This document shows, one piece after another, positions 1 to 64,000 of a DNA stretch of 64,000 nt (positions are counted from its first letter, which is position 1; each line of letters opens with the position of its first letter). The position numbers were made by a program, and so were the translations under genes. This DNA comes from Modestobacter sp. VKM Ac-2984. Its GTDB lineage: Bacteria; Actinomycetota; Actinomycetes; Mycobacteriales; Geodermatophilaceae. Under the pieces are notes generated by a model. The model searched no databases and had not been told where the DNA came from. It saw only the letters and a program-made list of their open reading frames with translations. The stretch spans positions 62,001-126,000 of the forward strand of contig NZ_JAPVBJ010000012.1 of the NCBI RefSeq assembly GCF_026967985.1. The letters run 5' to 3'.

Positions 1-3000
1 GTGCGGGCCGCAGTCGCCGCGCTCGGGCAGACCGTCGGCGTCGTCCTGCTGGCGGCCGGGCTGGCCCGCGCCGTCGCGGACGTCGCCGACGGCGCCACCC
101 CCGGGACGTCGCTGCTCGTGGCGCTGCTCGGCGTCGGGATCCGCGCGGCCGCCGGCGGGCTGGGCAGCGTGCTGGCCACCCGGGACGCCCGGCGGGCCGA
201 GGACACGCTGCGCCGCCGGCTGCTGACGCGGCTGCTCGACGGCGAGGGTGAGGCGGTCGCCGCCGCCGGCGGCAGCGGGCCGGCAGCGGTGCTGGCCACC
301 ACCCGGCTGCACGACCTGGGCCCGGCGCTGGCCACCTACCTGCCGGCGCTCGCCCAGACGATCGTCGTCCCGCCGGTGCTGCTGGTCGTCCTGGGGGTGA
401 CCGACTGGCTCTCCGCGCTGCTGGTGGCGCTCACCCTGCCGCTGGTGCCGCTGTTCATGGCACTGGTCGGGCTGCACACCCGGGACCGGACCGTCGAGGC
501 GGCCCGGGCGCTGGACCGGATCGCCGGCCACGTCGCCGAGCTGGTCCGCGGCCTGCCGGTGCTGGTCGGGCTGGGCCGCGCCGCCGACCAGCTCTCGACC
601 CTGGCCGACCTCGGCGAGACCCACCGCCGGCGCACGCTGGCCACCCTGCGGATCGCCTTCCTCTCCTCCCTGGTCCTCGAGGTGCTGGCCACCCTGTCGG
701 TCGCGCTGGTCGCGGTGACCGTCGGCGTGCGGCTGGTGCACGGGGACATCGGCCTGGACGTCGGCCTGCTCGCCCTGCTGCTCGCCCCGGAGGCGTTCGC
801 GCCGCTGCGGGCGCTGGGCTCGGCGCACCACGCCTCCGAGGACGCCGCCGAGGCCGCCGCCGCCGCGCGTGCGGTGCTCGCCGCCCCCGCCCCCCGGCCG
901 GTGCTGAGCGCGACCCCGGCCGGACAGCTGCGCGGGATCACCGTCGACGGGCTCACCGTCGCCTTCCCCGGCCGCGACCTGCCCGCCGTCGACGGCGCCT
1001 CGTTCGAGGTGGCACCGGGTGAGCTGGTGGCCCTGCGCGGGCCGAGCGGGTCCGGCAAGTCCACCGTGCTCGCCGTCCTGGCCGGGCAGCTCCTCGACGG
1101 GGCGACCGCGCAGGTCGACGGGGTGGTGCTGCGGCCCGACGACGTCGCCGTCGTCCCCCAGTTCCCGCACACCGTCGCCGACACCGTCCTCGATGAACTG
1201 CGCCGGCACGCCGGGGACGTGCCGGAGGAGTCGGCCACCGACCTGGCCGACACCGCGCTGGCCTGGCTGGACGCCGGCCACCTGCGCGAGCGCGCCTGCC
1301 GCACCCTCTCCCCCGGCGAGCTGCAGCGGGTTGCGCTGGCCCGGGCGCTGGTCCGGGTGCAGCGGGGGGCCCGGGTGCTGCTGCTCGACGAGCCGACGGC
1401 GTCGCTGGACGCGGCGAGCACCGCGCAGGTCGCCGAGCTGCTGGTCCGGCTGCGCGGGTCGCTGTGCACCGTGCTGGTCACCCACTCACCGGCGCTGGCC
1501 GCCCTCGCCGACCGGACCGTCGAGCTCGCCGGCCGCACCGCACTCCCACCGCTCACCAGCGTCCCCGCCCCCGCGCGCACGGGGACCGCTGACGCCGGTG
1601 CGCTGCCGGCCGCCGTCGCCGAGCCCGCAGCCGCGCCCGAGGCGGACCGTGGCACGGCAGGACTCGGCTGGCCGCGGCGCGCCGTGCTGAAGGCGGTCGC
1701 CGCCGGCACCGCCTCCAGCGCCTTCGGCGTCGCGCTGACCGCGGTCTCGGGCTGGCTGATCGTCCGGGCCGCCGAGCAGCCGCCGATCCTCACCCTGATG
1801 GTGGCGATCGTCGCCGTCCGGGCATCAGGACTGGGCCGGGCACTGCTGCGCTGGCTGGAGCGGCTGGCCGGCCACGACGCCGCCTTCCAGCTGGCGTCGG
1901 GCACCCGACTGCAGGTGTGGCGCGCCCTGGTCGCGCAGGGCCCGGCCGCCGACCGCACCCCCGGCCGGGCCCTGGCCCGGGTCGTCGGGGACGTCGGCCT
2001 GCTGCAGGACCTCTCCGTCCGGGTGGTCACCCCGCCGCTGGTCTCCGGCGTCGTGCTCGCCGGGACGGCGGCGGTGCTGGCCCTGCTCGACCCGCGGGCC
2101 GGTGCCCTGGTGGCCGCGCTGGTCGTCGTTGCGGTGCTGGGCCTGCTCGGCGTGCACCGCTGGGCCGACCGGGGCGGCGCCCGGCACGCCGCCGAGCTGC
2201 GCACGGTCACCCTGCGGCAGACCAGCGCGACGCTCGAGGCCGCCGGTGACCTGCGCGCGCACGGGCTCACCGGCACGGCCGTCGACCGGCTCGACGCGCT
2301 GGGCCGCCGGCAGGGCCGCTCGGCCCAGGCCGGCGCCACGGCCACCGCGCTGGGCGACGCGCTGGCGGTGCTAACCACCGGAGCCGCCGCCGTCGGCGCG
2401 CTGGCCGTCGCTGCGGTGAGCGTCCGCGCCGGGGAGCTCTCCGCACCCACTGCGGCGATCCTCGCGCTGGCGCCCCTGGCGCTGCTCGAGCCGCTGACCG
2501 CACTGGGGGCCGCGCAGCGCCACCGGCTGGCCTGGCGGGACGCGCGCGCCCGGATCGACGGCGTCCTCGCCGAGCCGGTGGCCACCGACCCCGCACCCGC
2601 CGACCGGTTGAGCCCGCCGCGGCCGGTGCGCGAGCTGGCGCTGGAGCACCTGACCGCCGGCTGGCCGGGCCGCCCGGGAGTGCTGCGCGACCTGGATGTC
2701 GTCGCGACCGCCGGGTCCGGCTGGCTCGTCGTCACCGGCCCGTCGGGCTCGGGCAAGTCGACGCTGCTGTCGGTGCTGATGGCCTCCCTGCGCCCGGCCG
2801 CCGGCGACTACGTCCTGGGCGACGGGCGCCGCCCGGTGCCCGCCGACCGGCTGACCCGGGTCGACGTGCAGGCCGCCATCGCCTGGTGCCCGCAGGACGC
2901 GCACGTCTTCGACGCGACGCTGCGGGCCAACCTCGCGCTGGCCCGCCCCCGCGGTGAGCTCACCGGCGACGACGGCGAGGCGGCGATGCGCCGGGCCCTG

Positions 3001-3336
3001 ACCGACGCCGGGCTCGGCGCGCTGCTGGCCGGCCTCCCGGCCGGGCTGGACACGCCGGTGGGCGCGGGCGGCACCTCGCTGTCCGGGGGCGAGCGCCGGC
3101 GGCTGGCGGTGGCCCGGGCGCTGCTGGCCGACCGCGACGTCGTGCTGCTGGACGAACCGACCGCCCACCTGGACCCGCCGACGGCCGCCGCCCTGGTGGC
3201 CGACCTGCGCCGGGCCCTGGCCGGCAGGCTCGTCGTCTGCGTGACCCACGACCCGGCGCTGGCCGAGGAGCGCGACAGCGTGCTGCGGCTGGCCGGTGCG
3301 GCCGCCGAGCACACCCCGGCCACGGCGCGCCGCTGA
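1..3336 (+). CDS. cydDC: CydDC fused thiol-reductant ABC exporter (5' partial)
   Basis: Heterodimer-type ABC exporter in one chain. In E. coli CydDC exports cysteine/glutathione to the periplasm and is needed for cytochrome bd assembly. The first half has a membrane domain (about residues 1-280) and an ATPase with Walker A GPSGSGKST at 347-355 and signature LSPGE near 437. A linker around 520-555 leads to a second membrane domain and ATPase (Walker A 913-921, LSGGE near 1027). The frame is open at base 1 and the usual N-terminal residues are missing, so the true start probably lies upstream and the GTG at base 1 may be coincidental. Fused CydDC is common in actinobacteria. cydAB would be expected just upstream, outside the window. 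Confidence 0.93.
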   Translation: MRAAVAALGQTVGVVLLAAGLARAVADVADGATPGTSLLVALLGVGIRAAAGGLGSVLATRDARRAEDTLRRRLLTRLLDGEGEAVAAAGGSGPAAVLATTRLHDLGPALATYLPALAQTIVVPPVLLVVLGVTDWLSALLVALTLPLVPLFMALVGLHTRDRTVEAARALDRIAGHVAELVRGLPVLVGLGRAADQLSTLADLGETHRRRTLATLRIAFLSSLVLEVLATLSVALVAVTVGVRLVHGDIGLDVGLLALLLAPEAFAPLRALGSAHHASEDAAEAAAAARAVLAAPAPRPVLSATPAGQLRGITVDGLTVAFPGRDLPAVDGASFEVAPGELVALRGPSGSGKSTVLAVLAGQLLDGATAQVDGVVLRPDDVAVVPQFPHTVADTVLDELRRHAGDVPEESATDLADTALAWLDAGHLRERACRTLSPGELQRVALARALVRVQRGARVLLLDEPTASLDAASTAQVAELLVRLRGSLCTVLVTHSPALAALADRTVELAGRTALPPLTSVPAPARTGTADAGALPAAVAEPAAAPEADRGTAGLGWPRRAVLKAVAAGTASSAFGVALTAVSGWLIVRAAEQPPILTLMVAIVAVRASGLGRALLRWLERLAGHDAAFQLASGTRLQVWRALVAQGPAADRTPGRALARVVGDVGLLQDLSVRVVTPPLVSGVVLAGTAAVLALLDPRAGALVAALVVVAVLGLLGVHRWADRGGARHAAELRTVTLRQTSATLEAAGDLRAHGLTGTAVDRLDALGRRQGRSAQAGATATALGDALAVLTTGAAAVGALAVAAVSVRAGELSAPTAAILALAPLALLEPLTALGAAQRHRLAWRDARARIDGVLAEPVATDPAPADRLSPPRPVRELALEHLTAGWPGRPGVLRDLDVVATAGSGWLVVTGPSGSGKSTLLSVLMASLRPAAGDYVLGDGRRPVPADRLTRVDVQAAIAWCPQDAHVFDATLRANLALARPRGELTGDDGEAAMRRALTDAGLGALLAGLPAGLDTPVGAGGTSLSGGERRRLAVARALLADRDVVLLDEPTAHLDPPTAAALVADLRRALAGRLVVCVTHDPALAEERDSVLRLAGAAAEHTPATARR

Positions 3337-3374
3337 CCGGTTTGCTGCGGCCACCGCCGCGGCACGTCTGGGGC

Positions 3375-4118
3375 ATGACCCTGGCCCAGCGCTTCGCCGC
3401 CGCGGCCGCCGCCGAGGAGGCGACCGCGGCGGCGGACGACGACGGGCACCTGCTCCCCGATCGGCTGGCCCGGACCGCCGCCCGGGTGCTCACCGTGGAC
3501 GGCGCCGGCCTCAGCGTGCTGACCGGCACCCGCGGACGCTGCCCGCTGGGCGCGAGCTCTCCGGAGGCCGGCCGGGCCGAGCGGCTGCAGTTCACCGTGG
3601 GCACCGGCCCCTGCCTGCTGGCGCACGCCTCGGGTGAGCCGGTGCTCGCCGGCGAGGAGGAGCTCCGCCGGCGGTGGCCCGCGTTCGCCGACGCGCTGGT
3701 GTCCACCACCCCCTACCGCGGCGTCGTCTCCCTGCCCGTCCCGGGGGCGCTGGCCGGGGCGGGGGCGCTGGACCTCTTCCTCACCGACCCCGACGACGTC
3801 CGGCGGCTCGACGTGTCCGTCGCCCTCGCCGTGGGTCAGCTGGTGTCGGACGCGCTCAGCGATGCCCTCGTGTGGTCGCCCCGGTCGGACGGCCAGGGAC
3901 CCGGCTGGCTGCGCAGCCCGGCCGCGGTCCGCCGGGCCGTCGTCTGGCGGGCGGTCGGGTCGCTCAGCCTGTCCTTGGACGCCGCCGCCGACGCCGCGCT
4001 GGACGTGCTGCGGGCGCACGCCTGGGCCACGGGGCGCTCGGTCGACTCGGTGGCGGCGGACCTGGTCAGCGGCCGGCTGGTGACCGCCGACGTCCTCGGG
4101 CGGCCCGGCGCGCCCTGA
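3375..4118 (+). CDS. GAF and ANTAR domain regulator
   Basis: A 247-residue protein with a GAF-like sensor domain (about residues 25-150, including the conserved-looking FTVGTGPCL stretch) and a C-terminal helical ANTAR-like segment (about 185-240, with an AVGSLSLSL opening and repeated alanines). ANTAR domains bind paired RNA stem-loops and act as transcription antiterminators. The ATG at 3375 was chosen because the sequence before it is not GAF-like. The gene follows cydDC by 38 bases and precedes a DUF1801 gene by 30, so cotranscription is possible. The ANTAR part is somewhat degenerate, so RNA binding is inference. Confidence 0.75.
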   Translation: MTLAQRFAAAAAAEEATAAADDDGHLLPDRLARTAARVLTVDGAGLSVLTGTRGRCPLGASSPEAGRAERLQFTVGTGPCLLAHASGEPVLAGEEELRRRWPAFADALVSTTPYRGVVSLPVPGALAGAGALDLFLTDPDDVRRLDVSVALAVGQLVSDALSDALVWSPRSDGQGPGWLRSPAAVRRAVVWRAVGSLSLSLDAAADAALDVLRAHAWATGRSVDSVAADLVSGRLVTADVLGRPGAP

Positions 4119-4148
4119 CCGGCCTTGCGGATGAGGCACGCTGGGCAC

Positions 4149-4523
4149 ATGGCGCAGCCGACGGTCGAGGAGTTCCTCGACACCCTGGACCACCCACGCG
4201 CCGACGACGTCCGCCGGCTCCGCGCGGCGATCATGGCCTCGGACGCCGAGCTCACCGAGCACGTGAAGTGGCGGGCGCCGAGCTTCTGCGCCCGGGGCGT
4301 GGACCGGGTGACCTTCCGGCTGTTCCCGGAAGACCACCTGCAGCTGGTCTTCCACCGCGGCGTGAAGCCCGAGGAGACCGCGGGCTTCGCGTTCGGTGAC
4401 GACACCGGGCTGCTGCGCTGGGCCGACACCGACCGCGCCGTCCTGACGCTGGGCGACTCCGCCGACGTGGCCGCCAAGCAGGGCGCGATCGTGGCGCTCG
4501 TGGAGCGCTGGGTCCGGGTCTGA
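4149..4523 (+). CDS. DUF1801 domain protein
   Basis: A 124-residue cytosolic protein. Short helical N-terminus, then the typical DUF1801 signature with HVKWRAPSF near residue 41 and a conserved FR(L/F)FP-like strand. The family includes the YdhG/YobT-like fold, and no enzymatic reaction is established. The ATG at 4149 is the first in-frame ATG after a short spacer from the GAF-ANTAR gene. It converges on the downstream cysteine-protein gene with only 7 bases between the stop codons. Confidence 0.75.
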   Translation: MAQPTVEEFLDTLDHPRADDVRRLRAAIMASDAELTEHVKWRAPSFCARGVDRVTFRLFPEDHLQLVFHRGVKPEETAGFAFGDDTGLLRWADTDRAVLTLGDSADVAAKQGAIVALVERWVRV

Positions 4524-4530
4524 GCCGGCC

Positions 4531-5205
4531 TCAGTCGCAGGGCGGCCCCTCCGGGACGTCGACCTGGATCTCCGGGCCCAGCTCGGCGTCGACCAGCGGC
4601 AGGTCGTCGCCGGACCAGAAGCTGCCCGGGTCGTAGGCGTTGAGCGGCCGGTTCTTCGGCAGCAGGCCCATCGCCGTGTAGGTGGTGGCGACCAGCTCGG
4701 CGCAGAAGACCGTGTCGTTCGTCTGGTGCCGGCGCAGCTTGCCGTTGACCCAGCCGTGGGCCAGGTGCCGGGTGGTGGGGAACGGCTTGCCGTCGAGCCG
4801 GGCGATGGTGCGCAGCACGGCGTCCTCCATCTCCCGCGGCACCCCGCCGTCGTCGGCCGGGCCGACCAGCTGGCGCAGCCAGGCCTGCTGGCCGTACCGC
4901 TTCTTCCAGACGCAGACCGCGTCGGACAGGTCGTGCAGCTGGACCCCGCGCTGGTGCCGGCCGGACCACACGTCGGCCAGGGAGTGCCCCAGCTCGGCGT
5001 GCCAGAGCAACGGCGGCAGGTCCTCCAGGACGACGGCCATGCCGACGTGGTTGACCGGGGCGTTGGTGACCGTCCGGATGGCCCGGTCGGCCAGTGAGGT
5101 GCCCCGGAAGACCCAGACGTCGCCGGTCCGGGTGAGCTCGACGGCGTCGTGCAGCGGCAGGACGCGGGCGGAGGAGGTGCGGAACACAGCGCGGGAGTGA
5201 GCCAC
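4531..5205 (-). CDS. YiiX-like permuted papain-fold protein (candidate)
   Basis: A 224-residue protein with no signal peptide or membrane segment. An N-terminal VNHVGMAVV motif (His about 53) and a later TVFCAELVATTY motif (Cys about 168) match the His-then-Cys order of circularly permuted papain/NlpC (YaeF/YiiX-type) amidases or proteases. Substrate unknown. The GTG at 5205 was chosen over an upstream in-frame ATG because a perfect -10 (TACGGT) ends exactly six bases before it, which fits leaderless transcription; the ATG would lie inside the divergent promoter. It is divergent to a small membrane protein gene. Confidence 0.6.
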   Translation of the reverse strand: MAHSRAVFRTSSARVLPLHDAVELTRTGDVWVFRGTSLADRAIRTVTNAPVNHVGMAVVLEDLPPLLWHAELGHSLADVWSGRHQRGVQLHDLSDAVCVWKKRYGQQAWLRQLVGPADDGGVPREMEDAVLRTIARLDGKPFPTTRHLAHGWVNGKLRRHQTNDTVFCAELVATTYTAMGLLPKNRPLNAYDPGSFWSGDDLPLVDAELGPEIQVDVPEGPPCD

Positions 5206-5210
5206 ACCAC

Positions 5211-5217
5211 TACCGTA
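5211..5217. promoter_or_regulatory. Overlapping divergent leaderless -10 elements
   Basis: The stretch TACCGTA holds a TAnnnT -10 hexamer on each strand: TACCGT (5211-5216) on + and TACGGT (5217-5212) on -. The + element ends eight bases before the ATG at 5225. The - element ends six bases before the GTG at 5205. Neither gene has a Shine-Dalgarno sequence. This is the arrangement expected for two leaderless mRNAs fired from one shared -10. Seen in sequence; function inferred. Confidence 0.6.
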
Positions 5218-5224
5218 ACGGCTC

Positions 5225-5494
5225 ATGCGCCTCTCGAAGCTGCTCGGAGTCGCCGGGATCGTCGGCGTTGCCGCGACCGGCACCGTCCTGCTCCGCCACG
5301 AACGCCACCGCCGGTCCTACACGCCGGAGGAGGTGCGCGCCCGGCTGCAGGGCCGGGTGGCGGAGGTCGCGACCGCCGACGCCGACCCGGACCTCGTCCC
5401 GGACTGGCCGGCCGAGGTCGAGCGGCCGCAGCGCCACCCGATGGAGGCGCTGCTCAGCACGGTGATGCGGGTCGGGCCCCTCCGCCGCTTCTGA
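5225..5494 (+). CDS. Small single-pass membrane protein
   Basis: An 89-residue protein. Residues about 4-23 form one hydrophobic helix (LLGVAGIVGVAATGTVLL) followed by a positively charged HERHRR stretch, so an N-in signal anchor with a cytosolic or surface tail is likely. The rest is charged and proline-containing with no recognised domain. The gene is read from a probable leaderless promoter shared with the divergent cysteine-protein gene, and its stop lies directly beside a palindromic repeat that separates it from eutC. Function unknown. Confidence 0.6.
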   Translation: MRLSKLLGVAGIVGVAATGTVLLRHERHRRSYTPEEVRARLQGRVAEVATADADPDLVPDWPAEVERPQRHPMEALLSTVMRVGPLRRF

Positions 5495-5495
5495 C

Positions 5496-5555
5496 GGCCC
5501 TCTCTCAGGGGCCCGCCCCGAGCTCGCGAGGGGTGGGGGGAGAGAGGGTCCTTCA
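5496..5555 (-). repeat. Palindromic 3'-end repeat, copy A
   Basis: A 60-base hairpin element between convergent genes. Outer stem CCCTCTCT (5498-5505) pairs with AGAGAGGG (5541-5548); inner stem CCCC (5516-5519) pairs with GGGG (5530-5533). On the minus strand it begins TGAAGGACC, and that TGA is the stop codon of eutC. Copies B (14434-14492) and C (60165-60227) share the layout. It has no T-tract but could act as a bidirectional terminator. Confidence 0.85.
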
Positions 5556-6326
5556 GCCCGCGCCCGGGGGGAGCGTCGTCCCCTCGTCCTTGAGGACGAC
5601 GCCGGAGGCGCCCAGCTGGCGGGAGGCCTGGAGCAGCGCGACCAGGGTGTCGGCGGCCTGGGCGTAGCCGAGGCCGTGCGGTGGCCGGACGTTGGAGATG
5701 CAGTTGCGCTCGGAGTCCGCCCGCCCGGGCCGCGGCCCGTGGGTGAGGTACAGACCGAGGCTGTCCGCGGAGCTCAGCCCCGGCCGCTCCCCCACGGCGA
5801 CGACGACGATCCCCGCGCCCAGCGCCTCGCCCACCGGGTCGCCGAGGGCCACCCGCGCCTGGTGCGCGAGGACCAGCGGGGCGACCGACCACCCGGGCAG
5901 CCGGTCCAGCACCGCCGCCACCGTGCCGGCCGCGTGCTCGTGCACGGCCCGCGGGGACAGCCCGTCGGCCAGCACCAGCGCCAGGTCGTACGCGCCGCCG
6001 GGCAGCTCGGTGTCCGGGGCGAGCCGCCGGCCCAGGTCCGGGCGCTGCAGGTAGGTGGCCCGGTCGGGTGCCTGGCTGTGCACCTCCAGCACGTCGAGCC
6101 CGACCCGGGCCCCGGTCAGCGCCGCGCGCACCCGGTCGGCGTCCAGGGCGGTGTGCACGGCGTCGCGGGCGGCCGCGTGCGCGGCGCGGAACTCCAGCTC
6201 CCGGGACGTCGGCAGCCCGTCCCCGGCCCGGCCCAGCGCCACCCGGGCCCGGGTCGCGTCCCGCAACACCGCCCACGGGTCGTCCGAGGGGCCGAAGTCG
6301 CGACTCCGGCCCTGGAGGTCGGTCAT
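5553..6326 (-). CDS. eutC: Ethanolamine ammonia-lyase small subunit
   Basis: A 257-residue light chain of the adenosylcobalamin-dependent enzyme that splits ethanolamine into acetaldehyde and ammonia. EutC hallmarks are visible: ARVALGRAG near the N-terminus, LVLADGLSP, VGERPGLSSADSLG and the C-terminal ERNCISNVRPPHGL, residues known to help bind B12. The start ATG overlaps the eutB stop by four bases (ATGA), so the two subunits are translationally coupled. The stop codon lies in the edge of repeat copy A. No shell or reactivase (EutA) genes are next to it. Confidence 0.95.
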   Translation of the reverse strand: MTDLQGRSRDFGPSDDPWAVLRDATRARVALGRAGDGLPTSRELEFRAAHAAARDAVHTALDADRVRAALTGARVGLDVLEVHSQAPDRATYLQRPDLGRRLAPDTELPGGAYDLALVLADGLSPRAVHEHAAGTVAAVLDRLPGWSVAPLVLAHQARVALGDPVGEALGAGIVVVAVGERPGLSSADSLGLYLTHGPRPGRADSERNCISNVRPPHGLGYAQAADTLVALLQASRQLGASGVVLKDEGTTLPPGAG

Positions 6327-7735
6327 GGACGGGCGGCGGCGAGCAGGGCGCGGGCCGCGGGCGCCTCGGGGGTCAGCTCGCGGACGTGGCCGGCGTCGTC
6401 GAGCAGGTCCATCATCGCCAGCCACGCCTCGAACTCCGGGGCCGGCCGCAGGTCGAGCACCGACCGGGCGGTGAGCACGTCGGTGAACGACAGCGACTGG
6501 TAGTGCAGCATCACGTCGTCCGAGCCCGGGACGGCGATGACGAACGAGCAGCCCGCCGCGCCCAGCAGCAGGGTGAGGGTGTCGGTGTCGTCGCCGTCGA
6601 CGTCGGTGTGGTTGGTGTAGCAGACGTCCACGCCCATCGGCAGGCCCAGCAGCTTGCCGCAGAAGTGGTCCTCCAGCCCGGCCCGGATCACCTGCTTGCC
6701 GTCGTAGAGGTACTCCGGCCCGATGAACCCGACGACGGTGTTGACCAGCAGCGGGTCGAAGTGCCGGGCCACCCCGTAGGCGCGGCACTCCAGGGTCTGC
6801 TGGTCGACCGGGCCGTCGACGCCGTGGTGCGCGTCGGCCGACAGCGCCGAGCCCTGCCCGGTCTCGAAGTAGGTCACGTTGCTGCCCACCGTGCCCCGGC
6901 CCAGCTCCAGCGCGCCCGCCCGGGCCTCGGCGAGCAGGTCGAGGGTGACGCCGAAGCCGCGGTTGCCGGCCTGGGTGCCGGCGACGGACTGGAAGACCAG
7001 GTCGACCGGCGCCCCGGCCTCCAGCGCCCGCAGCGTGGTGGTCACGTGCGCGAGGACGCAGGACTGGGTGGGGATCTCGTAGCGGCTGATCACCGCGTCG
7101 ACCAGCTCCAGCAGCGCGATCGTCTGCGCCGGGGAGTCGGTGGCCGGGTTGATCCCGATGACGGCGTCCCCGCAGCCATGCAGCAGCCCGTCCAGGATCG
7201 AGGCGGTCACCCCGACGGCGTCGTCGGTGGGGTGGTTGGGCTGCAGCCGGGACGCCAGCCGGCCGGGCAGCCCGAGCGTGCTGCGCAGGCCGGTGACCAC
7301 CCTGGTCCGGCGGGCGACCGCGATCAGGTCGGCGTTGCGCATCACCTTGGACACCGCCGCCACCATCTCCGGGGTGAGCCCGCGGGCCAGGGAGGAGATC
7401 GCCACCTCGTCCCGCTCGGCCGCCCGAGCCAGCAGCCAGTCGCGGAACCCGCCGACCGTGAGCGCGGCGACCGGGGCGAAGGCGGCCGGGTCGTGGGTGT
7501 CCAGGATCAGCCGGGTGACGTCGTCCTCGTCGTAGCCGACCACCGGCTCGGTCAGGAAGGTGGTCAGCGGGACGTCGGCCAGCACGTGCTGGGCGGCGAC
7601 CCGCTGGGCCTGCGACTCCGCCGCCACCCCGGCGAGCACGTCACCGGAGCGGGCCGGCGTCGCCTTCGCCAGCACGTCGGTCAGCGAGCGGAACTCGTGG
7701 GTGTGCCCGCCCAGCGTCGTCCGGCGGACGGTCAT
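6323..7735 (-). CDS. eutB: Ethanolamine ammonia-lyase large subunit
   Basis: A 470-residue TIM-barrel heavy chain carrying the substrate site of ethanolamine ammonia-lyase. Characteristic EutB stretches are present: VMRNADLIAVA, PNHPTDD, GCGDAVIGINPATDS, CVLAHVTTT, FETGQGSALSADAHHG and GVDVCYTNH. Length matches the family (about 450-470). The ATG at 7735 overlaps the permease stop by four bases, and its own stop overlaps the eutC start. The three-gene order permease-eutB-eutC points to ethanolamine uptake and cytosolic cleavage without a microcompartment. Confidence 0.96.
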   Translation of the reverse strand: MTVRRTTLGGHTHEFRSLTDVLAKATPARSGDVLAGVAAESQAQRVAAQHVLADVPLTTFLTEPVVGYDEDDVTRLILDTHDPAAFAPVAALTVGGFRDWLLARAAERDEVAISSLARGLTPEMVAAVSKVMRNADLIAVARRTRVVTGLRSTLGLPGRLASRLQPNHPTDDAVGVTASILDGLLHGCGDAVIGINPATDSPAQTIALLELVDAVISRYEIPTQSCVLAHVTTTLRALEAGAPVDLVFQSVAGTQAGNRGFGVTLDLLAEARAGALELGRGTVGSNVTYFETGQGSALSADAHHGVDGPVDQQTLECRAYGVARHFDPLLVNTVVGFIGPEYLYDGKQVIRAGLEDHFCGKLLGLPMGVDVCYTNHTDVDGDDTDTLTLLLGAAGCSFVIAVPGSDDVMLHYQSLSFTDVLTARSVLDLRPAPEFEAWLAMMDLLDDAGHVRELTPEAPAARALLAAARP

Positions 7736-9195
7736 CGCACGTCCTCCTCCGCGGCGGCCAGCAGCGCGAACTCCTCCTCCGGTGCCGAGGCGACCAGGTG
7801 GTGGCGGCTGTAGAGGGCGAAGTACCCGAGGAACACCGCGTACGCCGCCAACGTCCAGCCCGCGGCGACCGGGTCGACCAGGAAGGTCGCCAGCACCGCC
7901 GCGGCGGCGAGCACCAGGGCCACGCCGGTGGTGACCGTGCCGCCGGGCGTGCGGTACGGCCGGTGCAGCTCCGGCTCGCGGCGGCGCAGCACGATGTGGC
8001 TCACCATCATCAGCACGTAGGAGACCGTGGCCCCGAAGACCGCCATGTTCAGCAGCATCGCGCCCTGGCCGGTCAGCGAGAGCGCGAAGCCGATGGCGCC
8101 GGGCACCAGCAGGGCCAGCGTCGGCGCCTTGCGGGAGTTGGTCACCGACAGGGCGCGAGGCAGGTAGCCGGCGCGGGAGAGCGCGAACGTCTGCCGGGAG
8201 TAGGCGTAGATGATCGAGAAGAAGCTGGCGACCAGGCCGACCAGCCCGGCGTAGTTGATCACCGTCGTGAGCCCGCTGGAGGCCCCCGCGACCTCGAGCG
8301 CCTCCACCGGCGGGTTCCCGCTGGCCGACATCGCCTCCGACCCCCCGGCACCGGCGGTGAACACCAGCATCAGCACCGCCAGGACCAGCAGCAGGCCCAT
8401 CGCGGCGACGATCCCCCGGGGCATGCTCCGGGCCGGGTCCTTGGCCTCCTCCGACGCCAGCGGCACGCACTCCACCGCGAGGAAGAACCAGATGGCGAAC
8501 GGGAAGGCCGCCCAGACGCCCATCACGCCGAACGGCAGGAACTCCGAGGCACCGGCTGCGTCGGTGGGCGCGATGTCGGTCAGGTTGGCCGCGTCGAAGG
8601 CGGGGACGGCCCCGACCAGGTAGAGCACCAGGCCGGCGACGGCGACCGCGGCGATCACCAGCATCACCTTCAGCGCCTCACCGACGCCCAGCAGGTGGAT
8701 GCCGATGAACAGGCCGTAGGCCGCGAGGTACACCCACCAGCCGTCGGTGATGCCGAACAGGCCGAGCGACTCGACGTAGGCGCCGATGAAGGTGGCGATG
8801 GCCGCGGGGGCGATCGCGTACTCGATGAGCACGGCGACGCCGGTCGCGTAGCCGCCCCACGGGCCCAGCGCCCGCCGGGCGAACGTGTAGCCGCCCCCGG
8901 CGGTCGGCAGCGCCGAGCCCAGCTCAGCCAGGCCGAAGACCATCGCCGAGTACATGACCGCCATCAGGACGACGGCGATCAGCAGCCCGCCGAAGCCGCC
9001 CTCGGCCAGCCCGAAGTTCCAGCCGGCGTAGTCGCCGGAGATGACCGCGGCGACGCCGAGGCCGGCCAGCAGCACCCAACCGGCGGTGCCGCCGCGGAGC
9101 TGCCGCTTCTCCAGGTAGCCGACGTCGACCGCCTCCGCCTCGACCCCCCGCCCCGGTCCGTGTGCTGCTCGGGCGGGCGCGGGTTCGACGGTCAT
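7732..9195 (-). CDS. eat: Ethanolamine permease (APC superfamily)
   Basis: A 487-residue amino acid/polyamine/organocation transporter with about 12 hydrophobic helices. GDYAGWNFGL in helix 1, GGGYTFARRALGP, and VECVPLASEEAKDP match ethanolamine permeases of the Eat/EutH-independent type. It is the first gene of the eut operon and overlaps eutB by four bases, which supports the substrate. The ATG at 9195 gives a roughly 30-residue hydrophilic N-terminus. A GAACA-CGT-TGTTC inverted repeat lies about 100 bases upstream and may be an operator. The symbol follows family usage; the substrate is inferred from context and motifs. Confidence 0.88.
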   Translation of the reverse strand: MTVEPAPARAAHGPGRGVEAEAVDVGYLEKRQLRGGTAGWVLLAGLGVAAVISGDYAGWNFGLAEGGFGGLLIAVVLMAVMYSAMVFGLAELGSALPTAGGGYTFARRALGPWGGYATGVAVLIEYAIAPAAIATFIGAYVESLGLFGITDGWWVYLAAYGLFIGIHLLGVGEALKVMLVIAAVAVAGLVLYLVGAVPAFDAANLTDIAPTDAAGASEFLPFGVMGVWAAFPFAIWFFLAVECVPLASEEAKDPARSMPRGIVAAMGLLLVLAVLMLVFTAGAGGSEAMSASGNPPVEALEVAGASSGLTTVINYAGLVGLVASFFSIIYAYSRQTFALSRAGYLPRALSVTNSRKAPTLALLVPGAIGFALSLTGQGAMLLNMAVFGATVSYVLMMVSHIVLRRREPELHRPYRTPGGTVTTGVALVLAAAAVLATFLVDPVAAGWTLAAYAVFLGYFALYSRHHLVASAPEEEFALLAAAEEDVR

Positions 9196-9295
9196 CTGCA
9201 GGCCTCCGGCTCATGGCCCCCGCATCAGGCGGGAGCATCAGGCGCGGCCAGCGTGTCCCCCTCGCCCCCGCCGGTCAACGGGGTGCGACGTGCTG

Positions 9296-9308
9296 GAACA
9301 CGTTGTTC
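9296..9308. promoter_or_regulatory. Candidate operator upstream of eut operon
   Basis: GAACA-CGT-TGTTC, a perfect 5-bp inverted repeat with a 3-base centre, sits about 100 bases before the permease start in the 151-base gap behind the MFS gene. It resembles a dimeric repressor or activator site. No regulator gene is adjacent. The chance occurrence of such a short repeat is not negligible. Confidence 0.35.
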
Positions 9309-9314
9309 ACACCC

Positions 9315-9328
9315 GGCCCCGCGGGGCC
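9315..9328 (-). terminator. GC hairpin after MFS gene (possible terminator)
   Basis: GGCCCCGCGGGGCC is a perfect 14-base palindrome 18 bases beyond the MFS stop codon. It may help end that transcript before the eut promoter. It has no T-tract and a minimal loop, so the call is weak. Confidence 0.3.
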
Positions 9329-9346
9329 CCCGTGACCTGGCTGCGG

Positions 9347-10762
9347 TCAGCCGACCTCGAGCAGCTGCAGGTCGCGCACGTAGCTGCAGGCGCCGACGTT
9401 CACCCGGGCCGCGGCCGGGCGGAGCACCACGCCCACCGGGCGCAGCACGACCGCCACCGGACGCCGGCCGAACAGCACCGGGTAGGTCCATCCCCGGCGG
9501 GGCAGCACCGGGCGCCGCACCTGCTCGCCCTCGATGCCGAGCACCAGCACCGCGGCCAGCACCGCCATCAACGCCACCGTGCCCAGCGCGGCGGGCAGCC
9601 CGGCGTGCTCGGCGAGGAAGCCGATCACCGGCGGACCACCGAGCAGGCCGGTGTACCCGACCGTGGTGGACAGCGCGACGCCCGAGGGCCCACCGAGGGC
9701 ACCGGCCCGGGCGATGGCCAGCGGGAAGACGTTGGCCAGCCCGAGACCGACGAGCACGAAGCCGGCCAGCGCGACCGGCAGCGACGTCGTCGTCACCGCG
9801 GTCAGCGCGCCGGCCGCGGCCAGCAGTGACCCGCCGACCAGCAGCCGCCGCTCACCCAGGGCGAGGACCAGCCGCCCACCGGCCAGCCGGCCGGCGGCCA
9901 TCGCCGAGGAGAAGCCGGCGTACCCGGCCGCCGCCAGGGCGGGGGCGGCGGCCAGCTGCTCGCGCAGGTGCAGTGCACCCCAGTCGCTCAGCGCGCCCTC
10001 GCCGTACGCGGTCGCCCCGGCGACCGCACCCAGCAGCACCAGGACGCCCGTGGGACGGGGGCCAGGAGGTGCACCGCCGGTGTCCGGGGCGAGCGGGTCG
10101 GCCGCCGGCAGGGGCCGGGGCGCATCGCCGCGGACGAGCACCGGCCCGGCCCAGGCCATCGCGACCAGGCCGACGATCGCCACGCCCGCCAGGTGCGGCG
10201 CGACCCCCATCACGGCGGAGGCCAGCCCGCCGACCAGGGCACCCACCAGGCCGCCGCCGCTGAACGCGGCGTGCAGGCCGGACAGCAGCGGCCGCCCGGC
10301 GCGGGCCTCGACCTCCACGCCGACGCTGTTGGCGGCGACGTTCACCGCACCGGTGACGGCGCCGAACAGGAACAGCCCGGCGCACAGCGCCGGGACGGTG
10401 CCGGCCAGCCCGGGCAGGACGGCGCTCACGCTCGCCGCCACGCCGGCCAGCGCCGCCAGCCGTCCGGTGCCGAACCGGGCGCACAGCGCGCCGGTGGCCT
10501 GCATGCAGGCGAGTGCGCCGAGCGACAGGCACAGCAGCGCGATGCCCAGGGCGGTGTGACCGGCGCCGGTGGCGGCGCTGACGTCGGGGACCCGGGCGGC
10601 CCAGCTGCCGAACACGAAGCCGTCGAGACCGAAGAGGAGGGCGACGGCGACCCGCAGCCGGCGCAGCGAGGGTGGGGCGGTCGGTGGGAGCGCCCGGGCG
10701 AACGCCGAACGGAGCAGACCCGGAGCCTGGGCAGGGGGACGCGAGGGCACAGAGATGACCAT
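9347..10762 (-). CDS. MFS transporter
   Basis: A 471-residue major facilitator with about 12 hydrophobic helices. It resembles the YbjJ/sugar-type MFS group: FGLDGFVFGSWAARVPD in helix 1 and GLHAAFSGGGLVGAL in helix 5 are typical there. Substrate unknown. The last about 55 residues (after GIEGEQVRR) extend beyond helix 12 and contain a near repeat, PVAVVLRPVGVVLRP, which is unusual for the family. The ATG at 10762 was chosen because upstream residues are not transporter-like. It is divergent to the 10981 gene across 218 bases in which no clear operator was seen. Confidence 0.8.
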   Translation of the reverse strand: MVISVPSRPPAQAPGLLRSAFARALPPTAPPSLRRLRVAVALLFGLDGFVFGSWAARVPDVSAATGAGHTALGIALLCLSLGALACMQATGALCARFGTGRLAALAGVAASVSAVLPGLAGTVPALCAGLFLFGAVTGAVNVAANSVGVEVEARAGRPLLSGLHAAFSGGGLVGALVGGLASAVMGVAPHLAGVAIVGLVAMAWAGPVLVRGDAPRPLPAADPLAPDTGGAPPGPRPTGVLVLLGAVAGATAYGEGALSDWGALHLREQLAAAPALAAAGYAGFSSAMAAGRLAGGRLVLALGERRLLVGGSLLAAAGALTAVTTTSLPVALAGFVLVGLGLANVFPLAIARAGALGGPSGVALSTTVGYTGLLGGPPVIGFLAEHAGLPAALGTVALMAVLAAVLVLGIEGEQVRRPVLPRRGWTYPVLFGRRPVAVVLRPVGVVLRPAAARVNVGACSYVRDLQLLEVG

Positions 10763-10980
10763 GGGAGACCTTCGGGGAGTGGGCGCGCAGCACCGCGGAA
10801 CGGCTGGCGGGGGTCGGGGAGCACACGACCTCGGGCGCTGGGTTCCACGGTGCCACTCGGATGTGCGCAATGCGTGTCCATCCGGTGTCCAGCCGGCGTG
10901 AGAGCGCGCACGGTGTCGCAACGCACGTCCCGACCGCCCCTGCGGTTGCCGGACCAGCGCCGGGGACCGAGGGTCAGGAC

Positions 10981-11940
10981 ATGACCGGGACCTTCGCTCG
11001 TGGGCTGCTCGCCGGCGCCGCCGGCACCACCGCCCTCAACGCCGTCACCTACGTCGACATGCTGCGTCGCGGCCGTCCGGCCAGCAGCGTGCCGGACCGG
11101 ACCGCCGCTGCGCTCGCCTCCGCCGCCGGGGTGGACGTGCCCGGCAGGGGCGCGGCGCGGGAGGCCCGGACCAGTGGCCTCGGTGCGCTGTTGGGGATCG
11201 GCAACGGCCTCGGCGTCGGCCTGCTGGCCAGCCTGGCCCGCGCCGGCGGGGTGCGGATGCCCGGACCGGTCGGCGCGGTCGTCACCGGTGCTGCCGCGAT
11301 GGCGGCCACCGACGGCCCGACGGCGGCGCTGGGCGTGACCGATCCGCGCACCTGGACGGCCTCGGAGTGGGCGGCCGACGCGGTGCCCCACCTCGCGTAC
11401 GGCGCCGCGGTGCAGGCCGTCGTCTCCGGGCTGCCGACGCGCAAGGAGCGGGTCCTGGTGAAGCAGCGCGCGTCGGCCGGGCTGGTCGCGCGGTCACTGC
11501 TGCTCGGTACGGCGGCCGGGTGCCGCAGCTCCCTCGGGCTGGCCGCGCCGACGCTCACCGCCGCCGACACCGGCGTCGTCAAGAAGCTGGGCTCCCTGCT
11601 CTCCGTGGGCGGCGAGGTCTACGCCGACAAGCAGCCGGGCATCCCGCCGCGGACCAGTCCTGCGGTCCTCCCCTCACGCCTGGCCAGCGGGGCCGGCGGC
11701 GCGGGGCTCCTGGCCCGGCGTCAGGGGCAGAACGCGGCGCTGCCGGTGCTGGCCGGGGCCGCCGGTGCCGCCGCCGGGTCCTTCGGCGGCCTGGCCTGGC
11801 GGCGCTGGGCAGCGGACCTGATGCCGGACTGGCAGGCCGCGCTGATCGAGGACGGCGTGGCCGTGCTCCTGGCCCTCGCCGCCTGCCTGCCCGGACGCCG
11901 GCGCTCCACCCGGCTGCGCGTGGTCAAGGTCCTCGACTGA
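10981..11940 (+). CDS. Putative membrane protein, DUF4126-like C-terminus
   Basis: A 319-residue protein. The N-terminal half has glycine/alanine-rich helices (GLLAGAAGTTALNAVTYVD, then GNGLGVGLLASLARAGG and AVVTGAAAMAA). The C-terminal half (about 165-300), with ARSLLLGTAAGCRSSLGLAAPTL and helices near 255-300, resembles DUF4126-type membrane proteins. It could be a fusion of two membrane modules. No catalytic motif is evident. The ATG at 10981 starts the hydrophobic region directly. The stop is five bases from that of the convergent TIGR03086-type gene. Confidence 0.55.
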   Translation: MTGTFARGLLAGAAGTTALNAVTYVDMLRRGRPASSVPDRTAAALASAAGVDVPGRGAAREARTSGLGALLGIGNGLGVGLLASLARAGGVRMPGPVGAVVTGAAAMAATDGPTAALGVTDPRTWTASEWAADAVPHLAYGAAVQAVVSGLPTRKERVLVKQRASAGLVARSLLLGTAAGCRSSLGLAAPTLTAADTGVVKKLGSLLSVGGEVYADKQPGIPPRTSPAVLPSRLASGAGGAGLLARRQGQNAALPVLAGAAGAAAGSFGGLAWRRWAADLMPDWQAALIEDGVAVLLALAACLPGRRRSTRLRVVKVLD

Positions 11941-11944
11941 TCGG

Positions 11945-12547
11945 TCAGGCTCGCCAGCCGGGGTCGCGGCCGGTGAGCCCGAGCGCCCGGTCGAAGGCCG
12001 GGGCGTCGGCCGGTACCGCGACCGCGGGTCCGTACCAGCCGCCGTCCCGGCCCATCGGCGCCAGCGGCGCGACCGCCGCCAGCACCGCCTCCCCCAGCTC
12101 GGCCGGGACCCCGTAGCCCGCGCCGACCGCCCGGGCCAGGTCCCAGCCGTGCAGCGCGAACTCGGCGAGCATCAGCGGGCCGACGACGCCGGCGGGCATC
12201 GGGGTGGCGCCCAGCAGCGTCTCCCCCTCCCAGGCGGCGGGGTCGGCCCAGGCGTCGGCCGCGGTGTCCAGTTCGACGGGGACGGCGCCGGCCCACTGCT
12301 CGACCGGGACGCCGTCCAGGAACGGGGCCGGCCGCAGGCTGCTCCCGTCGTGCTCCAGCGGCATCCCGGTTGCGGCGCGCTGGGACAGCAGGGCGGCCCA
12401 GGCCAGGTGGTCGACCAGCGCGCGGACGTCGTAGTCGCCGCACGGCGTGGGTGCGGTGAGCTGATCGGGGCGGACGGCGGCGAGCGCGCTCGCGGCCAGG
12501 CCCGAGGCGGCACGCACCGCGGCCGGCGGGCTGAGGGGGAAGGTCAT
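11945..12547 (-). CDS. TIGR03086-type mycothiol/DinB-fold protein
   Basis: A 200-residue DinB-like four-helix protein of the maleylpyruvate isomerase/mycothiol-dependent group. The N-terminal TPCGDYDVRALVDHLAWA stretch (metal-ligand His about 48) and FALHGWDLARAVG (His about 133) match TIGR03086 family signatures. These proteins bind a divalent metal and are thought to use mycothiol as thiol cofactor. The exact reaction here is unknown. It stands alone between a convergent membrane protein gene and the small-gene pair to its right. Confidence 0.75.
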   Translation of the reverse strand: MTFPLSPPAAVRAASGLAASALAAVRPDQLTAPTPCGDYDVRALVDHLAWAALLSQRAATGMPLEHDGSSLRPAPFLDGVPVEQWAGAVPVELDTAADAWADPAAWEGETLLGATPMPAGVVGPLMLAEFALHGWDLARAVGAGYGVPAELGEAVLAAVAPLAPMGRDGGWYGPAVAVPADAPAFDRALGLTGRDPGWRA

Positions 12548-12587
12548 GGCCCCAGCCTGCCCGGTCCCGGCGCGGCGGTCGCGCGGC

Positions 12588-12995
12588 TCAGGTCGCCGGG
12601 CCGGACTCCTCGGCCGCGGCCAGCAGCCAGCCGGGTCCCGAGACCCGGGCGGTGTCCGGGAGCCGCTCCCGCAGTCCCCGGTCCGCGGTGACCACCAGCA
12701 GGTCGTCGTCGCCGTCGGCGAGGTCGGCGGCGGTCGCGGCCAGCGCGTCGTCGCCGCTCCCGGGCGCCCGGACCAGCCGGAGTCCGGCCGGGGCCTCGAC
12801 CTCCCGGGCCTGGCCCTCGACCACCGCGACCAGCGCGGTCACCAGGACCGGTTCGCCGTCCGGGCCGGCCAGGTCCCGGCCGGGCAGCGCGGCCAGCTGC
12901 TCCAGCAGCCGGGCGGTGGCGCCGGCCCGGTCGCGCCACCAGCCGTCGGGCCGGGACCCGACGGTGTTGGCGACGTCGACCAGCAGAACCGTCAT
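12588..12995 (-). CDS. NYN/PIN-like domain protein
   Basis: A 135-residue Rossmann-like protein opening with VLLVDVANTVGSRPDGWW, where the early Asp and Asn match NYN/PIN-type acidic sites. SGDDALAATAADL and LLVVTADRGLRERL supply later acidic residues (about 81, 82 and 103). PIN/NYN proteins are usually ribonucleases. Related proteins are often labelled NTP pyrophosphohydrolase, and I cannot decide between these from sequence. The ATG overlaps the stop of the small membrane protein gene by four bases (ATGA), so the two are probably coupled. Confidence 0.55.
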   Translation of the reverse strand: MTVLLVDVANTVGSRPDGWWRDRAGATARLLEQLAALPGRDLAGPDGEPVLVTALVAVVEGQAREVEAPAGLRLVRAPGSGDDALAATAADLADGDDDLLVVTADRGLRERLPDTARVSGPGWLLAAAEESGPAT

Positions 12996-13138
12996 CGGCG
13001 TCGTGAGGCGCCGAGCACCGCGGTGGCGACGAAGAAGAGCAGCCCGACGATGGCCAGCCAGAACAGGCCCTCCACGACCATCCCGATCACGGTCACGGCG
13101 ACCCAGACGAGGAGCAGCAGGAGCAGGAGACGGAGCAC
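12992..13138 (-). CDS. 48-residue hydrophobic membrane protein
   Basis: A very small protein, almost entirely two hydrophobic segments: residues 1-14 with a run of leucines, and about 20-42. It ends in ASRRR, which places the C-terminus inside. The GTG at 13138 lies seven bases after a TACGGT -10 hexamer and no Shine-Dalgarno precedes it, so a leaderless start is proposed. The stop overlaps the start of the NYN/PIN-like gene by four bases. Similar tiny membrane proteins are widespread with no known role. Confidence 0.55.
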   Translation of the reverse strand: MLRLLLLLLLVWVAVTVIGMVVEGLFWLAIVGLLFFVATAVLGASRRR

Positions 13139-13145
13139 AGCACCG

Positions 13146-13151
13146 ACCGTA
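13146..13151 (-). promoter_or_regulatory. Leaderless -10 (TACGGT) for small membrane gene
   Basis: TACGGT on the minus strand, seven bases before the GTG at 13138. It is the same hexamer used before the GTG at 5205. No clear -35. Confidence 0.45.
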
Positions 13152-13157
13152 GCGAGG

Positions 13158-14156
13158 TCAGCTGCCCTCTGCCGCCCCCAGCCGCCAGTAGCCCATGAAG
13201 GCCACCGCGGTGCGCGGGACGCCGAGGTCGCGGACCAGCCGGCGGCGCAGCTTCTTGACCATGCCCGCCTCCCCGGCCAGCCAGGCGTAGCAGCCGTCGG
13301 GCCGGCGCTCGGGCACCTCCCAGAGGATGCCGCCCTCCAGGTCGACGTCCTCGGGGTCCTGCCCTGCGGTGCGCGCGGCGACGCCGAGCTCGCAGAGCGC
13401 AGCGTGCACGGCCGGGCCGAGCGCCTCGCCGCGGGCGCGTCCGCCGCGGACCAGCCAGCGGACCTCGACCCCCGGCGGCACCGTGAGCGACAGCACGTCC
13501 CCGGCCTCGGGGACCTCAAGCACGGCGACGGTGCGCCGGCCGGCGGGCAGCGACTCCACGATCGCGCTGATCGCCGGGACGGCGGTCTCGTCCCCGGCGA
13601 GGAACAGGGTGCCGTCGGCCGGCGGGGCCCACTCGACGCCCCAGGGCCGGCCGGAGGCCGCCCCGCCCGGACCGGGCCGGTCGGGGCCGAGCACCACGAT
13701 CGGGTCGCCCGGGACGGCGGCGGCGGCCCAGCTGGCGGCCGGGCCGGGGTGCCCGTCCTCGACCCCGTGCAGGACGACGTCGACGTCCAGCTCGCCGAGC
13801 TGGGGGCGGGCGGCGCGCACGGTGTAGGTGCGCAGGTACGGGCGGCGGTCGTCGGGGAGGGCGCAGTAGTCCGCGTACCAGCCCGGGCCGTCGGTGAGCA
13901 GGTCGGTCACCGGGGCGCCGTCCCGGGAGAGCACCAGCTTGATCCGCTGGTCGGCGCCTGCCGCACCGAAGCCGGTGAGCTCCGGGCCGGTGAGGGTGAT
14001 CCGCAGGAAGCTGGGGCTCAGCCGCTCGACGCGCTGCACCGTGACGGCGAAGAAGCGGTACTCCGGCGCGGTGACCGGCTGCTGGACCACCGGTTGCGGC
14101 TCGGCCGGGCTCTCGAGAACCGCCGTTCCGGCACGTCCGGGCATCGCCGTGGACAT
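13158..14156 (-). CDS. Siderophore-interacting protein (ferric reductase)
   Basis: A 332-residue FAD/NAD(P)H flavoprotein of the ViuB/SIP family that reduces ferric siderophores in the cytosol to release iron. The FAD-binding barrel is at about 30-150 (RRPYLRTYTVR binds FAD). The NAD(P)-binding part follows, with LGPDRPG, FLAGDETAVPAI and the C-terminal WLAGEAGMVKKLRR and MGYWRLG signatures. It has a 30-residue extra N-terminus of low complexity. An iron box lies about 50 bases upstream, so repression by an IdeR/DmdR-type regulator is expected. Confidence 0.92.
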   Translation of the reverse strand: MSTAMPGRAGTAVLESPAEPQPVVQQPVTAPEYRFFAVTVQRVERLSPSFLRITLTGPELTGFGAAGADQRIKLVLSRDGAPVTDLLTDGPGWYADYCALPDDRRPYLRTYTVRAARPQLGELDVDVVLHGVEDGHPGPAASWAAAAVPGDPIVVLGPDRPGPGGAASGRPWGVEWAPPADGTLFLAGDETAVPAISAIVESLPAGRRTVAVLEVPEAGDVLSLTVPPGVEVRWLVRGGRARGEALGPAVHAALCELGVAARTAGQDPEDVDLEGGILWEVPERRPDGCYAWLAGEAGMVKKLRRRLVRDLGVPRTAVAFMGYWRLGAAEGS

Positions 14157-14205
14157 CGCTTCTCCCGTGCTCGTCGTGACCGACTCGTGCGCAGCCGGAC
14201 AATGG

Positions 14206-14221
14206 TGAGGCTAGCCTAACC
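14206..14221. promoter_or_regulatory. Iron box upstream of siderophore-interacting gene
   Basis: TGAGGCTAGCCTAACC contains the perfect palindrome AGGCTAGCCT and closely matches the actinobacterial IdeR/DmdR core TTAGG(C/T)TAGCCTAA. It lies 50 bases before the gene start, a position where bound repressor would block transcription. A second iron box is at 23352-23368. Confidence 0.75.
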
Positions 14222-14268
14222 AGGCTGCCGAGGGAACGTCTCGACAGAGATCGGCGGCACGGAGCGGC

Positions 14269-14723
14269 TCACCGGGTGTGCGGCGCCCGCCCCAGCGCGG
14301 CGCAGATGACGTCCGCGACCGACTCCGGGTCCTCGTGCTCCCAGAACCGGAGGACCCGCCACCCCAGCTCGGTCAGCACCGCGTCGGTGCGCCGGTCCCG
14401 GACGAGGTTGGCGGTCAACTTCGCCGCCCACCCGGCCTCTCTGCAGGGGCCCGCCGCGAGCTTGCGAGCGGTGGGGGCAGAGAGGTCCTTCATCCGTCGA
14501 TGAAGACGACGAGGCGCCGGCCCTTCCACACCAGGTCACCGCGGGCGCGGGTCTCCCGGCAGGGCCGGACGTCGACTCGGTAGCGGACGCCTCGGGCGTG
14601 CAGGCGCCGGCGGACGGCGAGCTCCGGCGCGGTGTCCCGCCGGCCGCGCCGGCGGAAGCGGGCCCGCACCGGAGCTGACGAGGGGTCCGGGGCGCGCCGG
14701 AGGTCGACCCCCGCCGCACTCAC
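14269..14723 (-). pseudogene. vsr: vsr mismatch endonuclease, disrupted by palindromic repeat
   Basis: Two pieces of one very-short-patch-repair endonuclease. The N-terminal piece starts at the GTG at 14723 (overlapping the helicase stop by four bases), runs through the DTAPELAVRRRLHARG helix and RARGDLVW (likely active-site Asp), and stops at FIDG-TGA. The C-terminal piece (from about 14430) carries WAAKLTANLVRDRR and GWRVLRFWEHE. Between them, where functional enzymes have the CFWHGC-type segment with catalytic histidines, lies repeat copy B. The 62 intervening bases are not a multiple of three. Catalytic residues and frame are lost, so it is a pseudogene. Confidence 0.88.
14434..14492 (-). 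repeat. Palindromic 3'-end repeat, copy B (inside vsr)
   Basis: Outer stem CCTCTCTGC (14436-14444) pairs with GCAGAGAGG (14477-14485). Inner CCGC pairs with GCGG, where copy A has CCCC/GGGG. On the minus strand it begins TGAAGGACC, giving the in-frame stop that ends the N-terminal vsr piece. Confidence 0.85.
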
Positions 14724-17700
14724 ACCTGGGCGACGGCCGGGGCCTGCGGTGCGGGCCGGGCCGCCGCGGTGGCGATCTCGACGAGCCGGCACAGGCCGTT
14801 GACCAGCCGCAGCTGCTCCGGCGTCTGCACCGGTGAGGTGAGCAGCGCCGGGCTGCCGACCAGGTAGGCGACGGTCTTGGCGCGGGACAGCGCCACGTTC
14901 AGCCGGTGCCGGTCGAGCAGGAAGTCCAGCCGCCGGGGCACGTGGGCACCACTGGAGGCGGCCAGGGTGAAGACGGCCACCGCCGCCTCCCGGCCCTGGA
15001 ACTTGTCCACCGTGCCGACCTCCACCTCACCCAGCCCGACCGCGGCGAGTGCGCTGCGCACCTGGTTGACCTGCGCGTTGTACGGCGTGACGACCAGGAC
15101 GTCGGCCGGCCCCATCACCCGCTCGACCCCGCCGGTCCGCCAGCTCCGGCCCATCAGCCCGGCGACGAGCTCGGCGACGACGGCCGCCTCCTCCGGGGAG
15201 GCGGAGCCGTTGCCCTCGTGCACCACCGGCACCCAGCCGATCCCGGCCGGTGCCGCCCACCGGGCCGGGGCGTCGAGCTCGTTGTCGGCCGTGACCGGCG
15301 CCGGCTGCAGCTCCCCGCCGTAGGACAGCCCGGAGACCACCCGGCACAGCGCCGGCGCCATCCGCCAGCTGCGGTCCAGGAACACCCCCCGGTCGGCGGT
15401 GAGCACCTCCTGCTCGCCCAGTACGTGCTGCAGTGCGGAGACGTCGGCGCCGTCGGGGTGGATGCCCCGGCCGGGCTGGCGCAGCTGCTGCGGGTCACCG
15501 AGCAGCACCAGGTTGGTCGCGGCCCGGCTCACCGCCAGCGTGTTGGCCAGGGACAGCTGCCCGGCCTCGTCGACGACCAGCACGTCCAGCCGGCCGGCCA
15601 GCTCCGGACGGGCGAACAGCCACGACGTCCCGGCCACCAGGTCGACGTCCCCACCGTCGAGGGCGTCGACGACCTGGCCGTTGGAGCCGACGCACTGCAC
15701 GTCGGCGTCGCGGCACCGCTGCAGCTCATCGGCCTTCTGCAGCGCCCGGACCGGCACCCCGGCCTCCCGGGCGGCCGCCATCACCGCGTCGAGCAGGTTG
15801 CCGATCACCTTGTGGCTGGAGGCGGTCACGCCCACCCGCTTGCCGGCGCGGACCAGGTCGACGACGGCGCGGGCGCCGGTGTACGTCTTCCCCGCTCCCG
15901 GCGGGCCCTGGACCGCCAGCACTCCGCCGTCGAGCAGCCCGGCCAGCCGGCGCACCGCGGCCGCCGACTCCTCCCCGGGCTCCCGCTGCGGTGCCCCGGC
16001 GAGCAGCCGTGGCGGCCGGCGCAGCAGCAGGTCACGGGCCGATCGGACGGGACCCGGGGCGTCGATGCCGCTGCCCGCCACCTGCTCGCCGAGGTCGGTG
16101 AGCGCGGCCCGGAAGAGCTTGTCGCTCGGCGGCGAGGTGGGCAGCAGACCGGTCGGGTGCTCGAGGGCGGCGGCCGCGCCGCGCGCCAGCACCACCCAGC
16201 CGGCGGTCGGGTCGATGTCGACGACCGAGCTGGTGAGCCGCTTCCCGTCCGCGGCGGGCAGCAGGTGCTCGTACCGGTTGCCGGCCGACACCTTGGTCTC
16301 CTGCGGCGGGAACCGGTAGCGCCAGTGCTGTGACCGCTGCGCCGCACCGACCAGCTCGGGCGCCTCCAGCGGGCCCAGCGCCGGGGTCTCCCGCTCCAGG
16401 TCGTCCGCGGCCAGGTCACGCAGCCGGAAGTACTCCCACCAGGCCGAGCGAGCCTCCCGGGCGTGCCAGCCCAGCTGCTGGGCCAGCAGCCAGGTGGCCT
16501 CCTGCTCCGGGGTCCGGTCGGTGTCGGGCAGCCCGGCGGTCAGCCGGAGCTCCAGCTCCTCGCGCAGCTCCTGAGCCGCGGCGTTCTCCGCGGAGCCGTC
16601 CGGGTCGCCGTCCTCCGGCCGGACCAGCCGCGCACCGGAGGCGAGCAGCTCGGTGCGCCGGGCCTCCAGCCAGTCGCGCAGCTCCCGGGTGGAGACGCAG
16701 TCGTCGCGGTTGTAGGCCTCGATCTGGTCGAGCAGCGCCTGGTCGCGGGTGGCGAGCCAGCGTTCGAAGGCGACGATGCTCTCCCCGGCGTCCGACACGT
16801 CGGCGCCGTGCACGCGGGTGTGCCCGCGGTAGTAGTCCTCCACCTGCTTGATCGAGTACGACTCCTTGCTCAGCCGCAGCCCCTGGCGCACCACTGCGTA
16901 GAGGTCGACGAGGACGTCGGCCCGCAGCAGCCGGTCGACCTCGGCCTCCCGGGTCTGCAACCGGGCCGACAGCGTCTTGAGCCGGGTCGGCTCGTAGGGC
17001 GCGTAGTGGAAGACGTGCATCGCCGGGTCCGCGGCGTGGGCTGCGGTCAGGTGGTCGACCAGCGCTTCGAACGCGAGACGCTCGGCAGCGGACTGGTCGT
17101 CAGCGGCCGGGTCGCAGCCCCAGAAGGCGGTGAACTCCCCGGCGGTGTCCAGGACCCCCCACAGGTACTCCAGCCCGGCGTCGCCGGCGAAGGGATCGCC
17201 CTCGATGTCGAAGAACAGGTCGCCGGCGCTCGGCGGCGGCAGCAGCTCGAAGCCGCGCCCCGGCTCGCGCGGCAGGAACTCGTAGGTGGGCAGCCCGGAC
17301 TCGCGCTCCTGCACCTGCAGCCGGGCCTGCTGGGTGAGCCGCTCCCGCGAGCTGCGGCCGATGGCGTCGGGCAGCTCGTCGGGGGTGCGGGTGGCCAGCG
17401 CGGTGACGGTCGGGACACCGGCCTCGACCAGCGCGGTCGCGTGGTCGCGGCGCATGAAGGCCACGAGGGACAGCGAGTCCTCCTCGCGCCAGCGCGCGGT
17501 GCAGGTCTCCCGCCAGGGGCAGACGCCGCAGTGCGCGTTCGGGTACGGCGGCGCCAGCTCCCCGTCAGCGAGCCGGGCGAGGAACCGGGTGCGGGCGGCC
17601 CGGGTGTAGGCCTCCGCGTCGGAGTACCGGAACACCAGCTCCTGCTGGTCGCCGGTGACCACCGTGAGCAGCTCGGGCGGCACGCCCTGCAGCCCGGCCA

Positions 17701-18181
17701 GCAGGTCGCCGTACAGCGCCATCTGCAGCAGGGCCGGCACCTTGATCCGGCGGGCCAGCTTGGTGTCGGCGACGTCGTAGGCCCAGGCCCCCAGGTCACT
17801 GACCCGGTCGGTGCGCTTGAGCAGGAAGTCGGCGTGCCCGCGCCAGGTGCCGTCGAAGAAGGTGGCCTGGTAGACGACGTCCGCGCCGGCGCGCATCGCG
17901 GCGAGCGTCTCGGCCTGGGCCCGGTGCAGGCCGGCGGCGTCCTTCCCCGACGGCCCGGTGACCTCCACGACCGACAGGCCCCGGTCCCGCAGGCGCTGCA
18001 CGTGCCGCTCCTCGTGCGCCATGCCGTGGGCGGCGACCAGCTCGGTCATCGGGTCGACCGCCGGCGGCCGGCTCCGGGAACCGCGGGCGACCTCGAGGGA
18101 GAGCCGGGTGAGGTGCTCGCACTCGATGAAGCCGGTCAGGTCACTGGCACTGACCACCAGCGCGCCGTCGGACTCGTACAC
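14720..18181 (-). CDS. TM0106-type RecB-like nuclease / SF1 helicase
   Basis: A 1,153-residue DNA-processing protein. The N-terminus is a RecB/Cas4-like nuclease: Cys21 plus CGVCPWRETC (Cys218, 221, 227) would hold an Fe-S cluster as in AddB/Cas4, and HADFL (Asp118), YDVADTKLA (Asp136, Lys141) and QMALYG (Gln153) are the nuclease motifs. The middle (about 330-500) has RNase H/exonuclease-like acidic motifs (FFDIEGDPF, NRDDC). The C-terminus is an SF1 helicase: QGPPGAGKT near 758, VVDEAGQ, and LNVALSRAKT. Probable role in DNA repair or defence; the true partner is unknown. GTG start; its stop overlaps the vsr remnant. Confidence 0.88.
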   Translation of the reverse strand: MYESDGALVVSASDLTGFIECEHLTRLSLEVARGSRSRPPAVDPMTELVAAHGMAHEERHVQRLRDRGLSVVEVTGPSGKDAAGLHRAQAETLAAMRAGADVVYQATFFDGTWRGHADFLLKRTDRVSDLGAWAYDVADTKLARRIKVPALLQMALYGDLLAGLQGVPPELLTVVTGDQQELVFRYSDAEAYTRAARTRFLARLADGELAPPYPNAHCGVCPWRETCTARWREEDSLSLVAFMRRDHATALVEAGVPTVTALATRTPDELPDAIGRSSRERLTQQARLQVQERESGLPTYEFLPREPGRGFELLPPPSAGDLFFDIEGDPFAGDAGLEYLWGVLDTAGEFTAFWGCDPAADDQSAAERLAFEALVDHLTAAHAADPAMHVFHYAPYEPTRLKTLSARLQTREAEVDRLLRADVLVDLYAVVRQGLRLSKESYSIKQVEDYYRGHTRVHGADVSDAGESIVAFERWLATRDQALLDQIEAYNRDDCVSTRELRDWLEARRTELLASGARLVRPEDGDPDGSAENAAAQELREELELRLTAGLPDTDRTPEQEATWLLAQQLGWHAREARSAWWEYFRLRDLAADDLERETPALGPLEAPELVGAAQRSQHWRYRFPPQETKVSAGNRYEHLLPAADGKRLTSSVVDIDPTAGWVVLARGAAAALEHPTGLLPTSPPSDKLFRAALTDLGEQVAGSGIDAPGPVRSARDLLLRRPPRLLAGAPQREPGEESAAAVRRLAGLLDGGVLAVQGPPGAGKTYTGARAVVDLVRAGKRVGVTASSHKVIGNLLDAVMAAAREAGVPVRALQKADELQRCRDADVQCVGSNGQVVDALDGGDVDLVAGTSWLFARPELAGRLDVLVVDEAGQLSLANTLAVSRAATNLVLLGDPQQLRQPGRGIHPDGADVSALQHVLGEQEVLTADRGVFLDRSWRMAPALCRVVSGLSYGGELQPAPVTADNELDAPARWAAPAGIGWVPVVHEGNGSASPEEAAVVAELVAGLMGRSWRTGGVERVMGPADVLVVTPYNAQVNQVRSALAAVGLGEVEVGTVDKFQGREAAVAVFTLAASSGAHVPRRLDFLLDRHRLNVALSRAKTVAYLVGSPALLTSPVQTPEQLRLVNGLCRLVEIATAAARPAPQAPAVAQV

Positions 18182-18286
18182 CGTTGCCCCCGTCCCCTCC
18201 CCCGGGTGGAGGAGCTGCCGCGACCGTACGGCGGGGGTACGACACGACGGCGGAGGCGCCGACCAGACCCGGTCCCAGCCCCCGGG

Positions 18287-19096
18287 TCAGCTCAGGAAGC
18301 GGTCCACGACCGGCGCCAGCTCCGGTGCCTCGGTGACCAGGGCGAGGTGTCCGCCGCGGTAGAGGTGCAGCTCCGCACCCGGGATCAGCCGGGCCATCAG
18401 GCGGGGGTTCACCTCGGGGATGATCGGGTCGTCGTCCCCGGCCAGGACCAGCGTCGGCTGCTGGATCATGCGGAGCAGCGGCAAGCTCGTCCAGCCGGCG
18501 CCGGCCGCCAGCTGGTAGTAGTAGCCGCGCCGCGGACCCAGCCGCGACTGGGCGTGCAGCGCCTCGGCGGCACGCTCGGGGTGCTGCCGCATCGTGCCGC
18601 CGTAGATCTCCCCCGCGATGTCGCGGGCGTAGTCGGGGTCGCGGTGCCGCCGCGGGGTGAGCATCTTGGACAGCACCCGTGGGTGCGCCGGCACCATGAG
18701 CGATCCCGTCCCGGTGGCGGCGAGCACCAGCCGCCGACAACGCCGCCGGTGCTGCACGGCGAACTGCTGTGCCAGGCCGCCACCCCAGGAGAAGCCGAGG
18801 ACGTCGACGGCCTCCCGGTGGCCCAACTGGGAGAGCAACCCTGCGACGACCGGCGCGAACGTCATCATCGTGTAGGGCAGGACCGGCTTCGGGGAGCCAC
18901 CCACGCCCGGGACGTCGAAGCGGATCACCTCACGCCGCGGGTCGAGCGCGTCGACGAAGGGCTGCAGGACCTCCAGGCTGGCGCCGATGCCGTTCAGCAG
19001 CAACAGCGGCGTCAGGGTGCCGTCGCCGGGCCGGACCGAGACGCGCAGCGTCCGGCCCCCGACGGTGAAGGTGCGCAGCTCCGGTCCCCCGCTCAC
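18287..19096 (-). CDS. phaZ: Intracellular poly(3-hydroxyalkanoate) depolymerase
   Basis: A 269-residue alpha/beta hydrolase. LLLLNGIGASLEVLQPFV, the nucleophile elbow GFSWGGGLAQQFA (Ser about 103), AGDDDPIIP (Asp) and GGHLALV (His) match mcl-PHA depolymerases of the Pseudomonas PhaZ type, which hydrolyse stored polyester in the cytosol. The GTG at 19096 overlaps the phaC stop by four bases, so synthase and depolymerase are translationally coupled. A general alpha/beta hydrolase role is the alternative, but the neighbour supports PHA turnover. Confidence 0.85.
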   Translation of the reverse strand: MSGGPELRTFTVGGRTLRVSVRPGDGTLTPLLLLNGIGASLEVLQPFVDALDPRREVIRFDVPGVGGSPKPVLPYTMMTFAPVVAGLLSQLGHREAVDVLGFSWGGGLAQQFAVQHRRRCRRLVLAATGTGSLMVPAHPRVLSKMLTPRRHRDPDYARDIAGEIYGGTMRQHPERAAEALHAQSRLGPRRGYYYQLAAGAGWTSLPLLRMIQQPTLVLAGDDDPIIPEVNPRLMARLIPGAELHLYRGGHLALVTEAPELAPVVDRFLS

Positions 19097-20859
19097 TTGT
19101 CGAACACGTACGTGCCGGGTGCTGTGCCCAGGGTGGGCCGCCCGCCGCCGAGCTCCGTCGGGGCGGGGACCTCCTCGCCGGACCGCTCCGCCACCCACCG
19201 GGTGTAGTCCGTCCACCACGACCCTTTCTCGGTCTGTGCCGAGGCGAGCCACTCGTCGGCGTCCGGGACGTTGGGCGAGGCCGTCCGCCAGGTCGACTTG
19301 GGGTTGGTGGGCGGGTTCACCAACGAGGCGATGTGCCCGCTGGTGGAGAGCACGAAGCGGCTGTCGCCGCCGAGCAGCTGGGTGGTCGCGTAGCAGGACT
19401 GCCAGGGGCAGAGGTGGTCGGCGATCCCGGCGACCACGTAGGCGTCGACGGTGACCGCGGACAGGTCGACCGGCGTGCCGAGCATGGTGGCGGCCCCCGG
19501 CTTCGTCAGGGAGTTGCTCACGGCCATCTCCAGGAAGCCCTGGTGCAGCGCCGCGGTCATCCGGGTCGTGTCGGCGTTCCAGAAGAGGATGTCGAACGCG
19601 GCCGGCGGCTTGCCCTGCAGGTAGTTGTTGACCCAGTAGTTCCAGATCAGGTCGTTGGGCCGCAGCCAGGCGAAGACCTCCGCCAGCGTCGCGCCGTCCA
19701 GGTACCCCTTCTTCGCCGACGCCCGGGTGGCCGCCTCGGCGGACTTCTCGTCCAGGAACGCCCCCACCGTGCCGCCCCGGGCCTGGTCGAGCACGGTCAC
19801 CGCGAAAGTGGCCGACGCGACGCGGTCCTGCTGGCCGACGGCAGCCAGGTGGCCGAGCACCATGGCGGTGATGATGCCGCCGGAGCAGAAGGACATCAGG
19901 CCGGTCTGCTCCGCACCGGCGATCCGCTCGGCCGCGGCCATGGCGTCCAGCACCGCCTGCCCGTAGGTGTCCAGGCCCCAGTCGGCGTGCCTGGCGTCGG
20001 GGTTGCGCCAGGACATCATGAAGACCTGCTGCCCACCGCCGACGACGTGCTCGACGATGCTGCGACCCTCGGCGAGGTCGGCGATGTAGAACTTGTTGAT
20101 CGTCGGCGGCACCATCACCAGTGGGACGGCGTGCACCGTCGGCGTGGTGGGCCGGTACTGGATCAGCTCGAAGACCGGCGTCCGCAACACGACGACGCCG
20201 GGGGTGCGCGCCAGGTCCTTACCCACCTCGAAGGCGTCCGGCTCGACCATCGAGGGCACCCGGGGCGCCGAGGACAGGTCACGGACCAGCCGCCTGGTGC
20301 CGGACACCGCGCTGCGCCCGCCCGTGTCGATCGCCGTCTTCCACGCCGAGGGGTTCAACGCCGGGTTGTTGCTGGGCGCCAGGGCCTCGACGATGTTGGT
20401 CACGGAGAACCGGATCCGCTCGTCGTGGGCCCAGGGCAGGGCTGCGTCGTCGACCAGTCGGGCCGCCGTCTGCGCCGTCACCAGGTGCGCCTGCATGGCC
20501 CGCTTCAGCACCGGGTTGCCGGACCATGCGGGGTCGACGTAACGCTTGTCCTTGGCGTTCGGCGCCACCTCGGAACGGCCGAGCCCGATGCGACCCCACT
20601 CCCCGACGAGCCGGCCGGTGTGGCCGAGCACGGTGCGCGGACGGCGGGCGAGCGCCGCGGTGAAGCGGAGACTGCTGCTGACCGGTGGTACCAACCGGCG
20701 CAGCGGCCCGAGCGCAGCGTCGGTCAGGATCATGTCCAGCCCGGTAGCCGATTCGGCGATCCGCTCCGGCTCGGCATCGGGATCGCCGCCGGTGGTCGAC
20801 GCCGCCACCGGTACGGACCGTGCGATGCCCTGCCCGGACGAGCGCACGGGGCCGCTCAC
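19093..20859 (-). CDS. phaC: Polyhydroxyalkanoate synthase
   Basis: A 588-residue PHA synthase of the large single-subunit (class I/II-like) group. It polymerises hydroxyacyl-CoA on granule surfaces. The lipase-like box SFCSGG carries the nucleophile Cys at about 325; AGIADHLCPW supplies Asp and STSGHIASLVNPP supplies His, as in PhaC. PhaC_N motifs (NKFYIADLAEGRS, VFMMSWRNPD) are present. The GTG at 20859 was chosen because GAGGAG lies six bases upstream; an upstream ATG (20916) lacks this. A CRP-type site lies about 120 bases upstream. Confidence 0.93.
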   Translation of the reverse strand: MSGPVRSSGQGIARSVPVAASTTGGDPDAEPERIAESATGLDMILTDAALGPLRRLVPPVSSSLRFTAALARRPRTVLGHTGRLVGEWGRIGLGRSEVAPNAKDKRYVDPAWSGNPVLKRAMQAHLVTAQTAARLVDDAALPWAHDERIRFSVTNIVEALAPSNNPALNPSAWKTAIDTGGRSAVSGTRRLVRDLSSAPRVPSMVEPDAFEVGKDLARTPGVVVLRTPVFELIQYRPTTPTVHAVPLVMVPPTINKFYIADLAEGRSIVEHVVGGGQQVFMMSWRNPDARHADWGLDTYGQAVLDAMAAAERIAGAEQTGLMSFCSGGIITAMVLGHLAAVGQQDRVASATFAVTVLDQARGGTVGAFLDEKSAEAATRASAKKGYLDGATLAEVFAWLRPNDLIWNYWVNNYLQGKPPAAFDILFWNADTTRMTAALHQGFLEMAVSNSLTKPGAATMLGTPVDLSAVTVDAYVVAGIADHLCPWQSCYATTQLLGGDSRFVLSTSGHIASLVNPPTNPKSTWRTASPNVPDADEWLASAQTEKGSWWTDYTRWVAERSGEEVPAPTELGGGRPTLGTAPGTYVFDK

Positions 20860-20977
20860 GTCGTACTCCTCGGGCCGAGCTGGACTGACCGTGGTGGGGT
20901 GGTGCGGAGCTGGCACACGAGGGCTCCTCGTCTCGACACGCTGGCGGTCACGCGATGGTCCATCCGGGCGTACTGGA

Positions 20978-20993
20978 CGTGATGCCCATCACA
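20978..20993. promoter_or_regulatory. CRP/GlxR-type binding site before phaC
   Basis: CGTGATGCCCATCACA matches TGTGA-N6-TCACA at nine of ten positions and holds the inverted repeat GTGATG/CATCAC. It lies about 119 bases before the phaC start in a 386-base divergent region. cAMP-responsive control of PHA synthesis is an inference. Confidence 0.6.
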
Positions 20994-21143
20994 CAGCCCG
21001 CAGGCCGGCGGGGCAACCGGGCAGCCCGGCGACGAGCCGCGTGCTGCTCTCCTCGTGCGGCACGCCGGGGATTCGACGTCCTGGGCTCCACGAGGGGCCA
21101 GACCAGGACACCCAGCGAGGACACATCGCCGCCTACATCGAAA

Positions 21144-21163
21144 GACACATGTTTGGATGTGTC
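21144..21163. promoter_or_regulatory. GACACAT inverted repeat, candidate LacI-type operator
   Basis: GACACAT (21144-21150) and ATGTGTC (21157-21163) form a perfect 7-bp inverted repeat with a 6-base spacer. A third GACACAT half-site lies at 21120-21126. All sit between divergent phaC and the LacI-family gene, so autoregulation or phaC control by that regulator is possible. Confidence 0.5.
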
Positions 21164-21210
21164 CTCGCCTCCTGCACACCTACACCTGCCGCCTGCGCCT
21201 GGGGCAGCGG

Positions 21211-21238
21211 TTTCACCCTTTCTCCACTTCGGTAGAAA
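21211..21238 (+). promoter_or_regulatory. Promoter of LacI-family gene
   Basis: TTTCAC (21211-21216), a 16-base spacer and TAGAAA (21233-21238), seven bases before the GTG at 21246. No Shine-Dalgarno is present, so the mRNA may be leaderless. Confidence 0.4.
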
Positions 21239-21245
21239 GCGCGCT

Positions 21246-22259
21246 GTGCCCGCGACGCTGAACTCCGTGGCCGCGGCCGCGGGGGTCAGCACCAGCACCG
21301 CGAGTCGCGCCCTCTCCGGCCACCCGGCCGTGCTGCCCAGCACGCGCGCCCGGGTGGAGGCGGCCGCCGCTGCCCTCCAGTACCAACCCAACCGCACCGC
21401 CAGCGCCCTGCGCACCCGGCGCACGGGGCTGATCGGACTGGTCGTCAACAGCCTGCGGACGGCGACGTTCCACACGATCGCCGAGACCCTGCAGGGCTGG
21501 GCCGCCGAACACGACTACCAGGTGCTGGTCTGCACCACCGGCGGCGACCCGGCGCGTGAGGCGGCGTTCCTGCAGATGGCCCGCCAGCACCACTTCGACG
21601 GCGTGGTGATCGCCGGTTCCGGCGCGAACACCGACCTGGTCAACGTCCTGGTGCAGGAGGGCCGTGCGGTCGTGACGATGAACCGCGAGGTACCGGGCTC
21701 GCTGGCCCCGTCGGTGATGTCGGCCTACGAGACCGCCGCCCGGATGGCCACCGACCACCTGCTCCAGCTGGGGCACACCCGGATCGCCGCGATCGAGGGC
21801 CGACCGGAGGTGACCTCCGGCCGGCTGCACCACGCCGGCTTCCTGGCCGCGATGGCCACCGCCGGCGTCCCGGTCCGCGACGAACTGGTCTGCCGGGGGC
21901 CCTTCACACCTGACTTCGGCCGGTGGGCCGCCAGGCAGCTGCTCGACCTGGCCGAACCGCCGACGGCCCTGCTGGTGACCAACCACGAGGCGTCGTTCGG
22001 CGCACTGCCGGTGGTCGGGGACAGCCACCTGGTGGTGCCCGACCAGCTGTCGGTGATCTGCACGGAGGACGAGCCGTTCTACCTGTGGTGGTCCCCGCCG
22101 GTCACCACCGTGGACAACCGCGCCGAGCAGCTGGCCACCTGCGCCGCCGGCCTGCTGCTCGCCCAGCTGACCGCTGGCAGGTCAGCCGAGCCGGCGCCCC
22201 GGGCCGAGGTCGTGCCGCCGGTGCTCGTCGAGCGGGGGACGACCGCACCGCCGGCCTGA
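21246..22259 (+). CDS. LacI-family transcriptional regulator
   Basis: A 337-residue repressor. The N-terminal helix-turn-helix (SVAAAAGVSTSTASRALSG) and hinge helix with YQPNRTASALRT are typical LacI; a periplasmic-binding-like effector domain follows (TGLIGLVVNSL, VVIAGSGANTD, IAAIEGRPE, SVICTEDEPFY). The GTG at 21246 starts directly before the HTH and has no Shine-Dalgarno, with a -10-like TAGAAA seven bases upstream. It is divergent from phaC and next to a GACACAT inverted repeat, so it may regulate itself and the PHA genes. Effector unknown, usually a sugar or small metabolite in this family. Confidence 0.9.
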   Translation: MPATLNSVAAAAGVSTSTASRALSGHPAVLPSTRARVEAAAAALQYQPNRTASALRTRRTGLIGLVVNSLRTATFHTIAETLQGWAAEHDYQVLVCTTGGDPAREAAFLQMARQHHFDGVVIAGSGANTDLVNVLVQEGRAVVTMNREVPGSLAPSVMSAYETAARMATDHLLQLGHTRIAAIEGRPEVTSGRLHHAGFLAAMATAGVPVRDELVCRGPFTPDFGRWAARQLLDLAEPPTALLVTNHEASFGALPVVGDSHLVVPDQLSVICTEDEPFYLWWSPPVTTVDNRAEQLATCAAGLLLAQLTAGRSAEPAPRAEVVPPVLVERGTTAPPA

Positions 22260-22261
22260 CC

Positions 22262-22307
22262 CACCATCGGGCCGCCGCGGGGAAGTGACCACGGCGGCCC
22301 GGTGGTG
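22262..22307. terminator. Bidirectional terminator hairpin
   Basis: A 16-bp stem (22262-22277 with 22292-22307, one G-T pair) built on CGGGCCGCCG/CGGCGGCCCG, with a 14-base loop. It lies between the convergent LacI and siderophore-binding genes and has no T-tract. Confidence 0.7.
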
Positions 22308-22315
22308 CGACCAGC

Positions 22316-23335
22316 TCAGCCGACCACCTCGGACAGCTCCGGGGCGAAGCCGTCCAGCAGGTAGGGCAGGCTCAGGGCGCTGGCGAACTGCAGGGCCGCG
22401 TAGTCCTCGCCCTCGATGAAGATCGACCGGCCCTCGGCGACGGCGGGGAGCCCGGACAGCACCGGGTCGCCCTCGATCCCCGCGCGCTCGGTGTCGGAGC
22501 CGGACTGGAAGACCAGCACGTCGGCGTCGAGCATCCGGGCCTCCTCCCGGCTGACCGTCCCGTAGAACTCGCTCTGCGCCGCGGCGTCCAGGGCCGGGTC
22601 GACGACCATGCCCAGGTCCAGGAAGAACCGGGTGCGCGTGTCGGCGGAGGTGTGGAAGGGGTACTCGCCCTCGTAGGCCGGGCCGGACAGGGTGACCGTC
22701 TTCCCCTCCAGCTCCGGGTGCTCGGCCCGCGCCGCCGCGATCTGCTCCTCGACGTCGGCGATGAGCTCCTCGGCGCGGTCGGGCTGGCCGAGCGCCTCGC
22801 CGGTGATCCTGGTCTGCTCCTGCCACGGGGTGCCGAAGGCGATGAACTCCTCCGGCTGCACGACCGTCGGGGCGATCGCGCTCAGCGTCTCGTACTCGTC
22901 CTCGGTCAGGCCGGCGGTGACGGCCATGATCAGGTCCGGGTCGAGCGCGGCGATCTGCTCCGGGTCGACCTCGGCGCGCGGCAGGATCTCCGGGTCGGCG
23001 TCCCCGGCCGCCTCGTCGGCCCACGGGAAGAAGACGTCGTCCTCGGGGCCGAAGGCGTACCGGACGGCGACCGGGACGACGCCGAAGGCGAGGATCGCGT
23101 CCTGCTCGGTGTAGCCGAGGGAGACCACGCGCTCGGGCTCCTCGGGGATCTCCGTCGTCCCGTAGGCGTGCTCGATGATGACCGGGAAGGCGGAGTCACC
23201 GGCCGAGCCGGTGGCGGCCGCGGCCGGCTGTTCGTCGGACTCCGACGAACAGCCGGCCAGGACGGCGACCGCGAGGACGGGAAGGGCCAGCGAGGTGGCG
23301 GACGTGCGTCGCATGCGCGAACGGGATGGGGGCAT
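22316..23335 (-). CDS. Iron-siderophore ABC transporter substrate-binding lipoprotein
   Basis: A 339-residue FhuD/FepB-type binding protein. The N-terminus has arginines, a hydrophobic stretch and lipobox LAGC, so it is lipid-anchored outside the membrane. The body shows PERVVSLGYTEQDAILAFGVVPV, LDPDLIMAV and TVVQP, standard for this class. An iron box just upstream predicts induction by iron starvation. No permease or ATPase genes are adjacent, so its ABC partners must be elsewhere, a common arrangement. The ATG at 23335 was chosen after AGAAGAG; an internal ATG at 23314 is the alternative. Confidence 0.93.
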   Translation of the reverse strand: MPPSRSRMRRTSATSLALPVLAVAVLAGCSSESDEQPAAAATGSAGDSAFPVIIEHAYGTTEIPEEPERVVSLGYTEQDAILAFGVVPVAVRYAFGPEDDVFFPWADEAAGDADPEILPRAEVDPEQIAALDPDLIMAVTAGLTEDEYETLSAIAPTVVQPEEFIAFGTPWQEQTRITGEALGQPDRAEELIADVEEQIAAARAEHPELEGKTVTLSGPAYEGEYPFHTSADTRTRFFLDLGMVVDPALDAAAQSEFYGTVSREEARMLDADVLVFQSGSDTERAGIEGDPVLSGLPAVAEGRSIFIEGEDYAALQFASALSLPYLLDGFAPELSEVVG

Positions 23336-23351
23336 GCGCTCTTCTTACATG

Positions 23352-23368
23352 AGGGCAGCCTTACCTAA
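23352..23368. promoter_or_regulatory. Iron box upstream of siderophore-binding protein
   Basis: On the minus strand TTAGGTAAGGCTGCCCT, a good match to the TTAGGTTAGGCTAACCT consensus of actinobacterial IdeR/DmdR. It lies 17 bases before the start codon. The left half is nearly perfect and the right half weaker. Confidence 0.75.
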
Positions 23369-23405
23369 GTAGTCGGCACCGTTCGCGGTACCCGCCGGAG
23401 GGCGG

Positions 23406-24623
23406 TCAGCCCACCCGCTCGAACACCGCGGCGAGCCCCTGCCCGCCGCCGATGCACATCGTCTCCAGTGCGTAGCGGGCCTCCCGGCGGCGCATCTCAT
23501 GGGCGAGCGTGGCCAGGATCCGGGCACCGGTCGCGCCCACCGGGTGTCCCAGGGAGATGCCGGACCCGTTGACGTTCACCCGTTCGCGGTCGTCCGCGCC
23601 CAGGCCCCACTCCCCCAGGCAGGCCAGCACCTGGCTGGCGAACGCCTCGTTGAGCTCGATGAGGTCCATGTCGGCCAGCGTCAGCCCGGTCTGCTTCAGC
23701 ACCGCGGCAGTGGCCGGGACCGGGCCGATGCCCATCGTCTCCGGCGGCACGCCCGCCACGGCCCAACCGGTCAGCCGGACGAAGGGCTGCCAGCCGCGGC
23801 GATCGGCCTCGGCACGGGTGGTCACCACGCAGACGGCGGCGCCGTCGTTCTGGCCGGAGGCGTTCCCGGCGGTCACCGTCGCCTCCGGGTCGACCCGGCC
23901 CATGACCGGCCGCAGACCGGCCAGGTCCTCCATGGTCGTGTCGGGGCGGGGGTGCTCGTCCTCGGTGACCGTGCGGGCCGGCGTCTTCCGGGTGCCGGGC
24001 ACCTCGACGCCGATGATCTCGTCGGCGAACCGGCCCTCGCGGATGGCGGCGCCGGCGGCCTGCTGGGAGCGCAGCGCCCAGGCGTCCTGCTCGAGCCGGT
24101 CGACCGAGTACTCCCGCCGCACGTTCTCCGCGGTCTCCAGCATGCCGCCGGGCACCGGGTGGTGCAGGCCGCCGGCGGTCTCGCGGGCCCGGGCCAGCCG
24201 GTCGTGCAGCATGACGCCGTCGCCCTTCGCGCCGGTGCGCAGCCCCAGCGCGTAGTGCTCGACGTTGCTCATCGACTCCACACCACCGGCCACGACCACC
24301 TTGCCGGCGCCGGCCGCCACCTGCATCGCGGCGTAGATCACCGCCTGGAGGCCCGAGCCGCACCGCCGGTCGATCTGCAGGCCGGGGACCTGCACGCCCA
24401 GGCCGGCGTCCAGCGCGGCGATCCGGCCGATCGCCGGGTTCTCACCGCTCGGGCTGCAGTTGCCGAGGATGACGTCGTCGACCTCGCCCTCCCCCAGCCC
24501 GGTTCTCTCGACCAGCCCACGCAGCGCGGTGGCGGCGAGCTCGTTGGCGGACAGACCGGCGAAGACCCCGCCGAATCGACCGACGGGCGTGCGGACCGGG
24601 GAGCAGATGACGACGTCGTCCAT
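23406..24623 (-). CDS. Acetyl-CoA C-acetyltransferase (thiolase)
   Basis: A 405-residue thiolase that condenses two acetyl-CoA or cleaves 3-ketoacyl-CoA. Active-site Cys is in DRRCGSGLQA (about residue 89); NEAFASQ, GSGISLGHPVGATGARI (His) and CIGGGQG (second Cys) complete the site. The length is normal. It could supply acetoacetyl-CoA for PHA synthesis as PhaA does, since phaC lies 3 kb away, or act in beta-oxidation; sequence alone does not decide. An SDR gene lies 77 bases upstream on the same strand and may share its transcript. Confidence 0.93.
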   Translation of the reverse strand: MDDVVICSPVRTPVGRFGGVFAGLSANELAATALRGLVERTGLGEGEVDDVILGNCSPSGENPAIGRIAALDAGLGVQVPGLQIDRRCGSGLQAVIYAAMQVAAGAGKVVVAGGVESMSNVEHYALGLRTGAKGDGVMLHDRLARARETAGGLHHPVPGGMLETAENVRREYSVDRLEQDAWALRSQQAAGAAIREGRFADEIIGVEVPGTRKTPARTVTEDEHPRPDTTMEDLAGLRPVMGRVDPEATVTAGNASGQNDGAAVCVVTTRAEADRRGWQPFVRLTGWAVAGVPPETMGIGPVPATAAVLKQTGLTLADMDLIELNEAFASQVLACLGEWGLGADDRERVNVNGSGISLGHPVGATGARILATLAHEMRRREARYALETMCIGGGQGLAAVFERVG

Positions 24624-24700
24624 GCCCCGACTCTGCCAGCTCCCGGCCGCGCACGGGCAGTGGGACCGGCTGCTGGCCGGGAGCCGACGCCGTCGGGGTG

Positions 24701-25495
24701 TCAGTCGCGCGGCTTCGCGATCACCTCGTGCACGGAGGACTTCACCGAGTCGGGCAGGACCTTGCTCATCGCCTCCTGCGCCCGGGTCATCAGCGAGCCG
24801 GCGAGGACCTCCTTCTTCCCGGCCATGAGCCCCTCGAAGCCCTGCGCGGCGACCTTGGCCGGGTCGTCCTTGGGCCCCTCGCCCATGGCCGTGTCCTCCA
24901 GGTCCGCCCGGGGGAAGAAGTCGGTGTCCGTGGGGCCGGGCATCAGCGAGGTGATCGTGACGGCGGAGTCCTTGAGCTCCTGCTGCACGGCCTCGGTCAG
25001 CGACTGGACGAAGGACTTGGAGGCGTTGTAGACCGGCTGGTAGGCCCCGGGCATGGTCGCCGCGACCGAGGAGGTCACCAGCACCCGCCCGGCGTTGCGG
25101 CCGGTCATCTGCACGAGCACGAGCTTCAGCAGTGCGGCGGTGGAGACCACGTTGAGCTGCATGACCGCCAGGTCCTCGGCCCAGTCGGTGTCGACGAACG
25201 CACCCCCACGGCCCACGCCGGCGTTGAGCGCGGCGGCGTCCAGCGGCCGGCCGAGGCCCAGCACCCGGTCCCACAGCTGCTCGATCCCCTCAGGGGTGCG
25301 CAGGTCGGCCTGGACGGCGATCACCTCGGTGCCCTCGCCGCGCAGCTTCGCCGCCGCGGTGTCGATGCCGGCGTCCTCGGCGTCGATCACCAGGTCGAAG
25401 CCGTGCTGGGCGAACTGCTTGGCGAGCTCGAAGCCGATCCCGCTGGACGCCCCGGTCACCAGGGCGAGCGGCGTGGTCGGCGTGGTGTCAGTCAT
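24701..25495 (-). CDS. Short-chain dehydrogenase/reductase
   Basis: A 264-residue classical SDR. The cofactor loop TGASSGIG is at residues 15-22, NAG at about 91-93, Ser in VTSSVA and the YNASK catalytic pair near 157-161. No transmembrane segment. Acidic residues after the second strand (DAEDAG) favour NAD over NADP. It lies upstream of the thiolase on the same strand. It is not an obvious PhaB, whose motifs differ, so the substrate is unassigned. Confidence 0.88.
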   Translation of the reverse strand: MTDTTPTTPLALVTGASSGIGFELAKQFAQHGFDLVIDAEDAGIDTAAAKLRGEGTEVIAVQADLRTPEGIEQLWDRVLGLGRPLDAAALNAGVGRGGAFVDTDWAEDLAVMQLNVVSTAALLKLVLVQMTGRNAGRVLVTSSVAATMPGAYQPVYNASKSFVQSLTEAVQQELKDSAVTITSLMPGPTDTDFFPRADLEDTAMGEGPKDDPAKVAAQGFEGLMAGKKEVLAGSLMTRAQEAMSKVLPDSVKSSVHEVIAKPRD

Positions 25496-25668
25496 GCCCG
25501 CGCGGTACCCGGCTCCAGCCGGACCTCACCCGCCGGCGACCACCTTTTCGGTTCGCCGGCGTCCGATCCCCGGTGCTGGTGGCCGCACCCGGGGTCAGGG
25601 AGCGCGGCCAGGGAGCACCCTGGCACCCCCTGCTGACGGTTTCCTGTGCGTCGGCTCAGACTCGACCC

Positions 25669-25893
25669 ATGACCGAGGACACCGGGCCGGCCGGGAACGC
25701 CGGCGTGATCTGTTCGGCGAAGGGCTGCCGGGAGCCGGCGTCCGTCGTCCTGGTGTGGAACAACCCGAAGGTGCACACGCCCGACCGGGAGAAGACCTGG
25801 ACCGCGTGCGAGGCGCACCGCGAGCAGCTCTCGCACCACCTGGCGATCAGGTCGTTCCTGCGCCGCGTCGAGCCGGTCACCCCCCTGCGGTAG
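25669..25893 (+). CDS. Small Cys-containing protein (often mislabelled acetone carboxylase)
   Basis: A 74-residue protein with CSAKGC near residue 15 and TACEAH near 46. The Cys-x4-Cys and Cys-x2-His spacing suggests a small zinc-binding fold. The central VLVWNNPKVHTPDREKTW block is typical of a conserved actinobacterial family that databases tend to call acetone carboxylase, although it is far too small for that enzyme. The ATG at 25669 follows the divergent SDR gene by 173 bases. Its stop is only about 12 bases before the TPP riboswitch. Function unknown. Confidence 0.6.
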   Translation: MTEDTGPAGNAGVICSAKGCREPASVVLVWNNPKVHTPDREKTWTACEAHREQLSHHLAIRSFLRRVEPVTPLR

Positions 25894-25896
25894 CTT
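25891..25896 (+). promoter_or_regulatory. Candidate -10 (TAGCTT) for riboswitch transcript
   Basis: TAGCTT fits TAnnnT and would start transcription near 25903, at the 5' edge of the riboswitch. It overlaps the stop codon of the 74-residue gene. No clear -35. Confidence 0.35.
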
Positions 25897-25902
25897 CAGC
25901 GG

Positions 25903-25990
25903 CGCACACGGGAGCCCGGGCGCGGGCTGAGAAGGCGGACGACCACCGCCGACCGTCCACACCTGATCCGGTTCATGCCGGCGGAGGGAG
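25903..25990 (+). promoter_or_regulatory. TPP riboswitch (THI element)
   Basis: The two conserved blocks of the thiamin pyrophosphate aptamer are present: GGGCTGAGA at 25924-25932 and, after a short variable stem (GGCGG/CCGCC), ACCTGATCCGG followed by ATGCCGGCGGAGGGAG up to 25990. This matches the THI-box pattern ACCTGATC-YGG-n-ATnCCRGCG-AGGGA closely, with one change in the TAAT loop (TCAT). The terminal GGAGGGAG also serves as ribosome-binding site for the ATG at 25998, so TPP binding should mask translation initiation. Confidence 0.93.
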
Positions 25991-25997
25991 CTGCTCG

Positions 25998-27008
25998 ATG
26001 CTCGCTGCTCGATTCCACGCACCCGGTCGACCCCTGGCCCTGGACGACGTCCCGGTGCCCGAGCCGGCCCCCGACGAGGTGCGGGTGCGGGTGCGCGCGG
26101 CCGGGGTCTGCGGCACCGAGCTGCACTTCACCGACGGCCTGTACGCCCCGTCCCGGACGCCGATGACCCTGGGCCACGAGGCGGCCGGCACGGTCGACGC
26201 GGTCGGTTCCGCGGTCACCGGCTGGGCCGAGGGCGACCGGGTCGCCGTCTACTACTACCTGTTCTGCGGCAGCTGCCGCTGGTGCCTGCGCGGCCGGCAG
26301 AACCTGTGCCTGGCCCCGCGCGGCGTGCTCGCCTTCGCCGCGGACGGCGCCTTCGCCGAGCAGCTCGTGGTGCCGGCGCACTGCCTGGTCCGGTTGCCCG
26401 ACGAGCTCTCCTTCGAGGCGGCCGCACCGCTGTGCTGCGCCGGCACCACCGCGGTGCACGCACTGACCGAGGCCGGGGTCGAGCCCGGTGACGTGGTGGT
26501 CGTGCTCGGCGCCGGCGGCGTGGGCCTGGCCGCGGTGCAGGAGGCCCGGCGACGCGGCGGCGTGGTCGTGGCCGTCAGCCGGGACGACGCCCGCCGGTCG
26601 GCCGCCCGGTCTGCCGGGGCCGTGGCCGCGGTCTCCCCCGCCGAGCTCGCCGAGACGGTGGCCCGGCTGCCCGGCGGGCAGGGCGCCGACGTCGTCGTCG
26701 AGCTCGCCGGGGTGACGGCGACCCTGGAGCTGGCGACGGCGGTGCTCGGCCGCCGCGGCCGGCTGGTGCTGGTCGGCTACAGCGCCGACGCACTGACGGT
26801 GAGCCCGCTGGGGATGGTGGTCGCCGAGCAACGGGTGATCGCCAGCGTGGGCAGCACGCTGGCCGAGCTGGAGCAGGCGGTGTCCCTGGCCGCAGCGGGG
26901 CAGCTCGCACCGCCGGTGGCCGGCCGGATGCCGCTGACCGAGGTCAACGAGGCGCTGGACCGGCTGCGCGCCGGGGACGTCGCGGGCCGGCTCGTGCTCG
27001 TCCCCTGA
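25998..27008 (+). CDS. Zinc-type alcohol dehydrogenase family protein under TPP control
   Basis: A 336-residue medium-chain dehydrogenase. The catalytic zinc site is visible as VCGTELH (Cys about 38) and LGHEAAG (His about 60, Glu); the structural zinc set is in FCGSCRWCLRGRQNLC. The Rossmann loop VLGAGGVGLAAVQ is near 170. Substrate unknown. The start is fixed by GGAGGGAG eight bases upstream, which is the 3' strand of a TPP riboswitch. The MFS gene 44 bases downstream probably shares the transcript. Control by TPP suggests a role in thiamin or precursor handling, which is inference. Confidence 0.9.
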   Translation: MLAARFHAPGRPLALDDVPVPEPAPDEVRVRVRAAGVCGTELHFTDGLYAPSRTPMTLGHEAAGTVDAVGSAVTGWAEGDRVAVYYYLFCGSCRWCLRGRQNLCLAPRGVLAFAADGAFAEQLVVPAHCLVRLPDELSFEAAAPLCCAGTTAVHALTEAGVEPGDVVVVLGAGGVGLAAVQEARRRGGVVVAVSRDDARRSAARSAGAVAAVSPAELAETVARLPGGQGADVVVELAGVTATLELATAVLGRRGRLVLVGYSADALTVSPLGMVVAEQRVIASVGSTLAELEQAVSLAAAGQLAPPVAGRMPLTEVNEALDRLRAGDVAGRLVLVP

Positions 27009-27052
27009 CGCCCCGCAGTCGCGCGCCGGGCGGCGTGTGAGGATCAGCGCTC

Positions 27053-28306
27053 GTGCGACCACGCGGCAAGGACACCCCCCTCCCCCGGGAGGTCGGCGTC
27101 CTGGCGATCGTCGCCTTCGTCGTCGCGCTCGGCTTCGGCATCGTCGCCCCGGCGATCCCGCTGTTCGTCCGCGACTACGGGGTCGGCACCACGGCCGTCG
27201 GGTTCGCCATCAGCGCCTTCGCCTTCTTCCGGTTCATCTCCGCCTTCGCCGGGGGGTCGCTGGTCGAGCGGATCGGCGAGCGGGCGGTGCTCGCCGCCGG
27301 GCTGGCGATCGTCGCGGTCGCCACCGCCGCGGCGGCCCTGGCCGGCAACTTCCCGCTCTTCGTCGCCCTGCGCGCCGCCGGCGGGGTGGGCAGCGCGATG
27401 TTCACCGTGGCCGCCCTCTCGCTGCTGCTGCGCACGGCACCTGCGGCGCAGCGCGGCCGGGCGGCGGCCACCTACCAGGGCGGTTTCATCCTCGGCGGCA
27501 TCGCCGGCCCGGCAGCCGGTGGGTTCCTGGCCGAGATCTCGCCGCGGCTGCCGTTCTTCGTCTACGGCGGCTTCCTGCTGATCGCCGGGGTCGTCGCGCT
27601 GGTCCTGCTGCGGCCGTCCGCGCTGCCCCCGGTGACCGGGGTGGCGACCGGCGTGCCGCCGTCCCTCGACCAGGTCAACGCCGGCGGGCCCTCGACCGCG
27701 GCCGTGCCCCCGGCGGGTGCCGACGGCGGGGGGCTGCGCGCGGCGCTGCGGTCCCGGGCCTACGTCGCGGCGCTGGTGGCCAACCTCGGCGTGGGCTGGG
27801 TGCTGTTCGGCGTCCGCAACTCGCTGGTGCCGCTCTACGTGACCGAGGAGCTGGGCAAGACGGTGGCCTGGGCCGGCGCCGGGCTGCTGGCCGGGTCGGT
27901 GGCCCAGGCCGTCGGGCTGCTGCGGGCGGGGCGGCTGTCGGACACCTGGGGCCGCCGGCCCTCGCTCCTGCTGGGGTCGGGGCTGGCAACCGCGGCGATC
28001 GCCGTCCTGGCGCTGCCGCCGACGACCGCGGCGTTCCTGCTCTCGATGGCCACCTTCGGGCTGGGCGCCTCCCTGCTGGCCAGCGTGCCGGCCGCGGTGG
28101 TCGGTGACGTCAGCCCCGCCCGGGGCGGGCGGGTGGTGGCGGTCTTCCAGATGGTCGCCGACCTGGGCGCGGTGGTCGGGCCGCTGGCCGCCGGCTGGCT
28201 CACCGACACCTTCTCCTACCAGGTCGCCTTCGCCGTCAGCGCGGCCGTGTTGGGTGCGGCGCTGCTCGCTGCGCTGGCGATGCCACGGGAGCGCCCGGCC
28301 AGCTGA
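27053..28306 (+). CDS. MFS transporter, likely in TPP-controlled operon
   Basis: A 417-residue major facilitator with about 12 helices. Helix 1 has VVALGFGIVAPAIPLF and the loop 2-3 region EIGERAVL-like sequence (VERIGERAVL); LAEISPRLPFFVYGG and DTWGRRPSLLLG are typical of drug/metabolite antiporters. A hydrophilic loop of about 45 residues lies between the two halves. It starts with GTG at 27053, 44 bases after the zinc-type dehydrogenase, so it is likely read from the riboswitch transcript. A thiamin-related substrate is possible but unproved. Confidence 0.85.
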   Translation: MRPRGKDTPLPREVGVLAIVAFVVALGFGIVAPAIPLFVRDYGVGTTAVGFAISAFAFFRFISAFAGGSLVERIGERAVLAAGLAIVAVATAAAALAGNFPLFVALRAAGGVGSAMFTVAALSLLLRTAPAAQRGRAAATYQGGFILGGIAGPAAGGFLAEISPRLPFFVYGGFLLIAGVVALVLLRPSALPPVTGVATGVPPSLDQVNAGGPSTAAVPPAGADGGGLRAALRSRAYVAALVANLGVGWVLFGVRNSLVPLYVTEELGKTVAWAGAGLLAGSVAQAVGLLRAGRLSDTWGRRPSLLLGSGLATAAIAVLALPPTTAAFLLSMATFGLGASLLASVPAAVVGDVSPARGGRVVAVFQMVADLGAVVGPLAAGWLTDTFSYQVAFAVSAAVLGAALLAALAMPRERPAS

Positions 28307-28313
28307 GCCGCCG

Positions 28314-29225
28314 TCAGCGGCGGTGCGCCGTCCCATGACCGTGGTCGGCCGCGTAGGCGGCCAGGACGTCGGCCACGGAACCGCCGCCGCCGTTGAGGAA
28401 GTGCGCGTCCACGACCCGGCTGAAGTCGGCGACGGCGTGCGCCAGGAGCTCGCCACCCACCCGCACGTCGGCTCGTGGGGCCGTGCGCGCGGTGGCGCTG
28501 AGCAGGACCGCGACCTCGATCACGGCCGGCAGCGAGGACTCCGTCTCGCTGTCGCGGAAGTAGTAGGTCTCGGCGTACTGGGTGAGGTCGATCCGGGCCT
28601 GCGCGAGGTCAGCGGCCAGGTCCGCCAGCACCGGGGCGGCCAGCTGCCCCTGCGGATCGGTGAGCAGCGCGGCGGAGTCGACCCGGCGCAGCAGGGACAG
28701 CCGCAGCGCCAGGGCACGGCGGCGGACCAGCGCAGGATGGATCTGCAGCACCCAGCTGACCGCCGCGGTGAGCAGCGCGAAGCCGAGCAGCGCCTGGACC
28801 GGGACGACGATCCGCAGCCAGTCCGCCGTCGGCACGATGTCACCGAAGCCCAGCGTCCCCAGCGTCACCAGCGTCACCAGCGAGACGTAGAGCGCGTCCA
28901 GGAACCCGCGCCGCTGCTGCGGCTCCAGTGCGCCCTCCAGCGCGAAACCGTCGGCCAGGTGCGGCCAGTAGACCAGCGCGAAGCCCACCGCCGTCAGCGC
29001 CACCCAGGCGAAGACGACGACCACCAGGGCCAGGGGCCCGGCCAGCACGCTGGCCCGACCTCGTGCCCGGGGCCGCCGCCCGGCCCACCACACGACCGCC
29101 ATCACCCGCCGGCTCAGCTGTCCCCGCCCGCTGGGGTGCCACAGGGTGTGGAAGACGTCCCGCAGCACCACGAGCAGCACAGCAGCGCCGGCCGCGCTCA
29201 CCGCCCAGACCTGCACGCTCCCCAC
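28314..29225 (-). CDS. Two-helix-type potassium channel protein
   Basis: A 303-residue membrane protein. Helices at about 5-22 and 62-87 precede a pore loop and the filter TLGFGD (residues 124-129), a permitted variant of TVGYGD; an inner helix follows (about 138-162). The remaining 140 residues are cytosolic and mostly helical without a recognisable RCK/TrkA-N nucleotide loop. It probably conducts K+. The stop is seven bases from that of the convergent MFS gene. ATG start at 29225. Confidence 0.8.
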   Translation of the reverse strand: MGSVQVWAVSAAGAAVLLVVLRDVFHTLWHPSGRGQLSRRVMAVVWWAGRRPRARGRASVLAGPLALVVVVFAWVALTAVGFALVYWPHLADGFALEGALEPQQRRGFLDALYVSLVTLVTLGTLGFGDIVPTADWLRIVVPVQALLGFALLTAAVSWVLQIHPALVRRRALALRLSLLRRVDSAALLTDPQGQLAAPVLADLAADLAQARIDLTQYAETYYFRDSETESSLPAVIEVAVLLSATARTAPRADVRVGGELLAHAVADFSRVVDAHFLNGGGGSVADVLAAYAADHGHGTAHRR

Positions 29226-29279
29226 GGGCTCAGCCTGCCGACCGGCCCGGACCGGTCCCGCGGCGGGTCCCCCGGCGGG

Positions 29280-29972
29280 TCAGAGCCAGGCGGCCAGGGT
29301 CGGCACCGGCCCGTCGGCCTGCAGCTCCTCCCCCGTGCTGCGTCCGGTGACCCACGCCGCGACCGCCGGCAGCGGGCCGGCGACGGCCAGGGCACCGGTG
29401 CCCCACTCACGGTCACCGGCGAACAGGGCGACGTCGGGCACGGTGTCGCGGCGGTCCCACATCCGGAACACGTCGTCGACCAGCGCGGCCAGCACGTCGT
29501 CCGGGAGGTCTGTGAAGGCGACTCCCTCGTCGAGGTCGACGGCGTGCACCCACACCTCCCGGCAGCGCATCCAGGGCACCTCCGCGGCCGGCACCTGGCG
29601 CCCCTGGGCGGTGCGCACCTGCGCAGCCCAGGCCTCCTCGGGCATACCCCGGATGGCGGCCGCCAAGCGGCCGGTCGCCGCGACCACCGCCGCGCGCAGT
29701 TCGGGCGCCGGCAGCTGCGCCGCCTCGTCGATCTGGGCGTCCCGCGCCTCGGTCGAGGCGTACATCGGCGTCTCCACCCCGGTACGCGCCCAGGTGAGCA
29801 GGTTGACCAGCGCGTCGGCGTTCGCGGCCAGGTGCGCCAGGAGGTGCCGCCGGGTCCAGCCGGCCAGCAGCGAGGGCGCGTCCAGCTCCTCGTCGGTCAG
29901 CCGGCCCAGCGCCGTCCCGAGGAGTCGCTCGCCGTCCTCCCACCAGCCGAGCGTCTCGACCGGGGCGGTCAT
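29280..29972 (-). CDS. Maleylpyruvate isomerase family mycothiol-dependent enzyme
   Basis: A 230-residue DinB-fold protein. LAGWTRRHLLAHLAANADAL (His ligand about 46) and REVWVHAVDLDEG (His about 143) are the family's metal-binding motifs, shared with mycothiol-dependent maleylpyruvate isomerase. The C-terminal half matches the MDMPI_C-like extension (ALAVAGPLPAVAAWVTGR). It could isomerise maleylpyruvate in gentisate breakdown, but no gentisate genes are nearby, so the reaction is open. The ATG at 29972 was chosen because upstream codons are not family-like. Confidence 0.8.
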   Translation of the reverse strand: MTAPVETLGWWEDGERLLGTALGRLTDEELDAPSLLAGWTRRHLLAHLAANADALVNLLTWARTGVETPMYASTEARDAQIDEAAQLPAPELRAAVVAATGRLAAAIRGMPEEAWAAQVRTAQGRQVPAAEVPWMRCREVWVHAVDLDEGVAFTDLPDDVLAALVDDVFRMWDRRDTVPDVALFAGDREWGTGALAVAGPLPAVAAWVTGRSTGEELQADGPVPTLAAWL

Positions 29973-30150
29973 CGGCGGGTTCCGGTGGTCGTGTGCGGGG
30001 CGTCCATGTCGCCACCCTGCCGCGCCGCACGCCGGTGTGCCAGAGCTGGCGGTCGGGACTACCGCCGTCCCCGTCCGCCCGGTTGGATGGGCCTGCCCCC
30101 GCCGGCCGCCCACCGGCGGTCCCCGTCGACGGCAGCGACCGGAGGTCCCC

Positions 30151-30456
30151 GTGCCCGCGAGCGCCGCCCCCGGCTGGCGGGTGGAGACCGGTGCCGTCTG
30201 CGGGCACGCCGCCGGGCTGCCGGCGGCGTCCGGCCCGGCCGAGGCGTGCGCGGACTGCCTGCCGATCGGCGGGCAGTGGGTGCACCTGCGGCGCTGTCTG
30301 AGCTGCGACCACGTGGCGTGCTGCGACTCCTCGCCGCACCGGCACGCCACCGCGCACGCCACCGCCACCGCGCACCCGGTGGTCGCCTCCGCCGAGGCGC
30401 GCGAGCACTGGGCCTGGTGCTACCCCGACCGGGCCCTGCTCCTGCCCTCCCCCTGA
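30151..30456 (+). CDS. UBP-type zinc finger protein
   Basis: A 101-residue protein that is essentially one UBP/ZnF domain. The pattern CADC, CLSCDHVACCDSS, then HRHATAHATATAHPV carries the zinc ligands. In eukaryotes this finger binds the ubiquitin C-terminus; in bacteria the ligand is unknown. The GTG at 30151 follows GGAGG by five bases. It stands alone between divergent mycothiol-type and convergent larA genes. Confidence 0.85.
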   Translation: MPASAAPGWRVETGAVCGHAAGLPAASGPAEACADCLPIGGQWVHLRRCLSCDHVACCDSSPHRHATAHATATAHPVVASAEAREHWAWCYPDRALLLPSP

Positions 30457-30477
30457 CCCCCGCCGGAGGGGGACGGC

Positions 30478-31749
30478 TCAGCTGCGGACGTAGGGGATGG
30501 TCTGCGGCCCCTCGGGCAGCGCACAGACCCGGGCGCCGGGGCCTGCGGCGGCGACCGCCTCCGCGACGGTGGCCGCGATGTCCGTGGTCTGCGCCAGGTG
30601 CGCCTCGGCCAGCTGGGCGTCGGTGAGGTGGTCGGTGTGCATGACCACCCGGTGGGCCGACTGGATGCGCGCCTGGATCTGCACCTGCCACTGGTCGGGC
30701 ACGGTCTGCTCGCGGGCGGAGATCAGCTCCAGCAGCGCCTCCGGTGACGCCGCCGAGGTGAGCACCTCCCGGTAGGAGCCGTGATCGGGGAAGCCGTCCT
30801 CGCAGGCGGCGGCGCAGACGATCAGCCCGTCGGGCCGGGTGACCTGCGCGGCCGCCGACATGCCCTTCACCGACTGGTAGAGGTTCTGGTCCAGCGGGAA
30901 CCCCGAGCCGGTGGTGACGACGACGTCGAACGGCGCGTCCACCGGCGCCATCGCCACCTCGCGGGCCCGCTCGATCGCGACCGCGTGCATCTCCAGGGTG
31001 TCCCCGCCGAACGCGGCGATGACCTCCTGGCGGGTGTTGAGCACGACGTCGAAGGAGTAGGTGACGTCGGTGCCGGCGGTGATCGCCCGGACGTCGTCGT
31101 GCACCGGGTTGCCCTGGGTGACGCCCCAGGTCGCCCGCGGGTCACCGATCCGCTTCGCGTCGTGCAGGACGAGCACCGTGTCCAGGGCGGCCAGGCCGGG
31201 GGCGACCATCTTCGGGCCGCCGGAGAACCCGGCGAAGAAGTGCGGTTCGACGAAGCCGGTGGTCAGCCGGACGTCGGCGTCCACCCACTGCTCGTTCAGC
31301 CAGACCGGCACGCCGTCGCCGAAGGTGCCCATCCAGCGGTGCGTGTCGCTCGCCCGGGAGTCGTGGTTGACGATCCGCACGGTGTCCACGACCTCGTCGC
31401 CGAACATCGCGCGCAGCTCGGCGTCGGTGTTGGCCCGGTGGGTGCCGGTGGCGACCAGGACGACGACGTCCTCCAGCCGGACGATGCCGTCGAGCTCCTC
31501 CAGCACCGCCGGGATCATCAGGTGCCGGGGCTGGGCGCGGGTGCCGTCGCAGGCCGAGATCGCCACCGTCTGCCCCGGCCGCACCCGCTCGCGCAGCGGC
31601 AGCCCGCTCACCGGCTCGCGCAACGCCCGGCGCAGCTCGGCGGCGACGTCCGGGGCGGCCGGGTGCTGCACGGGGGTGATCACCGCTGCGTCGTCCGGGA
31701 GCTCGACGGGGAGCCCCCCGCGCCCGTAGGCGAGCGTCACCTGCTGCAC
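30478..31749 (-). CDS. larA: LarA-type nickel-pincer racemase/epimerase
   Basis: A 423-residue LarA homologue. Lactate racemase uses a nickel-pincer nucleotide bound to a lysine, and the family interconverts 2-hydroxyacids. SACDGTRAQPRH, VATGTHRANTDAELRAMFG, NHDSRASDTHRWMG and FSGGPKMVAPGLA carry the conserved His, Asp, Arg and Lys positions. Cofactor-making genes larB, larC and larE are not in the window. The gene is single and followed by a divergent thioesterase. Many LarA homologues act on acids other than lactate, so the substrate is open. Confidence 0.88.
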   Translation of the reverse strand: MQQVTLAYGRGGLPVELPDDAAVITPVQHPAAPDVAAELRRALREPVSGLPLRERVRPGQTVAISACDGTRAQPRHLMIPAVLEELDGIVRLEDVVVLVATGTHRANTDAELRAMFGDEVVDTVRIVNHDSRASDTHRWMGTFGDGVPVWLNEQWVDADVRLTTGFVEPHFFAGFSGGPKMVAPGLAALDTVLVLHDAKRIGDPRATWGVTQGNPVHDDVRAITAGTDVTYSFDVVLNTRQEVIAAFGGDTLEMHAVAIERAREVAMAPVDAPFDVVVTTGSGFPLDQNLYQSVKGMSAAAQVTRPDGLIVCAAACEDGFPDHGSYREVLTSAASPEALLELISAREQTVPDQWQVQIQARIQSAHRVVMHTDHLTDAQLAEAHLAQTTDIAATVAEAVAAAGPGARVCALPEGPQTIPYVRS

Positions 31750-31845
31750 GTCGTCCTCCTGGAGCCGGGTGCCCCATCAGACCACCTGACCGCCCATCCC
31801 ACCGGACGACCGTGTGCCGCCGCCCGCCCCGGGTAGCGGCGGTGG

Positions 31846-32217
31846 ATGAGCGACACGAGCTTCGTGGAGACCCTGGGCGTGTACGGCCGGACGGCGGAGG
31901 ACGGCACGGCGCAGCTGCGGCTGGACATCACCGACCGACACCTCAACGAGGCGGGCACGCTGCACGGCGGGGTGCTGGCCACCCTCGTCGACACCGCCAT
32001 GGGCCACGCCGTGCGCAGCCGCACCGGGGAGGACGGCGTCCCGGCCACCAGCCAGCTGACCGTCACCTACCTGCGCCCGGGCGGGCCCGGCACCCTCCAG
32101 GTCACCGGCCGGGTCAGCAAGCAGGGCCAGCACCTGACGGTGTGCGAGGCCGACGTCGAGCAGGATGGCCGCAGCCTGGTACACGCCGTCGCCACGTTCG
32201 CGGTGCTGCACCGGTGA
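31846..32217 (+). CDS. PaaI-type hotdog thioesterase
   Basis: A 123-residue single hotdog domain. NEAGTLHGGVLATLVDTAMG (residues about 26-45) is the PaaI/4HBT signature with the catalytic Asp, and QLTVTYLRP is the conserved later strand. It hydrolyses acyl-CoA esters, with aromatic or medium-chain acyl groups usual in the family. The ATG at 31846 has a TAGCGG hexamer six bases upstream and no Shine-Dalgarno, so a leaderless start is possible. The phosphotriesterase-like gene follows after 29 bases and may be cotranscribed. Confidence 0.88.
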   Translation: MSDTSFVETLGVYGRTAEDGTAQLRLDITDRHLNEAGTLHGGVLATLVDTAMGHAVRSRTGEDGVPATSQLTVTYLRPGGPGTLQVTGRVSKQGQHLTVCEADVEQDGRSLVHAVATFAVLHR

Positions 32218-32246
32218 CCTGACCCGCGTCGAGCAAGGGAGCTCGC

Positions 32247-33224
32247 ATGCCCACCGTGCACACCGTCCGCGGCCCGATCGACACCGCCGACCTCGGCCGC
32301 ACCCTCATGCACGAGCACGTCTTCGTGCTCTCCACCGAGCACCAGCAGAACTACGGCACCGGCGACTGGTGGGACGAGGAGGAACGGGTCGCCGACGCCG
32401 TCACCAAGCTGAACGAGCTGAAGGGCCTGGGGATCGACACGATCGTCGACCCGACGGTGTGGGGGCTGGGCCGCTACCTGCCGCGGGTGCAGCGGGTGGC
32501 GGCGCAGACCGAGCTGAACATCATCGTGGCCACCGGCCTCTACACCTACGACGAGCTGCCGCACCAGTACGCCCACCGCGGGCCGGGCACCCTCATCGAG
32601 ACCCCGACCGACCCGATGGTCGACGACTTCACCCGGGACGTCCGCGACGGCATCGCCGACACCGGCGTGTACGCCGCCTTCCTCAAGTGCGCCGTCGAGA
32701 CCAAGGGGCTCACCCCCGGCGTCGAGCGCACCCTGCGGGCCGTCGCCGCCACCCACCGGGAGACCGGGGCACCGATCACGGTGCACACCTCGGCGGCCGC
32801 GCAGACCGGCCGGCTCGCGGTCCAGGTGCTCCGCGAGGAGGGCGCCGACCTGACCAAGGTGGTCATCGGGCACGCCGGCGACAGCAACGACCTCGACCAC
32901 CTCAAGGAGCTCGCCGACGCCGGCTGCATCCTCGGCATGGACCGGTTCGGGCTGGACCTCTACAACCCGACCAGCGCGCGGGTGGACACGATCGTCGCGC
33001 TGGCCGAGCAGGGGTACGCCGACCGGATGGTGCTCAGCCAGGACGCCAGCTGCTACATCGACTGGTTCCCCGGCGAGGCGCGCACCGCGATGACCCAGGC
33101 GATGCCGAACTGGAACTTCACCCACGTGCCGCAGGACGTGCTGCCGATGCTGCGCGAGCGCGGGGCGAGCGAAGGGCACCTGGACCAGATGCTGGTCCAG
33201 GTGCCCCGGCGGTACTTCGAGTAG
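32247..33224 (+). CDS. php: Phosphotriesterase-family hydrolase (lactonase-like)
   Basis: A 325-residue TIM-barrel metal hydrolase. Metal ligands are visible: HEH in LMHEHVF (residues 22, 24), Lys in AAFLKCA (about 150), His in TVHTSA and VIGHAGD, and Asp in LSQDAS. This set defines the phosphotriesterase/PLL/php group whose natural substrates are usually lactones or esters. The ATG at 32247 follows GCAAGGGAG. It lies 29 bases after the thioesterase and two bases short of the convergent 33229 gene stop. The symbol is the family name only. Confidence 0.88.
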   Translation: MPTVHTVRGPIDTADLGRTLMHEHVFVLSTEHQQNYGTGDWWDEEERVADAVTKLNELKGLGIDTIVDPTVWGLGRYLPRVQRVAAQTELNIIVATGLYTYDELPHQYAHRGPGTLIETPTDPMVDDFTRDVRDGIADTGVYAAFLKCAVETKGLTPGVERTLRAVAATHRETGAPITVHTSAAAQTGRLAVQVLREEGADLTKVVIGHAGDSNDLDHLKELADAGCILGMDRFGLDLYNPTSARVDTIVALAEQGYADRMVLSQDASCYIDWFPGEARTAMTQAMPNWNFTHVPQDVLPMLRERGASEGHLDQMLVQVPRRYFE

Positions 33225-33228
33225 CGGG

Positions 33229-33687
33229 TCAGGCGGGACGGCGGCCGACGAGGCCGCGGGCCGCGGCGAGGGCGTCGGCGTCGAGGGCGTCGACGTCCCC
33301 CGCTCGGCGCGCCTTCTCCTGGCCGTCCAGCCAGCTGACGTGGCGCTCCCAGGCGGCCCGCGGCGAGGTGCCGAGCGCCCGGCCGATCTGCTCCCAGTCG
33401 GCCCCGCCGCGCAGCGCAGCACGGATGCCGAGCTGGCGGTGGGCGTGGGCCTTGCGGGCGACGACCTCGCCGAGGGCGAGCAGCTCCAGGGCCTCGTCGA
33501 CGTCCAGCGAAGTGCCGAGGGTCTTGAAGCTGGCCCAGTCGTCGGCGTCGTCCGACCGGTCGTTCGGGCCGTCGATGGCGACGTTGTCGCGCCGGCTCAG
33601 GAAGTCCAGCCGGGTCACGGCGGTCGTGAGCGAGAACTCGCTCTCCAGCACCTCGGGGGTGGTGGCGACCTCAGGCACAGTGGTCAT
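33229..33687 (-). CDS. Conserved hypothetical, helix-turn-helix-like
   Basis: A 152-residue soluble protein. The centre reads as helices with VARKAHAHRQLGIRAALRGGADWEQIGRALGTSPRAAWERHVSWLDGQ; the segment around WEQIGRALGTSPRAAWERH resembles a helix-turn-helix of the kind seen in small actinobacterial regulators. The N-terminal 35 residues are low complexity. The ATG at 33687 was chosen; an in-frame ATG four codons upstream is possible. It is divergent to the TetR gene. Role unknown. Confidence 0.55.
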   Translation of the reverse strand: MTTVPEVATTPEVLESEFSLTTAVTRLDFLSRRDNVAIDGPNDRSDDADDWASFKTLGTSLDVDEALELLALGEVVARKAHAHRQLGIRAALRGGADWEQIGRALGTSPRAAWERHVSWLDGQEKARRAGDVDALDADALAAARGLVGRRPA

Positions 33688-33969
33688 GAGGACCAGCATT
33701 TCCCGAACCCGGGCGGCTGTAACGCGATCGTGACCATTGTCTCGTGTACAGCCGAGTGGCCTCGCACACGGTGGTCGGCCACACGCAGCACGTGCCCGAG
33801 CTGCCCCCCTGCGCCCTGTCCCGTACAACTCGGATGCGGACGACGCCGGGCGAGGAGCCCGCAGTGCCGGCCGGCACATCGGCGCGCGCAGTGACCCACC
33901 CGCCCGGGCCAGCCGCACGGGAGCTGGGCGGCGGCGAGGACAGTGGAGGGCGACACGAGGAGGTGGACG

Positions 33970-34776
33970 GTGCCCACGATCAGCGAACAGACGAGCGACG
34001 ACGTGCGTGATCCCGACCTGGTGGCCGTGCAGGAGGGCCCCGAGGCAGCCGGGGAACTGACCCGCCCGGCCGGTCTGGACCGGGAGAAGATCCTGCAGGC
34101 CGCCATCGACTTCATCGACGAGCAGGGCCTGGCCGCCCTCACCATGCGCCGGCTGGGCTCCTCCCTCGGCGTCGAGGCGATGGCGCTCTACCGCTACGTG
34201 CCCGGCCGGGAGGACCTGCTCGACGGGGTCGTCGACCGGGTCGTCGAGACGCTGTGGGACGACCGGGACGGCGACGACATCCACATCGTCGACCACTCCG
34301 GCTGGCAGGACTACCTGGTCCGGTTGGCCCACGGCATGCGCCGCATCGCCCTCGCCCACCCGGCGGTGTTCCCCCTCGTGGTCAGCCGTCCCCCGGCCGC
34401 CCCCTGGGTGCGCCCGCCGCTGCGGAGCCTCCGGCTGGTCGAGTCCTTCCTCGGCACCCTGCGCGAGGGCGGCTTCTCCGACCAGGCCGCCGTGGCCGCC
34501 TACCGGGCCTACTCCAGCTTCCTGCTCGGCCACCTGCTGCTCGAGGTCACCCAGATCGGTGCCCAGGTGAGCCTGCTGGACCAGCCCGAGGGCGACGAAC
34601 AGGCCCAGCAGGAGACCGACATGAGCGAGTACCCGAACCTGGCGCGGACCGAGTCGCTGCTCGGCCAGGACAGGTCGGCGGCCGAGTTCGAGGAGTCCCT
34701 GGAGAACCTCCTGGACCGGCTGGAACGGGTGCTGCACGAGGCGAGGAACTCCGGCGGCGACGTCGGCGACCTCTGA
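33970..34776 (+). CDS. TetR-family regulator
   Basis: A 268-residue repressor, longer than the usual 200. The HTH lies at about 50-90 (KILQAAIDFIDEQGLAALTMRRLGSSLGVEAMALYRYV), preceded by a 40-residue acidic N-terminus. The ligand domain matches the TetR_C tetracycline-repressor class (HPAVFPLVVSRPP, FLLGHLLLEVTQ). The GTG at 33970 follows GAGGAGG by a normal spacing. It is divergent to the 33229 gene across 282 bases in which I found no convincing inverted-repeat operator. Target genes unknown. Confidence 0.9.
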   Translation: MPTISEQTSDDVRDPDLVAVQEGPEAAGELTRPAGLDREKILQAAIDFIDEQGLAALTMRRLGSSLGVEAMALYRYVPGREDLLDGVVDRVVETLWDDRDGDDIHIVDHSGWQDYLVRLAHGMRRIALAHPAVFPLVVSRPPAAPWVRPPLRSLRLVESFLGTLREGGFSDQAAVAAYRAYSSFLLGHLLLEVTQIGAQVSLLDQPEGDEQAQQETDMSEYPNLARTESLLGQDRSAAEFEESLENLLDRLERVLHEARNSGGDVGDL

Positions 34777-34821
34777 TCGCGCACGGGCGCTCCGGCCCGG
34801 TCACGGAATCTGGCCTGCAGT

Positions 34822-34847
34822 CGTTTACGCCGTAAACGGCAGGGCAC
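34822..34847 (+). promoter_or_regulatory. Stress-sigma-like promoter with 17-bp palindrome
   Basis: CGTTTACGCCGTAAACG (34822-34838) is a perfect palindrome around its central base. GTTT (34823-34826) and GGGCAC (34842-34847), 15 bases apart, approximate the SigB/SigF-type consensus GTTT-N15-GGGTAY. It lies 62 bases before the PRC/DUF2382 gene. Confidence 0.5.
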
Positions 34848-34908
34848 ACAGGCTCCCGGCGGCAACCCCACCGTGGTCGCCCCAGTCCACCCAGCCCCGG
34901 AGGCACGC

Positions 34909-35727
34909 GTGATCACCCAGCAGGACATCACCACCATCATCGGCACCAACGCCGTGGACACCGACGGCGACAAGCTGGGCAAGGTCGGCCAGGTCTACCT
35001 CGACGACCAGACCGGCAGCCCGGAGTGGGCCACGGTCAGCACCGGCATGTTCGGCACCTCGGAGACCTTCGTCCCACTGGCCGACGCCTCGGTCGCCGAC
35101 GGGATCCTGCGCGTCCCCTACCAGAAGTCCAAGGTCAAGGACGCTCCCCGGATCGACGCCGACCAGGGTCACCTCAGCCCGGAGGAGGAGACCGAGCTCT
35201 ACCGCTACTACGGCGTGGGCGTCGGCACCGAGACCGCCCGGGTCGACACCGGCCGCGTGGACACTGCCCGCGTCGACACCGACCGCCGCGACACCGACCG
35301 CCGCGACACCGTGGGCCACGACACCTCCGGCCCGACGACCGACGACGCGATGACCCGCTCCGAGGAGCAGATCCGGGTCGGCACCGAGCGGGTCGAGACC
35401 GGCAAGGCCCGGCTGCGCAAGTTCGTCGTCACCGAGGACGTGACGACGACCGTCCCGGTCTCCCACGAGGAGGTCCGGATCGAGCGCGAGCCGATCACCG
35501 ACGCCAACCGGGACGAGGCGCTGGCCGGCCCGACGATCTCGGAGGAGGAGCACGAGGTCGTGCTGCACGCCGAGCGCCCGGTGGTGGCCAAGGAGGCCGT
35601 GCCGGTCGAGCGCGTGCGCCTGGACACCGAGACGGTCACCGAGCAGGAGACCGTGACCGACACGGTCCGCAAGGAGCAGATCGAGACCGAGGGCGTCGAC
35701 GCCGTCCGGGGCACCGACCGCCGGTGA
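34909..35727 (+). CDS. PRC-barrel and DUF2382 stress-type protein
   Basis: A 272-residue soluble protein. The PRC-barrel is at about 1-80 (GTNAVDTDGDKLGKVGQVYLDD). A linker with tandem R-V/R-D-T-x repeats follows (about 110-140), then DUF2382 (about 150-260), recognisable by KARLRKFVVTEDVTTTVPVSHEEVRIERE and repeated VE-rich strands. Such proteins are common stress-associated proteins in actinobacteria and deinococci. The GTG at 34909 follows CGGAGG by five bases. A SigB-like promoter is upstream and a long hairpin follows the gene. Confidence 0.88.
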   Translation: MITQQDITTIIGTNAVDTDGDKLGKVGQVYLDDQTGSPEWATVSTGMFGTSETFVPLADASVADGILRVPYQKSKVKDAPRIDADQGHLSPEEETELYRYYGVGVGTETARVDTGRVDTARVDTDRRDTDRRDTVGHDTSGPTTDDAMTRSEEQIRVGTERVETGKARLRKFVVTEDVTTTVPVSHEEVRIEREPITDANRDEALAGPTISEEEHEVVLHAERPVVAKEAVPVERVRLDTETVTEQETVTDTVRKEQIETEGVDAVRGTDRR

Positions 35728-35825
35728 CCCACCGGGGTGGTCCGCCCACCCGGCGGACCACCCCGTCGCTCCCGCACCCCCCGCACCACCCCCGCGACCG
35801 GGCCGGCCCGCCCGTCGCCCTGCAC

Positions 35826-35869
35826 TCGTCACGATCGGCGCGCGGCTGCTCGCCCGCCGATCGTGACGA
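35826..35869 (+). terminator. 15-bp perfect hairpin between stress genes
   Basis: TCGTCACGATCGGCG (35826-35840) pairs perfectly with 35855-35869, with a 14-base loop. It lies about 100 bases after the DUF2382 stop and 20 before the next ATG, so it may terminate or attenuate between the two genes. It has no T-tract. Confidence 0.65.
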
Positions 35870-35888
35870 CCTCCTCCCTGGAGCCCCC

Positions 35889-36560
35889 ATGACCGGCAGC
35901 ACCACTCCCTCCGACCCGGCCGACCGCGGCACCTCGCTCGGCGACCGGACGACCAGCTTCCGCAACAACGAGGTGACCCCCGACACCGGCGCCCGCGCCA
36001 GCCGGGGCGTGGCCCGCGACGCCGTCGACCGTCAGCACGACCGTTTCGGCGGCATCAAGTGGGGTGCCGCCTTCTTCGGCTGGCTGTCCGCCAACGGCCT
36101 CGCCGTCCTGCTCATCGCCATCGTCTCCGCCGCCGGGGTGGCCGTCGGCCTCACCGAGACCGTCGCGTCCGTCGAGGAGGCCACCGACAACGCCGGCGGC
36201 ATCGGGGTCGGCGGCGGCATCGCGCTGCTCGTCATCCTCTTCCTGGCCTACCTGGCCGGCGGCTACGTCGCCGGGCGGATGGCCCGCTTCGACGGTGCCC
36301 GGCAGGGCATCGCGGTGTGGGTGATCGGCCTCCTGGTGGTGCTGGCCCTGGCCATCGCCGGCGCGGTCCTCGGCTCGCAGTACAACGTGCTCTCCGAGCT
36401 GGACCTGCCGCGCATCCCGATCGACGAGGGCACCCTCACCACCGCCGGCATCATCGCCCTGGTCGCCGTCCTGGTGGTCACGCTGCTCGGGGCCGTGCTC
36501 GGTGGCAAGCTGGGCGAGCGCTACCACCGCAAGGTGGACCGGGCGGGCTTCACCGCCTGA
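35889..36560 (+). CDS. Four-helix membrane protein
   Basis: A 223-residue protein. A 60-residue hydrophilic N-terminus is followed by about four hydrophobic segments (near 67-90, 105-122, 137-157, 180-203) with small loops, including GGIALLVILFLAYLAGGYVAGRMARFDG, a stretch seen in YrzE/TIGR04086-like families. No catalytic residues are evident. The ATG at 35889 follows CTGGAG. It is downstream of the DUF2382 stress gene with a 15-bp hairpin between, and its own end is marked by a second hairpin. Possibly envelope stress related, by context only. Confidence 0.65.
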   Translation: MTGSTTPSDPADRGTSLGDRTTSFRNNEVTPDTGARASRGVARDAVDRQHDRFGGIKWGAAFFGWLSANGLAVLLIAIVSAAGVAVGLTETVASVEEATDNAGGIGVGGGIALLVILFLAYLAGGYVAGRMARFDGARQGIAVWVIGLLVVLALAIAGAVLGSQYNVLSELDLPRIPIDEGTLTTAGIIALVAVLVVTLLGAVLGGKLGERYHRKVDRAGFTA

Positions 36561-36603
36561 CCGCCCCGGACCGGGCAACTGGTCCGCGCACGCAGCACGT
36601 CCC

Positions 36604-36646
36604 GTACCGCCATCGTCGGCCTGGGAGAGGCCGACGGTGGCGGTGC
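36604..36646 (+). terminator. 19-bp hairpin terminator
   Basis: CCGCCATCGTCGGCCT (36607-36622) pairs with 36628-36643 with one wobble and a GGGAG loop, and three more pairs extend it outward. It lies about 45 bases after the membrane protein stop. No T-tract. Confidence 0.75.
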
Positions 36647-36744
36647 TGCTGCGTCCGGGGCCGCTGGGGCTGGTGAGGTGACACCGCGGACACGGTGCGC
36701 GTGTTGCGCGCGTCGGAGCCGCCACCGTCTCAGATCGTGGCGCC

Positions 36745-36984
36745 ATGGCCTTCCCGTACCGCACGGCCCGCGCCGTGATGATGGTCGGGTCGCTGAACGA
36801 CCCGGCCGGCCAGACAGCCCGGCTGATCGGACCGGCGCACGCCACCCTGGGGCTCAGCGGTGCCCGCGGTCGCACGGCTCTCTGCGGCGCCTACGTCGCC
36901 CGGGACGAGCAGGTGCCGTGGCCGCCGGAGCCTGGGCTCTGCGACGACCTCTGCTCGGACTGCAGCACCCTCGCCCGGCTCTGA
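36745..36984 (+). CDS. Small hypothetical protein
   Basis: A 79-residue protein with four late cysteines (CGAYV near 47, then CDDLCSDC near 66-73), which could bind a metal. No known domain. The start region lacks a Shine-Dalgarno. Codon use matches the neighbours. It lies between a terminator hairpin and the large helicase gene and may be a single transcript. A spurious frame cannot be ruled out. Confidence 0.4.
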   Translation: MAFPYRTARAVMMVGSLNDPAGQTARLIGPAHATLGLSGARGRTALCGAYVARDEQVPWPPEPGLCDDLCSDCSTLARL

Positions 36985-37141
36985 CGCCGCTCGTCGGCGC
37001 CCAGCTCGGACCGGGCTCCGCCGGCTCGCCGGACCCCGGCTGACGGGTGTTCCGTCACGGACCGGCAACTGCTGTCACACCCGTCCCACGGGTGTGGCCC
37101 GCCTGAGCGGAACGGTCCGTCCGACCAGGTACACAGACTCC

Positions 37142-40100
37142 ATGCGCATCGCTGCCGACCTCCAGGTGAGCACCGAGGGCCCGGCGGCGGCGTCCTCACC
37201 GTCGGTCTCCGTCGAGCTCACGGTCAGCCCGGTGGTCAGCTACGCCCTCGCCGCCCACGCCGTGCCGGTCGTCTCCCGACTCGTCCTCGCCGGCAGCGCG
37301 TCCACCCTCCGTGGTGGGGTCCTCCGGCTCTCCGTGCGGGACGCCCAGGGCGACCTCGGCCCCACCGTCGAGCGGCTGGTCGACCTCGAGGCCGGCCGCA
37401 GCACCGTGCTCGACGACGTCGGCCTCACCCTGGACCCGGCCACCCTGTGCCAGGGCCAGGAGAGCCGGCCGGGCTGGGTGCACGTGGAGCTGGCAGCCGC
37501 GGACCAGGTGCTGGCCGAGCACCGGGTGCCGGTGACGGTCCTGGGCGCCGCCCAGTGGCTGGCTGCTCCCCTGCCGACGGCCCTGGAGGTGCTCGCCGCC
37601 CACGTGCAGCCGCAGCACCCGGCGGTCCACACCCTGGTGGCCGAAGCTGCCGCCCTCCTCGAGGAGGGCACCGGCAGCGACAGCCTGACCGGCTACGCCG
37701 ACGGGCCCGAGCGGGTCGACGAGGTGGTCGAGGCGATCACCTGGGCGGTGCGCCGCCGCGAGGTCCGGCACCGCCAGCCGTCGGCCGGCTGGACGGCGTC
37801 CGGCCACCAGGTCCGCGACCCCGGCGAGGTCCTCGACGGCCGGGCCGGCACCTGCCTGGACACCGTCGTCACCCTCGCGGCTGCGCTCGAGCACGCCCAC
37901 CTCCGCCCGCTGCTCTGGGTGGTGGAGGGGCACGCCTTCCTGGGCTACTGGCGGGAGGAGCGGAGTGCCGAGACGGCTGCGACGACGGAGGTCACGGCCC
38001 TGGTCGACCAGGTCGACCGGGGCCTGATCGGCCTGGTCGAGACCACCCTGCTGACCGACCGCGGCAACACCACCCCCGACCTGCACGGTCCGGCCTACAC
38101 CGCCTGGCTGTCCGGCGACCTCTCCCGGGTCCTCGGCGTCACCGACGTCCACCGTGCCCGCCTCGACGGGATCCGGCCGCTGGCAGGTCGCACCGGCGGG
38201 GACGGCGGCACGCAGCAGGAGCCCACGCAGCACCCGGCCGAGGTCCCGGCGCCGACCGACGAGCCCGCGGCGTCCGCGACCGACGACTCCCCGCCCGTGC
38301 CGCCGCGGGTGCAGCAGTGGACGGACGCGCTGCTCGACCTGAGCCCGCGCAACCGGCTGCTCGACCTCACCGAGGGCTCCGGGCTGCCGCTGGCGGTGCC
38401 GCACGATGCGCTGACCGCGCTGGCGGACCTGGTCACCAGCGGGGCGACGCTGACCCTGCTGCCCAACGGCGGGACCGCCGGGGCGCACGCCGAGCGCGGG
38501 GTGCGCGTGGCCCGGGACCTGCCGCCGCAGCAACTGCTCACCGAGCACCGGTCGGTGCACGTCGACGTCCCCCGTGCCGACCACCCGTCCCGACTGCGCG
38601 CCCTCGACCACCGGGCGCGGACGGTGGTCGAGGAGACCGGCGCCAACGCCCTGTACCTGGCCCTGGGCAGCCTGGTCTGGGAGGTCGACGGCCGCCCGCT
38701 GCGGTCACCGGTGGTGCTCGTCCCGGTCCTGCTCACCCCGGCCGGCCCGGACGGGGGGTACCGGCTCACGGTCGACGAGACCGGGAACAGCGTGCCGAAC
38801 GCCTGTCTGCTGGAACAGCTCCGCCGGGTGCACGGGCTGACCGTGCCGGGGCTGGCCGCTGCGGCCGAGGACGGCGCTGACGTCGACCTGGCCACCACGC
38901 TGCAGGCGCTCGGTGAGGCGTTGGCCGCCGCCGCGCTCCCCCACCGGGTCGAGGCGACCGCGGACCTGGCCGTCCTGCCGGTCGCGGCGCACCGGCTGTG
39001 GCGCGACCTCGACGAGCACTGGGCCGAGTTCGCGTCCAGCCCTCTCCTCGCCCACCTGGCGCACTCCCCGACCGAGGCCTTCGCCGACCCGGCACCCGCC
39101 CCCGCCGACCCGATCGACCTCGACGAGCTCGCCGCGCAGTGCCCGCTGCCGAGCGATGCCGCCCAGCTGCGTGCGGTCGCCGAGGCGGCCGCCGGAGGGA
39201 CGTTCGTGCTCGAGGGCCCGCCCGGCACCGGCAAGTCCCAGACCATCGCCAACCTGGTGACCCGGGCCGTCGCCGAGGGCAAGCGGGTGCTGGTCGTCGC
39301 CGGCAAGCGCGCCGCGCTCGACGTCCTCGCCCGCCGGCTCGACGCGGTCGGGATGGGCCCGTTCGCGCTAGACCTGCACGACAAGGGCAGCCGGCCCGCC
39401 GTCGTCCGGGCACAGATCCGGGCCGCGCTGGAGCATGCGGTGGACGTCGACGCCGCGGGCCTGGCGGCCGACGCGGAGGAACTGCGGTCCGCGCGGCGCA
39501 GCCTGCAGCGCTACGCGGAGCAGCTGCACGCCGACAACCCGGCCGGGCTGTCCTGTTACTCCGCCCGCACCGCCGTGCTGGCTGCCGGATCCGGCGTCGA
39601 CCCGCTGCCGGTGACCGTCCGCTTCGCGGCCCGGGCCACCGCCGAGGTGGTCACCGAGGTGCGCCGGGCGCTGGCGCTGCTGCCCGACATCGCCGGGCTG
39701 GCCCGCCCGTCGGCCGGGCACGCCTGGGCGTTCATCGACACCATCGAGGTGGACATCACCGAGGTCCAGCAGGCCGCGGTCGCCGTCGACTCGGCGATCC
39801 GGGAGCTGCCGGGCGAGGGTGGGCTGGCCGCGGTGCTGCGCGCCACCGGCACCCCGGAGGACCTGGACGCCCTGGTGCACCTGCTCGGCGGCCCCCGGAT
39901 CAGCCTGGCGGTGCTCGACGAGGTGCGCACGCCGCGCTGGTCGGCGGCCACCGACGACCTGCTCGGCGAGATCGCCGCCCTGGTCGCCGCACCGCACCCC
40001 GGCCTGGACGCCGTCACCCCGGCCGCCCTCGACCTGCCGCTGGCCGACCTGTTCGTGCAGGCCCAGGAGGCCGCGGCGGCGAGCTGGGTGGCCCGGCGCG

Positions 40101-43100
40101 GCAAGCTGACCGCCGTCCGGGACCAGCTGACCCCGGTGGCGCGCCCGGGGAGCTCCATCAAGCCCGGTGAGGTGCCCGAGCTGACCGCCGCGCTGCGCCG
40201 GCTGCAGACCGCCGTCCAGGGCCTGGCCGCCCGGGCCGCCGGCATCCCGGGGCTGCAGGTGCCGCCCGGCTGGAACCCCTTCACCGAGCCCGGCCGGTCG
40301 GTGTTCGACGCCGAGGTGCGCTGGCTGCGCCGCGCCGCGGCCACCGTGGACGGGGCCACCGGCTTCCCGGCGGCGGTGCGCCGGTTCCTCACCGCCGGCC
40401 CGGTGGCCGACGCGGCCGGCGCCCGCACCGTGGCCCGGCTGCGCGACGCCCTCCGCCAGCTGCTGACGGTCTGCTCCAGCGACTCGGCCCGACTGGCCGC
40501 CTGGAGCGGTGAGGACGGCTTGGTGCTGCGCTGGACCATGACCCGGCCCGAGCGGGGCGTCGAGTACGTGCACCCGATGTCGCTGCGCCGGTGGGTCAGC
40601 CTGCTGGACACCCTGGAGCCGCTCCGGCTGGCCGGGCTGAGCGAGGCCCGGCTGCAGCTGCTGCACGGTGCCGTGCCCGCCGACGACGCGGTCCACGCCT
40701 TCGACCGCGGACTGGCCGAGGCCTCGGTCGGCGAGCGGCAACAGGCCACGGGGCTGGACGCGTTCGACGCCGGGCTGCACGAGCGCACCGTCGCCCGGTT
40801 CGCCGCGGCCTCGCGGGCCGTGCGGTCGCACCTGGTCGATGCCGTGCCCGCCGGCGTGCTGGCGGCCCGGTCGTTCGACGCGGCTGCGGCCGACGGCCAG
40901 GTCGGTGCCCTGCGGCGTGAGCTGGCCGAGCAGGGCCGCGGCCTGGGCGTGCGCGGGCTGCTGACGACCTACGGCGACCTGATCACCGCGGTCCTGCCGT
41001 GCGTGCTGGCCAGCCCGGAGTCGGTGGCGCGCTTCTTCCCCGCGGTCGCCGGCCAGTTCGACCTGGTCGTCTTCGACGAGGCGTCCCAGCTCCGGCTCGC
41101 CGACGCCGTCGGTGCACTGGGCCGGGCCCGGGCGGCGGTGGTGGTCGGGGACAGCGAGCAGCTGCCGCCGGCGTCCCCCGGCGATCCGGCCGGCATCGCC
41201 GAGGAGGGCCAGGTCGCCGACGAGAGCCGCGCCGAGGAGAGCATCCTCTCCGCCTGCGTGCAGGCCGGGGTGCCGCGGCAGTGGCTGTCCTGGCACTACC
41301 GCAGCCAGGACGAGTCGCTGATCGCCTTCAGCAACGCCCACCACTACGGCAACCGGCTGTCCTCCTTCCCGGCACCGGTGCACACCCCAGCCTCCGCCGC
41401 CCCGGACGGCCACGGCATCTCCCTGGTGCAGGTCGCCGGCACGTTCCTGCGCTTCGGCCCCGGCGTGCACACGAACCCGGTGGAGGCCCGTGCCGTCGTC
41501 GCCGAGGTGCTGCGCCGCTTCTCCCTGGCCGCGACGGCGATCCCGTCGATCGCGGTGATCACCGTGAACGCACCGCAGCGGACGCTGATCGAGGAGCTGC
41601 TGCGCGACTCCGGGGACGAGCGCGTGGTCGAGGCGCTGGACTCCGGCGACGGGCTCGTCGTGAAGGACGTCGGCCACGTGCAGGGTGACGAGCGGGACGT
41701 CGTCCTGCTCTCCCTCGGGTTCAGCGCGGACGTGCGCGGCCGGGTCCCGCTGGACCTCGGGCCGCTGAGCCGCAGCGGCGGGGAACGCCGGCTCAACGTG
41801 GCCGTCACCCGCGCCCGCCGGCAGGTCGTCGTCTTCAGCTCCTTCGCCCCCGAACAGCTGCCCGCCGGGCAGACCGCATCGGTGGGGGTCCAGCGCCTGC
41901 GCGCCTACCTCGACCTGGCCGCCCGGGGCACCGACGCCCTCCCCCGCACCGACCGGTCCGCGGAGCTGCACGACGCCCACCGCGACGAGGTGGCCGCCGA
42001 GTTGCGTGCCCGCGGCATGGTGGTGCGCACGGACGTCGGGCTGTCGGACTTCCGCATCGACCTGACCGTCGCCCACGGGACGACGCCGGACGCCCCGGTG
42101 CTGGCGGTCCTGCTCGACGGCCCGGAGTGGGCGCGGCGCCGCACGGTCGGGGACCGCGACGGCCTCCCGGTCGAGGTGCTGGGTGGACTGATGCACTGGC
42201 CGGCGGTGGAGCGGGTGTGGCTGCCGACCTGGCTGGCCGACCGCGAGACCGTGCTCACCGCCTTGGAGGCGGCGGTGGAGGCGGCCTCCCCGGCGCCGTC
42301 CGCGGCCGAGCCGGCGACGCCGGAGGAGGTGGAGGAGCCCTACGACGGCCCGCTCGCCGACGTCATCCCGCTCCGCCCGCTCGCGCCCCGGCCGGCCCTG
42401 GTCCCCAAGCCCGAACCCGCCCCCGAGCCCGTGGCGGTCGAGCCCGAGCCCGTCGTGGCGGAGCCCGAGCCCGAGCCCGTCGTGGTCGAGCCCGAGCCCG
42501 CTCCCGTCCTGGCCGAGCCCGAGTCCCTCGCGGTCGAGCCGGTGGTGGTCGAGCCCGCACCCGTCGTGGAGGCGGCAGCCGTCGCCGAGCCGGTGGCCCC
42601 GCAGCCGGCGGAGGCCGCTGCGGCAGCACCGACCAGGCCCGTCGGCAGGCCGACGCCGAAGGCGCCGGCCCGGGTCACCCGCGCGGCCACCACGCCACTG
42701 GACGAGGAGCAGCCGTTCATCCCCTGGGCGCCGAGGCAGGCCGGCGACAAGCGGCAGCTGGACCGGTTGACCGATCCCACCGTCGCTCGGCTGGTGCGCC
42801 GGGTGCTCACCGCGGGCATCAAGGCGGAGGGCCCGGTGCACCGGGACCGGCTGACCCGGCTCACCGCGGCGGCGTTCGGGCTGTCCCGGGTGACCGAGGC
42901 CCGGCGGGACGCGGTGCTGGCGCTGCTGCCGGCCACCGCCGTCGACGGCGACTTCCTGTGGCCGGCCTCGATCGATCGGGAGACGTGGAGCTGGTTCCGC
43001 CGTCAGGACAGCAGCACCGACCGGCCGCTGGACCAGGTGGCGCCGCAGGAGATCGCCAACGCCATGGTGGCGCTCTGCCGGGCCCGCAACGGCCTGTCCC

Positions 43101-43246
43101 GCGACGAGCTGCAGCTGCGGACGCTCGAGGTCTTCGGTCACCGCCGGCGCACCGCCGCCCTGGTGCCGCTGCTGGACGCCGTCCTGACCGGCGCGCTGGC
43201 CAGCGGGCGGCTCACCGAGCAGCCGTCCGGCCGGATCACCGTCTGA
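37142..43246 (+). CDS. Giant transglutaminase-like/DUF4011/SF1 helicase/Vsr-like/DUF3320 protein
   Basis: A 2,034-residue protein. Transglutaminase-like core with GTCLD (Cys about 237) and EGHAFLGYW (His about 264); DUF4011 about 390-420 (LLDLSPRNRLLDL); SF1 helicase with GPPGTGKS near 692-699, VVFDEASQL near 1310, WHYRSQDESL near 1383 and NVAVTRARRQ near 1551; a Vsr/MTES_1575-like endonuclease fold about 1609-1717 (FRIDLTV, LAVLLDG); a Pro-Val-Glu-rich repeat about 1753-1833; DUF3320 at 1855-2034. This order recalls single-protein anti-phage candidates of the Hhe type (from memory). The ATG at 37142 starts the family-like part. The nuclease site lacks its usual Glu. Role in defence or repair is inference. 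Confidence 0.9.
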   Translation: MRIAADLQVSTEGPAAASSPSVSVELTVSPVVSYALAAHAVPVVSRLVLAGSASTLRGGVLRLSVRDAQGDLGPTVERLVDLEAGRSTVLDDVGLTLDPATLCQGQESRPGWVHVELAAADQVLAEHRVPVTVLGAAQWLAAPLPTALEVLAAHVQPQHPAVHTLVAEAAALLEEGTGSDSLTGYADGPERVDEVVEAITWAVRRREVRHRQPSAGWTASGHQVRDPGEVLDGRAGTCLDTVVTLAAALEHAHLRPLLWVVEGHAFLGYWREERSAETAATTEVTALVDQVDRGLIGLVETTLLTDRGNTTPDLHGPAYTAWLSGDLSRVLGVTDVHRARLDGIRPLAGRTGGDGGTQQEPTQHPAEVPAPTDEPAASATDDSPPVPPRVQQWTDALLDLSPRNRLLDLTEGSGLPLAVPHDALTALADLVTSGATLTLLPNGGTAGAHAERGVRVARDLPPQQLLTEHRSVHVDVPRADHPSRLRALDHRARTVVEETGANALYLALGSLVWEVDGRPLRSPVVLVPVLLTPAGPDGGYRLTVDETGNSVPNACLLEQLRRVHGLTVPGLAAAAEDGADVDLATTLQALGEALAAAALPHRVEATADLAVLPVAAHRLWRDLDEHWAEFASSPLLAHLAHSPTEAFADPAPAPADPIDLDELAAQCPLPSDAAQLRAVAEAAAGGTFVLEGPPGTGKSQTIANLVTRAVAEGKRVLVVAGKRAALDVLARRLDAVGMGPFALDLHDKGSRPAVVRAQIRAALEHAVDVDAAGLAADAEELRSARRSLQRYAEQLHADNPAGLSCYSARTAVLAAGSGVDPLPVTVRFAARATAEVVTEVRRALALLPDIAGLARPSAGHAWAFIDTIEVDITEVQQAAVAVDSAIRELPGEGGLAAVLRATGTPEDLDALVHLLGGPRISLAVLDEVRTPRWSAATDDLLGEIAALVAAPHPGLDAVTPAALDLPLADLFVQAQEAAAASWVARRGKLTAVRDQLTPVARPGSSIKPGEVPELTAALRRLQTAVQGLAARAAGIPGLQVPPGWNPFTEPGRSVFDAEVRWLRRAAATVDGATGFPAAVRRFLTAGPVADAAGARTVARLRDALRQLLTVCSSDSARLAAWSGEDGLVLRWTMTRPERGVEYVHPMSLRRWVSLLDTLEPLRLAGLSEARLQLLHGAVPADDAVHAFDRGLAEASVGERQQATGLDAFDAGLHERTVARFAAASRAVRSHLVDAVPAGVLAARSFDAAAADGQVGALRRELAEQGRGLGVRGLLTTYGDLITAVLPCVLASPESVARFFPAVAGQFDLVVFDEASQLRLADAVGALGRARAAVVVGDSEQLPPASPGDPAGIAEEGQVADESRAEESILSACVQAGVPRQWLSWHYRSQDESLIAFSNAHHYGNRLSSFPAPVHTPASAAPDGHGISLVQVAGTFLRFGPGVHTNPVEARAVVAEVLRRFSLAATAIPSIAVITVNAPQRTLIEELLRDSGDERVVEALDSGDGLVVKDVGHVQGDERDVVLLSLGFSADVRGRVPLDLGPLSRSGGERRLNVAVTRARRQVVVFSSFAPEQLPAGQTASVGVQRLRAYLDLAARGTDALPRTDRSAELHDAHRDEVAAELRARGMVVRTDVGLSDFRIDLTVAHGTTPDAPVLAVLLDGPEWARRRTVGDRDGLPVEVLGGLMHWPAVERVWLPTWLADRETVLTALEAAVEAASPAPSAAEPATPEEVEEPYDGPLADVIPLRPLAPRPALVPKPEPAPEPVAVEPEPVVAEPEPEPVVVEPEPAPVLAEPESLAVEPVVVEPAPVVEAAAVAEPVAPQPAEAAAAAPTRPVGRPTPKAPARVTRAATTPLDEEQPFIPWAPRQAGDKRQLDRLTDPTVARLVRRVLTAGIKAEGPVHRDRLTRLTAAAFGLSRVTEARRDAVLALLPATAVDGDFLWPASIDRETWSWFRRQDSSTDRPLDQVAPQEIANAMVALCRARNGLSRDELQLRTLEVFGHRRRTAALVPLLDAVLTGALASGRLTEQPSGRITV

Positions 43247-43248
43247 TC

Positions 43249-43282
43249 CCGGGGCGGCGGGGCCCCGTCCCCGCCGCCCCGG
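43249..43282. terminator. 14-bp bidirectional terminator
   Basis: CCGGGGCGGCGGGG (43249-43262) pairs perfectly with 43269-43282 around a CCCCGT loop. It fills the gap between the convergent helicase and HD genes exactly. No T-tract. Confidence 0.85.
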
Positions 43283-43894
43283 TCAACGCCCGGTGACGGC
43301 CGGCCGGTCCAGCGGGTTGGCCCGGACCCGGTCGGCGAAGCCGCCGGCGACGAACTGGCCCGCCAGGGACGACGGTTTGCGCCGCGCCTGCTCGGTGAAG
43401 CAGCCGAGGAACTCCTCGGCCAGCCCGAGCCGCGGGAACGCCTCGAGCACCTCCGCGCGGACGTCCGCCGGCCAGTCGTCGGGACGGCGGCCGGAGACGT
43501 CCAGCCCGGTGGCCAGCTCCAGCAGGTGACCCTCCGGGTCGGCGGCGACGTCGACCTCCGGGGCCATGTGCGCGACGATGACCTCGGCGGTGCGCCGGCA
43601 CCGGTCGGCGTCCCACCCGGCGCCGGCGCCGAAGACCCAGGCGACCGCGCCGCCGGCCTCCTCGAACGGCACGGTCGCGCTGTCGAACACCGGCACCAGC
43701 CCGATGTCGTGCAGCATCGCCGCGACGTAGAGCAGCTCGGCGTCGAAGGCGATCCCCCGTGCCCGGCCGTACGAGGCGGCCCAGAGGTGGGCGCGCAGGC
43801 AGTGGTTCAGCAACACCGGCGAGTGGAACTGCCGGGCCACCTGCAGCGCGGAGGCGGCGGCGGGGCTGTCGGGGACGAGGTCGTCGAGGGGCAC
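43283..43894 (-). CDS. HD-domain metal-dependent phosphohydrolase
   Basis: A 203-residue HD-superfamily protein. LLNHCLRAHLWA (first His), MLHDIGL (the HD pair, about 61-62) and later EVIVAHMAPE (His) give the usual metal ligands. HD proteins of this size are often annotated as cyanamide-hydratase-like, and the L-H-D-I-G-L signature fits that. The reaction is not proved. ATG at 43894. It faces the large helicase gene across a strong hairpin. Confidence 0.82.
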   Translation of the reverse strand: MPLDDLVPDSPAAASALQVARQFHSPVLLNHCLRAHLWAASYGRARGIAFDAELLYVAAMLHDIGLVPVFDSATVPFEEAGGAVAWVFGAGAGWDADRCRRTAEVIVAHMAPEVDVAADPEGHLLELATGLDVSGRRPDDWPADVRAEVLEAFPRLGLAEEFLGCFTEQARRKPSSLAGQFVAGGFADRVRANPLDRPAVTGR

Positions 43895-43931
43895 GGACGG
43901 CAGTCTGGCCGCCGACCGCGCCCCTCGTCCC

Positions 43932-44079
43932 CTACGCGGCGCGACGTGGCAGGAACCCCGCGATCACCGGCGGGATCCGCCGCGTCCGGTCACCGGCCGG
44001 CGCCCAGCCGGTGGCCTGCAGCCAGCCGAGCAGGTCGTGCAGGTCCGGCGCCAGCGCCCGGCCGGCGGCGAGGTCGCCC
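43932..44079 (-). other. Possible C-terminal gene remnant
   Basis: On the minus strand an open frame ends with DLHDLLGWLQATG and a proline/arginine-rich tail before a stop at 43932. It abuts the truncated MarR piece on the opposite strand and has no start of its own. It may be the tail of a lost gene. I do not recognise the family. Together with the MarR piece it suggests a deletion junction near 44080. Confidence 0.3.
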
Positions 44080-44325
44080 TGGTCCAGGCTGGAAGAGGCC
44101 GGTTCCGTCCGGCGCACGCGGTCAGCCGACGACCGGCGGGTGGTGCTCGTGTCGCTGATCGCGAGCGGTCGGGCACTGCGGCCGCGGGTCGAGCAGATCT
44201 GGGCTGAACTCGAGCGGCGCACGGTCGGGGACCTGAGCCAGGCCGACCGCGCGCGGCTGATCGAGCTGCTGAGCTCGATCAGCCGCAACGTCGGTGACGT
44301 CGGTCCGAACCCGTACGGGCCCTGA
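44080..44325 (+). pseudogene. MarR-family regulator, C-terminal fragment
   Basis: SRLEEAGSVRRTRSADDRR and VVLVSLIASGRAL match the wing and following helix of MarR regulators, and RVEQIWAELERRTVGDLSQADRARLIELLSS the C-terminal dimerisation helices. The N-terminal helices and most of the recognition helix are missing, and upstream sequence in this frame is not MarR-like and contains the remnant on the other strand. The stop is intact. It looks like a relic cut off at about 44080; expression is unlikely. Confidence 0.7.
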
Positions 44326-44353
44326 CCCCGCTCCGACGGGGGGATGCGCCGGG

Positions 44354-44506
44354 TCAGCCGCGCCGGGTGGTGCCGGTGCCGCCGCTCTTCTTGCCGCGCA
44401 TCGAGGAGATGGCGTTCTTGATCTTGGCCTGGTTCTGCGGCTTCTTCGCCTCCGTCATGGCCTTCTTGGCGACAGCGCCCTTGGTGAGCTTGCTCATCAG
44501 TCCCAT
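44354..44506 (-). CDS. 50-residue lysine-rich basic protein
   Basis: A small gene below usual length cut-offs. The product begins MGLMSKLTKGAVAKKAMTEA and ends KKSGGTGTTRRG, with about a quarter Lys/Arg and no cysteine. This is notable because lysine is scarce in this GC-rich genome. AAGGAG lies six bases before the ATG, the best ribosome site in the region, so translation is likely. It could bind nucleic acid, but no domain is recognised. The neighbours are a MarR relic and a voltage-sensor-like gene. Confidence 0.65.
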   Translation of the reverse strand: MGLMSKLTKGAVAKKAMTEAKKPQNQAKIKNAISSMRGKKSGGTGTTRRG

Positions 44507-44590
44507 GGTGTTCTCCTTGTTCTCGTCCGACAGGCGTTCCTCTGTCGTTGCCCGCCCAGCGCGCGCTCAACCGGTCCCGGGCGGTCTCGT

Positions 44591-45277
44591 TCAGCTGGGC
44601 GCCGACCGGCCCTCGTCTGCGTCCCGGGCGTCAGAGTCCCCGTCCTCGTCCTCCTCCTCCTCCTCGTCCTCGTCGTCCGGCGCGTCCCCCAGACCGCTGT
44701 CCCGGGCCAGCAGGTAGGTCGCCCCGCCCAGCAGCGCGCCGGCGATCACCGACAGGACCACGACGACCGGTGGGCTGACCGGCCCGAGCGCCCAGGTGAG
44801 CAGCGAGCGGGAACGCGAGGTCGGGTCAGCCAGCACCACCCCCACGAACACCGCGGCCAACACGCCGGCGCCGGCCGCGAAGACGCCGGAGGCCCGGCCC
44901 GTCCAGCCCAGGCGGGCGGCGAGCTCCCGGGCGGCCCGCACGATCCGGCCGGCCCGCAGCACCCGGAGCGCGCCCACCGCCCGGACCAGCCGGAGCAGCT
45001 GGACCGGTCCGACGGCGAGCACGATCGCCACCAAAACGGCGAAGCTGAGCGCCAACAACCCCACGTGCCCGCGGATCCAGGCGCGCTTGTCCTCGGCCAC
45101 CACCAGCAGCACCACTGCCTCGCCGACCAGCACGAAACCGCTGGCGATGTCCACCCACCGGCCGGCGGTGCCCAGCGGCCCGCCGGCGAAGGTCAGGAAC
45201 ATCGCCGGCACCGAGGCCAGCGCCGCGACCAGGACCGGGAGCGCCAGACGGCGTTCCCACCGCTCCTCCCGGCTCAC
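44591..45277 (-). CDS. Voltage-sensor-like ion channel protein lacking a filter
   Basis: A 228-residue membrane protein. Helices lie at about 11-31, 43-62, 71-92 and an S4-like helix from 94 with arginines 96, 99, 105, 108, 111 and 114, every third residue, as in voltage sensors. Two further helices (about 128-150 and 168-190) flank a short loop LLTWALGPVSP, where a K+ channel would have TVGYGD; no filter is present. The tail is a run of Asp/Glu. It may be a degenerate channel or a sensor-only protein. ATG at 45277. Confidence 0.65.
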   Translation of the reverse strand: MSREERWERRLALPVLVAALASVPAMFLTFAGGPLGTAGRWVDIASGFVLVGEAVVLLVVAEDKRAWIRGHVGLLALSFAVLVAIVLAVGPVQLLRLVRAVGALRVLRAGRIVRAARELAARLGWTGRASGVFAAGAGVLAAVFVGVVLADPTSRSRSLLTWALGPVSPPVVVVLSVIAGALLGGATYLLARDSGLGDAPDDEDEEEEEDEDGDSDARDADEGRSAPS

Positions 45278-45296
45278 GGCGCACCTCGCACAGCGA

Positions 45297-46265
45297 TCAG
45301 GACGACGGGGTCAGCGAACGCACCCGATCGATGAGCTCGCTCTTGCAGACCTCGAGGAACCCGTCGGGGTCCGGACCTGCGTTCTGGAAGACGATGTGGT
45401 CGAAGCCGGCGTCGACGTAGGGCTGCGCCTGCTGCACGTGCCGGTCGAGGTCGGGGCCGCAGGAGAACTGGCCCTTGATGTCCTCGGCGGTGACCGTGCT
45501 GCTGGCGGCGTCGAAGTTGACCGGGTTCGGCAGCTCGCTCATCACCTTCCAGCCGGACAGCGCCCAGCGGCTGGTCTTCAGCGCCTCCTGCGCGGCGGCG
45601 TCCTCGTCCGGCGCCCAGGCCATCGGCACCTCGCAGTACTTCGGCCCGCTGCCACCGTGCTCGGCGTAGGCCTGGACCAGCTCGGGCTTGGGCTCGGTGG
45701 CGAAGAGCCCGCTGCCGTACTGGGCCGCGAGCTTGGAGGCCCCCGGACCGCCGCTGGCGACGGCGATCACCGGCAGCTGGTCGGGCAGGTCGAACACGCG
45801 GGCGTCCTCGAGCGTGAGGTACGTCCCCTCGTAGGACTGGTAGCCGCCCTGCCACAGCAGGTTGATGATCTCCAGCGCCTCCCGCAGCATGTGATGGCGG
45901 ATCCGCACCGCCGGCCAGCCGCCGCCGACGACGTGCTCGTTGAGCCGCTCCCCGGCCCCGATGCCCAGGGTGAACCGGTTGCCCGACAAGAGCTGCACCG
46001 TCGCCGCCGCCTGGGCGATGACCGCCGGGTGGTACCGGATGATCGGGCAGGTCACCCCGGTGGCCAGGCCGATCCGCTCGGTCTTCGCCGCCATGCTGCC
46101 GAGCATCGACCAGGTGAACCCGCTGTGGCCCTGCTCCTCCAGCCACGGGTGGTAGTGGTCGCTGAGCTCGACGAAGTCGAAGCCGGCCTCCTCGGCTGCC
46201 ACCGTCTGCTCGACGATCTGCATGGGGCTGAAGGCCTCGGTGGCGAGCTTGTAGCCGACCTGCAT
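45297..46265 (-). CDS. LLM-class F420-dependent oxidoreductase (TIGR03557-type)
   Basis: A 322-residue luciferase-like TIM barrel. GYKLATEAFSPMQIVEQTVAAEE, FVELSDHYHPW, TERIGLATGVTCPIIRYHPA and GIGAGERLNEH are typical of the TIGR03557 F420-dependent group (glucose-6-phosphate dehydrogenase-like relatives). It uses reduced F420 or FMN to act on an unknown substrate. The start at 46265 follows GGAGGG. The downstream voltage-sensor-like gene is 19 bases away and could be cotranscribed. Confidence 0.88.
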   Translation of the reverse strand: MQVGYKLATEAFSPMQIVEQTVAAEEAGFDFVELSDHYHPWLEEQGHSGFTWSMLGSMAAKTERIGLATGVTCPIIRYHPAVIAQAAATVQLLSGNRFTLGIGAGERLNEHVVGGGWPAVRIRHHMLREALEIINLLWQGGYQSYEGTYLTLEDARVFDLPDQLPVIAVASGGPGASKLAAQYGSGLFATEPKPELVQAYAEHGGSGPKYCEVPMAWAPDEDAAAQEALKTSRWALSGWKVMSELPNPVNFDAASSTVTAEDIKGQFSCGPDLDRHVQQAQPYVDAGFDHIVFQNAGPDPDGFLEVCKSELIDRVRSLTPSS

Positions 46266-46336
46266 GGAATGTCCCTCCGTCGTCGCGTGCGTTCCTGACG
46301 GCGGTGCCCGGGAGCTCGACACCGGAAACCGGCCGG

Positions 46337-47113
46337 TCAGCCGGCGACCAGTCCCCAGGGGTCGGCGGCCACCTCGTCGGCCTGGGCGCGGGTCAGCGCA
46401 CCGACGTCGACCAGCCGGTCCAGCACGTGCTCCTGCCGGGCGGCCGCCCGGTCGGGGTGCTGCACCGGGTCGTAGGCGCTCGGCGCCTGCAGCAGGCCGG
46501 CCAGCAGCGCGGCCTGCGCCCAGTCGAGCTCGCCGGGCGGCACACCGAAGTACCCCTGCGCCGCCGCCGTGGCGCCGGTGAAGCCGTGCCCGAAGTACGC
46601 GTCGTCCAGGTACATCCGGAGCACCTCCTCCTCGCTCCAGGCGCGGTCCAGCTTGAGCGCCAGCACCACCGCGGAGACGCGGTCGGTGAACCCGTTCGCC
46701 CCGTTCTCGTAGAGGTTCTTGGCCAGCTGCTGGTGCAGCGTCGACCCGCCCAGGTCGACGCCGGTCAGCGCGCCCCGGGCCGCGCGCACCACACCGCGCG
46801 GGTCGACGCCGGGGTGGCCGTGGAAGTGGCTGTCCTCGGTGGCCAGCACGGCCGCCGACAAGCGCCCCGGGAGCGGGCCGGACAACGCCGGGGCAGCGGC
46901 GGCCGCCAGCCGGGCGTCCACCCGGTCCCGGGCGTCGTCGACGTCGGGGGTCAGCTGCCAGGCTGCGACGAGGAACAGCAGACCCGCGACGACGAGCGCG
47001 AGCACGGCCCGCCCGGCGCGGCGCAGCGCCCGGCGCCACCGGGACCTCTGCGGGGGAGGCGGTCCCGGTGTCCCAGGGCGCAGCCGGCCCGGCCGGGACG
47101 CCGTCGTCACCAC
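46337..47113 (-). CDS. Monofunctional GT51 peptidoglycan glycosyltransferase, paralogue 1
   Basis: A 258-residue protein. An N-terminal signal anchor (about 36-52) places the catalytic domain outside. ATEDSHFHGHPGVDPRG carries the catalytic Glu; GGSTLHQQLAKNLY and MYLDDAYFGHGFTGA are GT51 motifs 2 and 4. The usual RKxxE motif is altered to RVSAVVLALKL. There is no transpeptidase domain. It polymerises lipid II in cell-wall synthesis. A paralogue with the same C-terminal end lies at 49102. GTG at 47113, with another GTG directly beside it. Confidence 0.88.
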   Translation of the reverse strand: MVTTASRPGRLRPGTPGPPPPQRSRWRRALRRAGRAVLALVVAGLLFLVAAWQLTPDVDDARDRVDARLAAAAAPALSGPLPGRLSAAVLATEDSHFHGHPGVDPRGVVRAARGALTGVDLGGSTLHQQLAKNLYENGANGFTDRVSAVVLALKLDRAWSEEEVLRMYLDDAYFGHGFTGATAAAQGYFGVPPGELDWAQAALLAGLLQAPSAYDPVQHPDRAAARQEHVLDRLVDVGALTRAQADEVAADPWGLVAG

Positions 47114-47294
47114 GCCGGCCCACGGGCGGACGTCGGGGTGTGCGGTGTGGACATCGGGTGCTCCTCGGCCGGGGTCGGTGCTCCCCCAGTCGACCGTGGC
47201 GGGCCCCCGGCACGCGTCGGCCCGCGCGATGATCTTCGCCGTCCCCCCTGCACCCAGGGGAGGACCAGACCCTCCGCTCCCAGGTGGACCCGGG

Positions 47295-47771
47295 TCAGCC
47301 CGGGACGGTCAGCCGCGCGAGCAGCCGGTCCAGGAACGACACCTGGCCGGTGACCAGCTTGGCCCGCGCCTCCGCGACCGGGAACCACCCGGCCCGGTCG
47401 ATCTCGGGGAACTGCTGGACCCGGCCCGACCGGGGCGGCCACTCCAGGTCGAAGGTGTTGCTGGTGCAGGCCGCTGCATCCAGGTCGCCCTCCCCGGCGA
47501 AGACGGTGAGCAGCTTGCCGCTGGTCACCCGCAGCTCACCGAGGTCGAGGAACTGCCTCGCGGGCACCGGCGAGCCCAGCTCCTCGGCGAACTCCCGGCG
47601 GGCCACGTCCAGCGGTTCCTCCCCCGGCCCGTGCTCGCCCTTGGGGATCGACCACCCACCGGCGTCCTTCCTCGCCCAGAACGGACCGCCCATGTGCCCG
47701 AGCAGCACCTCGACGCCGCCGTCCCCGGCGACCCGGTACAGCAGCACCCCGGCGCTCCTCGTGACTGGCAC
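47295..47771 (-). CDS. NUDIX hydrolase
   Basis: A 158-residue protein with a complete Nudix box: the segment GEHGPGEEPLDVARREFAEE matches GX5EX7REUXEE, with glutamates for Mg2+ or Mn2+. It follows GGWSIPKGEH, typical of NTP pyrophosphatase/mutT-like proteins that act on nucleoside diphosphate derivatives. The GTG at 47771 was chosen because VTRSAGVLLYRV is the usual Nudix start. It is divergent to rtcB. Substrate unknown. Confidence 0.88.
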   Translation of the reverse strand: MPVTRSAGVLLYRVAGDGGVEVLLGHMGGPFWARKDAGGWSIPKGEHGPGEEPLDVARREFAEELGSPVPARQFLDLGELRVTSGKLLTVFAGEGDLDAAACTSNTFDLEWPPRSGRVQQFPEIDRAGWFPVAEARAKLVTGQVSFLDRLLARLTVPG

Positions 47772-47926
47772 GTCGAGCAGCGTGCCATGCGCCGGGCCGG
47801 GTAATCCGGGTGCGGCCGACCCCCGTCGCGGCGTTGACTGCACCGGCCGCGCGGCACCAGCCGGCCCCACCCGGGGCGGAGATCACGACCTCGATCCCTG
47901 CCGGGGTCGACGAGACGGAAGGGACC

Positions 47927-49090
47927 ATGGAGACCATCAGCGGACGCCTGCTCAGCTGGGCGTCCATCCTCGAGCCGAGCACCCGTGAACAGGCCGAGCG
48001 GACCGCGGCGATGCCGTTCGTCCACCCGTACCTGGCCCTGATGCCGGACGCCCACCTCGGCAAGGGCGCGACCGTGGGCTCGGTCATCCCGACCGACGGC
48101 GCCATCATCCCGGCAGCGGTCGGGGTCGACATCGGTTGCGGGATGATGGCCGTGCGCACCCAGTTCGACGCCGCCGACCTGACCGGCCGGGACCTGTCCG
48201 TGCTGCACGGGCAGATCTCCCGCTCGGTGCCGCTGTCGGCCGGTCGGTACAACAAGGCGGTGCGGCCCACCGCCGAGCCACGGGTGGCGGAGCTCCGGGC
48301 GCTGCCCGGCGTCGCCCAGGCCGACGGCGCCGCCAGCACGTGGCCGCTGCAGCTGGGGTCGCTCGGCTCGGGCAACCACTTCATCGAGGTGTCGCTGGAC
48401 GAGCAGGACCGGGTCTGGCTGTTCCTGCACTCCGGCTCACGCGGCGTCGGCAACAAGCTCGCCTCGGTGCACATCCGCCGGGCCCAGGAACGGTGCCGCG
48501 CACTCGGCATCGAGCTGGCCGACCGCGACCTGGCGTACCTGGAGGAGGGGACGCCGGAGTTCGACGCCTACCTCGAGGCCCTGCGCTGGGCGCAGCGGTT
48601 CGCCTTCCTCAACCGTGAGGAGATGATGGACCGGCTCGCCGACCAGCTGGGCCGGTTCCTCGGCGACGACGTCCAGCGGCTGGAGACGGTGAACTGTCAC
48701 CACAACTACACCGAGCGCGAGCACCACGACGGGCGTGACGTGTGGCTGTCCCGCAAGGGCGCGATCAGCGCCCGGAAGGGGCAGGCCGGGCTGATCCCCG
48801 GCTCGATGGGGACGGCGTCCTACGTCGTCTCCGGGCTGGGCAACCCGGCCGCGCTGATGTCGGCCCCGCACGGCGCGGGTCGCAACCACTCGCGAACCGC
48901 CGCCCGCCGGCTGTTCAGCCGGGCGGACCTGGAGCAGCGGATGACCGGGATCGCCTGGGGGCACTCCGACGCGTTCCTGGACGAACACCCGGACGCCTAC
49001 AAGCCGATCGACCAGGTCATGGCCGACGCGGCCGACCTGGTGGAGGTCCGGCACACGCTGCGGCAGGTCGTCAACGTCAAGGGCGACTGA
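47927..49090 (+). CDS. rtcB: RtcB-family RNA ligase
   Basis: A 387-residue RtcB. The enzyme joins RNA 3'-phosphate or 2',3'-cyclic phosphate to 5'-OH using GTP and Mn2+. Conserved blocks are VGVDIGCGMMAVRT, GSLGSGNHFIEV, FLHSGSRGVGNKLA, CHHNY and SAPHGAGRNHSR, where the His is guanylylated. Length is shorter than E. coli RtcB (408) and fits the common actinobacterial form. The ATG at 47927 follows GGAAGGGA. No archease or RtcA gene lies nearby. The stop TGA begins a 13-base fragment identical to the edge of repeat copy C. Confidence 0.93.
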   Translation: METISGRLLSWASILEPSTREQAERTAAMPFVHPYLALMPDAHLGKGATVGSVIPTDGAIIPAAVGVDIGCGMMAVRTQFDAADLTGRDLSVLHGQISRSVPLSAGRYNKAVRPTAEPRVAELRALPGVAQADGAASTWPLQLGSLGSGNHFIEVSLDEQDRVWLFLHSGSRGVGNKLASVHIRRAQERCRALGIELADRDLAYLEEGTPEFDAYLEALRWAQRFAFLNREEMMDRLADQLGRFLGDDVQRLETVNCHHNYTEREHHDGRDVWLSRKGAISARKGQAGLIPGSMGTASYVVSGLGNPAALMSAPHGAGRNHSRTAARRLFSRADLEQRMTGIAWGHSDAFLDEHPDAYKPIDQVMADAADLVEVRHTLRQVVNVKGD

Positions 49091-49100
49091 AGAAGGACCC
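49088..49100 (+). repeat. Edge fragment of palindromic repeat (copy D)
   Basis: TGAAGAAGGACCC is identical to the gene-side edge of copy C and starts with the rtcB stop codon. The rest of the hairpin is missing. The next gene's stop at 49102 follows at once. A 13-base match could be chance, but its position at a stop codon repeats the pattern. Confidence 0.4.
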
Positions 49101-49101
49101 G

Positions 49102-49869
49102 TCAGCTGCTGACCAGACCCCAGTCGTCGGCGGCGACCTCGTCGGCCTGGTCGCGGCTGAGCGCGCCCTCGTCGACCAGCCGGTCCAGCACGTGGGCCTG
49201 CCGCTGGGCGGCGCGGTCGGGGTGCACCAGCGGGTCGTAGGCGGTGGGCGCCTGGAACAGGCCGGCGAGCAGCGTCGCCTGCGCCCAGCTCAGCTGGTCG
49301 GGCGGCACCCCGAAGTAGCCCTCGGTGGCCTCGGGCAGCCCGACGAAGCCGTGCCCGTAGTACCCGTTGTCGAGGTACATCCGCAGCAGTTCGTCCTTGC
49401 TGTACGTGGCGTCCAGCTCGAGTGCGAGGAGGACTGCCTCGGCCTTCTGCACCGGGCCGTTCTCGCCGTCCAGGTACACGTTCTTGGCCAGTTGCTGCAC
49501 CAGCGTCGACCCACCCTGGTCGGTGCCGGAGAGCAGCCCCCAGAACGCGCGGACGGCACCGGTCGGGCTCACCCCGGGGTGGCTGGCGAAGCCGGCGTCC
49601 TCGGTGGCGAGCAGGGCCTGCACGAAGGCCGGTGCGGGTTCCACCTGCAACGCGGGCGCGCCGTTCTCGGCCAGGTGCGCCGCGACGCGGGCCGCAGCGT
49701 CGTCGACCGACGGCGTGCGCGCCCAGCCGACGCCGACCACGGCCACGCCGAGGACCACCAGCACCGCGGCCAGCGCACCGAGGCGGCGCGCCAGCCGCCG
49801 GGGCCAGGACCGCCGGGTGGGTGCGGGCTCGCCGCGCACCTGGACACGCTGCAGGGTGCCTGCGGACAC
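49102..49869 (-). CDS. Monofunctional GT51 peptidoglycan glycosyltransferase, paralogue 2
   Basis: A 255-residue protein with a signal anchor (about 29-49) and an extracytoplasmic GT51 domain. ATEDAGFASHPGVSPTG carries the catalytic Glu, with GGSTLVQQLAKNVY and MYLDNGYYGHGFVGL next. The RKxxE motif is replaced by VQKAEAVLL. The C-terminus QADEVAADDWGLV matches that of the 46337 paralogue, so the two arose by duplication and are now separated by NUDIX and rtcB. GTG at 49869. The two may differ in timing or site of cell-wall synthesis. Confidence 0.88.
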   Translation of the reverse strand: MSAGTLQRVQVRGEPAPTRRSWPRRLARRLGALAAVLVVLGVAVVGVGWARTPSVDDAAARVAAHLAENGAPALQVEPAPAFVQALLATEDAGFASHPGVSPTGAVRAFWGLLSGTDQGGSTLVQQLAKNVYLDGENGPVQKAEAVLLALELDATYSKDELLRMYLDNGYYGHGFVGLPEATEGYFGVPPDQLSWAQATLLAGLFQAPTAYDPLVHPDRAAQRQAHVLDRLVDEGALSRDQADEVAADDWGLVSS

Positions 49870-50033
49870 CGACCGACCACCTCCTGTCCCGGCCGCACCG
49901 GGACCGGTACGGCACCGATCATGATCAGTGGCGTGGCCGGTCGCGGGGAGCCCGGACGGTGCCCGGGACGGCTCAGGGCACCGGAGTCCACCCTTCCGGG
50001 GGACCGCCGGGGCGGGCGCGCCTCAGCGGAGGG

Positions 50034-51944
50034 TCACTCCGGCAGCGGCCAGGGGCGCTCGTCGCTGATCCCGAGCTCGGTGCCGCAGCTGCGGTCGGGC
50101 TCGATGTCCTGCGGGCGGAAGTAGACCGTCGAGGAGGTGACGTCGTTGCCGAAGTCCTGTGGGGAGTCCGCCTCGGGCGGAGCGACCAGCACGGGCTGCG
50201 TCGACTCGATCGAGAAGCGGATGACCCGGGTGAACTGGCAGTCGGTCCCGACCGACACGATGCTGAACTCGATCGGCGGGCGGCCGCTGCCGCGCACGAT
50301 GTTGTCCAGACCACCCGCGCCCGTCGTGCCCTCGACGAGGTCGATGGCCCCGTCCTCGTCCTGGATCTCGCTGCTGTCGTTCTGCTGGTGGACGTGCCCG
50401 GAGATCGTCTGCCGGATCCGGCCGGGCAGCACCTCGTGCAGCTCCTCGGCGGCGACCGGCTCGTGGACGGTGAAGACGTCGATGGTCTCCAGGTCCTCCG
50501 CGGACTCCCCCGCCGCGGCGACGACGCCGTCCGGCACGGCCGCCCCGTCACCGACCAGGGCACCGCCCTCCCCGGCGTCCGCGGCACCTCCGGCGGGGGC
50601 ACCGTCTGCCTCCCAGAGGACCCCGTCGTCGCCGGCGGCCTCGTCGCCGTCGGCGGCGACGATCTCCTCGTCCGCCGGGATCTCCTCGTCCTCCCGCACC
50701 CCGAGGGCCTCCCGGACCGCCTCGCGCTGCAGCGGCTCGACCACGTCGGAGGCGTCAGCGCCGTACCGGCCGGGGCCGCCGTAGACCCGCGGGTCCGACA
50801 GGCCGGCGACGGTGAGCCCGTAGGCGTCGACGAGGCCGGCGGTCACCTCGTAGCCGTCCTCGGTGGCGACCTTGTCGCCCAGCACCGTGACCCCCGGGAT
50901 GGTGCGCATGACCTCCACGGTGGCCGGGGAGTCGTGGTTGCCGGCCACCCAGAGCATCGGGGCCACGGAGGTGAGGGCGGTGATCCCCTCCAGGTAGGCC
51001 GGCGTCAGCTCCTGGCGGGTGCCGAACGCGCTCTCGTCGCCGGCGTTGATGATCAGGTCGACGTCGTAGTTCTCCGCGTACCGCGCCACGAGCGGGTAGT
51101 TCGCCGACAGGTGCATGTCGGAGATCGTCATGATCTGCAGCGCCGTCTCCGGCGTCTGGGCGTCGTCGATCTGCGCCTGCAGGGCCGCCTGGATGCCGAC
51201 CACCGAGCCGAGCACGTCCAGCGCCTTGTTCGACTGGCTGTAGTAGGCGTTCAGCTCGCTGGGGAACAGCTGCGCCGCGGCGAGCGTGCCGGTCAGCTGA
51301 GAGTCACGGACCCAGTTCGGGTTGTAGCTGAGCACCCCGTACCCGGCGACGGCCACCGTGACGGCGGCGGCACCCGCGGCCTGCAGCGCCCGGTGCCGCA
51401 GCTCGTCGGAGCGGCGCGGCCGGCCCCGCAGGTAGCGCACCGACATGTTGATCGCCGCGGCGATCAGCAGGCCGGCGAGGATGCCCAGCACCAGCTCGGC
51501 GATCAGCCAGGTGGCGATCCGCGGCAGCTGGGCGGCGAAGTCGGCCTGCATCCGCTCCACGAAGCCGGGCAGGTCCCCACCGGCCAGCCGGGTGAGCTGC
51601 AGGACGTCGACGTCGACCGGGCTGATGTGCACGCCGAAGGGCACCCCGCTGACCTCGGGGAACTCCCAGCTGCCCAGCGTGGTGTCGGCGCTGAGCCCCG
51701 GCCGGCTGAGCAGCGTGCCCCGCACCTCGAACGGCACGCCCTGCACGGTGGCCTGGTACGGGAACGCACGCAGCGCCGCGGCGGCGCAGGCCAGCGGCAG
51801 GACCAGCCGGAGCGCCCAGCGCAGCAGCAGCCCGACGACGCGGGAGGCCACGGATCCGGTGTGCCGGGCGATGCGCTCGGCCTGCTGGCGGCGGGAGAAC
51901 GGAAGGGGAAGGGGGAGCTGGTCCCCGCCCCGGGTGATCGACAT
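50034..51944 (-). CDS. Membrane-anchored metallophosphoesterase
   Basis: A 636-residue protein. Helices at about 34-60, 143-166 and 186-205 precede a calcineurin-like phosphoesterase domain: DMH (276-278), NAGDES (Asp303), GNHDS (335-339), VHEP and GHVHQ give the two-metal site. An acidic, alanine/glycine-rich insert of about 75 residues (about 400-475) interrupts the domain before VHEP. The catalytic domain is probably extracytoplasmic. The C-terminus has two Cys (DCQF and SCGTE) that could form a disulfide outside. Substrate unknown. ATG at 51944. Confidence 0.82.
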   Translation of the reverse strand: MSITRGGDQLPLPLPFSRRQQAERIARHTGSVASRVVGLLLRWALRLVLPLACAAAALRAFPYQATVQGVPFEVRGTLLSRPGLSADTTLGSWEFPEVSGVPFGVHISPVDVDVLQLTRLAGGDLPGFVERMQADFAAQLPRIATWLIAELVLGILAGLLIAAAINMSVRYLRGRPRRSDELRHRALQAAGAAAVTVAVAGYGVLSYNPNWVRDSQLTGTLAAAQLFPSELNAYYSQSNKALDVLGSVVGIQAALQAQIDDAQTPETALQIMTISDMHLSANYPLVARYAENYDVDLIINAGDESAFGTRQELTPAYLEGITALTSVAPMLWVAGNHDSPATVEVMRTIPGVTVLGDKVATEDGYEVTAGLVDAYGLTVAGLSDPRVYGGPGRYGADASDVVEPLQREAVREALGVREDEEIPADEEIVAADGDEAAGDDGVLWEADGAPAGGAADAGEGGALVGDGAAVPDGVVAAAGESAEDLETIDVFTVHEPVAAEELHEVLPGRIRQTISGHVHQQNDSSEIQDEDGAIDLVEGTTGAGGLDNIVRGSGRPPIEFSIVSVGTDCQFTRVIRFSIESTQPVLVAPPEADSPQDFGNDVTSSTVYFRPQDIEPDRSCGTELGISDERPWPLPE

Positions 51945-52043
51945 CGGGGCCGATTGTCCCGCGTCCCGGGACACACCGCCGCCCTGCCCTGCCTGCCCGG
52001 CGCGTCCTGCCGGCACCCACCGGTCCAGGAAACAGGGCCGGAG

Positions 52044-52973
52044 GTGACATGCTCCCGGCCCGACGTGGGACGCTGGACCCTGACTGACGACGACGCGCTC
52101 GCTGACTCGCCGCCGACGAACGGGGCTCCCTTGGCACTGATCACCTGCCCCACCTGCAATTCCGAGGAGATCTCGGGCAAGCCGCAGCCGGACGGCCGGC
52201 TGCTGATCCACTGTGAGGACTGCGGCGCCGAGTGGCTGCGTGGGGAGACCCGCCGCGACCCGGCCCGGCCCGCCGTCCAGTCCGTCGAGTCGCTGCAGGC
52301 GGCCTTCCCGACCCCGGCCGACGTCCGTCCCGACGTGCGGGAGCGGGTGATGCTGCTGCAGTCGGAGTTCGCCATGGACCGGCCCGAGCCGGACCCGGAC
52401 GTCGAGCCCTACCGCGAGCGGTACGCCGCGCTCTTCACCCGCGAGAACCTGCCGTCGGCGACGCCGGAGCAGCTGCTGCACTTCGCCAACTCCACGACCG
52501 TGGCCGACCCGGGCAACGTGTCCGGCTTCAACCGGGCGTGGAAGACCGCCGGTCCGGACAAGGCGGCCACCCAGGTGCGCGCGACGATCGAGCACCTGCT
52601 GTACGGGCCGGAGAGCCTGCGGCTCGAGGACCGGATGACCCAGCTGATCGACGGCAGCAAGAAGGGCCTGGGCTTCCCGTCGTTCAAGGAGGCGCTGCTG
52701 ACGAAGGTGCTCTGCGTCGTCCAGCCCGAGCGCTTCCTGCCCGTGGTGCGGTACACCGCCGCCAGCGGTGGCAAGAAGGAGCTGGCCAAGATGGTGTTCG
52801 AGCTCGACCTCCCGCCGGTGGAGAAGACGGCCTGGACAAGTGGCCGACTGGCGGTCTGGAGCAACGACCTGCTGCGCTCGCTGGTCGGCAACGACCTCCC
52901 CGACCTGCAGCAGGCCGCGCGCTTCCTGCAGTGGGCCAAGGACCGCCCGGTGCTGTCCCGCAGCGACAGCTGA
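52044..52973 (+). CDS. Zinc-ribbon protein of unknown function
   Basis: Up to 309 residues. An N-terminal zinc ribbon CPTC-x17-CEDC is followed by a helical region with RYAALFTRENLPSATPEQLLHF, LEDRMTQLIDGSKKGLGF and FKEALLTKVLCVVQPERFLPV, a pattern seen in domains tied to restriction-type (McrB-like) or DNA-associated proteins, without any ATPase here. The start is uncertain: GTG at 52044 or 52065, or TTG at 52131 directly before the ribbon. It ends at a strong hairpin with a convergent lipoprotein. Possible DNA binding is inference. Confidence 0.6.
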   Translation: MTCSRPDVGRWTLTDDDALADSPPTNGAPLALITCPTCNSEEISGKPQPDGRLLIHCEDCGAEWLRGETRRDPARPAVQSVESLQAAFPTPADVRPDVRERVMLLQSEFAMDRPEPDPDVEPYRERYAALFTRENLPSATPEQLLHFANSTTVADPGNVSGFNRAWKTAGPDKAATQVRATIEHLLYGPESLRLEDRMTQLIDGSKKGLGFPSFKEALLTKVLCVVQPERFLPVVRYTAASGGKKELAKMVFELDLPPVEKTAWTSGRLAVWSNDLLRSLVGNDLPDLQQAARFLQWAKDRPVLSRSDS

Positions 52974-53011
52974 CCGCCCCGCCCCGCCCCGGTCTCCCGG
53001 GTGCGGGGCGG
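52974..53011. terminator. Bidirectional hairpin
   Basis: CCGCCCCGC (52974-52982) pairs with GCGGGGCGG (53003-53011). It lies between two convergent genes, with a second CCCCG repeat in the loop that could give alternate pairing. No T-tract. Confidence 0.65.
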
Positions 53012-53018
53012 CCGGCGT

Positions 53019-54101
53019 TCAGCTGACGGCCACCGCCCCGCCGGAGTTCGGCACCAGCTCCACCCAGGTGTTCCCCGGAGCCAGCCGGACCGCGTTGCCG
53101 TCGGCTCCACGCAGCACCACGCGCTCACCGACGCCGCTCTTGACCCAGGTGGCGGCCACGGTCTTCCCGCCGGTGGCGACCAGGGCCTCCCCCTCGGCGA
53201 CCAGCACGGTCTCCGGGACCGCGTTCCCGGCCGGGTCGCGGGCCGCAGTCGCCCGGACGTCCACCCGGAGCACGACGACGTTGGTGGCGCCCAGCCGGGC
53301 CCCGTCGGCCCCGACGGCGGGAGCGCTCCCCTCGGACCGCAGCCACCGGGCGTCGGGCGAGCTCCAGGTCCACTGCGGGTGGCTGACCCCGGAGAGGGTC
53401 AGCGCCAGGTTCGTCGCCGGCGTGCCCGCGGTCACCGCGGTGGCCTGGTCGGCCGTGGCGGCCAGGTCGAACTGGGGAGGCGGCGCCGCCTGGTGGCCGG
53501 GGTCGGCCTGGGCGAGGAAGAGCAGCGGGTCGGCGTGCACGTTGTGCGGGGCCGGGCGATCGGTCGTGCGGGAGAAGCCGCCGGCGCCGGCGTCGTTGCT
53601 GAGCACCTGCAACCCGGCGTCGGCCACCGCGTCGACGTAGCCGGCCAGGCCACCGGAGAAGGCGAACAGACCGTGCAGCGGGGCGGCGATCGCCGCGTCC
53701 ATCGGACGCACGGACCGGATCGGCCCGATCCCGGCCGGCAGGGTCGAGTGGTAGACCGCGACGTAGCGGGTGATGCCACCCTCGACGACCTGTTCCCACA
53801 CCAGGTCGGCGGCGCCCAGGCCGGTCTGCGGCCGGGCCGCGACGGAGTTCTCGACCTTCACGGCGAGCGCGGGACGGGGGTCGACCGGTCCGCTCTCCAG
53901 CCCGGTCAGGGGCCAGAGCACCGGTGGGGGCGGCGGAGGGGGCGGGGGCGTCGCCGTGGTGCTCTCTGCGACGGCCGTCGTCCCCGTCGAGCCGCCACAG
54001 GCGGCCACGCCGGCCAGGGCCACGCCCACCAGCAGTACTGCCGCGCGGGGCCGGCGTCGGGTCGCCCGGCCGGCGTCGGCGGAGGAACGGCGAGGGGCCA
54101 C
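53019..54101 (-). CDS. DUF3048 lipoprotein
   Basis: A 360-residue secreted protein. The N-terminus has arginines, a hydrophobic core and lipobox-like VAAC, so it is lipid-anchored outside. A proline run follows, then DUF3048: LTGLESGPVDPRPALAVKVEN, GLGAADLVWEQVVEGGITRYV, GIGPIRSVRPMD and PHNVHADP. The family (YerB-like) is of unknown function and widespread in Gram-positive bacteria. The GTG at 54101 was chosen because it precedes the signal peptide. It is separated from the upstream membrane gene by a strong hairpin. Confidence 0.9.
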   Translation of the reverse strand: MAPRRSSADAGRATRRRPRAAVLLVGVALAGVAACGGSTGTTAVAESTTATPPPPPPPPPVLWPLTGLESGPVDPRPALAVKVENSVAARPQTGLGAADLVWEQVVEGGITRYVAVYHSTLPAGIGPIRSVRPMDAAIAAPLHGLFAFSGGLAGYVDAVADAGLQVLSNDAGAGGFSRTTDRPAPHNVHADPLLFLAQADPGHQAAPPPQFDLAATADQATAVTAGTPATNLALTLSGVSHPQWTWSSPDARWLRSEGSAPAVGADGARLGATNVVVLRVDVRATAARDPAGNAVPETVLVAEGEALVATGGKTVAATWVKSGVGERVVLRGADGNAVRLAPGNTWVELVPNSGGAVAVS

Positions 54102-54165
54102 GGCGGGTGCTCCAGCGTCGGGAGGGTGGTGCGGCCACCCGGCGGGCGGTCGGGTCACCGTAGGT

Positions 54166-54196
54166 CGGTGCGGAGCCCGGACCGGGCTCCGCACCG
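54166..54196 (-). terminator. 15-bp inverted repeat terminator
   Basis: CGGTGCGGAGCCCGG and its reverse complement (54182-54196) flank one A, so the outer 13 pairs can form a stem. It lies about 75 bases after the stop of the 54273 gene and before the DUF3048 start. No T-tract. Confidence 0.75.
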
Positions 54197-54272
54197 CCGA
54201 CGCACCAGGCGGTGCGCCCCGTCCGTCCCACGGGCCTCAGCCCGAGCGCGGGACCCGGACGCCGACCCGCTC

Positions 54273-54680
54273 TCAGTCGCCGGTGTAGGCGGCGACACCG
54301 AAGTGCTGCCCGCCGCCCCCGTCCTCCTGGACCAGCACGGTGTAGGCCTGGCCACCGATGACGGCCGCACAGGTGTCGCCGTCGCACTCCACGGTCTCGA
54401 CGGTGGCGCCCTGGCCGCCGACGACCGCGACGAAGGCGGCCTCGGTGTCGGCGTTCGCGTCGTCGGCCTGCTGGTGGTACCAGGACAGGCCACCGATCGC
54501 GAGGGCCGCGACGATGACCGCGACCAGCACGGTGATCAGCGAGGTGGTGTGCCGGCTGACGAAGCCCGGCTCCTGCTCCTGCTCGACGGCGCCGTCGTCC
54601 GTGGGCACGACCGGCGTGGCGCCGGGCTGGGTCGGGACCTCCCGCGTGGGGGCGGCCGGGGTGGTGCTGTCGGTGCTCAT
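54273..54680 (-). CDS. Small single-pass membrane protein
   Basis: A 135-residue protein. A 40-residue Pro/Thr-rich N-terminus, one hydrophobic helix (about 46-66) and an extracytoplasmic C-terminal domain with two cysteines (VECDGDTCAAV) that could form a disulfide. No family recognised. The ATG at 54680 has no strong Shine-Dalgarno. It is divergent to the M28 peptidase gene across about 400 bases. Confidence 0.6.
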   Translation of the reverse strand: MSTDSTTPAAPTREVPTQPGATPVVPTDDGAVEQEQEPGFVSRHTTSLITVLVAVIVAALAIGGLSWYHQQADDANADTEAAFVAVVGGQGATVETVECDGDTCAAVIGGQAYTVLVQEDGGGGQHFGVAAYTGD

Positions 54681-55081
54681 CTGGTGCGTGCCTCGTCTGT
54701 TCCGGGGTGGGACGCCGTGGAGCCGTCCGTGGTGGGCCGGCAGCGGCGCCGGCCAGGTCAGCGCCGAACAGTGCCACACCGTCTGGCCGATGCGGGCCCC
54801 TCCCAGGGAGCTGGGACCGGGTTCACAGCGGCCGGGCAGCCAGGCGACGCCCCCACGCCCTGCGGTGTGTCGCCACGCCGTGTGTTCGTCCGTCCCAGAT
54901 CTGGCGATCTGTCCGGACCCGCCGTCGTCACCAGCAGGTTCGCCGTCGGCGCCGCACCGACATCCGGACCGGGACCGACTCGGGACCACCGACAGCCTCT
55001 CGACGCGGACGCGCGACCGTGCCTAGGTTGCCGTCACCGGCCGCCGCACGGGACGTGCGGCCGCTTCCCGGAAGGACGTCC
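54681..55081. other. Divergent intergenic region
   Basis: A 401-base gap between divergent genes. The only sign I can support is a TAGGTT hexamer (55024-55029, TAnnnT) that could be the -10 of the M28 peptidase gene, with a Shine-Dalgarno GGAAGGA before its ATG. I see no coding frame, repeat or RNA in the rest. Confidence 0.4.
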
Positions 55082-56608
55082 ATGTCGCGCCGCACCCGCA
55101 GATCCGCCCTCACCCTGGGCACCGCCGCCGCCACCTTCGCCGGCTCGGTGCTGCTGGCTGCACCGGCCAGCGCCGGGGGCAACCCGCATCCCAACGGCTT
55201 CGCCCAGCGGGTCTCCACCGAGGAGGTCGCCGCGCACCTCGCCGCCTTCCAGGAGATCGCCGACACCCACGGCGGCAACCGGGCCAGTGGCACGCCCGGG
55301 TACGACGCCTCGGCCGACTACGTGCAGCAGCTGCTGGAGGAGGCCGGCTACCAGGTGGAGCGGCAGTACTTCGACTTCGTGGCCTCGTCCACGACGGCCC
55401 AGGCGCTCACCCTGGCCGGTGCCCCGGTCGACGTCATCGCCATGGAGTACTCGCCGTCGGGCACGGTCACCGGGGCGCTCTCGGCGCTGGCCGCCGACGA
55501 CGCGACGCCGGGCTGCGAGGCCGCCGACTACCCGGGGACGGTGGCCGGCACCGTCGTCCTCGTCTCCCGCGGCTCCTGCTCCTTCACGACCAAGCAGCAG
55601 CTGGCCTCGGCGGCCGGTGCGATCGGGGTCCTCGTCTACAACAACGTCCCCGACGAACCGCTGAACGGCACTCTGGGCGAGCCCGTCCCCGGCGCCCCGG
55701 CCGGCGGGCTCACCCAGGCGGCCGGGCAGGCGCTGCTCGGCCAGGTGGGGACGCCGGTCACCCTCGACATCCAGGTCGAGGTCACCGAGACCGCCACCTC
55801 CAACCTCATCGCCCAGACCCCCTACGGCGACACCGAGAACGTGATCATGCTCGGCGCCCACCTGGACTCGGTCCCCGACGGCCCCGGCATCAACGACAAC
55901 GCCACCGGCTCGGCCGGCATCCTGCAGACCGCGCTCGAGCTCGCCGAGCTCAAGCCGACCCAGAACGCGGTGCGCTTCGCCTGGTGGGGTGCGGAGGAGT
56001 CCGGGCTGATCGGCTCCTGGGAGTACGTCGAGTCACTGACCGAGGCCGAGCGCGGGCAGATCGCCGGGTACCTCAACTTCGACATGATCGGGTCCCCGAA
56101 CCACATCATCGGGGTGTACGACGCCGACGAGTCGACCTACACCGCACCGGTCGCGGTGCCGGAGGGGTCGGCCTCGCTGGAGCAGGTCTTCACCGGGTAC
56201 TTCGACCGCACTGAGCAGCCATGGGTCGACACCGAGTTCTCCGGCCGGTCGGACTACCAGGGCTTCATCGAGTACGGCATCCCGGCCACCGGGCTGTTCA
56301 CCGGCGCCGACGACATCAAGACCCCCGAGGAGGTCGCGCTCTTCGGCGGCACCGCCGGGATCCCGCACGACCCGAACTACCACTCCCCCGCCGACGACCT
56401 CAGCAACGTCGACCTGACCGCACTGGGCATCAACAGCCAGGCGATCGCCTTCGCCACGCTCTCGCTGGCCCAGGACCCGACCCCGCTGGACCGGACCGAC
56501 GACCACCCGGGCAAGGCCAAGGCCAAGGGCAAGGAGAAGGGCAAGAGCAAGGGGCACGACCGCGGGCAGGGCGCCAGCGGCAACCGGAGCACCGACGTGG
56601 CGGCCTGA
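55082..56608 (+). CDS. Secreted M28-family aminopeptidase with PA domain
   Basis: A 508-residue secreted zinc peptidase. The signal peptide (RRTRRSALTLG start, cleavage near ASA-GG at about 32) may be Tat- or Sec-type. A PA domain inserts at about 130-240 (GTVVLVSRGSCSF). Zinc ligands are in GAHLDSV, INDNATG, GAEESG, NFDMIG and YHSPADD, the full M28 set. The C-terminal tail is lysine-rich (KGKEKGKSKGHD) and could bind the wall. A -10 TAGGTT and Shine-Dalgarno GGAAGGA precede the ATG. It releases N-terminal amino acids from peptides outside the cell. Confidence 0.92.
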   Translation: MSRRTRRSALTLGTAAATFAGSVLLAAPASAGGNPHPNGFAQRVSTEEVAAHLAAFQEIADTHGGNRASGTPGYDASADYVQQLLEEAGYQVERQYFDFVASSTTAQALTLAGAPVDVIAMEYSPSGTVTGALSALAADDATPGCEAADYPGTVAGTVVLVSRGSCSFTTKQQLASAAGAIGVLVYNNVPDEPLNGTLGEPVPGAPAGGLTQAAGQALLGQVGTPVTLDIQVEVTETATSNLIAQTPYGDTENVIMLGAHLDSVPDGPGINDNATGSAGILQTALELAELKPTQNAVRFAWWGAEESGLIGSWEYVESLTEAERGQIAGYLNFDMIGSPNHIIGVYDADESTYTAPVAVPEGSASLEQVFTGYFDRTEQPWVDTEFSGRSDYQGFIEYGIPATGLFTGADDIKTPEEVALFGGTAGIPHDPNYHSPADDLSNVDLTALGINSQAIAFATLSLAQDPTPLDRTDDHPGKAKAKGKEKGKSKGHDRGQGASGNRSTDVAA

Positions 56609-56714
56609 CCTCCCGCCGCACCACCTGCGGGGCCGGACACCAGCTGGTGTCCGGCCCCGCTGCCGTCCCCGCCCGGTCGTGTCCCGCCCGGTCGTGGCAG
56701 CCGGTCGCGGGGGA

Positions 56715-56720
56715 TAGCGT
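56715..56720 (+). promoter_or_regulatory. Candidate -10 of the + catabolic operon
   Basis: TAGCGT (TAnnnT) 41 bases before the GTG at 56762, followed by a strong GGAGGAGG ribosome site. No clear -35 box. Confidence 0.4.
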
Positions 56721-56761
56721 GCGGGAGCCGCCGCTCCCGGACGGCCGGAGGAGGATGCTGC

Positions 56762-57712
56762 GTGACGATCACCCGGTCAGACGTCCGGCAGGCAGCCGCC
56801 CGGATCGCGCCCTTCGTCCGGCGGACACCGGTCGTCGTCCTGGCCGGCTCCGGGCTGGGGCTGCCGCACGACGTCGTCGTCAAGCTCGAGCAGCTCCAGC
56901 ACTCCGGGTCGTTCAAGGCGCGCGGGGCTTTCAACACGCTGCTGTCCGCCGACGTCCCGGCCACCGGGGTGATCGCCGCCTCCGGCGGCAACCACGGCGC
57001 CGCCGTTGCGTACGCCGCCCAGCGGCTCGGGCACCGGGCGACGATCTTCGTCCCCGCCGCCGCACCGGAGGCGAAGCTGACGCGGATCCGGCGGTACGGC
57101 GCCGACGTGGTGGCGGTCGGCAGCGACTACGCCGAGGCGTACCGGGCCAGCGTCGAGGAGGAGTCGCGTACCGGGGCGCTGCGGGTGCACGCCTACGACC
57201 AGCCCGAGGTGGTCGCCGGGCAGGGCACGGTCGCCGCCGAGCTCAGCGAGCAGGCACCCGACCTGGACACGGTGCTCATCGCCGTCGGCGGCGGCGGGCT
57301 GATCGCCGGCTGCGCCAGCTGGTACACCGACAGCCTGCGCGTGGTCGGGGTCGAGCCGGAACGGGCGCCGACGCTGCACACCGCGCGGGCGGCCGGGCAC
57401 CCGGTGGACGTCGAGGTGGGCGGGCTGGCCGCCGACGCCCTGGGCGCCCGCCGGCTGGGCGCCATCGCGGCCGAGGTCGCCGACCGGTACGTCGACGAGG
57501 CCGTGCTGGTGCCCGACGAGGCGATCCGGGAGGCCCAGCGGCTGCTCTGGGAGGAGCTGCGGGTCCTGGCCGAACCCGGCGGGGCGACGGCGCTGGCCGC
57601 CCTGCTGTCCGGCGCGCACGTCGCCGGCACCGGGGACCGGGTGGGCGTCGTGGTGTGCGGGGCGAACCTGGACCCGGCGTCCTGGTCGGTGCTGCCCGAG
57701 ACGGGGGTCTGA
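56762..57712 (+). CDS. PLP-dependent serine/threonine dehydratase-like enzyme
   Basis: A 316-residue fold-type II PLP enzyme. The lysine is Lys52 in SGSFKARGAF, the phosphate loop GGGGLIAG is at 177-184, and SGGNHG (75-80) is the substrate loop. There is no regulatory ACT domain, so it resembles catabolic Ser/Thr dehydratases or serine racemases. It deaminates hydroxy amino acids to keto acids. First gene of a + operon: the amidohydrolase starts one base after its stop. The start is GTG after GGAGGAGG. A paralogue lies at 61499 on the other strand. Confidence 0.9.
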   Translation: MTITRSDVRQAAARIAPFVRRTPVVVLAGSGLGLPHDVVVKLEQLQHSGSFKARGAFNTLLSADVPATGVIAASGGNHGAAVAYAAQRLGHRATIFVPAAAPEAKLTRIRRYGADVVAVGSDYAEAYRASVEEESRTGALRVHAYDQPEVVAGQGTVAAELSEQAPDLDTVLIAVGGGGLIAGCASWYTDSLRVVGVEPERAPTLHTARAAGHPVDVEVGGLAADALGARRLGAIAAEVADRYVDEAVLVPDEAIREAQRLLWEELRVLAEPGGATALAALLSGAHVAGTGDRVGVVVCGANLDPASWSVLPETGV

Positions 57713-57713
57713 C

Positions 57714-58907
57714 GTGCCGGTGCTGCTGCGCGGCCTCGTCCTGCCCGTCCTCGCCGATCCGGTCCCGCGCGGCGCGGTGGTCGTCGAGGACGGCGTCATC
57801 ACCTACGTCGGCCCGGCCTCCCGGGCCCCACACCTGACCGGGGAGGTGACCGAGGTCGACGCCGGCGACGGCGCGGTGGTCCCGGGGATGGTCGATGCCC
57901 ACGTGCACCTGGTCGCCGACGGCGCCGCCGACTTCGCCGGTTCGGTGGTGCGGTCGAGCACCGATCAGCTGGCGGCGCGGGCCGCGGCCAACGCCCGGCG
58001 CACCCTGGCCGCCGGCATCGTCGCGGTGCGCGACCTGGGCGCCCCCGACGGCATCGCGATCTCCCTCGGACAGCAGGTCGCCGAGGGTCGGCTCCCCGGC
58101 CCGGAGGTCACCGCAGCCGGCCGGGCGCTGACCGCCCCGGGCGGCCACATCCCCTACCTCGGCGTCGAGGTCCAGGGGCCCGCGGAGCTGGCCGCCGCCG
58201 CCCGGGCGGAGCTGACCGCCGGCGCCGGTGGCATCAAGCTGGTCGCCACCGGGGGGGTGCTCACCCCGGGACCCGCCCTCGGCAACGCCCCCTTCGCCGA
58301 GGGCGAGCTGGCCGCGGCCGCCGCCGTCGCCCGGGCCCAGGGCCGGTGGGTCGCTGCGCACGCCATCGGCCACGAGGGCACCCAGCGCGCGCTGCGCGCC
58401 GGGGCGACCAGCGTCGAGCACGGCTACCTCCTCGACGACGAGACGGTCGCGCTGATGGCCACGACCGGAGCGGTGCTGGTGACCACCCAGGTCGCGGTGG
58501 CCCGGATGCTGCGCAACCGGCACCTGGTCGACCCGGCCGTGGTGGCCCGGGCCGAGGAGGTCCAGGCCGCGGCGATCGAGTCGCTGCGGCGCGCGGCCCG
58601 GGCCGGCATCCCGATCGCCGGGGCCACCGATGCCGGCACCCCGTTCAACCCGCACGGCGGGGTCGCCGAGGAGGCGGCGCTGCTGGTGGCCGACATCGGG
58701 CTGACGACGGCGCAGGCGCTGCGGGCGGTCACCGCCACCGCGGCCTCCTGCCTGCTCCGGCCCGACCTAGGGCACCTGTCGGTCGGCGCCCCCGGACACG
58801 TCGTGGTCACCGGCGCCGACCCGCTGGACGACGTGGCCGCCCTGACCGACGTCCGCGCCGTCGTCCTCGGCGGCCGGCTGGTCGACATCCCGGAGAGGAC
58901 GACATGA
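57714..58907 (+). CDS. Amidohydrolase-superfamily protein, paralogue 1
   Basis: A 397-residue metal hydrolase. The N-terminal strand set and VDAHVHL (His63, His65), GGIKLVATGG (Lys175, likely carboxylated), AAHAIGHEG, SVEHGYLLDD and GATDAGTPFNPHG are the ligands of the imidazolonepropionase/prolidase-like group. The latter group includes cytosolic Xaa-Pro or N-acyl dipeptidases. It follows the dehydratase by one base and overlaps the Zn-hydrolase by four. Substrate unknown. It is closely similar in all motifs to the 60225 gene product on the opposite strand. Confidence 0.87.
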   Translation: MPVLLRGLVLPVLADPVPRGAVVVEDGVITYVGPASRAPHLTGEVTEVDAGDGAVVPGMVDAHVHLVADGAADFAGSVVRSSTDQLAARAAANARRTLAAGIVAVRDLGAPDGIAISLGQQVAEGRLPGPEVTAAGRALTAPGGHIPYLGVEVQGPAELAAAARAELTAGAGGIKLVATGGVLTPGPALGNAPFAEGELAAAAAVARAQGRWVAAHAIGHEGTQRALRAGATSVEHGYLLDDETVALMATTGAVLVTTQVAVARMLRNRHLVDPAVVARAEEVQAAAIESLRRAARAGIPIAGATDAGTPFNPHGGVAEEAALLVADIGLTTAQALRAVTATAASCLLRPDLGHLSVGAPGHVVVTGADPLDDVAALTDVRAVVLGGRLVDIPERTT

Positions 58908-60130
58908 CCGCAGTGCACGTCGACGAGCAGTTGCTGGACACCTACGTCACCGAGCTGGGCGCCCTCGGCGAGACCCCCGACGGCATGTACCGGTTCATGT
59001 ACGACGAGGCGTGGCAGCGGGCCCGGGACGCCCTGCTGCGGTGGATCGACGAGGCCGGCCTGGAGGGCCGGGTCGACGCGGTGGGCAACGTCTTCGGGCG
59101 GTTGCCGGGCTCCGGCGACGGCGTCGTCCTCACCGGTTCGCACGTCGACACGGTGCCCTCCGGCGGCAAGTACGACGGTGCGCTCGGCGTCGTCGGTGGG
59201 CTGGCGGCGCTGGCCGCGCTGCGCGCCCAGCACGGCGCCCCGCGCACGACCTGCGAGGTCGTCGCGCTGTGCGAGGAGGAGAGCAGCCGCTTCCCGGCCA
59301 ACTTCTTCGGCACCCGCGGGATGCTCGGCCTGATCGCCCCGGACGAGCCCGACCGGCTCCGCGACCGGGACGGCGTGCTGCTCGCCGACGCCATGCGGCA
59401 GGCCGGCCTGGACCCGGCGGCGGTGGCGGACGCGGAACGACACGACCTCCGCGCCTTCCTGGAGCTGCACATCGAGCAGGGCCGGGTGCTGGCCGACGAA
59501 GGCGTCGACGTGGGGCTGGTGGAGGTCATCCCGGGCATCGCCTGGGAGACGGTCACCGTCCACGGCCGGCAGGACCACGCCGGCGCGACGCCGATGGACC
59601 TGCGCCGCGACGCCCTGCAGGCGGCGGCCCAGATGGCGCGGGAGATCACCACCGCGGTCGAGCAGGAGGGCCGGCCGGCCGTGGTCACCACCGGGCGCTG
59701 GACGGTCGAACCCGGGCAGCCGAGCATCGTGCCGGGGCTGGCCCGGTTCTCCGTCGACCTCCGGCACCCCGACCTCGGGGTCCGGGACCGGCTGCTGGAC
59801 ACGGTGCACCGGATCTGCACGGCCGTCGCCGAGCGGCACGGGGTCGAGGTGGACGTCGTCCGGGACAAGGACGAGGAGCCGGCGACGATGGACGCCGACC
59901 TGTTGGAGGTGCTCCGCGGCTCGGCCGAGGAGTGCGGGGCCAGCTGGCGGCGGATGCCGAGCGGCGCCGGTCACGACAGCCAGCTGCTGGCCTCCCGGGT
60001 GCCGACCGCGATGGTCTTCGTGCCCAGCGTCGAGGGCCGCTCGCACACCCCGGCGGAGTACACCTCACCCGCCGACTGCGCCCGCGGCGCCTCCGTCCTG
60101 GCCACCGCCCTCCACCGACTCGCTTACTGA
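58904..60130 (+). CDS. M20-family Zn-hydrolase (allantoate/carbamoylase type)
   Basis: A 408-residue M20 hydrolase of the N-carbamoyl-L-amino acid hydrolase/allantoate amidohydrolase group. SHVDTVPSGGKYDG (His80, Asp91), EEESSRF (about 124-130), ELHIEQG and the C-terminal SGAGHDSQ match it. It removes carbamoyl or ureide groups. The ATG overlaps the upstream stop (ATGA), so three enzymes are coupled: dehydratase, amidohydrolase, ureide-type hydrolase. No allantoin genes are seen. The natural substrate could be a carbamoyl or acyl amino acid, by inference. Confidence 0.87.
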   Translation: MTAVHVDEQLLDTYVTELGALGETPDGMYRFMYDEAWQRARDALLRWIDEAGLEGRVDAVGNVFGRLPGSGDGVVLTGSHVDTVPSGGKYDGALGVVGGLAALAALRAQHGAPRTTCEVVALCEEESSRFPANFFGTRGMLGLIAPDEPDRLRDRDGVLLADAMRQAGLDPAAVADAERHDLRAFLELHIEQGRVLADEGVDVGLVEVIPGIAWETVTVHGRQDHAGATPMDLRRDALQAAAQMAREITTAVEQEGRPAVVTTGRWTVEPGQPSIVPGLARFSVDLRHPDLGVRDRLLDTVHRICTAVAERHGVEVDVVRDKDEEPATMDADLLEVLRGSAEECGASWRRMPSGAGHDSQLLASRVPTAMVFVPSVEGRSHTPAEYTSPADCARGASVLATALHRLAY

Positions 60131-60164
60131 GGCTCCCGGCCGGCCGCCTGTCGATGTCACCAGC

Positions 60165-60227
60165 GGCCCTCCTGCAGGGGCCCGCCGCGAGCCTGCGAGT
60201 GGTGGGGGGCAGGAGGGTCCTTCTTCA
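60165..60227 (-). repeat. Palindromic 3'-end repeat, copy C
   Basis: Outer stem CCCTCCTGC (60167-60175) pairs with GCAGGAGGG (60209-60217), differing from copies A and B in both arms together. On the minus strand it begins TGAAGAAGGACCC, where TGA is the stop of the amidohydrolase gene. It separates two convergent operons. Confidence 0.85.
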
Positions 60228-61457
60228 GGCGGTGGGGACGGCGGGGCCGGTGCCGGCGAGCTCGTCGCGGTGGACGACGCCGTCCTTGACGACCAGGACC
60301 ACCTGACCGGTCGCGGCGATGTCGGCGACCGGGTCACCGTCGACCACGATCAGGTCGGCCAGCTTGCCGACCTCCAGAGTGCCGAGCTCGTGCGCCAGCC
60401 CGAGGTTCTCGGCGGCCCCGCGGGTGGCGGCGACGATCGTCTGCATCGACGTCAGGCCGTGCTGCACCATCAGCGCGAGCTCGCGGGCGAGGTCGCCGTG
60501 CGGGTTGAACGGCGTGCCGGCGTCGGTGCCGGCGGCGATCTTCATCCCGGAGGCGACCGCAGCGGCGAAGCTCTCCCGCTGCTTGGCCGCCTCACGCTCG
60601 GCCTTGTCGACCACCCACTCGGGGATGCCGGCGGCCATGCCGTTCCGGATGATCCCGTCGACGGCGAGGATCGTCGGTACCAGGAAGGTGCCCTGCGCGA
60701 CGGCGATGTCCAGCAGCTCGTCGTCGAGGTAGAAGCCGTGCTCGATGGAGTCGATGCCGGAGATCAGCGCGTTGTGGATGCCGGACCGGCCGATGGCGTG
60801 GGTGGTGACCCGGCGGCCGGAGTTGTGCGCTTCCTGGGCGACGACCGCCAGTTCCTCGGGCAGCAGCGCGGTCTGCGTCGGGGAGACGCCGGGGGTGAGC
60901 ACCCCGCCGGTGGCCATCACCTTGATCACCGCAGCGCCGGCCTTGATCTCCGCACGGGTGGCCTTGCGCACCTCGTCGGGGCCGTCGGCCTCCCGGCCGA
61001 TGAAGTGCCCGTGCCCGCCGGTCATGGTGATCACCCGGCCGGCCGCCTGCACCCGCGGCCCCGGCACCAGGCCGCGGTCGATCGCCTTGGCCAGCTCGAC
61101 CACCACGTCGTCGGCGGCCCCGCAGTCGCGCACCGTGGTGACGCCGGACATCAGCGTCTCCACCGCCCCGGCGGCCGCGCGCAGGGTGGCCAGCGGCACC
61201 GTGTCGCCGGCGGTCTGGGCCATCAGGTCCGGTGCGCCGTCGGCGGTGAGGTGCACGTGGCAGTTGATCAGCCCGGGCAGCACCGTGCGCCCGCCGCCGT
61301 CCACCACGTTCTGCGGGGCGGTGCTCGGCGCGTCGGCGACGGGGCCGATCCAGGCGATCCGGCGGCCCTCGACCACCAGCGCCTGCCCGGGGACGGGGGC
61401 GGAGCCGGTGCCGTCGACGACGGTGACGTTGCGGAGCAGGAAGCTGGCGGGGGTCAT
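60225..61457 (-). CDS. Amidohydrolase-superfamily protein, paralogue 2
   Basis: A 410-residue metal hydrolase of the same group as the 57714 product. INCHVHL (His67, His69), AAVIKVMATGG (Lys179), TTHAIG, SIEHGFYLDD and AGTDAGTPFNPHGD give the metal site. It is the last gene of a minus operon after two permease genes and a dehydratase, with 41 bases before it. In context it may cleave a dipeptide or N-acyl amino acid taken up by the ABC system. The stop codon lies in repeat copy C. Confidence 0.88.
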   Translation of the reverse strand: MTPASFLLRNVTVVDGTGSAPVPGQALVVEGRRIAWIGPVADAPSTAPQNVVDGGGRTVLPGLINCHVHLTADGAPDLMAQTAGDTVPLATLRAAAGAVETLMSGVTTVRDCGAADDVVVELAKAIDRGLVPGPRVQAAGRVITMTGGHGHFIGREADGPDEVRKATRAEIKAGAAVIKVMATGGVLTPGVSPTQTALLPEELAVVAQEAHNSGRRVTTHAIGRSGIHNALISGIDSIEHGFYLDDELLDIAVAQGTFLVPTILAVDGIIRNGMAAGIPEWVVDKAEREAAKQRESFAAAVASGMKIAAGTDAGTPFNPHGDLARELALMVQHGLTSMQTIVAATRGAAENLGLAHELGTLEVGKLADLIVVDGDPVADIAATGQVVLVVKDGVVHRDELAGTGPAVPTA

Positions 61458-61498
61458 GTGATGCCTTCCGGTCAGGTGGTCGTGCGCCCGAACAGGGC

Positions 61499-62464
61499 TC
61501 AGCCGGTCAGGCGACCGAACAGGCCGAGGTCGACGTTGCCGCCGCTGGCGATGGAGACGACCCGGGTGCCGGCGGGCAGGTCCAGCACCCCGGTCATCAG
61601 CGCCGCCAGCGGGGCGGCGGCCGAGGGCTCCAGCAGCAGCTTGGTGCGGGAGATCGCCAGCGGCAGCGCCCGCAGGATGTCCTCGTCGCTCACCGTCACC
61701 ACCCGCTCGACGAAGGCCTGCACGTGGTCGACGGTGACCTGGCCGCTCATCGGCGCGGCCAGGCCGTCGGCGATGCTGCGCGCGCCGGGGTGCCGCACCG
61801 GCCCGCCGGCGGCCAGGCTGCGGGTCATCACGTCGGCGGTCTCCGGCTCCACGCCGATCACCCGGACCCCCGGCGCCAACCGGGCCAGCGCCGCGGCGAC
61901 CCCGGAGATCAGCCCGCCCCCGCCGACCGGCACCAGCACCACCTCGACGTCCGGCACGTCCTCGGCGATCTCCAGCCCGACGGTGCCGGTGCCGGCGACG
62001 ACCGCGGGGTCGTCGAACGGGTGCACCGGCACCCGGCCGGTCTCGGCGACGGTGGCGGTGTAGACGTCCAGCAGGTCGCCGTCGGTGAGGACGACGTCGG
62101 CCCCGTACGCCCGGCAGGCGGCGATCTTCGCCGGCACCGCGGTCGTCGGCATGACCACCGTGCCCGGCACCCCGACGCTGGCGGCCGCGTAGGCGACGGC
62201 GGCCCCGGCGTTGCCGGCGGACAGCGTGATCACGCCGCGGGCACGCTGGTCGGGCGGGAGGGACAGCACCTTGTTCAGCGCGCCACGGGCCTTGAAGCTG
62301 CCGGTCCGCTGGAAGAGCTCGGCCTTGAGGTCCAGCCGCACCCCCCACAGCTCCCCGAGGCTGGTGGAGCGGAGCACCGGGGTGCGGTGCACCCGGTCGG
62401 TGAGCCGCGCCGCCGCGGCCCGGACGTCGTCCAGGGTCACCAGTGCCGGGTCGGTCGTCTGCAT
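61499..62464 (-). CDS. PLP-dependent threonine/serine dehydratase
   Basis: A 321-residue fold-type II enzyme. Lys58 in TGSFKARGAL binds PLP; SAGNAG and GGGGLISG are the usual loops. No ACT domain, so it resembles catabolic threonine dehydratase. The ATG at 62464 lies eight bases after the permease stop, and the start is close to an in-frame upstream ATG. It is followed by the amidohydrolase after 41 bases. Paralogous to the 56762 product, in a mirror operon. Confidence 0.92.
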   Translation of the reverse strand: MQTTDPALVTLDDVRAAAARLTDRVHRTPVLRSTSLGELWGVRLDLKAELFQRTGSFKARGALNKVLSLPPDQRARGVITLSAGNAGAAVAYAAASVGVPGTVVMPTTAVPAKIAACRAYGADVVLTDGDLLDVYTATVAETGRVPVHPFDDPAVVAGTGTVGLEIAEDVPDVEVVLVPVGGGGLISGVAAALARLAPGVRVIGVEPETADVMTRSLAAGGPVRHPGARSIADGLAAPMSGQVTVDHVQAFVERVVTVSDEDILRALPLAISRTKLLLEPSAAAPLAALMTGVLDLPAGTRVVSIASGGNVDLGLFGRLTG

Positions 62465-62472
62465 GCCAGCGA

Positions 62473-63318
62473 TCATCCAGCCGGCCCGTCGACGGTCCGC
62501 ATCCGCGGGTCCAGGGCGTCGCGCAGGCCGTCGCCGAGCAGGTTGAAGGCGAGGATGGCCAGGAAGATCGCGATCCCGGGGAACGTGGTGAGGTGCGGGG
62601 CGCTGAAGATGAACTGGCGCCCCTCCCCCAGCATCGTGCCCCACTCGGCGGTGGGTGACTGCACGCCCAGGCCGAGGAAGCCCAGACCGGCGGCGAGCAG
62701 GATGCTCACCCCGATGCTCAGCGTGCCGTGCACCAGGACCGGGGTCAGCGAGTTGCGGAACACGTGCCGGGTGATGATCCGCAGGTTGCTGGCGCCCAGC
62801 GCCCGCGCCGCCTCGACGTAGGGCTCCTCGCGCAGGCTGAGCACCGAGGAGCGCACCAGCCGGATGATCACCGGGATGACGCTGATCCCGACCGCGATGA
62901 TCACGTTCTGCAGGCTGACGCCGAGGACGGCGACCAGCGTGAGCGCCAGCAGGATGGAGGTGAAGGCGAACATCATGTCGGCGAACCGGGAGATGGCCAG
63001 GTCGGCCCAGCCGCCGTAGTAGCCGGCGATCATCCCCAGCGGCACGCCGATGACCAGGCCGATCGAGACCGCCAGGACGCCGATGAGCAGCGAGATGCGG
63101 GCGCCGAACATCAGCCGGGTGGCGATGTCCCGGCCCAGCTGGTCGGTGCCCAGCCAGTGCGAGGCCGACGGCCCTTCGATCGCCTCCGCGAGGTTCTGGG
63201 CGTTCGGGTCGTACGGCGAGATCAGCGGGGCGAAGATCGCCAGCACGACGAACGTGACGATGATGCCCAGGCCGATCATCGCCGGCGTGTGGTGCCGGAA
63301 CCGGCCCCATGCCCTCAT
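62473..63318 (-). CDS. DppC-type peptide ABC transporter permease
   Basis: A 281-residue permease with an N-terminal anchor helix (about 13-33) and five core helices. LGTDQLGRDIATRLMFGARISL is the DppC/OppC signature, and EAARALGASNLRIITRHVFRNS the EAA loop that docks the ATPase. It imports peptides, nickel or related solutes with the 63335 subunit. The start is fixed by GGAGGGG before the ATG at 63318. It is eight bases before the dehydratase, so peptide uptake and breakdown genes are cotranscribed. The ATPase and binding protein are outside the window. Confidence 0.93.
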   Translation of the reverse strand: MRAWGRFRHHTPAMIGLGIIVTFVVLAIFAPLISPYDPNAQNLAEAIEGPSASHWLGTDQLGRDIATRLMFGARISLLIGVLAVSIGLVIGVPLGMIAGYYGGWADLAISRFADMMFAFTSILLALTLVAVLGVSLQNVIIAVGISVIPVIIRLVRSSVLSLREEPYVEAARALGASNLRIITRHVFRNSLTPVLVHGTLSIGVSILLAAGLGFLGLGVQSPTAEWGTMLGEGRQFIFSAPHLTTFPGIAIFLAILAFNLLGDGLRDALDPRMRTVDGPAG

Positions 63319-63334
63319 CGGATCCCCTCCATGA

Positions 63335-64000
63335 TCAGTACCGGATCCGCGGGTCGACGACGACGTAGAGCACGTCGACGATCACGTTGAGCAGGATGAA
63401 CGCCGCCGCGTAGACCAGGACGATCCCCTGGACGACGGCGAAGTCACGGGCGCCGATCGAGTCGACCAGCAGCCGTCCGATGCCCGGCCAGCCGAACACC
63501 GTCTCGGTCAGCACCGCACCCCCGAGCAGGGCGCCGAACTGCAGGCTGATCACCGTCAGGATCGGGATGAACGCGTTGCGCAGCCCGTGCCGCATGATCA
63601 CCGTGATCGGCGGTGCGCCCTTGGCCTCGGCGGTGCGGACGTAGTCCTGACCGAGGACCTCGAGCATGCTGGCCCGGGTCATCCGGGAGATCAGCGCGGT
63701 GGAGAACGCCGCCAGCGTCACCGCCGGCAGCACGATGCTCAGCGGCTCCCCGCTGCCCGCGGCCGGCAGCCAGCCCAGGGTGACGGCGAACAACAGGATC
63801 AGCAGCAGGCCCAGCCAGTAGACCGGCATGGACACGCCCATCATCGCCACGCTGGAGATCACGTGGTCGACCATGGAGTTGCGGCGGACGGCGGCGATCA
63901 CGCCGGCGGTGACCCCGGCGATGGTGCCGATGATCGTGGCCACGATCGCCAGGAGCAGCGTCGCCGGCAGCCGGACGCCGATCTCGCTCGCCACCGGTGC
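63335..64000 (-). CDS. DppB-type peptide ABC transporter permease (5' partial)
   Basis: At least 219 residues of the partner permease, cut by the window end, so the N-terminus is missing. Core helices and the EAA loop (YVRTAEAKGAPPITVIMRHGLRN) and the C-terminal FGWPGIGRLLVDSI and VVDPRIRY match DppB/OppB. It is followed by the DppC-type gene after 16 bases. Binding protein and ATPase genes should lie beyond 64 kb on the upstream side. Confidence 0.93.
   Translation of the reverse strand, partial: APVASEIGVRLPATLLLAIVATIIGTIAGVTAGVIAAVRRNSMVDHVISSVAMMGVSMPVYWLGLLLILLFAVTLGWLPAAGSGEPLSIVLPAVTLAAFSTALISRMTRASMLEVLGQDYVRTAEAKGAPPITVIMRHGLRNAFIPILTVISLQFGALLGGAVLTETVFGWPGIGRLLVDSIGARDFAVVQGIVLVYAAAFILLNVIVDVLYVVVDPRIRY

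Follow-up and report, generated by a model that had tools for sequence, protein, structure and literature searches.

A TPP riboswitch conserved ahead of a zinc-dependent dehydrogenase in Modestobacter and other actinobacteria: probably an unrecognised step of vitamin B1 recycling

TPP-controlled genes and salvage of the thiamin pyrimidine

Direct attenuation of translation by TPP aptamers has been reported as a habit of Actinobacteria (PMC2258182). A survey of TPP regulons (PMC3766115) counts 20 biosynthetic and 19 transport orthologue groups. An oxidoreductase under the same control has been described in C. glutamicum, where cg0825, coding for a putative short-chain oxidoreductase, has a TPP riboswitch supported by RNA-seq (PMC3890552). 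Like the dehydrogenase considered in this work, it is a TPP-controlled oxidoreductase of unassigned step in an actinobacterium. The two are presumably not homologous, judging by family only, as cg0825 is a short-chain enzyme and ours is a zinc-dependent medium-chain one.

Salvage of the thiamin pyrimidine is attributed to the TenA/YlmB/ThiXYZ system, which converts AmMP and FAMP to HMP by hydrolysing amines; the word "dehydrogenase" is absent from the text that presents this scheme (PMC10470507). As a TPP riboswitch is a dependable marker of thiamin genes, its retention before a non-classical gene in several classes offers a strong clue to a missing enzyme. The gene described here, found in a 64,000-nt stretch of Modestobacter sp. 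VKM Ac-2984 DNA (the window), appears to be of this kind: judging from sequence, a known riboswitch class controls an unassigned enzyme family. The sequence-only reading of the locus had called such a dehydrogenase unusual. The word has to be toned down in view of cg0825 (PMC3890552); for the zinc MDR family, searches of the open-licence literature yielded no report of a TPP-controlled member among the matches listed.

The riboswitch and its leader

The TPP riboswitch RF00059 is the sole Rfam family matched in the window (59.1 bits against a gathering cut-off of 54.3, E 4.8e-9). Its aptamer covers positions 25898..26007 of the forward strand, with the paired core at 25903-25995. Comparison of 23 leaders of the dehydrogenase gene has shown that the UGAGA and CCGGCGnAGGGA ligand-binding cores are invariant and that P2, P3, P3a and P4/P5 are paired in 95-100% of cells; helix P1 is paired in 50% of cells only. 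Changes on both sides of a pair amount to 27 cells over the whole structure (13.8 after shuffling), some of them within P1, and compensatory change in these leaders exceeds both the shuffles and the slid controls. Taken by itself, the window leader shows no signal in folding free energy (z -0.19), the test being uninformative for such a GC-rich sequence, so the evidence for the riboswitch consists of the covariance model and the leader comparison. The description of the element as near-consensus needs a qualification for the weak helix P1. Compared with other RF00059 THI elements, the one before this gene differs in its barely conserved P1 and in a controlled gene lying outside the classical thi, uptake and precursor genes.

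The overlap of the aptamer with the ribosome-binding site of the dehydrogenase gene, noticed earlier, was confirmed. GGAGGG at 25983..25988 (forward strand) is the only plausible Shine-Dalgarno sequence for this reading frame and belongs to the aptamer core, A25985-G25987 being paired with C25962-U25964 in helix P4. A full aptamer with the Shine-Dalgarno sequence in its conserved 3' core is what known TPP riboswitches with direct attenuation of translation have (PMC2258182). Since the aptamer's own GGAGGG serves as the Shine-Dalgarno sequence, TPP should shut off translation, and we infer that the leader is a translational OFF switch repressed by TPP.

A predicted -10 promoter element, TAGCTT, is located at 25891..25896 of the forward strand. 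A TANNNT element is found at the matching place, 16-21 nt upstream of P2, in 24/24 leaders (Gaiellaceae, Egibacteraceae and the metagenome-assembled locus L045 included) and in 1/667 control stretches, the leaders being mutually related and therefore not 24 independent events. As this element is conserved just upstream of the aptamer, transcription probably begins at the aptamer 5' end, near 25903. Directly upstream of the riboswitch lies a small conserved reading frame of 74 aa (25669..25893, forward strand) which has no Pfam or NCBIfam match and has a homologue in L039 as well. Its TAG stop codon forms part of the predicted -10 box.

Conservation of the riboswitch-dehydrogenase pairing

The window enzyme is 98% identical to that of Modestobacter sp. 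VKM Ac-2982. Close orthologues are patchily distributed, being present in 31/115 Geodermatophilaceae genomes and in 14/23 genomes of Modestobacter. Thirty of the 31 family loci were examined (L005-L034) and 29 have a complete leader; the remaining one, L014, is cut by a contig end, shows the 3' half of the aptamer and was left out of the count. In all 29 full-length leaders the orthologue is preceded by an intact TPP core or by an Rfam match that passes. The distance from AGGGA to the aligned start codon is mostly 6-15 nt (22 nt in the Egibacteraceae locus L062).

The same pairing was found outside the family. A TPP riboswitch is located before the orthologue in a Gaiellaceae genome (L059, 69.3 bits), in Egibacteraceae (L062, 50.2 bits) and in L045, a MAG labelled Acidimicrobiia (54.1 bits). 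The latter two scores are just under the gathering cut-off, with the whole core present and E-values of 1e-6 to 1e-7. The comparative search proposed with the original observation therefore came out in favour of the pairing. The dehydrogenase genes of Actinomycetospora (L043) and Halosaccharopolyspora (L057) have neither a riboswitch nor thi neighbours. A broader search of genomes from the classes of G393 and G146 revealed no further close orthologues. Beyond Geodermatophilaceae the gene occurs rarely and patchily, a pattern consistent with horizontal transfer.

Two loci deserve a separate mention. In Modestobacter sp. DSM 44400 (L042, L017) the aptamer is weakened (39.6 bits, TTGAGA) and the dehydrogenase gene is intact, perhaps a riboswitch in decay. 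The dehydrogenase leader in L094 gives no Rfam match and has an apparent 3' half of the aptamer only; the operon behind it (L094/L112:7900-10729), consisting of the dehydrogenase gene, thiE and an AIRS-like gene, may thus have a decayed or variant riboswitch.

The dehydrogenase and its coenzyme site

The dehydrogenase gene (25998..27008, forward strand, ATG at 25998) codes for a 336-aa zinc-dependent MDR dehydrogenase/reductase with Pfam domains ADH_N and ADH_zinc_N well above cut-off. The catalytic zinc ligands (C38, H60-E61, C147) and the structural ones (C90, C93, C96, C104) are complete and invariant among 24 homologues, in agreement with the two full zinc motifs recognised earlier. Its AlphaFold model is a confident MDR fold (mean pLDDT 94.6). 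The nearest solved structures are the zinc alcohol dehydrogenases 2eer, 1rjw and 3meq (TM 0.94-0.95, 35% identity), which resemble it in the whole fold and in both zinc sites. Since no NCBIfam equivalog (AdhP, Tdh, Ahr and others) reaches its cut-off, the best score being 194.5 against 349 bits and that of Ahr 176 against 470, the substrate cannot be read from homology.

In the tree, every TPP-linked enzyme falls into one clade of 30 sequences (support 99/95). Next to it is a sister clade of 11 sequences (support 100/99), in which no TPP riboswitch was detected. The clades are separated by the residues that follow the second Rossmann strand: [SAG]-R in 30/30 sequences of the TPP clade (S194-R195 in the window enzyme) and D in 11/11 of the sister clade. 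The aligned solved alcohol dehydrogenases also have D here, two of them being annotated as NAD-dependent, so the window enzyme differs from 2eer, 1rjw and 3meq in having S-R at this place, as well as in its CGTELHF motif and TPP control. A basic, non-acidic pattern after strand 2 is the NADP(H) type of MDR enzymes and favours reduction in the cell. The TPP clade thus appears to consist of NADPH-type enzymes and the sister clade of NAD-type ones.

Neighbouring genes and thiamin metabolism of the host

Genes of thiamin metabolism repeatedly accompany the dehydrogenase gene. Blastococcus and Geodermatophilus have a back-to-back pair of TPP riboswitches, of which one serves thiM-thiE-thiD and the other the dehydrogenase gene, the divergent thiM being the nearest gene to the latter; in some genomes TPP-thiC lies a few kilobases from the locus. 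The order in L045 is TPP riboswitch, dehydrogenase, thiD, thiE, while in L094/L112 the dehydrogenase gene is followed by thiE and then by an AIR-synthase-like gene. tenA adjoins the sister-clade dehydrogenase gene in L063, L065 and L096, and L063 and L065 group an aldehyde dehydrogenase gene, the sister-clade gene and two tenA. The pyrimidine genes thiD and tenA thus accompany the dehydrogenase or its sister clade in independent settings. Such recurrent co-localisation in diverged lineages (thiMED, thiD-thiE and thiE as neighbours), together with the conserved pairing, supports the earlier suggestion that the enzyme is tied to the metabolism of thiamin or its precursors. A PfkB-type kinase gene is located directly after the TPP-controlled dehydrogenase gene in Gaiellaceae (L059:6045-6863) and could code for a vitamer kinase.

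ThiC was not found in the genome to which the window belongs (estimated to be 100% complete). The genome does contain ThiG, in a TPP-cytX-thiE-thiO-thiS-thiG locus, and also TPP-thiM-thiE-thiD and TPP-ykoE. With thiazole genes present and no ThiC, the host should make thiazole and need external pyrimidine, i.e., it is a predicted pyrimidine auxotroph. In the same genome, a tandem pair of diverged tenA genes (G000:C12:124219-125393; L003, L127) is transcribed divergently from the cytX locus and recurs across much of Geodermatophilaceae. Most members of this family seem to be pyrimidine auxotrophs: ThiC was found in 10/115 genomes and is lacking in 105/115, and a strong ThiG match is present in 62/115. 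The dehydrogenase gene occurs in 7/10 genomes with ThiC and in 24/105 without it (p 0.004, uncorrected for kinship). On account of this positive association, the dehydrogenase was rejected as a simple replacement for ThiC. Where a family with so few ThiC genomes gets the pyrimidine of vitamin B1 is a question that the dehydrogenase gene makes directly testable.

The MFS transporter gene

As had been noted, an MFS gene starts 44 nt after the end of the dehydrogenase gene at 27008. It occupies 27053..28306 of the forward strand, codes for a 417-aa transporter (PF07690, E 1e-54) and is presumably co-transcribed with the dehydrogenase gene. The MFS gene directly follows in every Modestobacter locus that spans the site and in none of the Blastococcus, Geodermatophilus, Gaiellaceae, Egibacteraceae or Acidimicrobiia loci, and a pattern search found no TPP core near its homologues elsewhere. 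The idea of a transporter dedicated to the dehydrogenase is therefore not upheld, and an obligatory partnership is rejected outside Modestobacter. By gene order, the MFS gene is a genus-level addition, which we take to be co-regulated with the dehydrogenase gene and functionally related to it. Its product may import a vitamer, a role that is weakly founded; among proteins of solved structure, the closest to it in sequence is the efflux protein NorA.

Proposed role of the dehydrogenase

As several bacterial lineages have the riboswitch pairing next to genes of vitamin B1, the dehydrogenase is probably an unrecognised step in the recycling of broken or oxidised vitamin B1. The following scheme has, in our estimate, an even chance of being correct: a TPP-controlled translational OFF switch acts on a reductase that needs zinc and NADPH and serves thiamin-pyrimidine salvage, the likeliest reaction being that of HMP aldehyde to HMP. 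Transcription would start at the aptamer 5' end. When TPP is ample, it would bind the leader, and helix P4 with the adjoining core would hold the GGAGGG sequence, so that the dehydrogenase, and probably the MFS transporter, would not be translated. When TPP is scarce, the Shine-Dalgarno site would open and the enzyme would form HMP by reducing an oxidised pyrimidine, for example 4-amino-2-methyl-5-formylpyrimidine (HMP aldehyde); ThiD and ThiE would then convert the HMP to thiamin phosphate. HMP aldehyde is perhaps the substrate; it is preferred because its reduction yields HMP, the substrate of ThiD. Searches of the open-licence literature gave no publication on an HMP-aldehyde reductase step among the matches listed.

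More tentatively, we speculate that pyrimidine-auxotrophic actinobacteria use this TPP-repressed reductase to recover HMP from oxidised breakdown products of thiamin, as a redox branch beside hydrolysis by TenA. The supposed end product would be the same as in the TenA/YlmB/ThiXYZ route, HMP, and tenA both adjoins the sister clade and occurs elsewhere in the window host genome; the chemistry would differ, being redox instead of amine hydrolysis. We infer the thiamin pyrimidine as substrate and the reductive direction from what was computed here, namely the riboswitch, its conserved pairing, the thi neighbourhood, the split in coenzyme motif and the host without ThiC.

The same regulation and salvage role would be retained if the enzyme acted on the thiazole side or on a derivative of whole thiamin, reducing an aldehyde of hydroxyethylthiazole or of thiamin for use by ThiM or for direct use. 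The divergent thiM of Blastococcus and Geodermatophilus would fit this, and the dehydrogenase-positive genomes G006, G021 and G062 have no strong ThiG match and must salvage thiazole. However, the window host makes its own thiazole (thiO-thiS-thiG) and lacks ThiC, and the partners in other lineages are the pyrimidine genes thiD and tenA, so we regard a thiazole-side substrate as rather unlikely. Zinc MDR enzymes are often broad aldehyde/alcohol enzymes. A general NADPH-dependent aldehyde reductase, taking no part in thiamin metabolism, could be placed under TPP control as low TPP starves TPP-dependent enzymes, with a rise in reactive aldehydes or a disturbed redox balance. Relatives in non-thiamin contexts (L043, L057, L067-L075) speak for such a function, whereas a stress role hardly explains the repeated placement with thiM, thiE and thiD and beside tenA. 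As published TPP regulons are also mostly made up of synthesis and transport genes (PMC3766115), this reading is unlikely.

Oxidation of HMP or another vitamer, i.e., a catabolic function, could apply to the NAD-type sister clade, given the grouping of aldehyde dehydrogenase, dehydrogenase and two tenA genes in L063 and L065. For the TPP clade it is very improbable: an OFF switch would turn catabolism on during vitamin scarcity, and the coenzyme site is of the NADPH type, in contrast to the NAD-type site of the catabolic-looking clade. Finally, chance rearrangement could have put the riboswitch before an unrelated gene, for which nothing speaks except the oddness of the controlled gene. The spacing is conserved, and the pairing is present in every testable leader of the family as well as in further classes of this phylum, so chance placement is ruled out for practical purposes.

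Related loci

In Acidimicrobiia (L067-L075, ~400-7250), NAD-type relatives of the dehydrogenase adjoin genes annotated by eye as an ABC transporter with an NMT1/SsuA-like binding protein and an amidohydrolase, possibly another vitamer pathway. In L110 (6670-10294) a TPP riboswitch precedes thiC, which is followed after 4 nt by a gene for a fused nitroreductase (BluB-like) and DBI_PRT (CobT-type) protein; functions related to the vitamin B12 lower ligand apparently lie within this TPP-controlled operon.

What the first reader, a model, noticed from the sequence alone, without database searches (positions are those of the whole stretch)
37142..43246. Giant helicase with Vsr-like domain: candidate defence protein with altered active site
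The domain order transglutaminase-like, DUF4011, SF1 helicase, Vsr-like fold, DUF3320 recalls single-gene anti-phage proteins. The nuclease-like domain keeps FRIDLTV and LDG but has Leu where the family usually has Glu (the LAVLLDG strand against an ECDG-type one), so it may be inactive or use other residues. A Pro-Val-Glu repeat links it to DUF3320. Both ends of the locus are marked by hairpins, so it is an autonomous unit.
Basis: partly seen in the sequence, partly recalled or inferred. Interest (0 to 1): 0.6.

Follow-up and report, generated by a model that had tools for sequence, protein, structure and literature searches.

The report
ProA helicase with a dead nuclease
The gene encodes a giant helicase of a named anti-phage family whose nuclease-like part looks catalytically dead in every relative checked; here it is a fixed chromosomal gene, and many related strains also keep a second copy whose motor looks dead.

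Summary
The 2034-residue gene at 37142-43246 (+) is real. It scores 1516 bits against the NCBIfam model "anti-phage protein ProA" (cut-off 1500). Its architecture (transglutaminase-like, SF1 helicase, Vsr-like, winged helix) was described in 2013 for MTES_1575. The Leu-for-Glu change is real but no oddity of this gene: 79 of 79 aligned family rows lack the Glu (78 Leu, 1 Val), while 29 of 32 outgroup rows keep it. The predicted fold is Vsr-like; the catalytic Glu and His are gone but the rest of the domain is strongly conserved, which suggests a binding or structural module. The N-terminal HEPN RNase of MTES_1575-type relatives is absent. The "autonomous unit" reading fails: the hairpins are not conserved, and the gene is chromosomal with conserved neighbours, present in 18 of 18 good Modestobacter genomes. 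By elimination the ATPase motor, perhaps with the transglutaminase-like site, is the likely working part. Outside the stated finding, 12 of 18 genomes carry a full-length paralogue, 13-40 kb downstream where placed, that has lost the Walker-B Glu (12 of 12) yet shows purifying selection between near relatives. That pseudo-motor is the most novel observation. Anti-phage activity of this gene is untested.

The parts
37142..43246 (+). ProA-family giant helicase, 2034 aa (type A, the family ortholog)
37211..37550 (+). N-terminal Ig-like beta-sandwich (about residues 24-136)
   Evidence: model and fold matches over model residues 1-112
37560..38178 (+). Transglutaminase/PNGase-like domain (about residues 140-345), candidate triad Cys238, His264, Glu300
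   Evidence: fold matches 3kd4 and 3esw; residue counts; the triad assignment is my inference from positions in the model's secondary structure
38330..38821 (+). DUF4011 (397-560)
39155..39481 (+). SF1 motor, first part with Walker A GPPGTGKSQ (Lys698)
40892..41941 (+). SF1 motor, second part with Walker B DEAS (Asp1312, Glu1313), GD..Q.PP, QGDERD and TRARR motifs
41933..42283 (+). Vsr-like (MTES_1575 REase) domain lacking the catalytic Glu (Leu1657) and His (Ala1664)
42278..42751 (+). Pro/Ala/Glu/Val-rich variable linker (residues 1713-1870)
42773..42907 (+). DUF3320 (1878-1922), called winged helix-turn-helix in the 2013 paper
   Evidence: PMC3710099 passages
43249..43282 (.). 14-bp perfect inverted repeat between convergent genes, probably a terminator (inference)
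37076..37096 (.). 9-bp inverted repeat upstream of the start codon, shortened to 7 bp in L009 and lost in the other orthologs

Best explanation
It is a member of the ProA family of single-gene anti-phage helicases, in the vertically inherited form carried by Modestobacter and its relatives. The most likely working part is the UPF1/SMUBP2-like SF1 motor, which would bind and move along foreign nucleic acid under ATP hydrolysis. The Vsr-like domain has lost its catalytic residues and would serve, with the winged helix (DUF3320), as a non-cutting DNA- or partner-binding module. The transglutaminase-like domain may sense the target or cleave a protein. Shown here: family membership by score, intact motor motifs, loss of nuclease catalytic positions across the family, absence of the HEPN RNase, and chromosomal conservation. 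Inferred: that the motor is the effector, what it binds, and that the outcome is phage defence.
For: NF058533 1516.4 bits against a cut-off of 1500, over model positions 1-1903. Walker-A Lys, Walker-B Asp and Glu are kept in 78 of 78 family rows (79 rows less the own-genome type-B copy L007). The Glu position is Leu/Val in 79 of 79 rows and Glu in 29 of 32 outgroup rows; the fewest changes on the tree is 3. The predicted fold is still Vsr-like. The window gene keeps 36 of 36 Vsr-domain residues that are invariant in 21 reference proteins, but 173 of 201 motor ones. Outside the family the gene is rare: 10 of 295 other genomes of the class sample have a copy at 44% identity or more. No HEPN match in the window.
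Against: No phage assay exists here. The gene is core and chromosomal, with no PADLOC system in the neighbours tested, which is unusual for a defence gene. The score is barely above cut-off. The motor evolves faster than that of the canonical paralogue (dN/dS over 1-1712: 0.34-0.46 against 0.15-0.17), and the window gene has changed 28 of 201 invariant motor residues. The source paper for ProA was not found, so the experimental basis of the name was not seen.
Confidence: 0.5

Rival explanations
1. A housekeeping or stress nucleic-acid helicase (repair or RNA handling) kept by vertical descent and not mainly a defence gene.
For: Present in 18 of 18 good Modestobacter genomes and 93 of 112 genomes of the family; flanking order conserved in Modestobacter; RtcB RNA ligase and NUDIX genes nearby. 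Loci with a NUDIX or RtcB neighbour: 12 of 25 Blastococcus, 5 of 10 Geodermatophilus, 6 of 13 Modestobacter. A DUF4011 gene is core in every P. aeruginosa isolate of PMC10250203 (passages).
Against: Absent or only distantly present in several genera of the same family (g14-g17) and rare in the class; three diverging paralogues and fast evolution are unusual for housekeeping.
Confidence: 0.25
2. The transglutaminase-like site is the effector: a helicase-gated peptidase or transferase.
For: Fold match; the window copy has Cys238, His264 and Glu300. His is kept in 77 of 79 rows, and Glu in 77 of 79 with Asp in the other 2. The 2013 paper proposed protein cleavage.
Against: The Cys is replaced in 30 of 79 rows: 22 Pro, 5 Ser, 2 Gly, 1 Ala, mostly in Blastococcus, so activity is dispensable there.
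Confidence: 0.15
3. The Vsr-like domain is an active nuclease that uses other residues.
For: Asp1640, Asp1659 and Asp1671 are invariant in 79 of 79 rows and could bind a metal.
Against: The catalytic Glu and the His of the outgroups are both gone; the predicted model is only pLDDT 77, so geometry cannot settle it.
Confidence: 0.08
4. The first reader's autonomous, mobile defence cassette bounded by hairpins.
For: Two inverted repeats flank the gene.
Against: The repeats are not conserved in orthologs; the chromosomal context is.
Confidence: 0.02

Closest known systems
NCBIfam NF058533, anti-phage protein ProA
   Same: Full-length match, 1516.4 bits against a cut-off of 1500. Its own-genome paralogue L008 scores 1768, and members from Umezawaea, Arthrobacter and Mycobacterium 1621-1782.
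   Different: The window copy is near the cut-off. The founding paper was not seen, so the tested protein could not be compared.
MTES_1575 group of giant HEPN-transglutaminase-SF1-Vsr-wHTH proteins (PMC3710099; passages read)
   Same: Same order from the transglutaminase domain to DUF3320. L084, from the M. testaceum strain StLB037, is probably MTES_1575 itself (inference) and also has LLDG.
   Different: The window gene has no HEPN domain: HEPN is fused in 14 of 80 loci and found in none of 51 Geodermatophilaceae loci. The passages read treat the Vsr domain as a DNase; here it lacks catalytic residues.
Hhe (NF042953)
   Same: Shares the motor and Vsr-like domain; the Klebsiella plasmid copy L095 aligns.
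   Different: 432.8 bits against a cut-off of 2000; Hhe keeps the Glu and His (IECDG, YH).
Vsr endonuclease (1cw0, 1vsr)
   Same: Fold, Z 8.0 and 7.3.
   Different: Lacks the Glu and His found in the canonical relatives; no free-standing repair enzyme.

Membership tests
NCBIfam ProA (NF058533) | Score at or above the curated cut-off of 1500 bits | tested here: met
   1516.4 bits
NCBIfam ProA (NF058533) | Match over the whole model | tested here: met
   model 1-1903 over residues 33-2002
NCBIfam ProA (NF058533) | Anti-phage activity | not testable with these tools
   needs phage assays; the source paper was not found
MTES_1575 HEPN giant proteins | Transglutaminase, SF1 helicase, Vsr, DUF3320 in this order | tested here: met
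MTES_1575 HEPN giant proteins | N-terminal HEPN domain | tested here: not met
   no match in the window; 14 other loci match
Hhe (NF042953) | Score at or above the cut-off of 2000 bits | tested here: not met
   432.8 bits
Catalytically active Vsr/MTES_1575 nuclease | Vsr-like fold | tested here: met
   Pfam PF18741 45.9 bits, cut-off 38.2; 1cw0 Z 8.0
Catalytically active Vsr/MTES_1575 nuclease | Catalytic Glu and His as in canonical relatives | tested here: not met
   Leu1657 and Ala1664; which residues are catalytic is recalled, supported by conservation in the outgroups
SF1 helicase | Walker A Lys and Walker B Asp-Glu | tested here: met

The most novel reading that the evidence does not exclude
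Modestobacter carries a divided ProA set: a core motor copy (the window gene, type A), often a canonical copy (type C), and a full-length type B that has lost the Walker-B Glu in every case yet is held under purifying selection a fixed way downstream of A. Type B would be a pseudo-motor that keeps the dead Vsr-like module and works as a partner, regulator or phage-target decoy of A. If so, the dead nuclease domain is the shared recognition part and the motor is the dispensable one in B.
Probability: 0.35. Interest if true: 0.6.

Novelty: new member of a known kind. Interest (0 to 1): 0.38.

Why it matters
The family name and the Pfam domain name both suggest a DNA-cutting defence protein. The alignments suggest that this ProA clade does not cut with its Vsr-like domain, so any protection should come from the motor or the transglutaminase-like site, and that can be tested with point mutants. 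The type-B pseudo-motor, if it is a working partner, would be an unusual case of a defence-type helicase kept alive after loss of its ATPase site.

Tried and rejected
Rejected: that the Leu change marks decay of this one gene (it is family-wide); that the hairpins bound a mobile unit (not conserved); that a HEPN toxin is encoded separately beside the gene (no match in the window with a profile from 12 fused copies; a separate gene elsewhere in the genome was not searched); that the upstream GTG at 36860 is the start (the ATG at 37142 is conserved; this rests on alignment, not on protein data). The consensus promoter/terminator scan found nothing, which means little at 75% GC. Foldseek on the N-terminal model returned mainly Ig-like sandwiches, and transglutaminase folds rose only in the second look. 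Foldseek on the Vsr-like model gave no match at E 0.001 or better; the Vsr match rests on VIA-align, where Z 8 is near the level that its own notes call middling.

Weak points. The trees are quick ones with SH-aLRT only, and long rows such as L007 move: the partial-region tree places L007 inside the type-A clade, whereas the longer one puts 12 type-B rows in one clade. One search used LG+G4 without mixture. dN/dS is by Nei-Gojobori at 75% GC; for two deep B pairs it is 0.70 and 0.73 (L143/L140 and L139/L140), so purifying selection is shown only for near relatives. L009's C-terminus appears shifted in frame, so its DUF3320 figure was set aside. The invariant-residue Fisher tests are p under 0.05 in 5 of 10 type-A rows and in 11 of 11 type-B rows tested; rows are related, and L159 was not in that set. 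The position that I labelled motif VI Arg was misindexed (it is Ala); that line was not used. Rows dropped before counts: L036 and L074 (split reading frames), and L051 and L068 (no ORF of 1500 aa through the best hit).

Papers. PMC10250203 and PMC3710099: passages only. Others: search listings only. Searches for the ProA source. That the pseudo-nuclease or type B is new in print is not claimed.

Full report
What is there. The gene at 37142-43246 (+) encodes 2034 residues. Pfam finds DUF4011, two halves of an SF1 motor, the MTES_1575 Vsr-like domain and DUF3320. A model of the N-terminus shows an Ig-like sandwich followed by a transglutaminase/PNGase-like fold. The genome is Modestobacter-like: the closest loci are Modestobacter, and the window lies in contig C4 of a 4.56 Mb assembly.

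Family. NCBIfam calls it anti-phage protein ProA, 1516.4 bits with a cut-off of 1500. PADLOC gives the candidate PDC-S37, 732 bits. I did not find the paper behind the name ProA in the open library, so what was tested there is not known to me. The architecture itself was described in 2013 (PMC3710099; passages read): giant proteins with HEPN, transglutaminase-like, SF1 helicase, Vsr and winged-helix domains, predicted to act alone against invading DNA.

The nuclease-like domain. Of 79 aligned family rows (the window, its two own-genome paralogues and 76 of the 80 loci), the position of the catalytic Glu holds Leu in 78 and Val in 1. In 32 outgroup rows, Hhe among them, 29 have Glu there. Canonical relatives also have a Tyr-His pair after the DG that the family replaces, with Trp at the first place in 79 of 79 rows. 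On a tree of 85 rows the fewest changes between Glu and not-Glu is 3. The fold is predicted to be kept, and Asp1640, Asp1659 and Asp1671 are invariant. The reading as a dead, structurally kept module is an inference from conservation; an unusual active site is not excluded.

Other enzymatic parts. The HEPN domain of MTES_1575-type relatives is fused in 14 of 80 loci, one of them (L080) weak and without the R-x4-H motif, and in none of the 51 Geodermatophilaceae loci. The transglutaminase-like Cys is replaced in 30 of 79 rows. The Walker-A Lys and Walker-B Asp and Glu are kept in 78 of 78 rows other than type B. By elimination the motor is the part that the family always keeps, type B excepted.

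Where it lives. Searching with a 101-residue piece, 23 of 23 Modestobacter genomes have the family (18 of 18 of good quality); 95 of 112 genomes of the family match, 93 of them with close copies; in a class sample 43 of 296 match, but only 11 including the window's own genome at 44% identity or more. Neighbours of the window gene are conserved in order in Modestobacter, and a NUDIX or RtcB gene lies near 26 of 51 Geodermatophilaceae copies and near 0 of 29 others. It is therefore rare and scattered outside, and fixed inside, this lineage. That pattern fits a domesticated defence gene and also fits housekeeping.

Paralogues. Modestobacter has up to three types. A tree of 58 rows gives a type-A clade of 21 rows with the window gene, next to the Geodermatophilus and Blastococcus copies; a type-C clade of 9; and a type-B clade of 12, each with SH-aLRT 100. 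Type B keeps full length (1787-1985 residues of open frame), but the Walker-B Glu is lost in 12 of 12, replaced by Asp in 9 and Gly in 3. In 7 of these the Asp-Glu pair reads Glu-Asp, which might leave some activity. The Walker-A Lys is lost in 5 of 12. In the 10 genomes where both lie on one contig, B is 13-40 kb downstream of A on the same strand (coordinates).

Selection. Between the same pairs of species, dN/dS over residues 1-1712 is 0.34-0.46 for A (4 pairs), 0.19-0.32 for B (4 pairs with the window's genome; 0.22 and 0.25 for two other near pairs) and 0.15-0.17 for C (3 pairs); for two deep B pairs it is 0.70 and 0.73. Type B keeps 30-34 of 36 invariant Vsr-domain residues but 101-131 of 201 motor ones (11 rows). 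So B, between near relatives, looks like a constrained protein without a normal ATPase site.

How it most likely works. The motor, under ATP, acts on foreign nucleic acid; the Vsr-like and DUF3320 parts bind; the transglutaminase-like part senses or cuts. Only the sequence facts are shown. Defence is inferred from family naming.

Hairpins. The 3' repeat probably ends transcription between two convergent genes (inference); neither repeat is conserved.

Noticed in passing
L007 6720-12395 (own genome, C4, about 33 kb downstream of the window gene): Type-B paralogue with Walker B Asp-Glu read as Glu-Asp; related copies in other Modestobacter lose Walker A too.
   Followed up: partly
L008 4871-5445 and 12819-14990: The canonical type-C copy sits between a Fic/RHH pair and an AAA_5 (McrB-like) gene with PADLOC restriction hits, a more defence-like setting than the window copy.
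   Followed up: partly
window 25898-26007: TPP riboswitch (59.1 bits) ahead of what looks like a zinc-type dehydrogenase and a transporter; no family search of those genes was made.
   Followed up: no
window 14720-18181: 1153-aa protein with PD-(D/E)XK, RNase_H_2 and SF1 helicase domains.
   Followed up: no
L047 8001-16587: The Goekera copy is spread over 8.6 kb in two reading frames, perhaps interrupted by an insertion.
   Followed up: no
L094 and its sister plasmid records: Microbacterium chocolatum small plasmids carry ProA-like pieces split over several genes.
   Followed up: no
L009 C-terminus: The type-A ortholog of VKM Ac-2982 appears to shift frame after the Vsr-like domain: sequencing error or real.
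   Followed up: no
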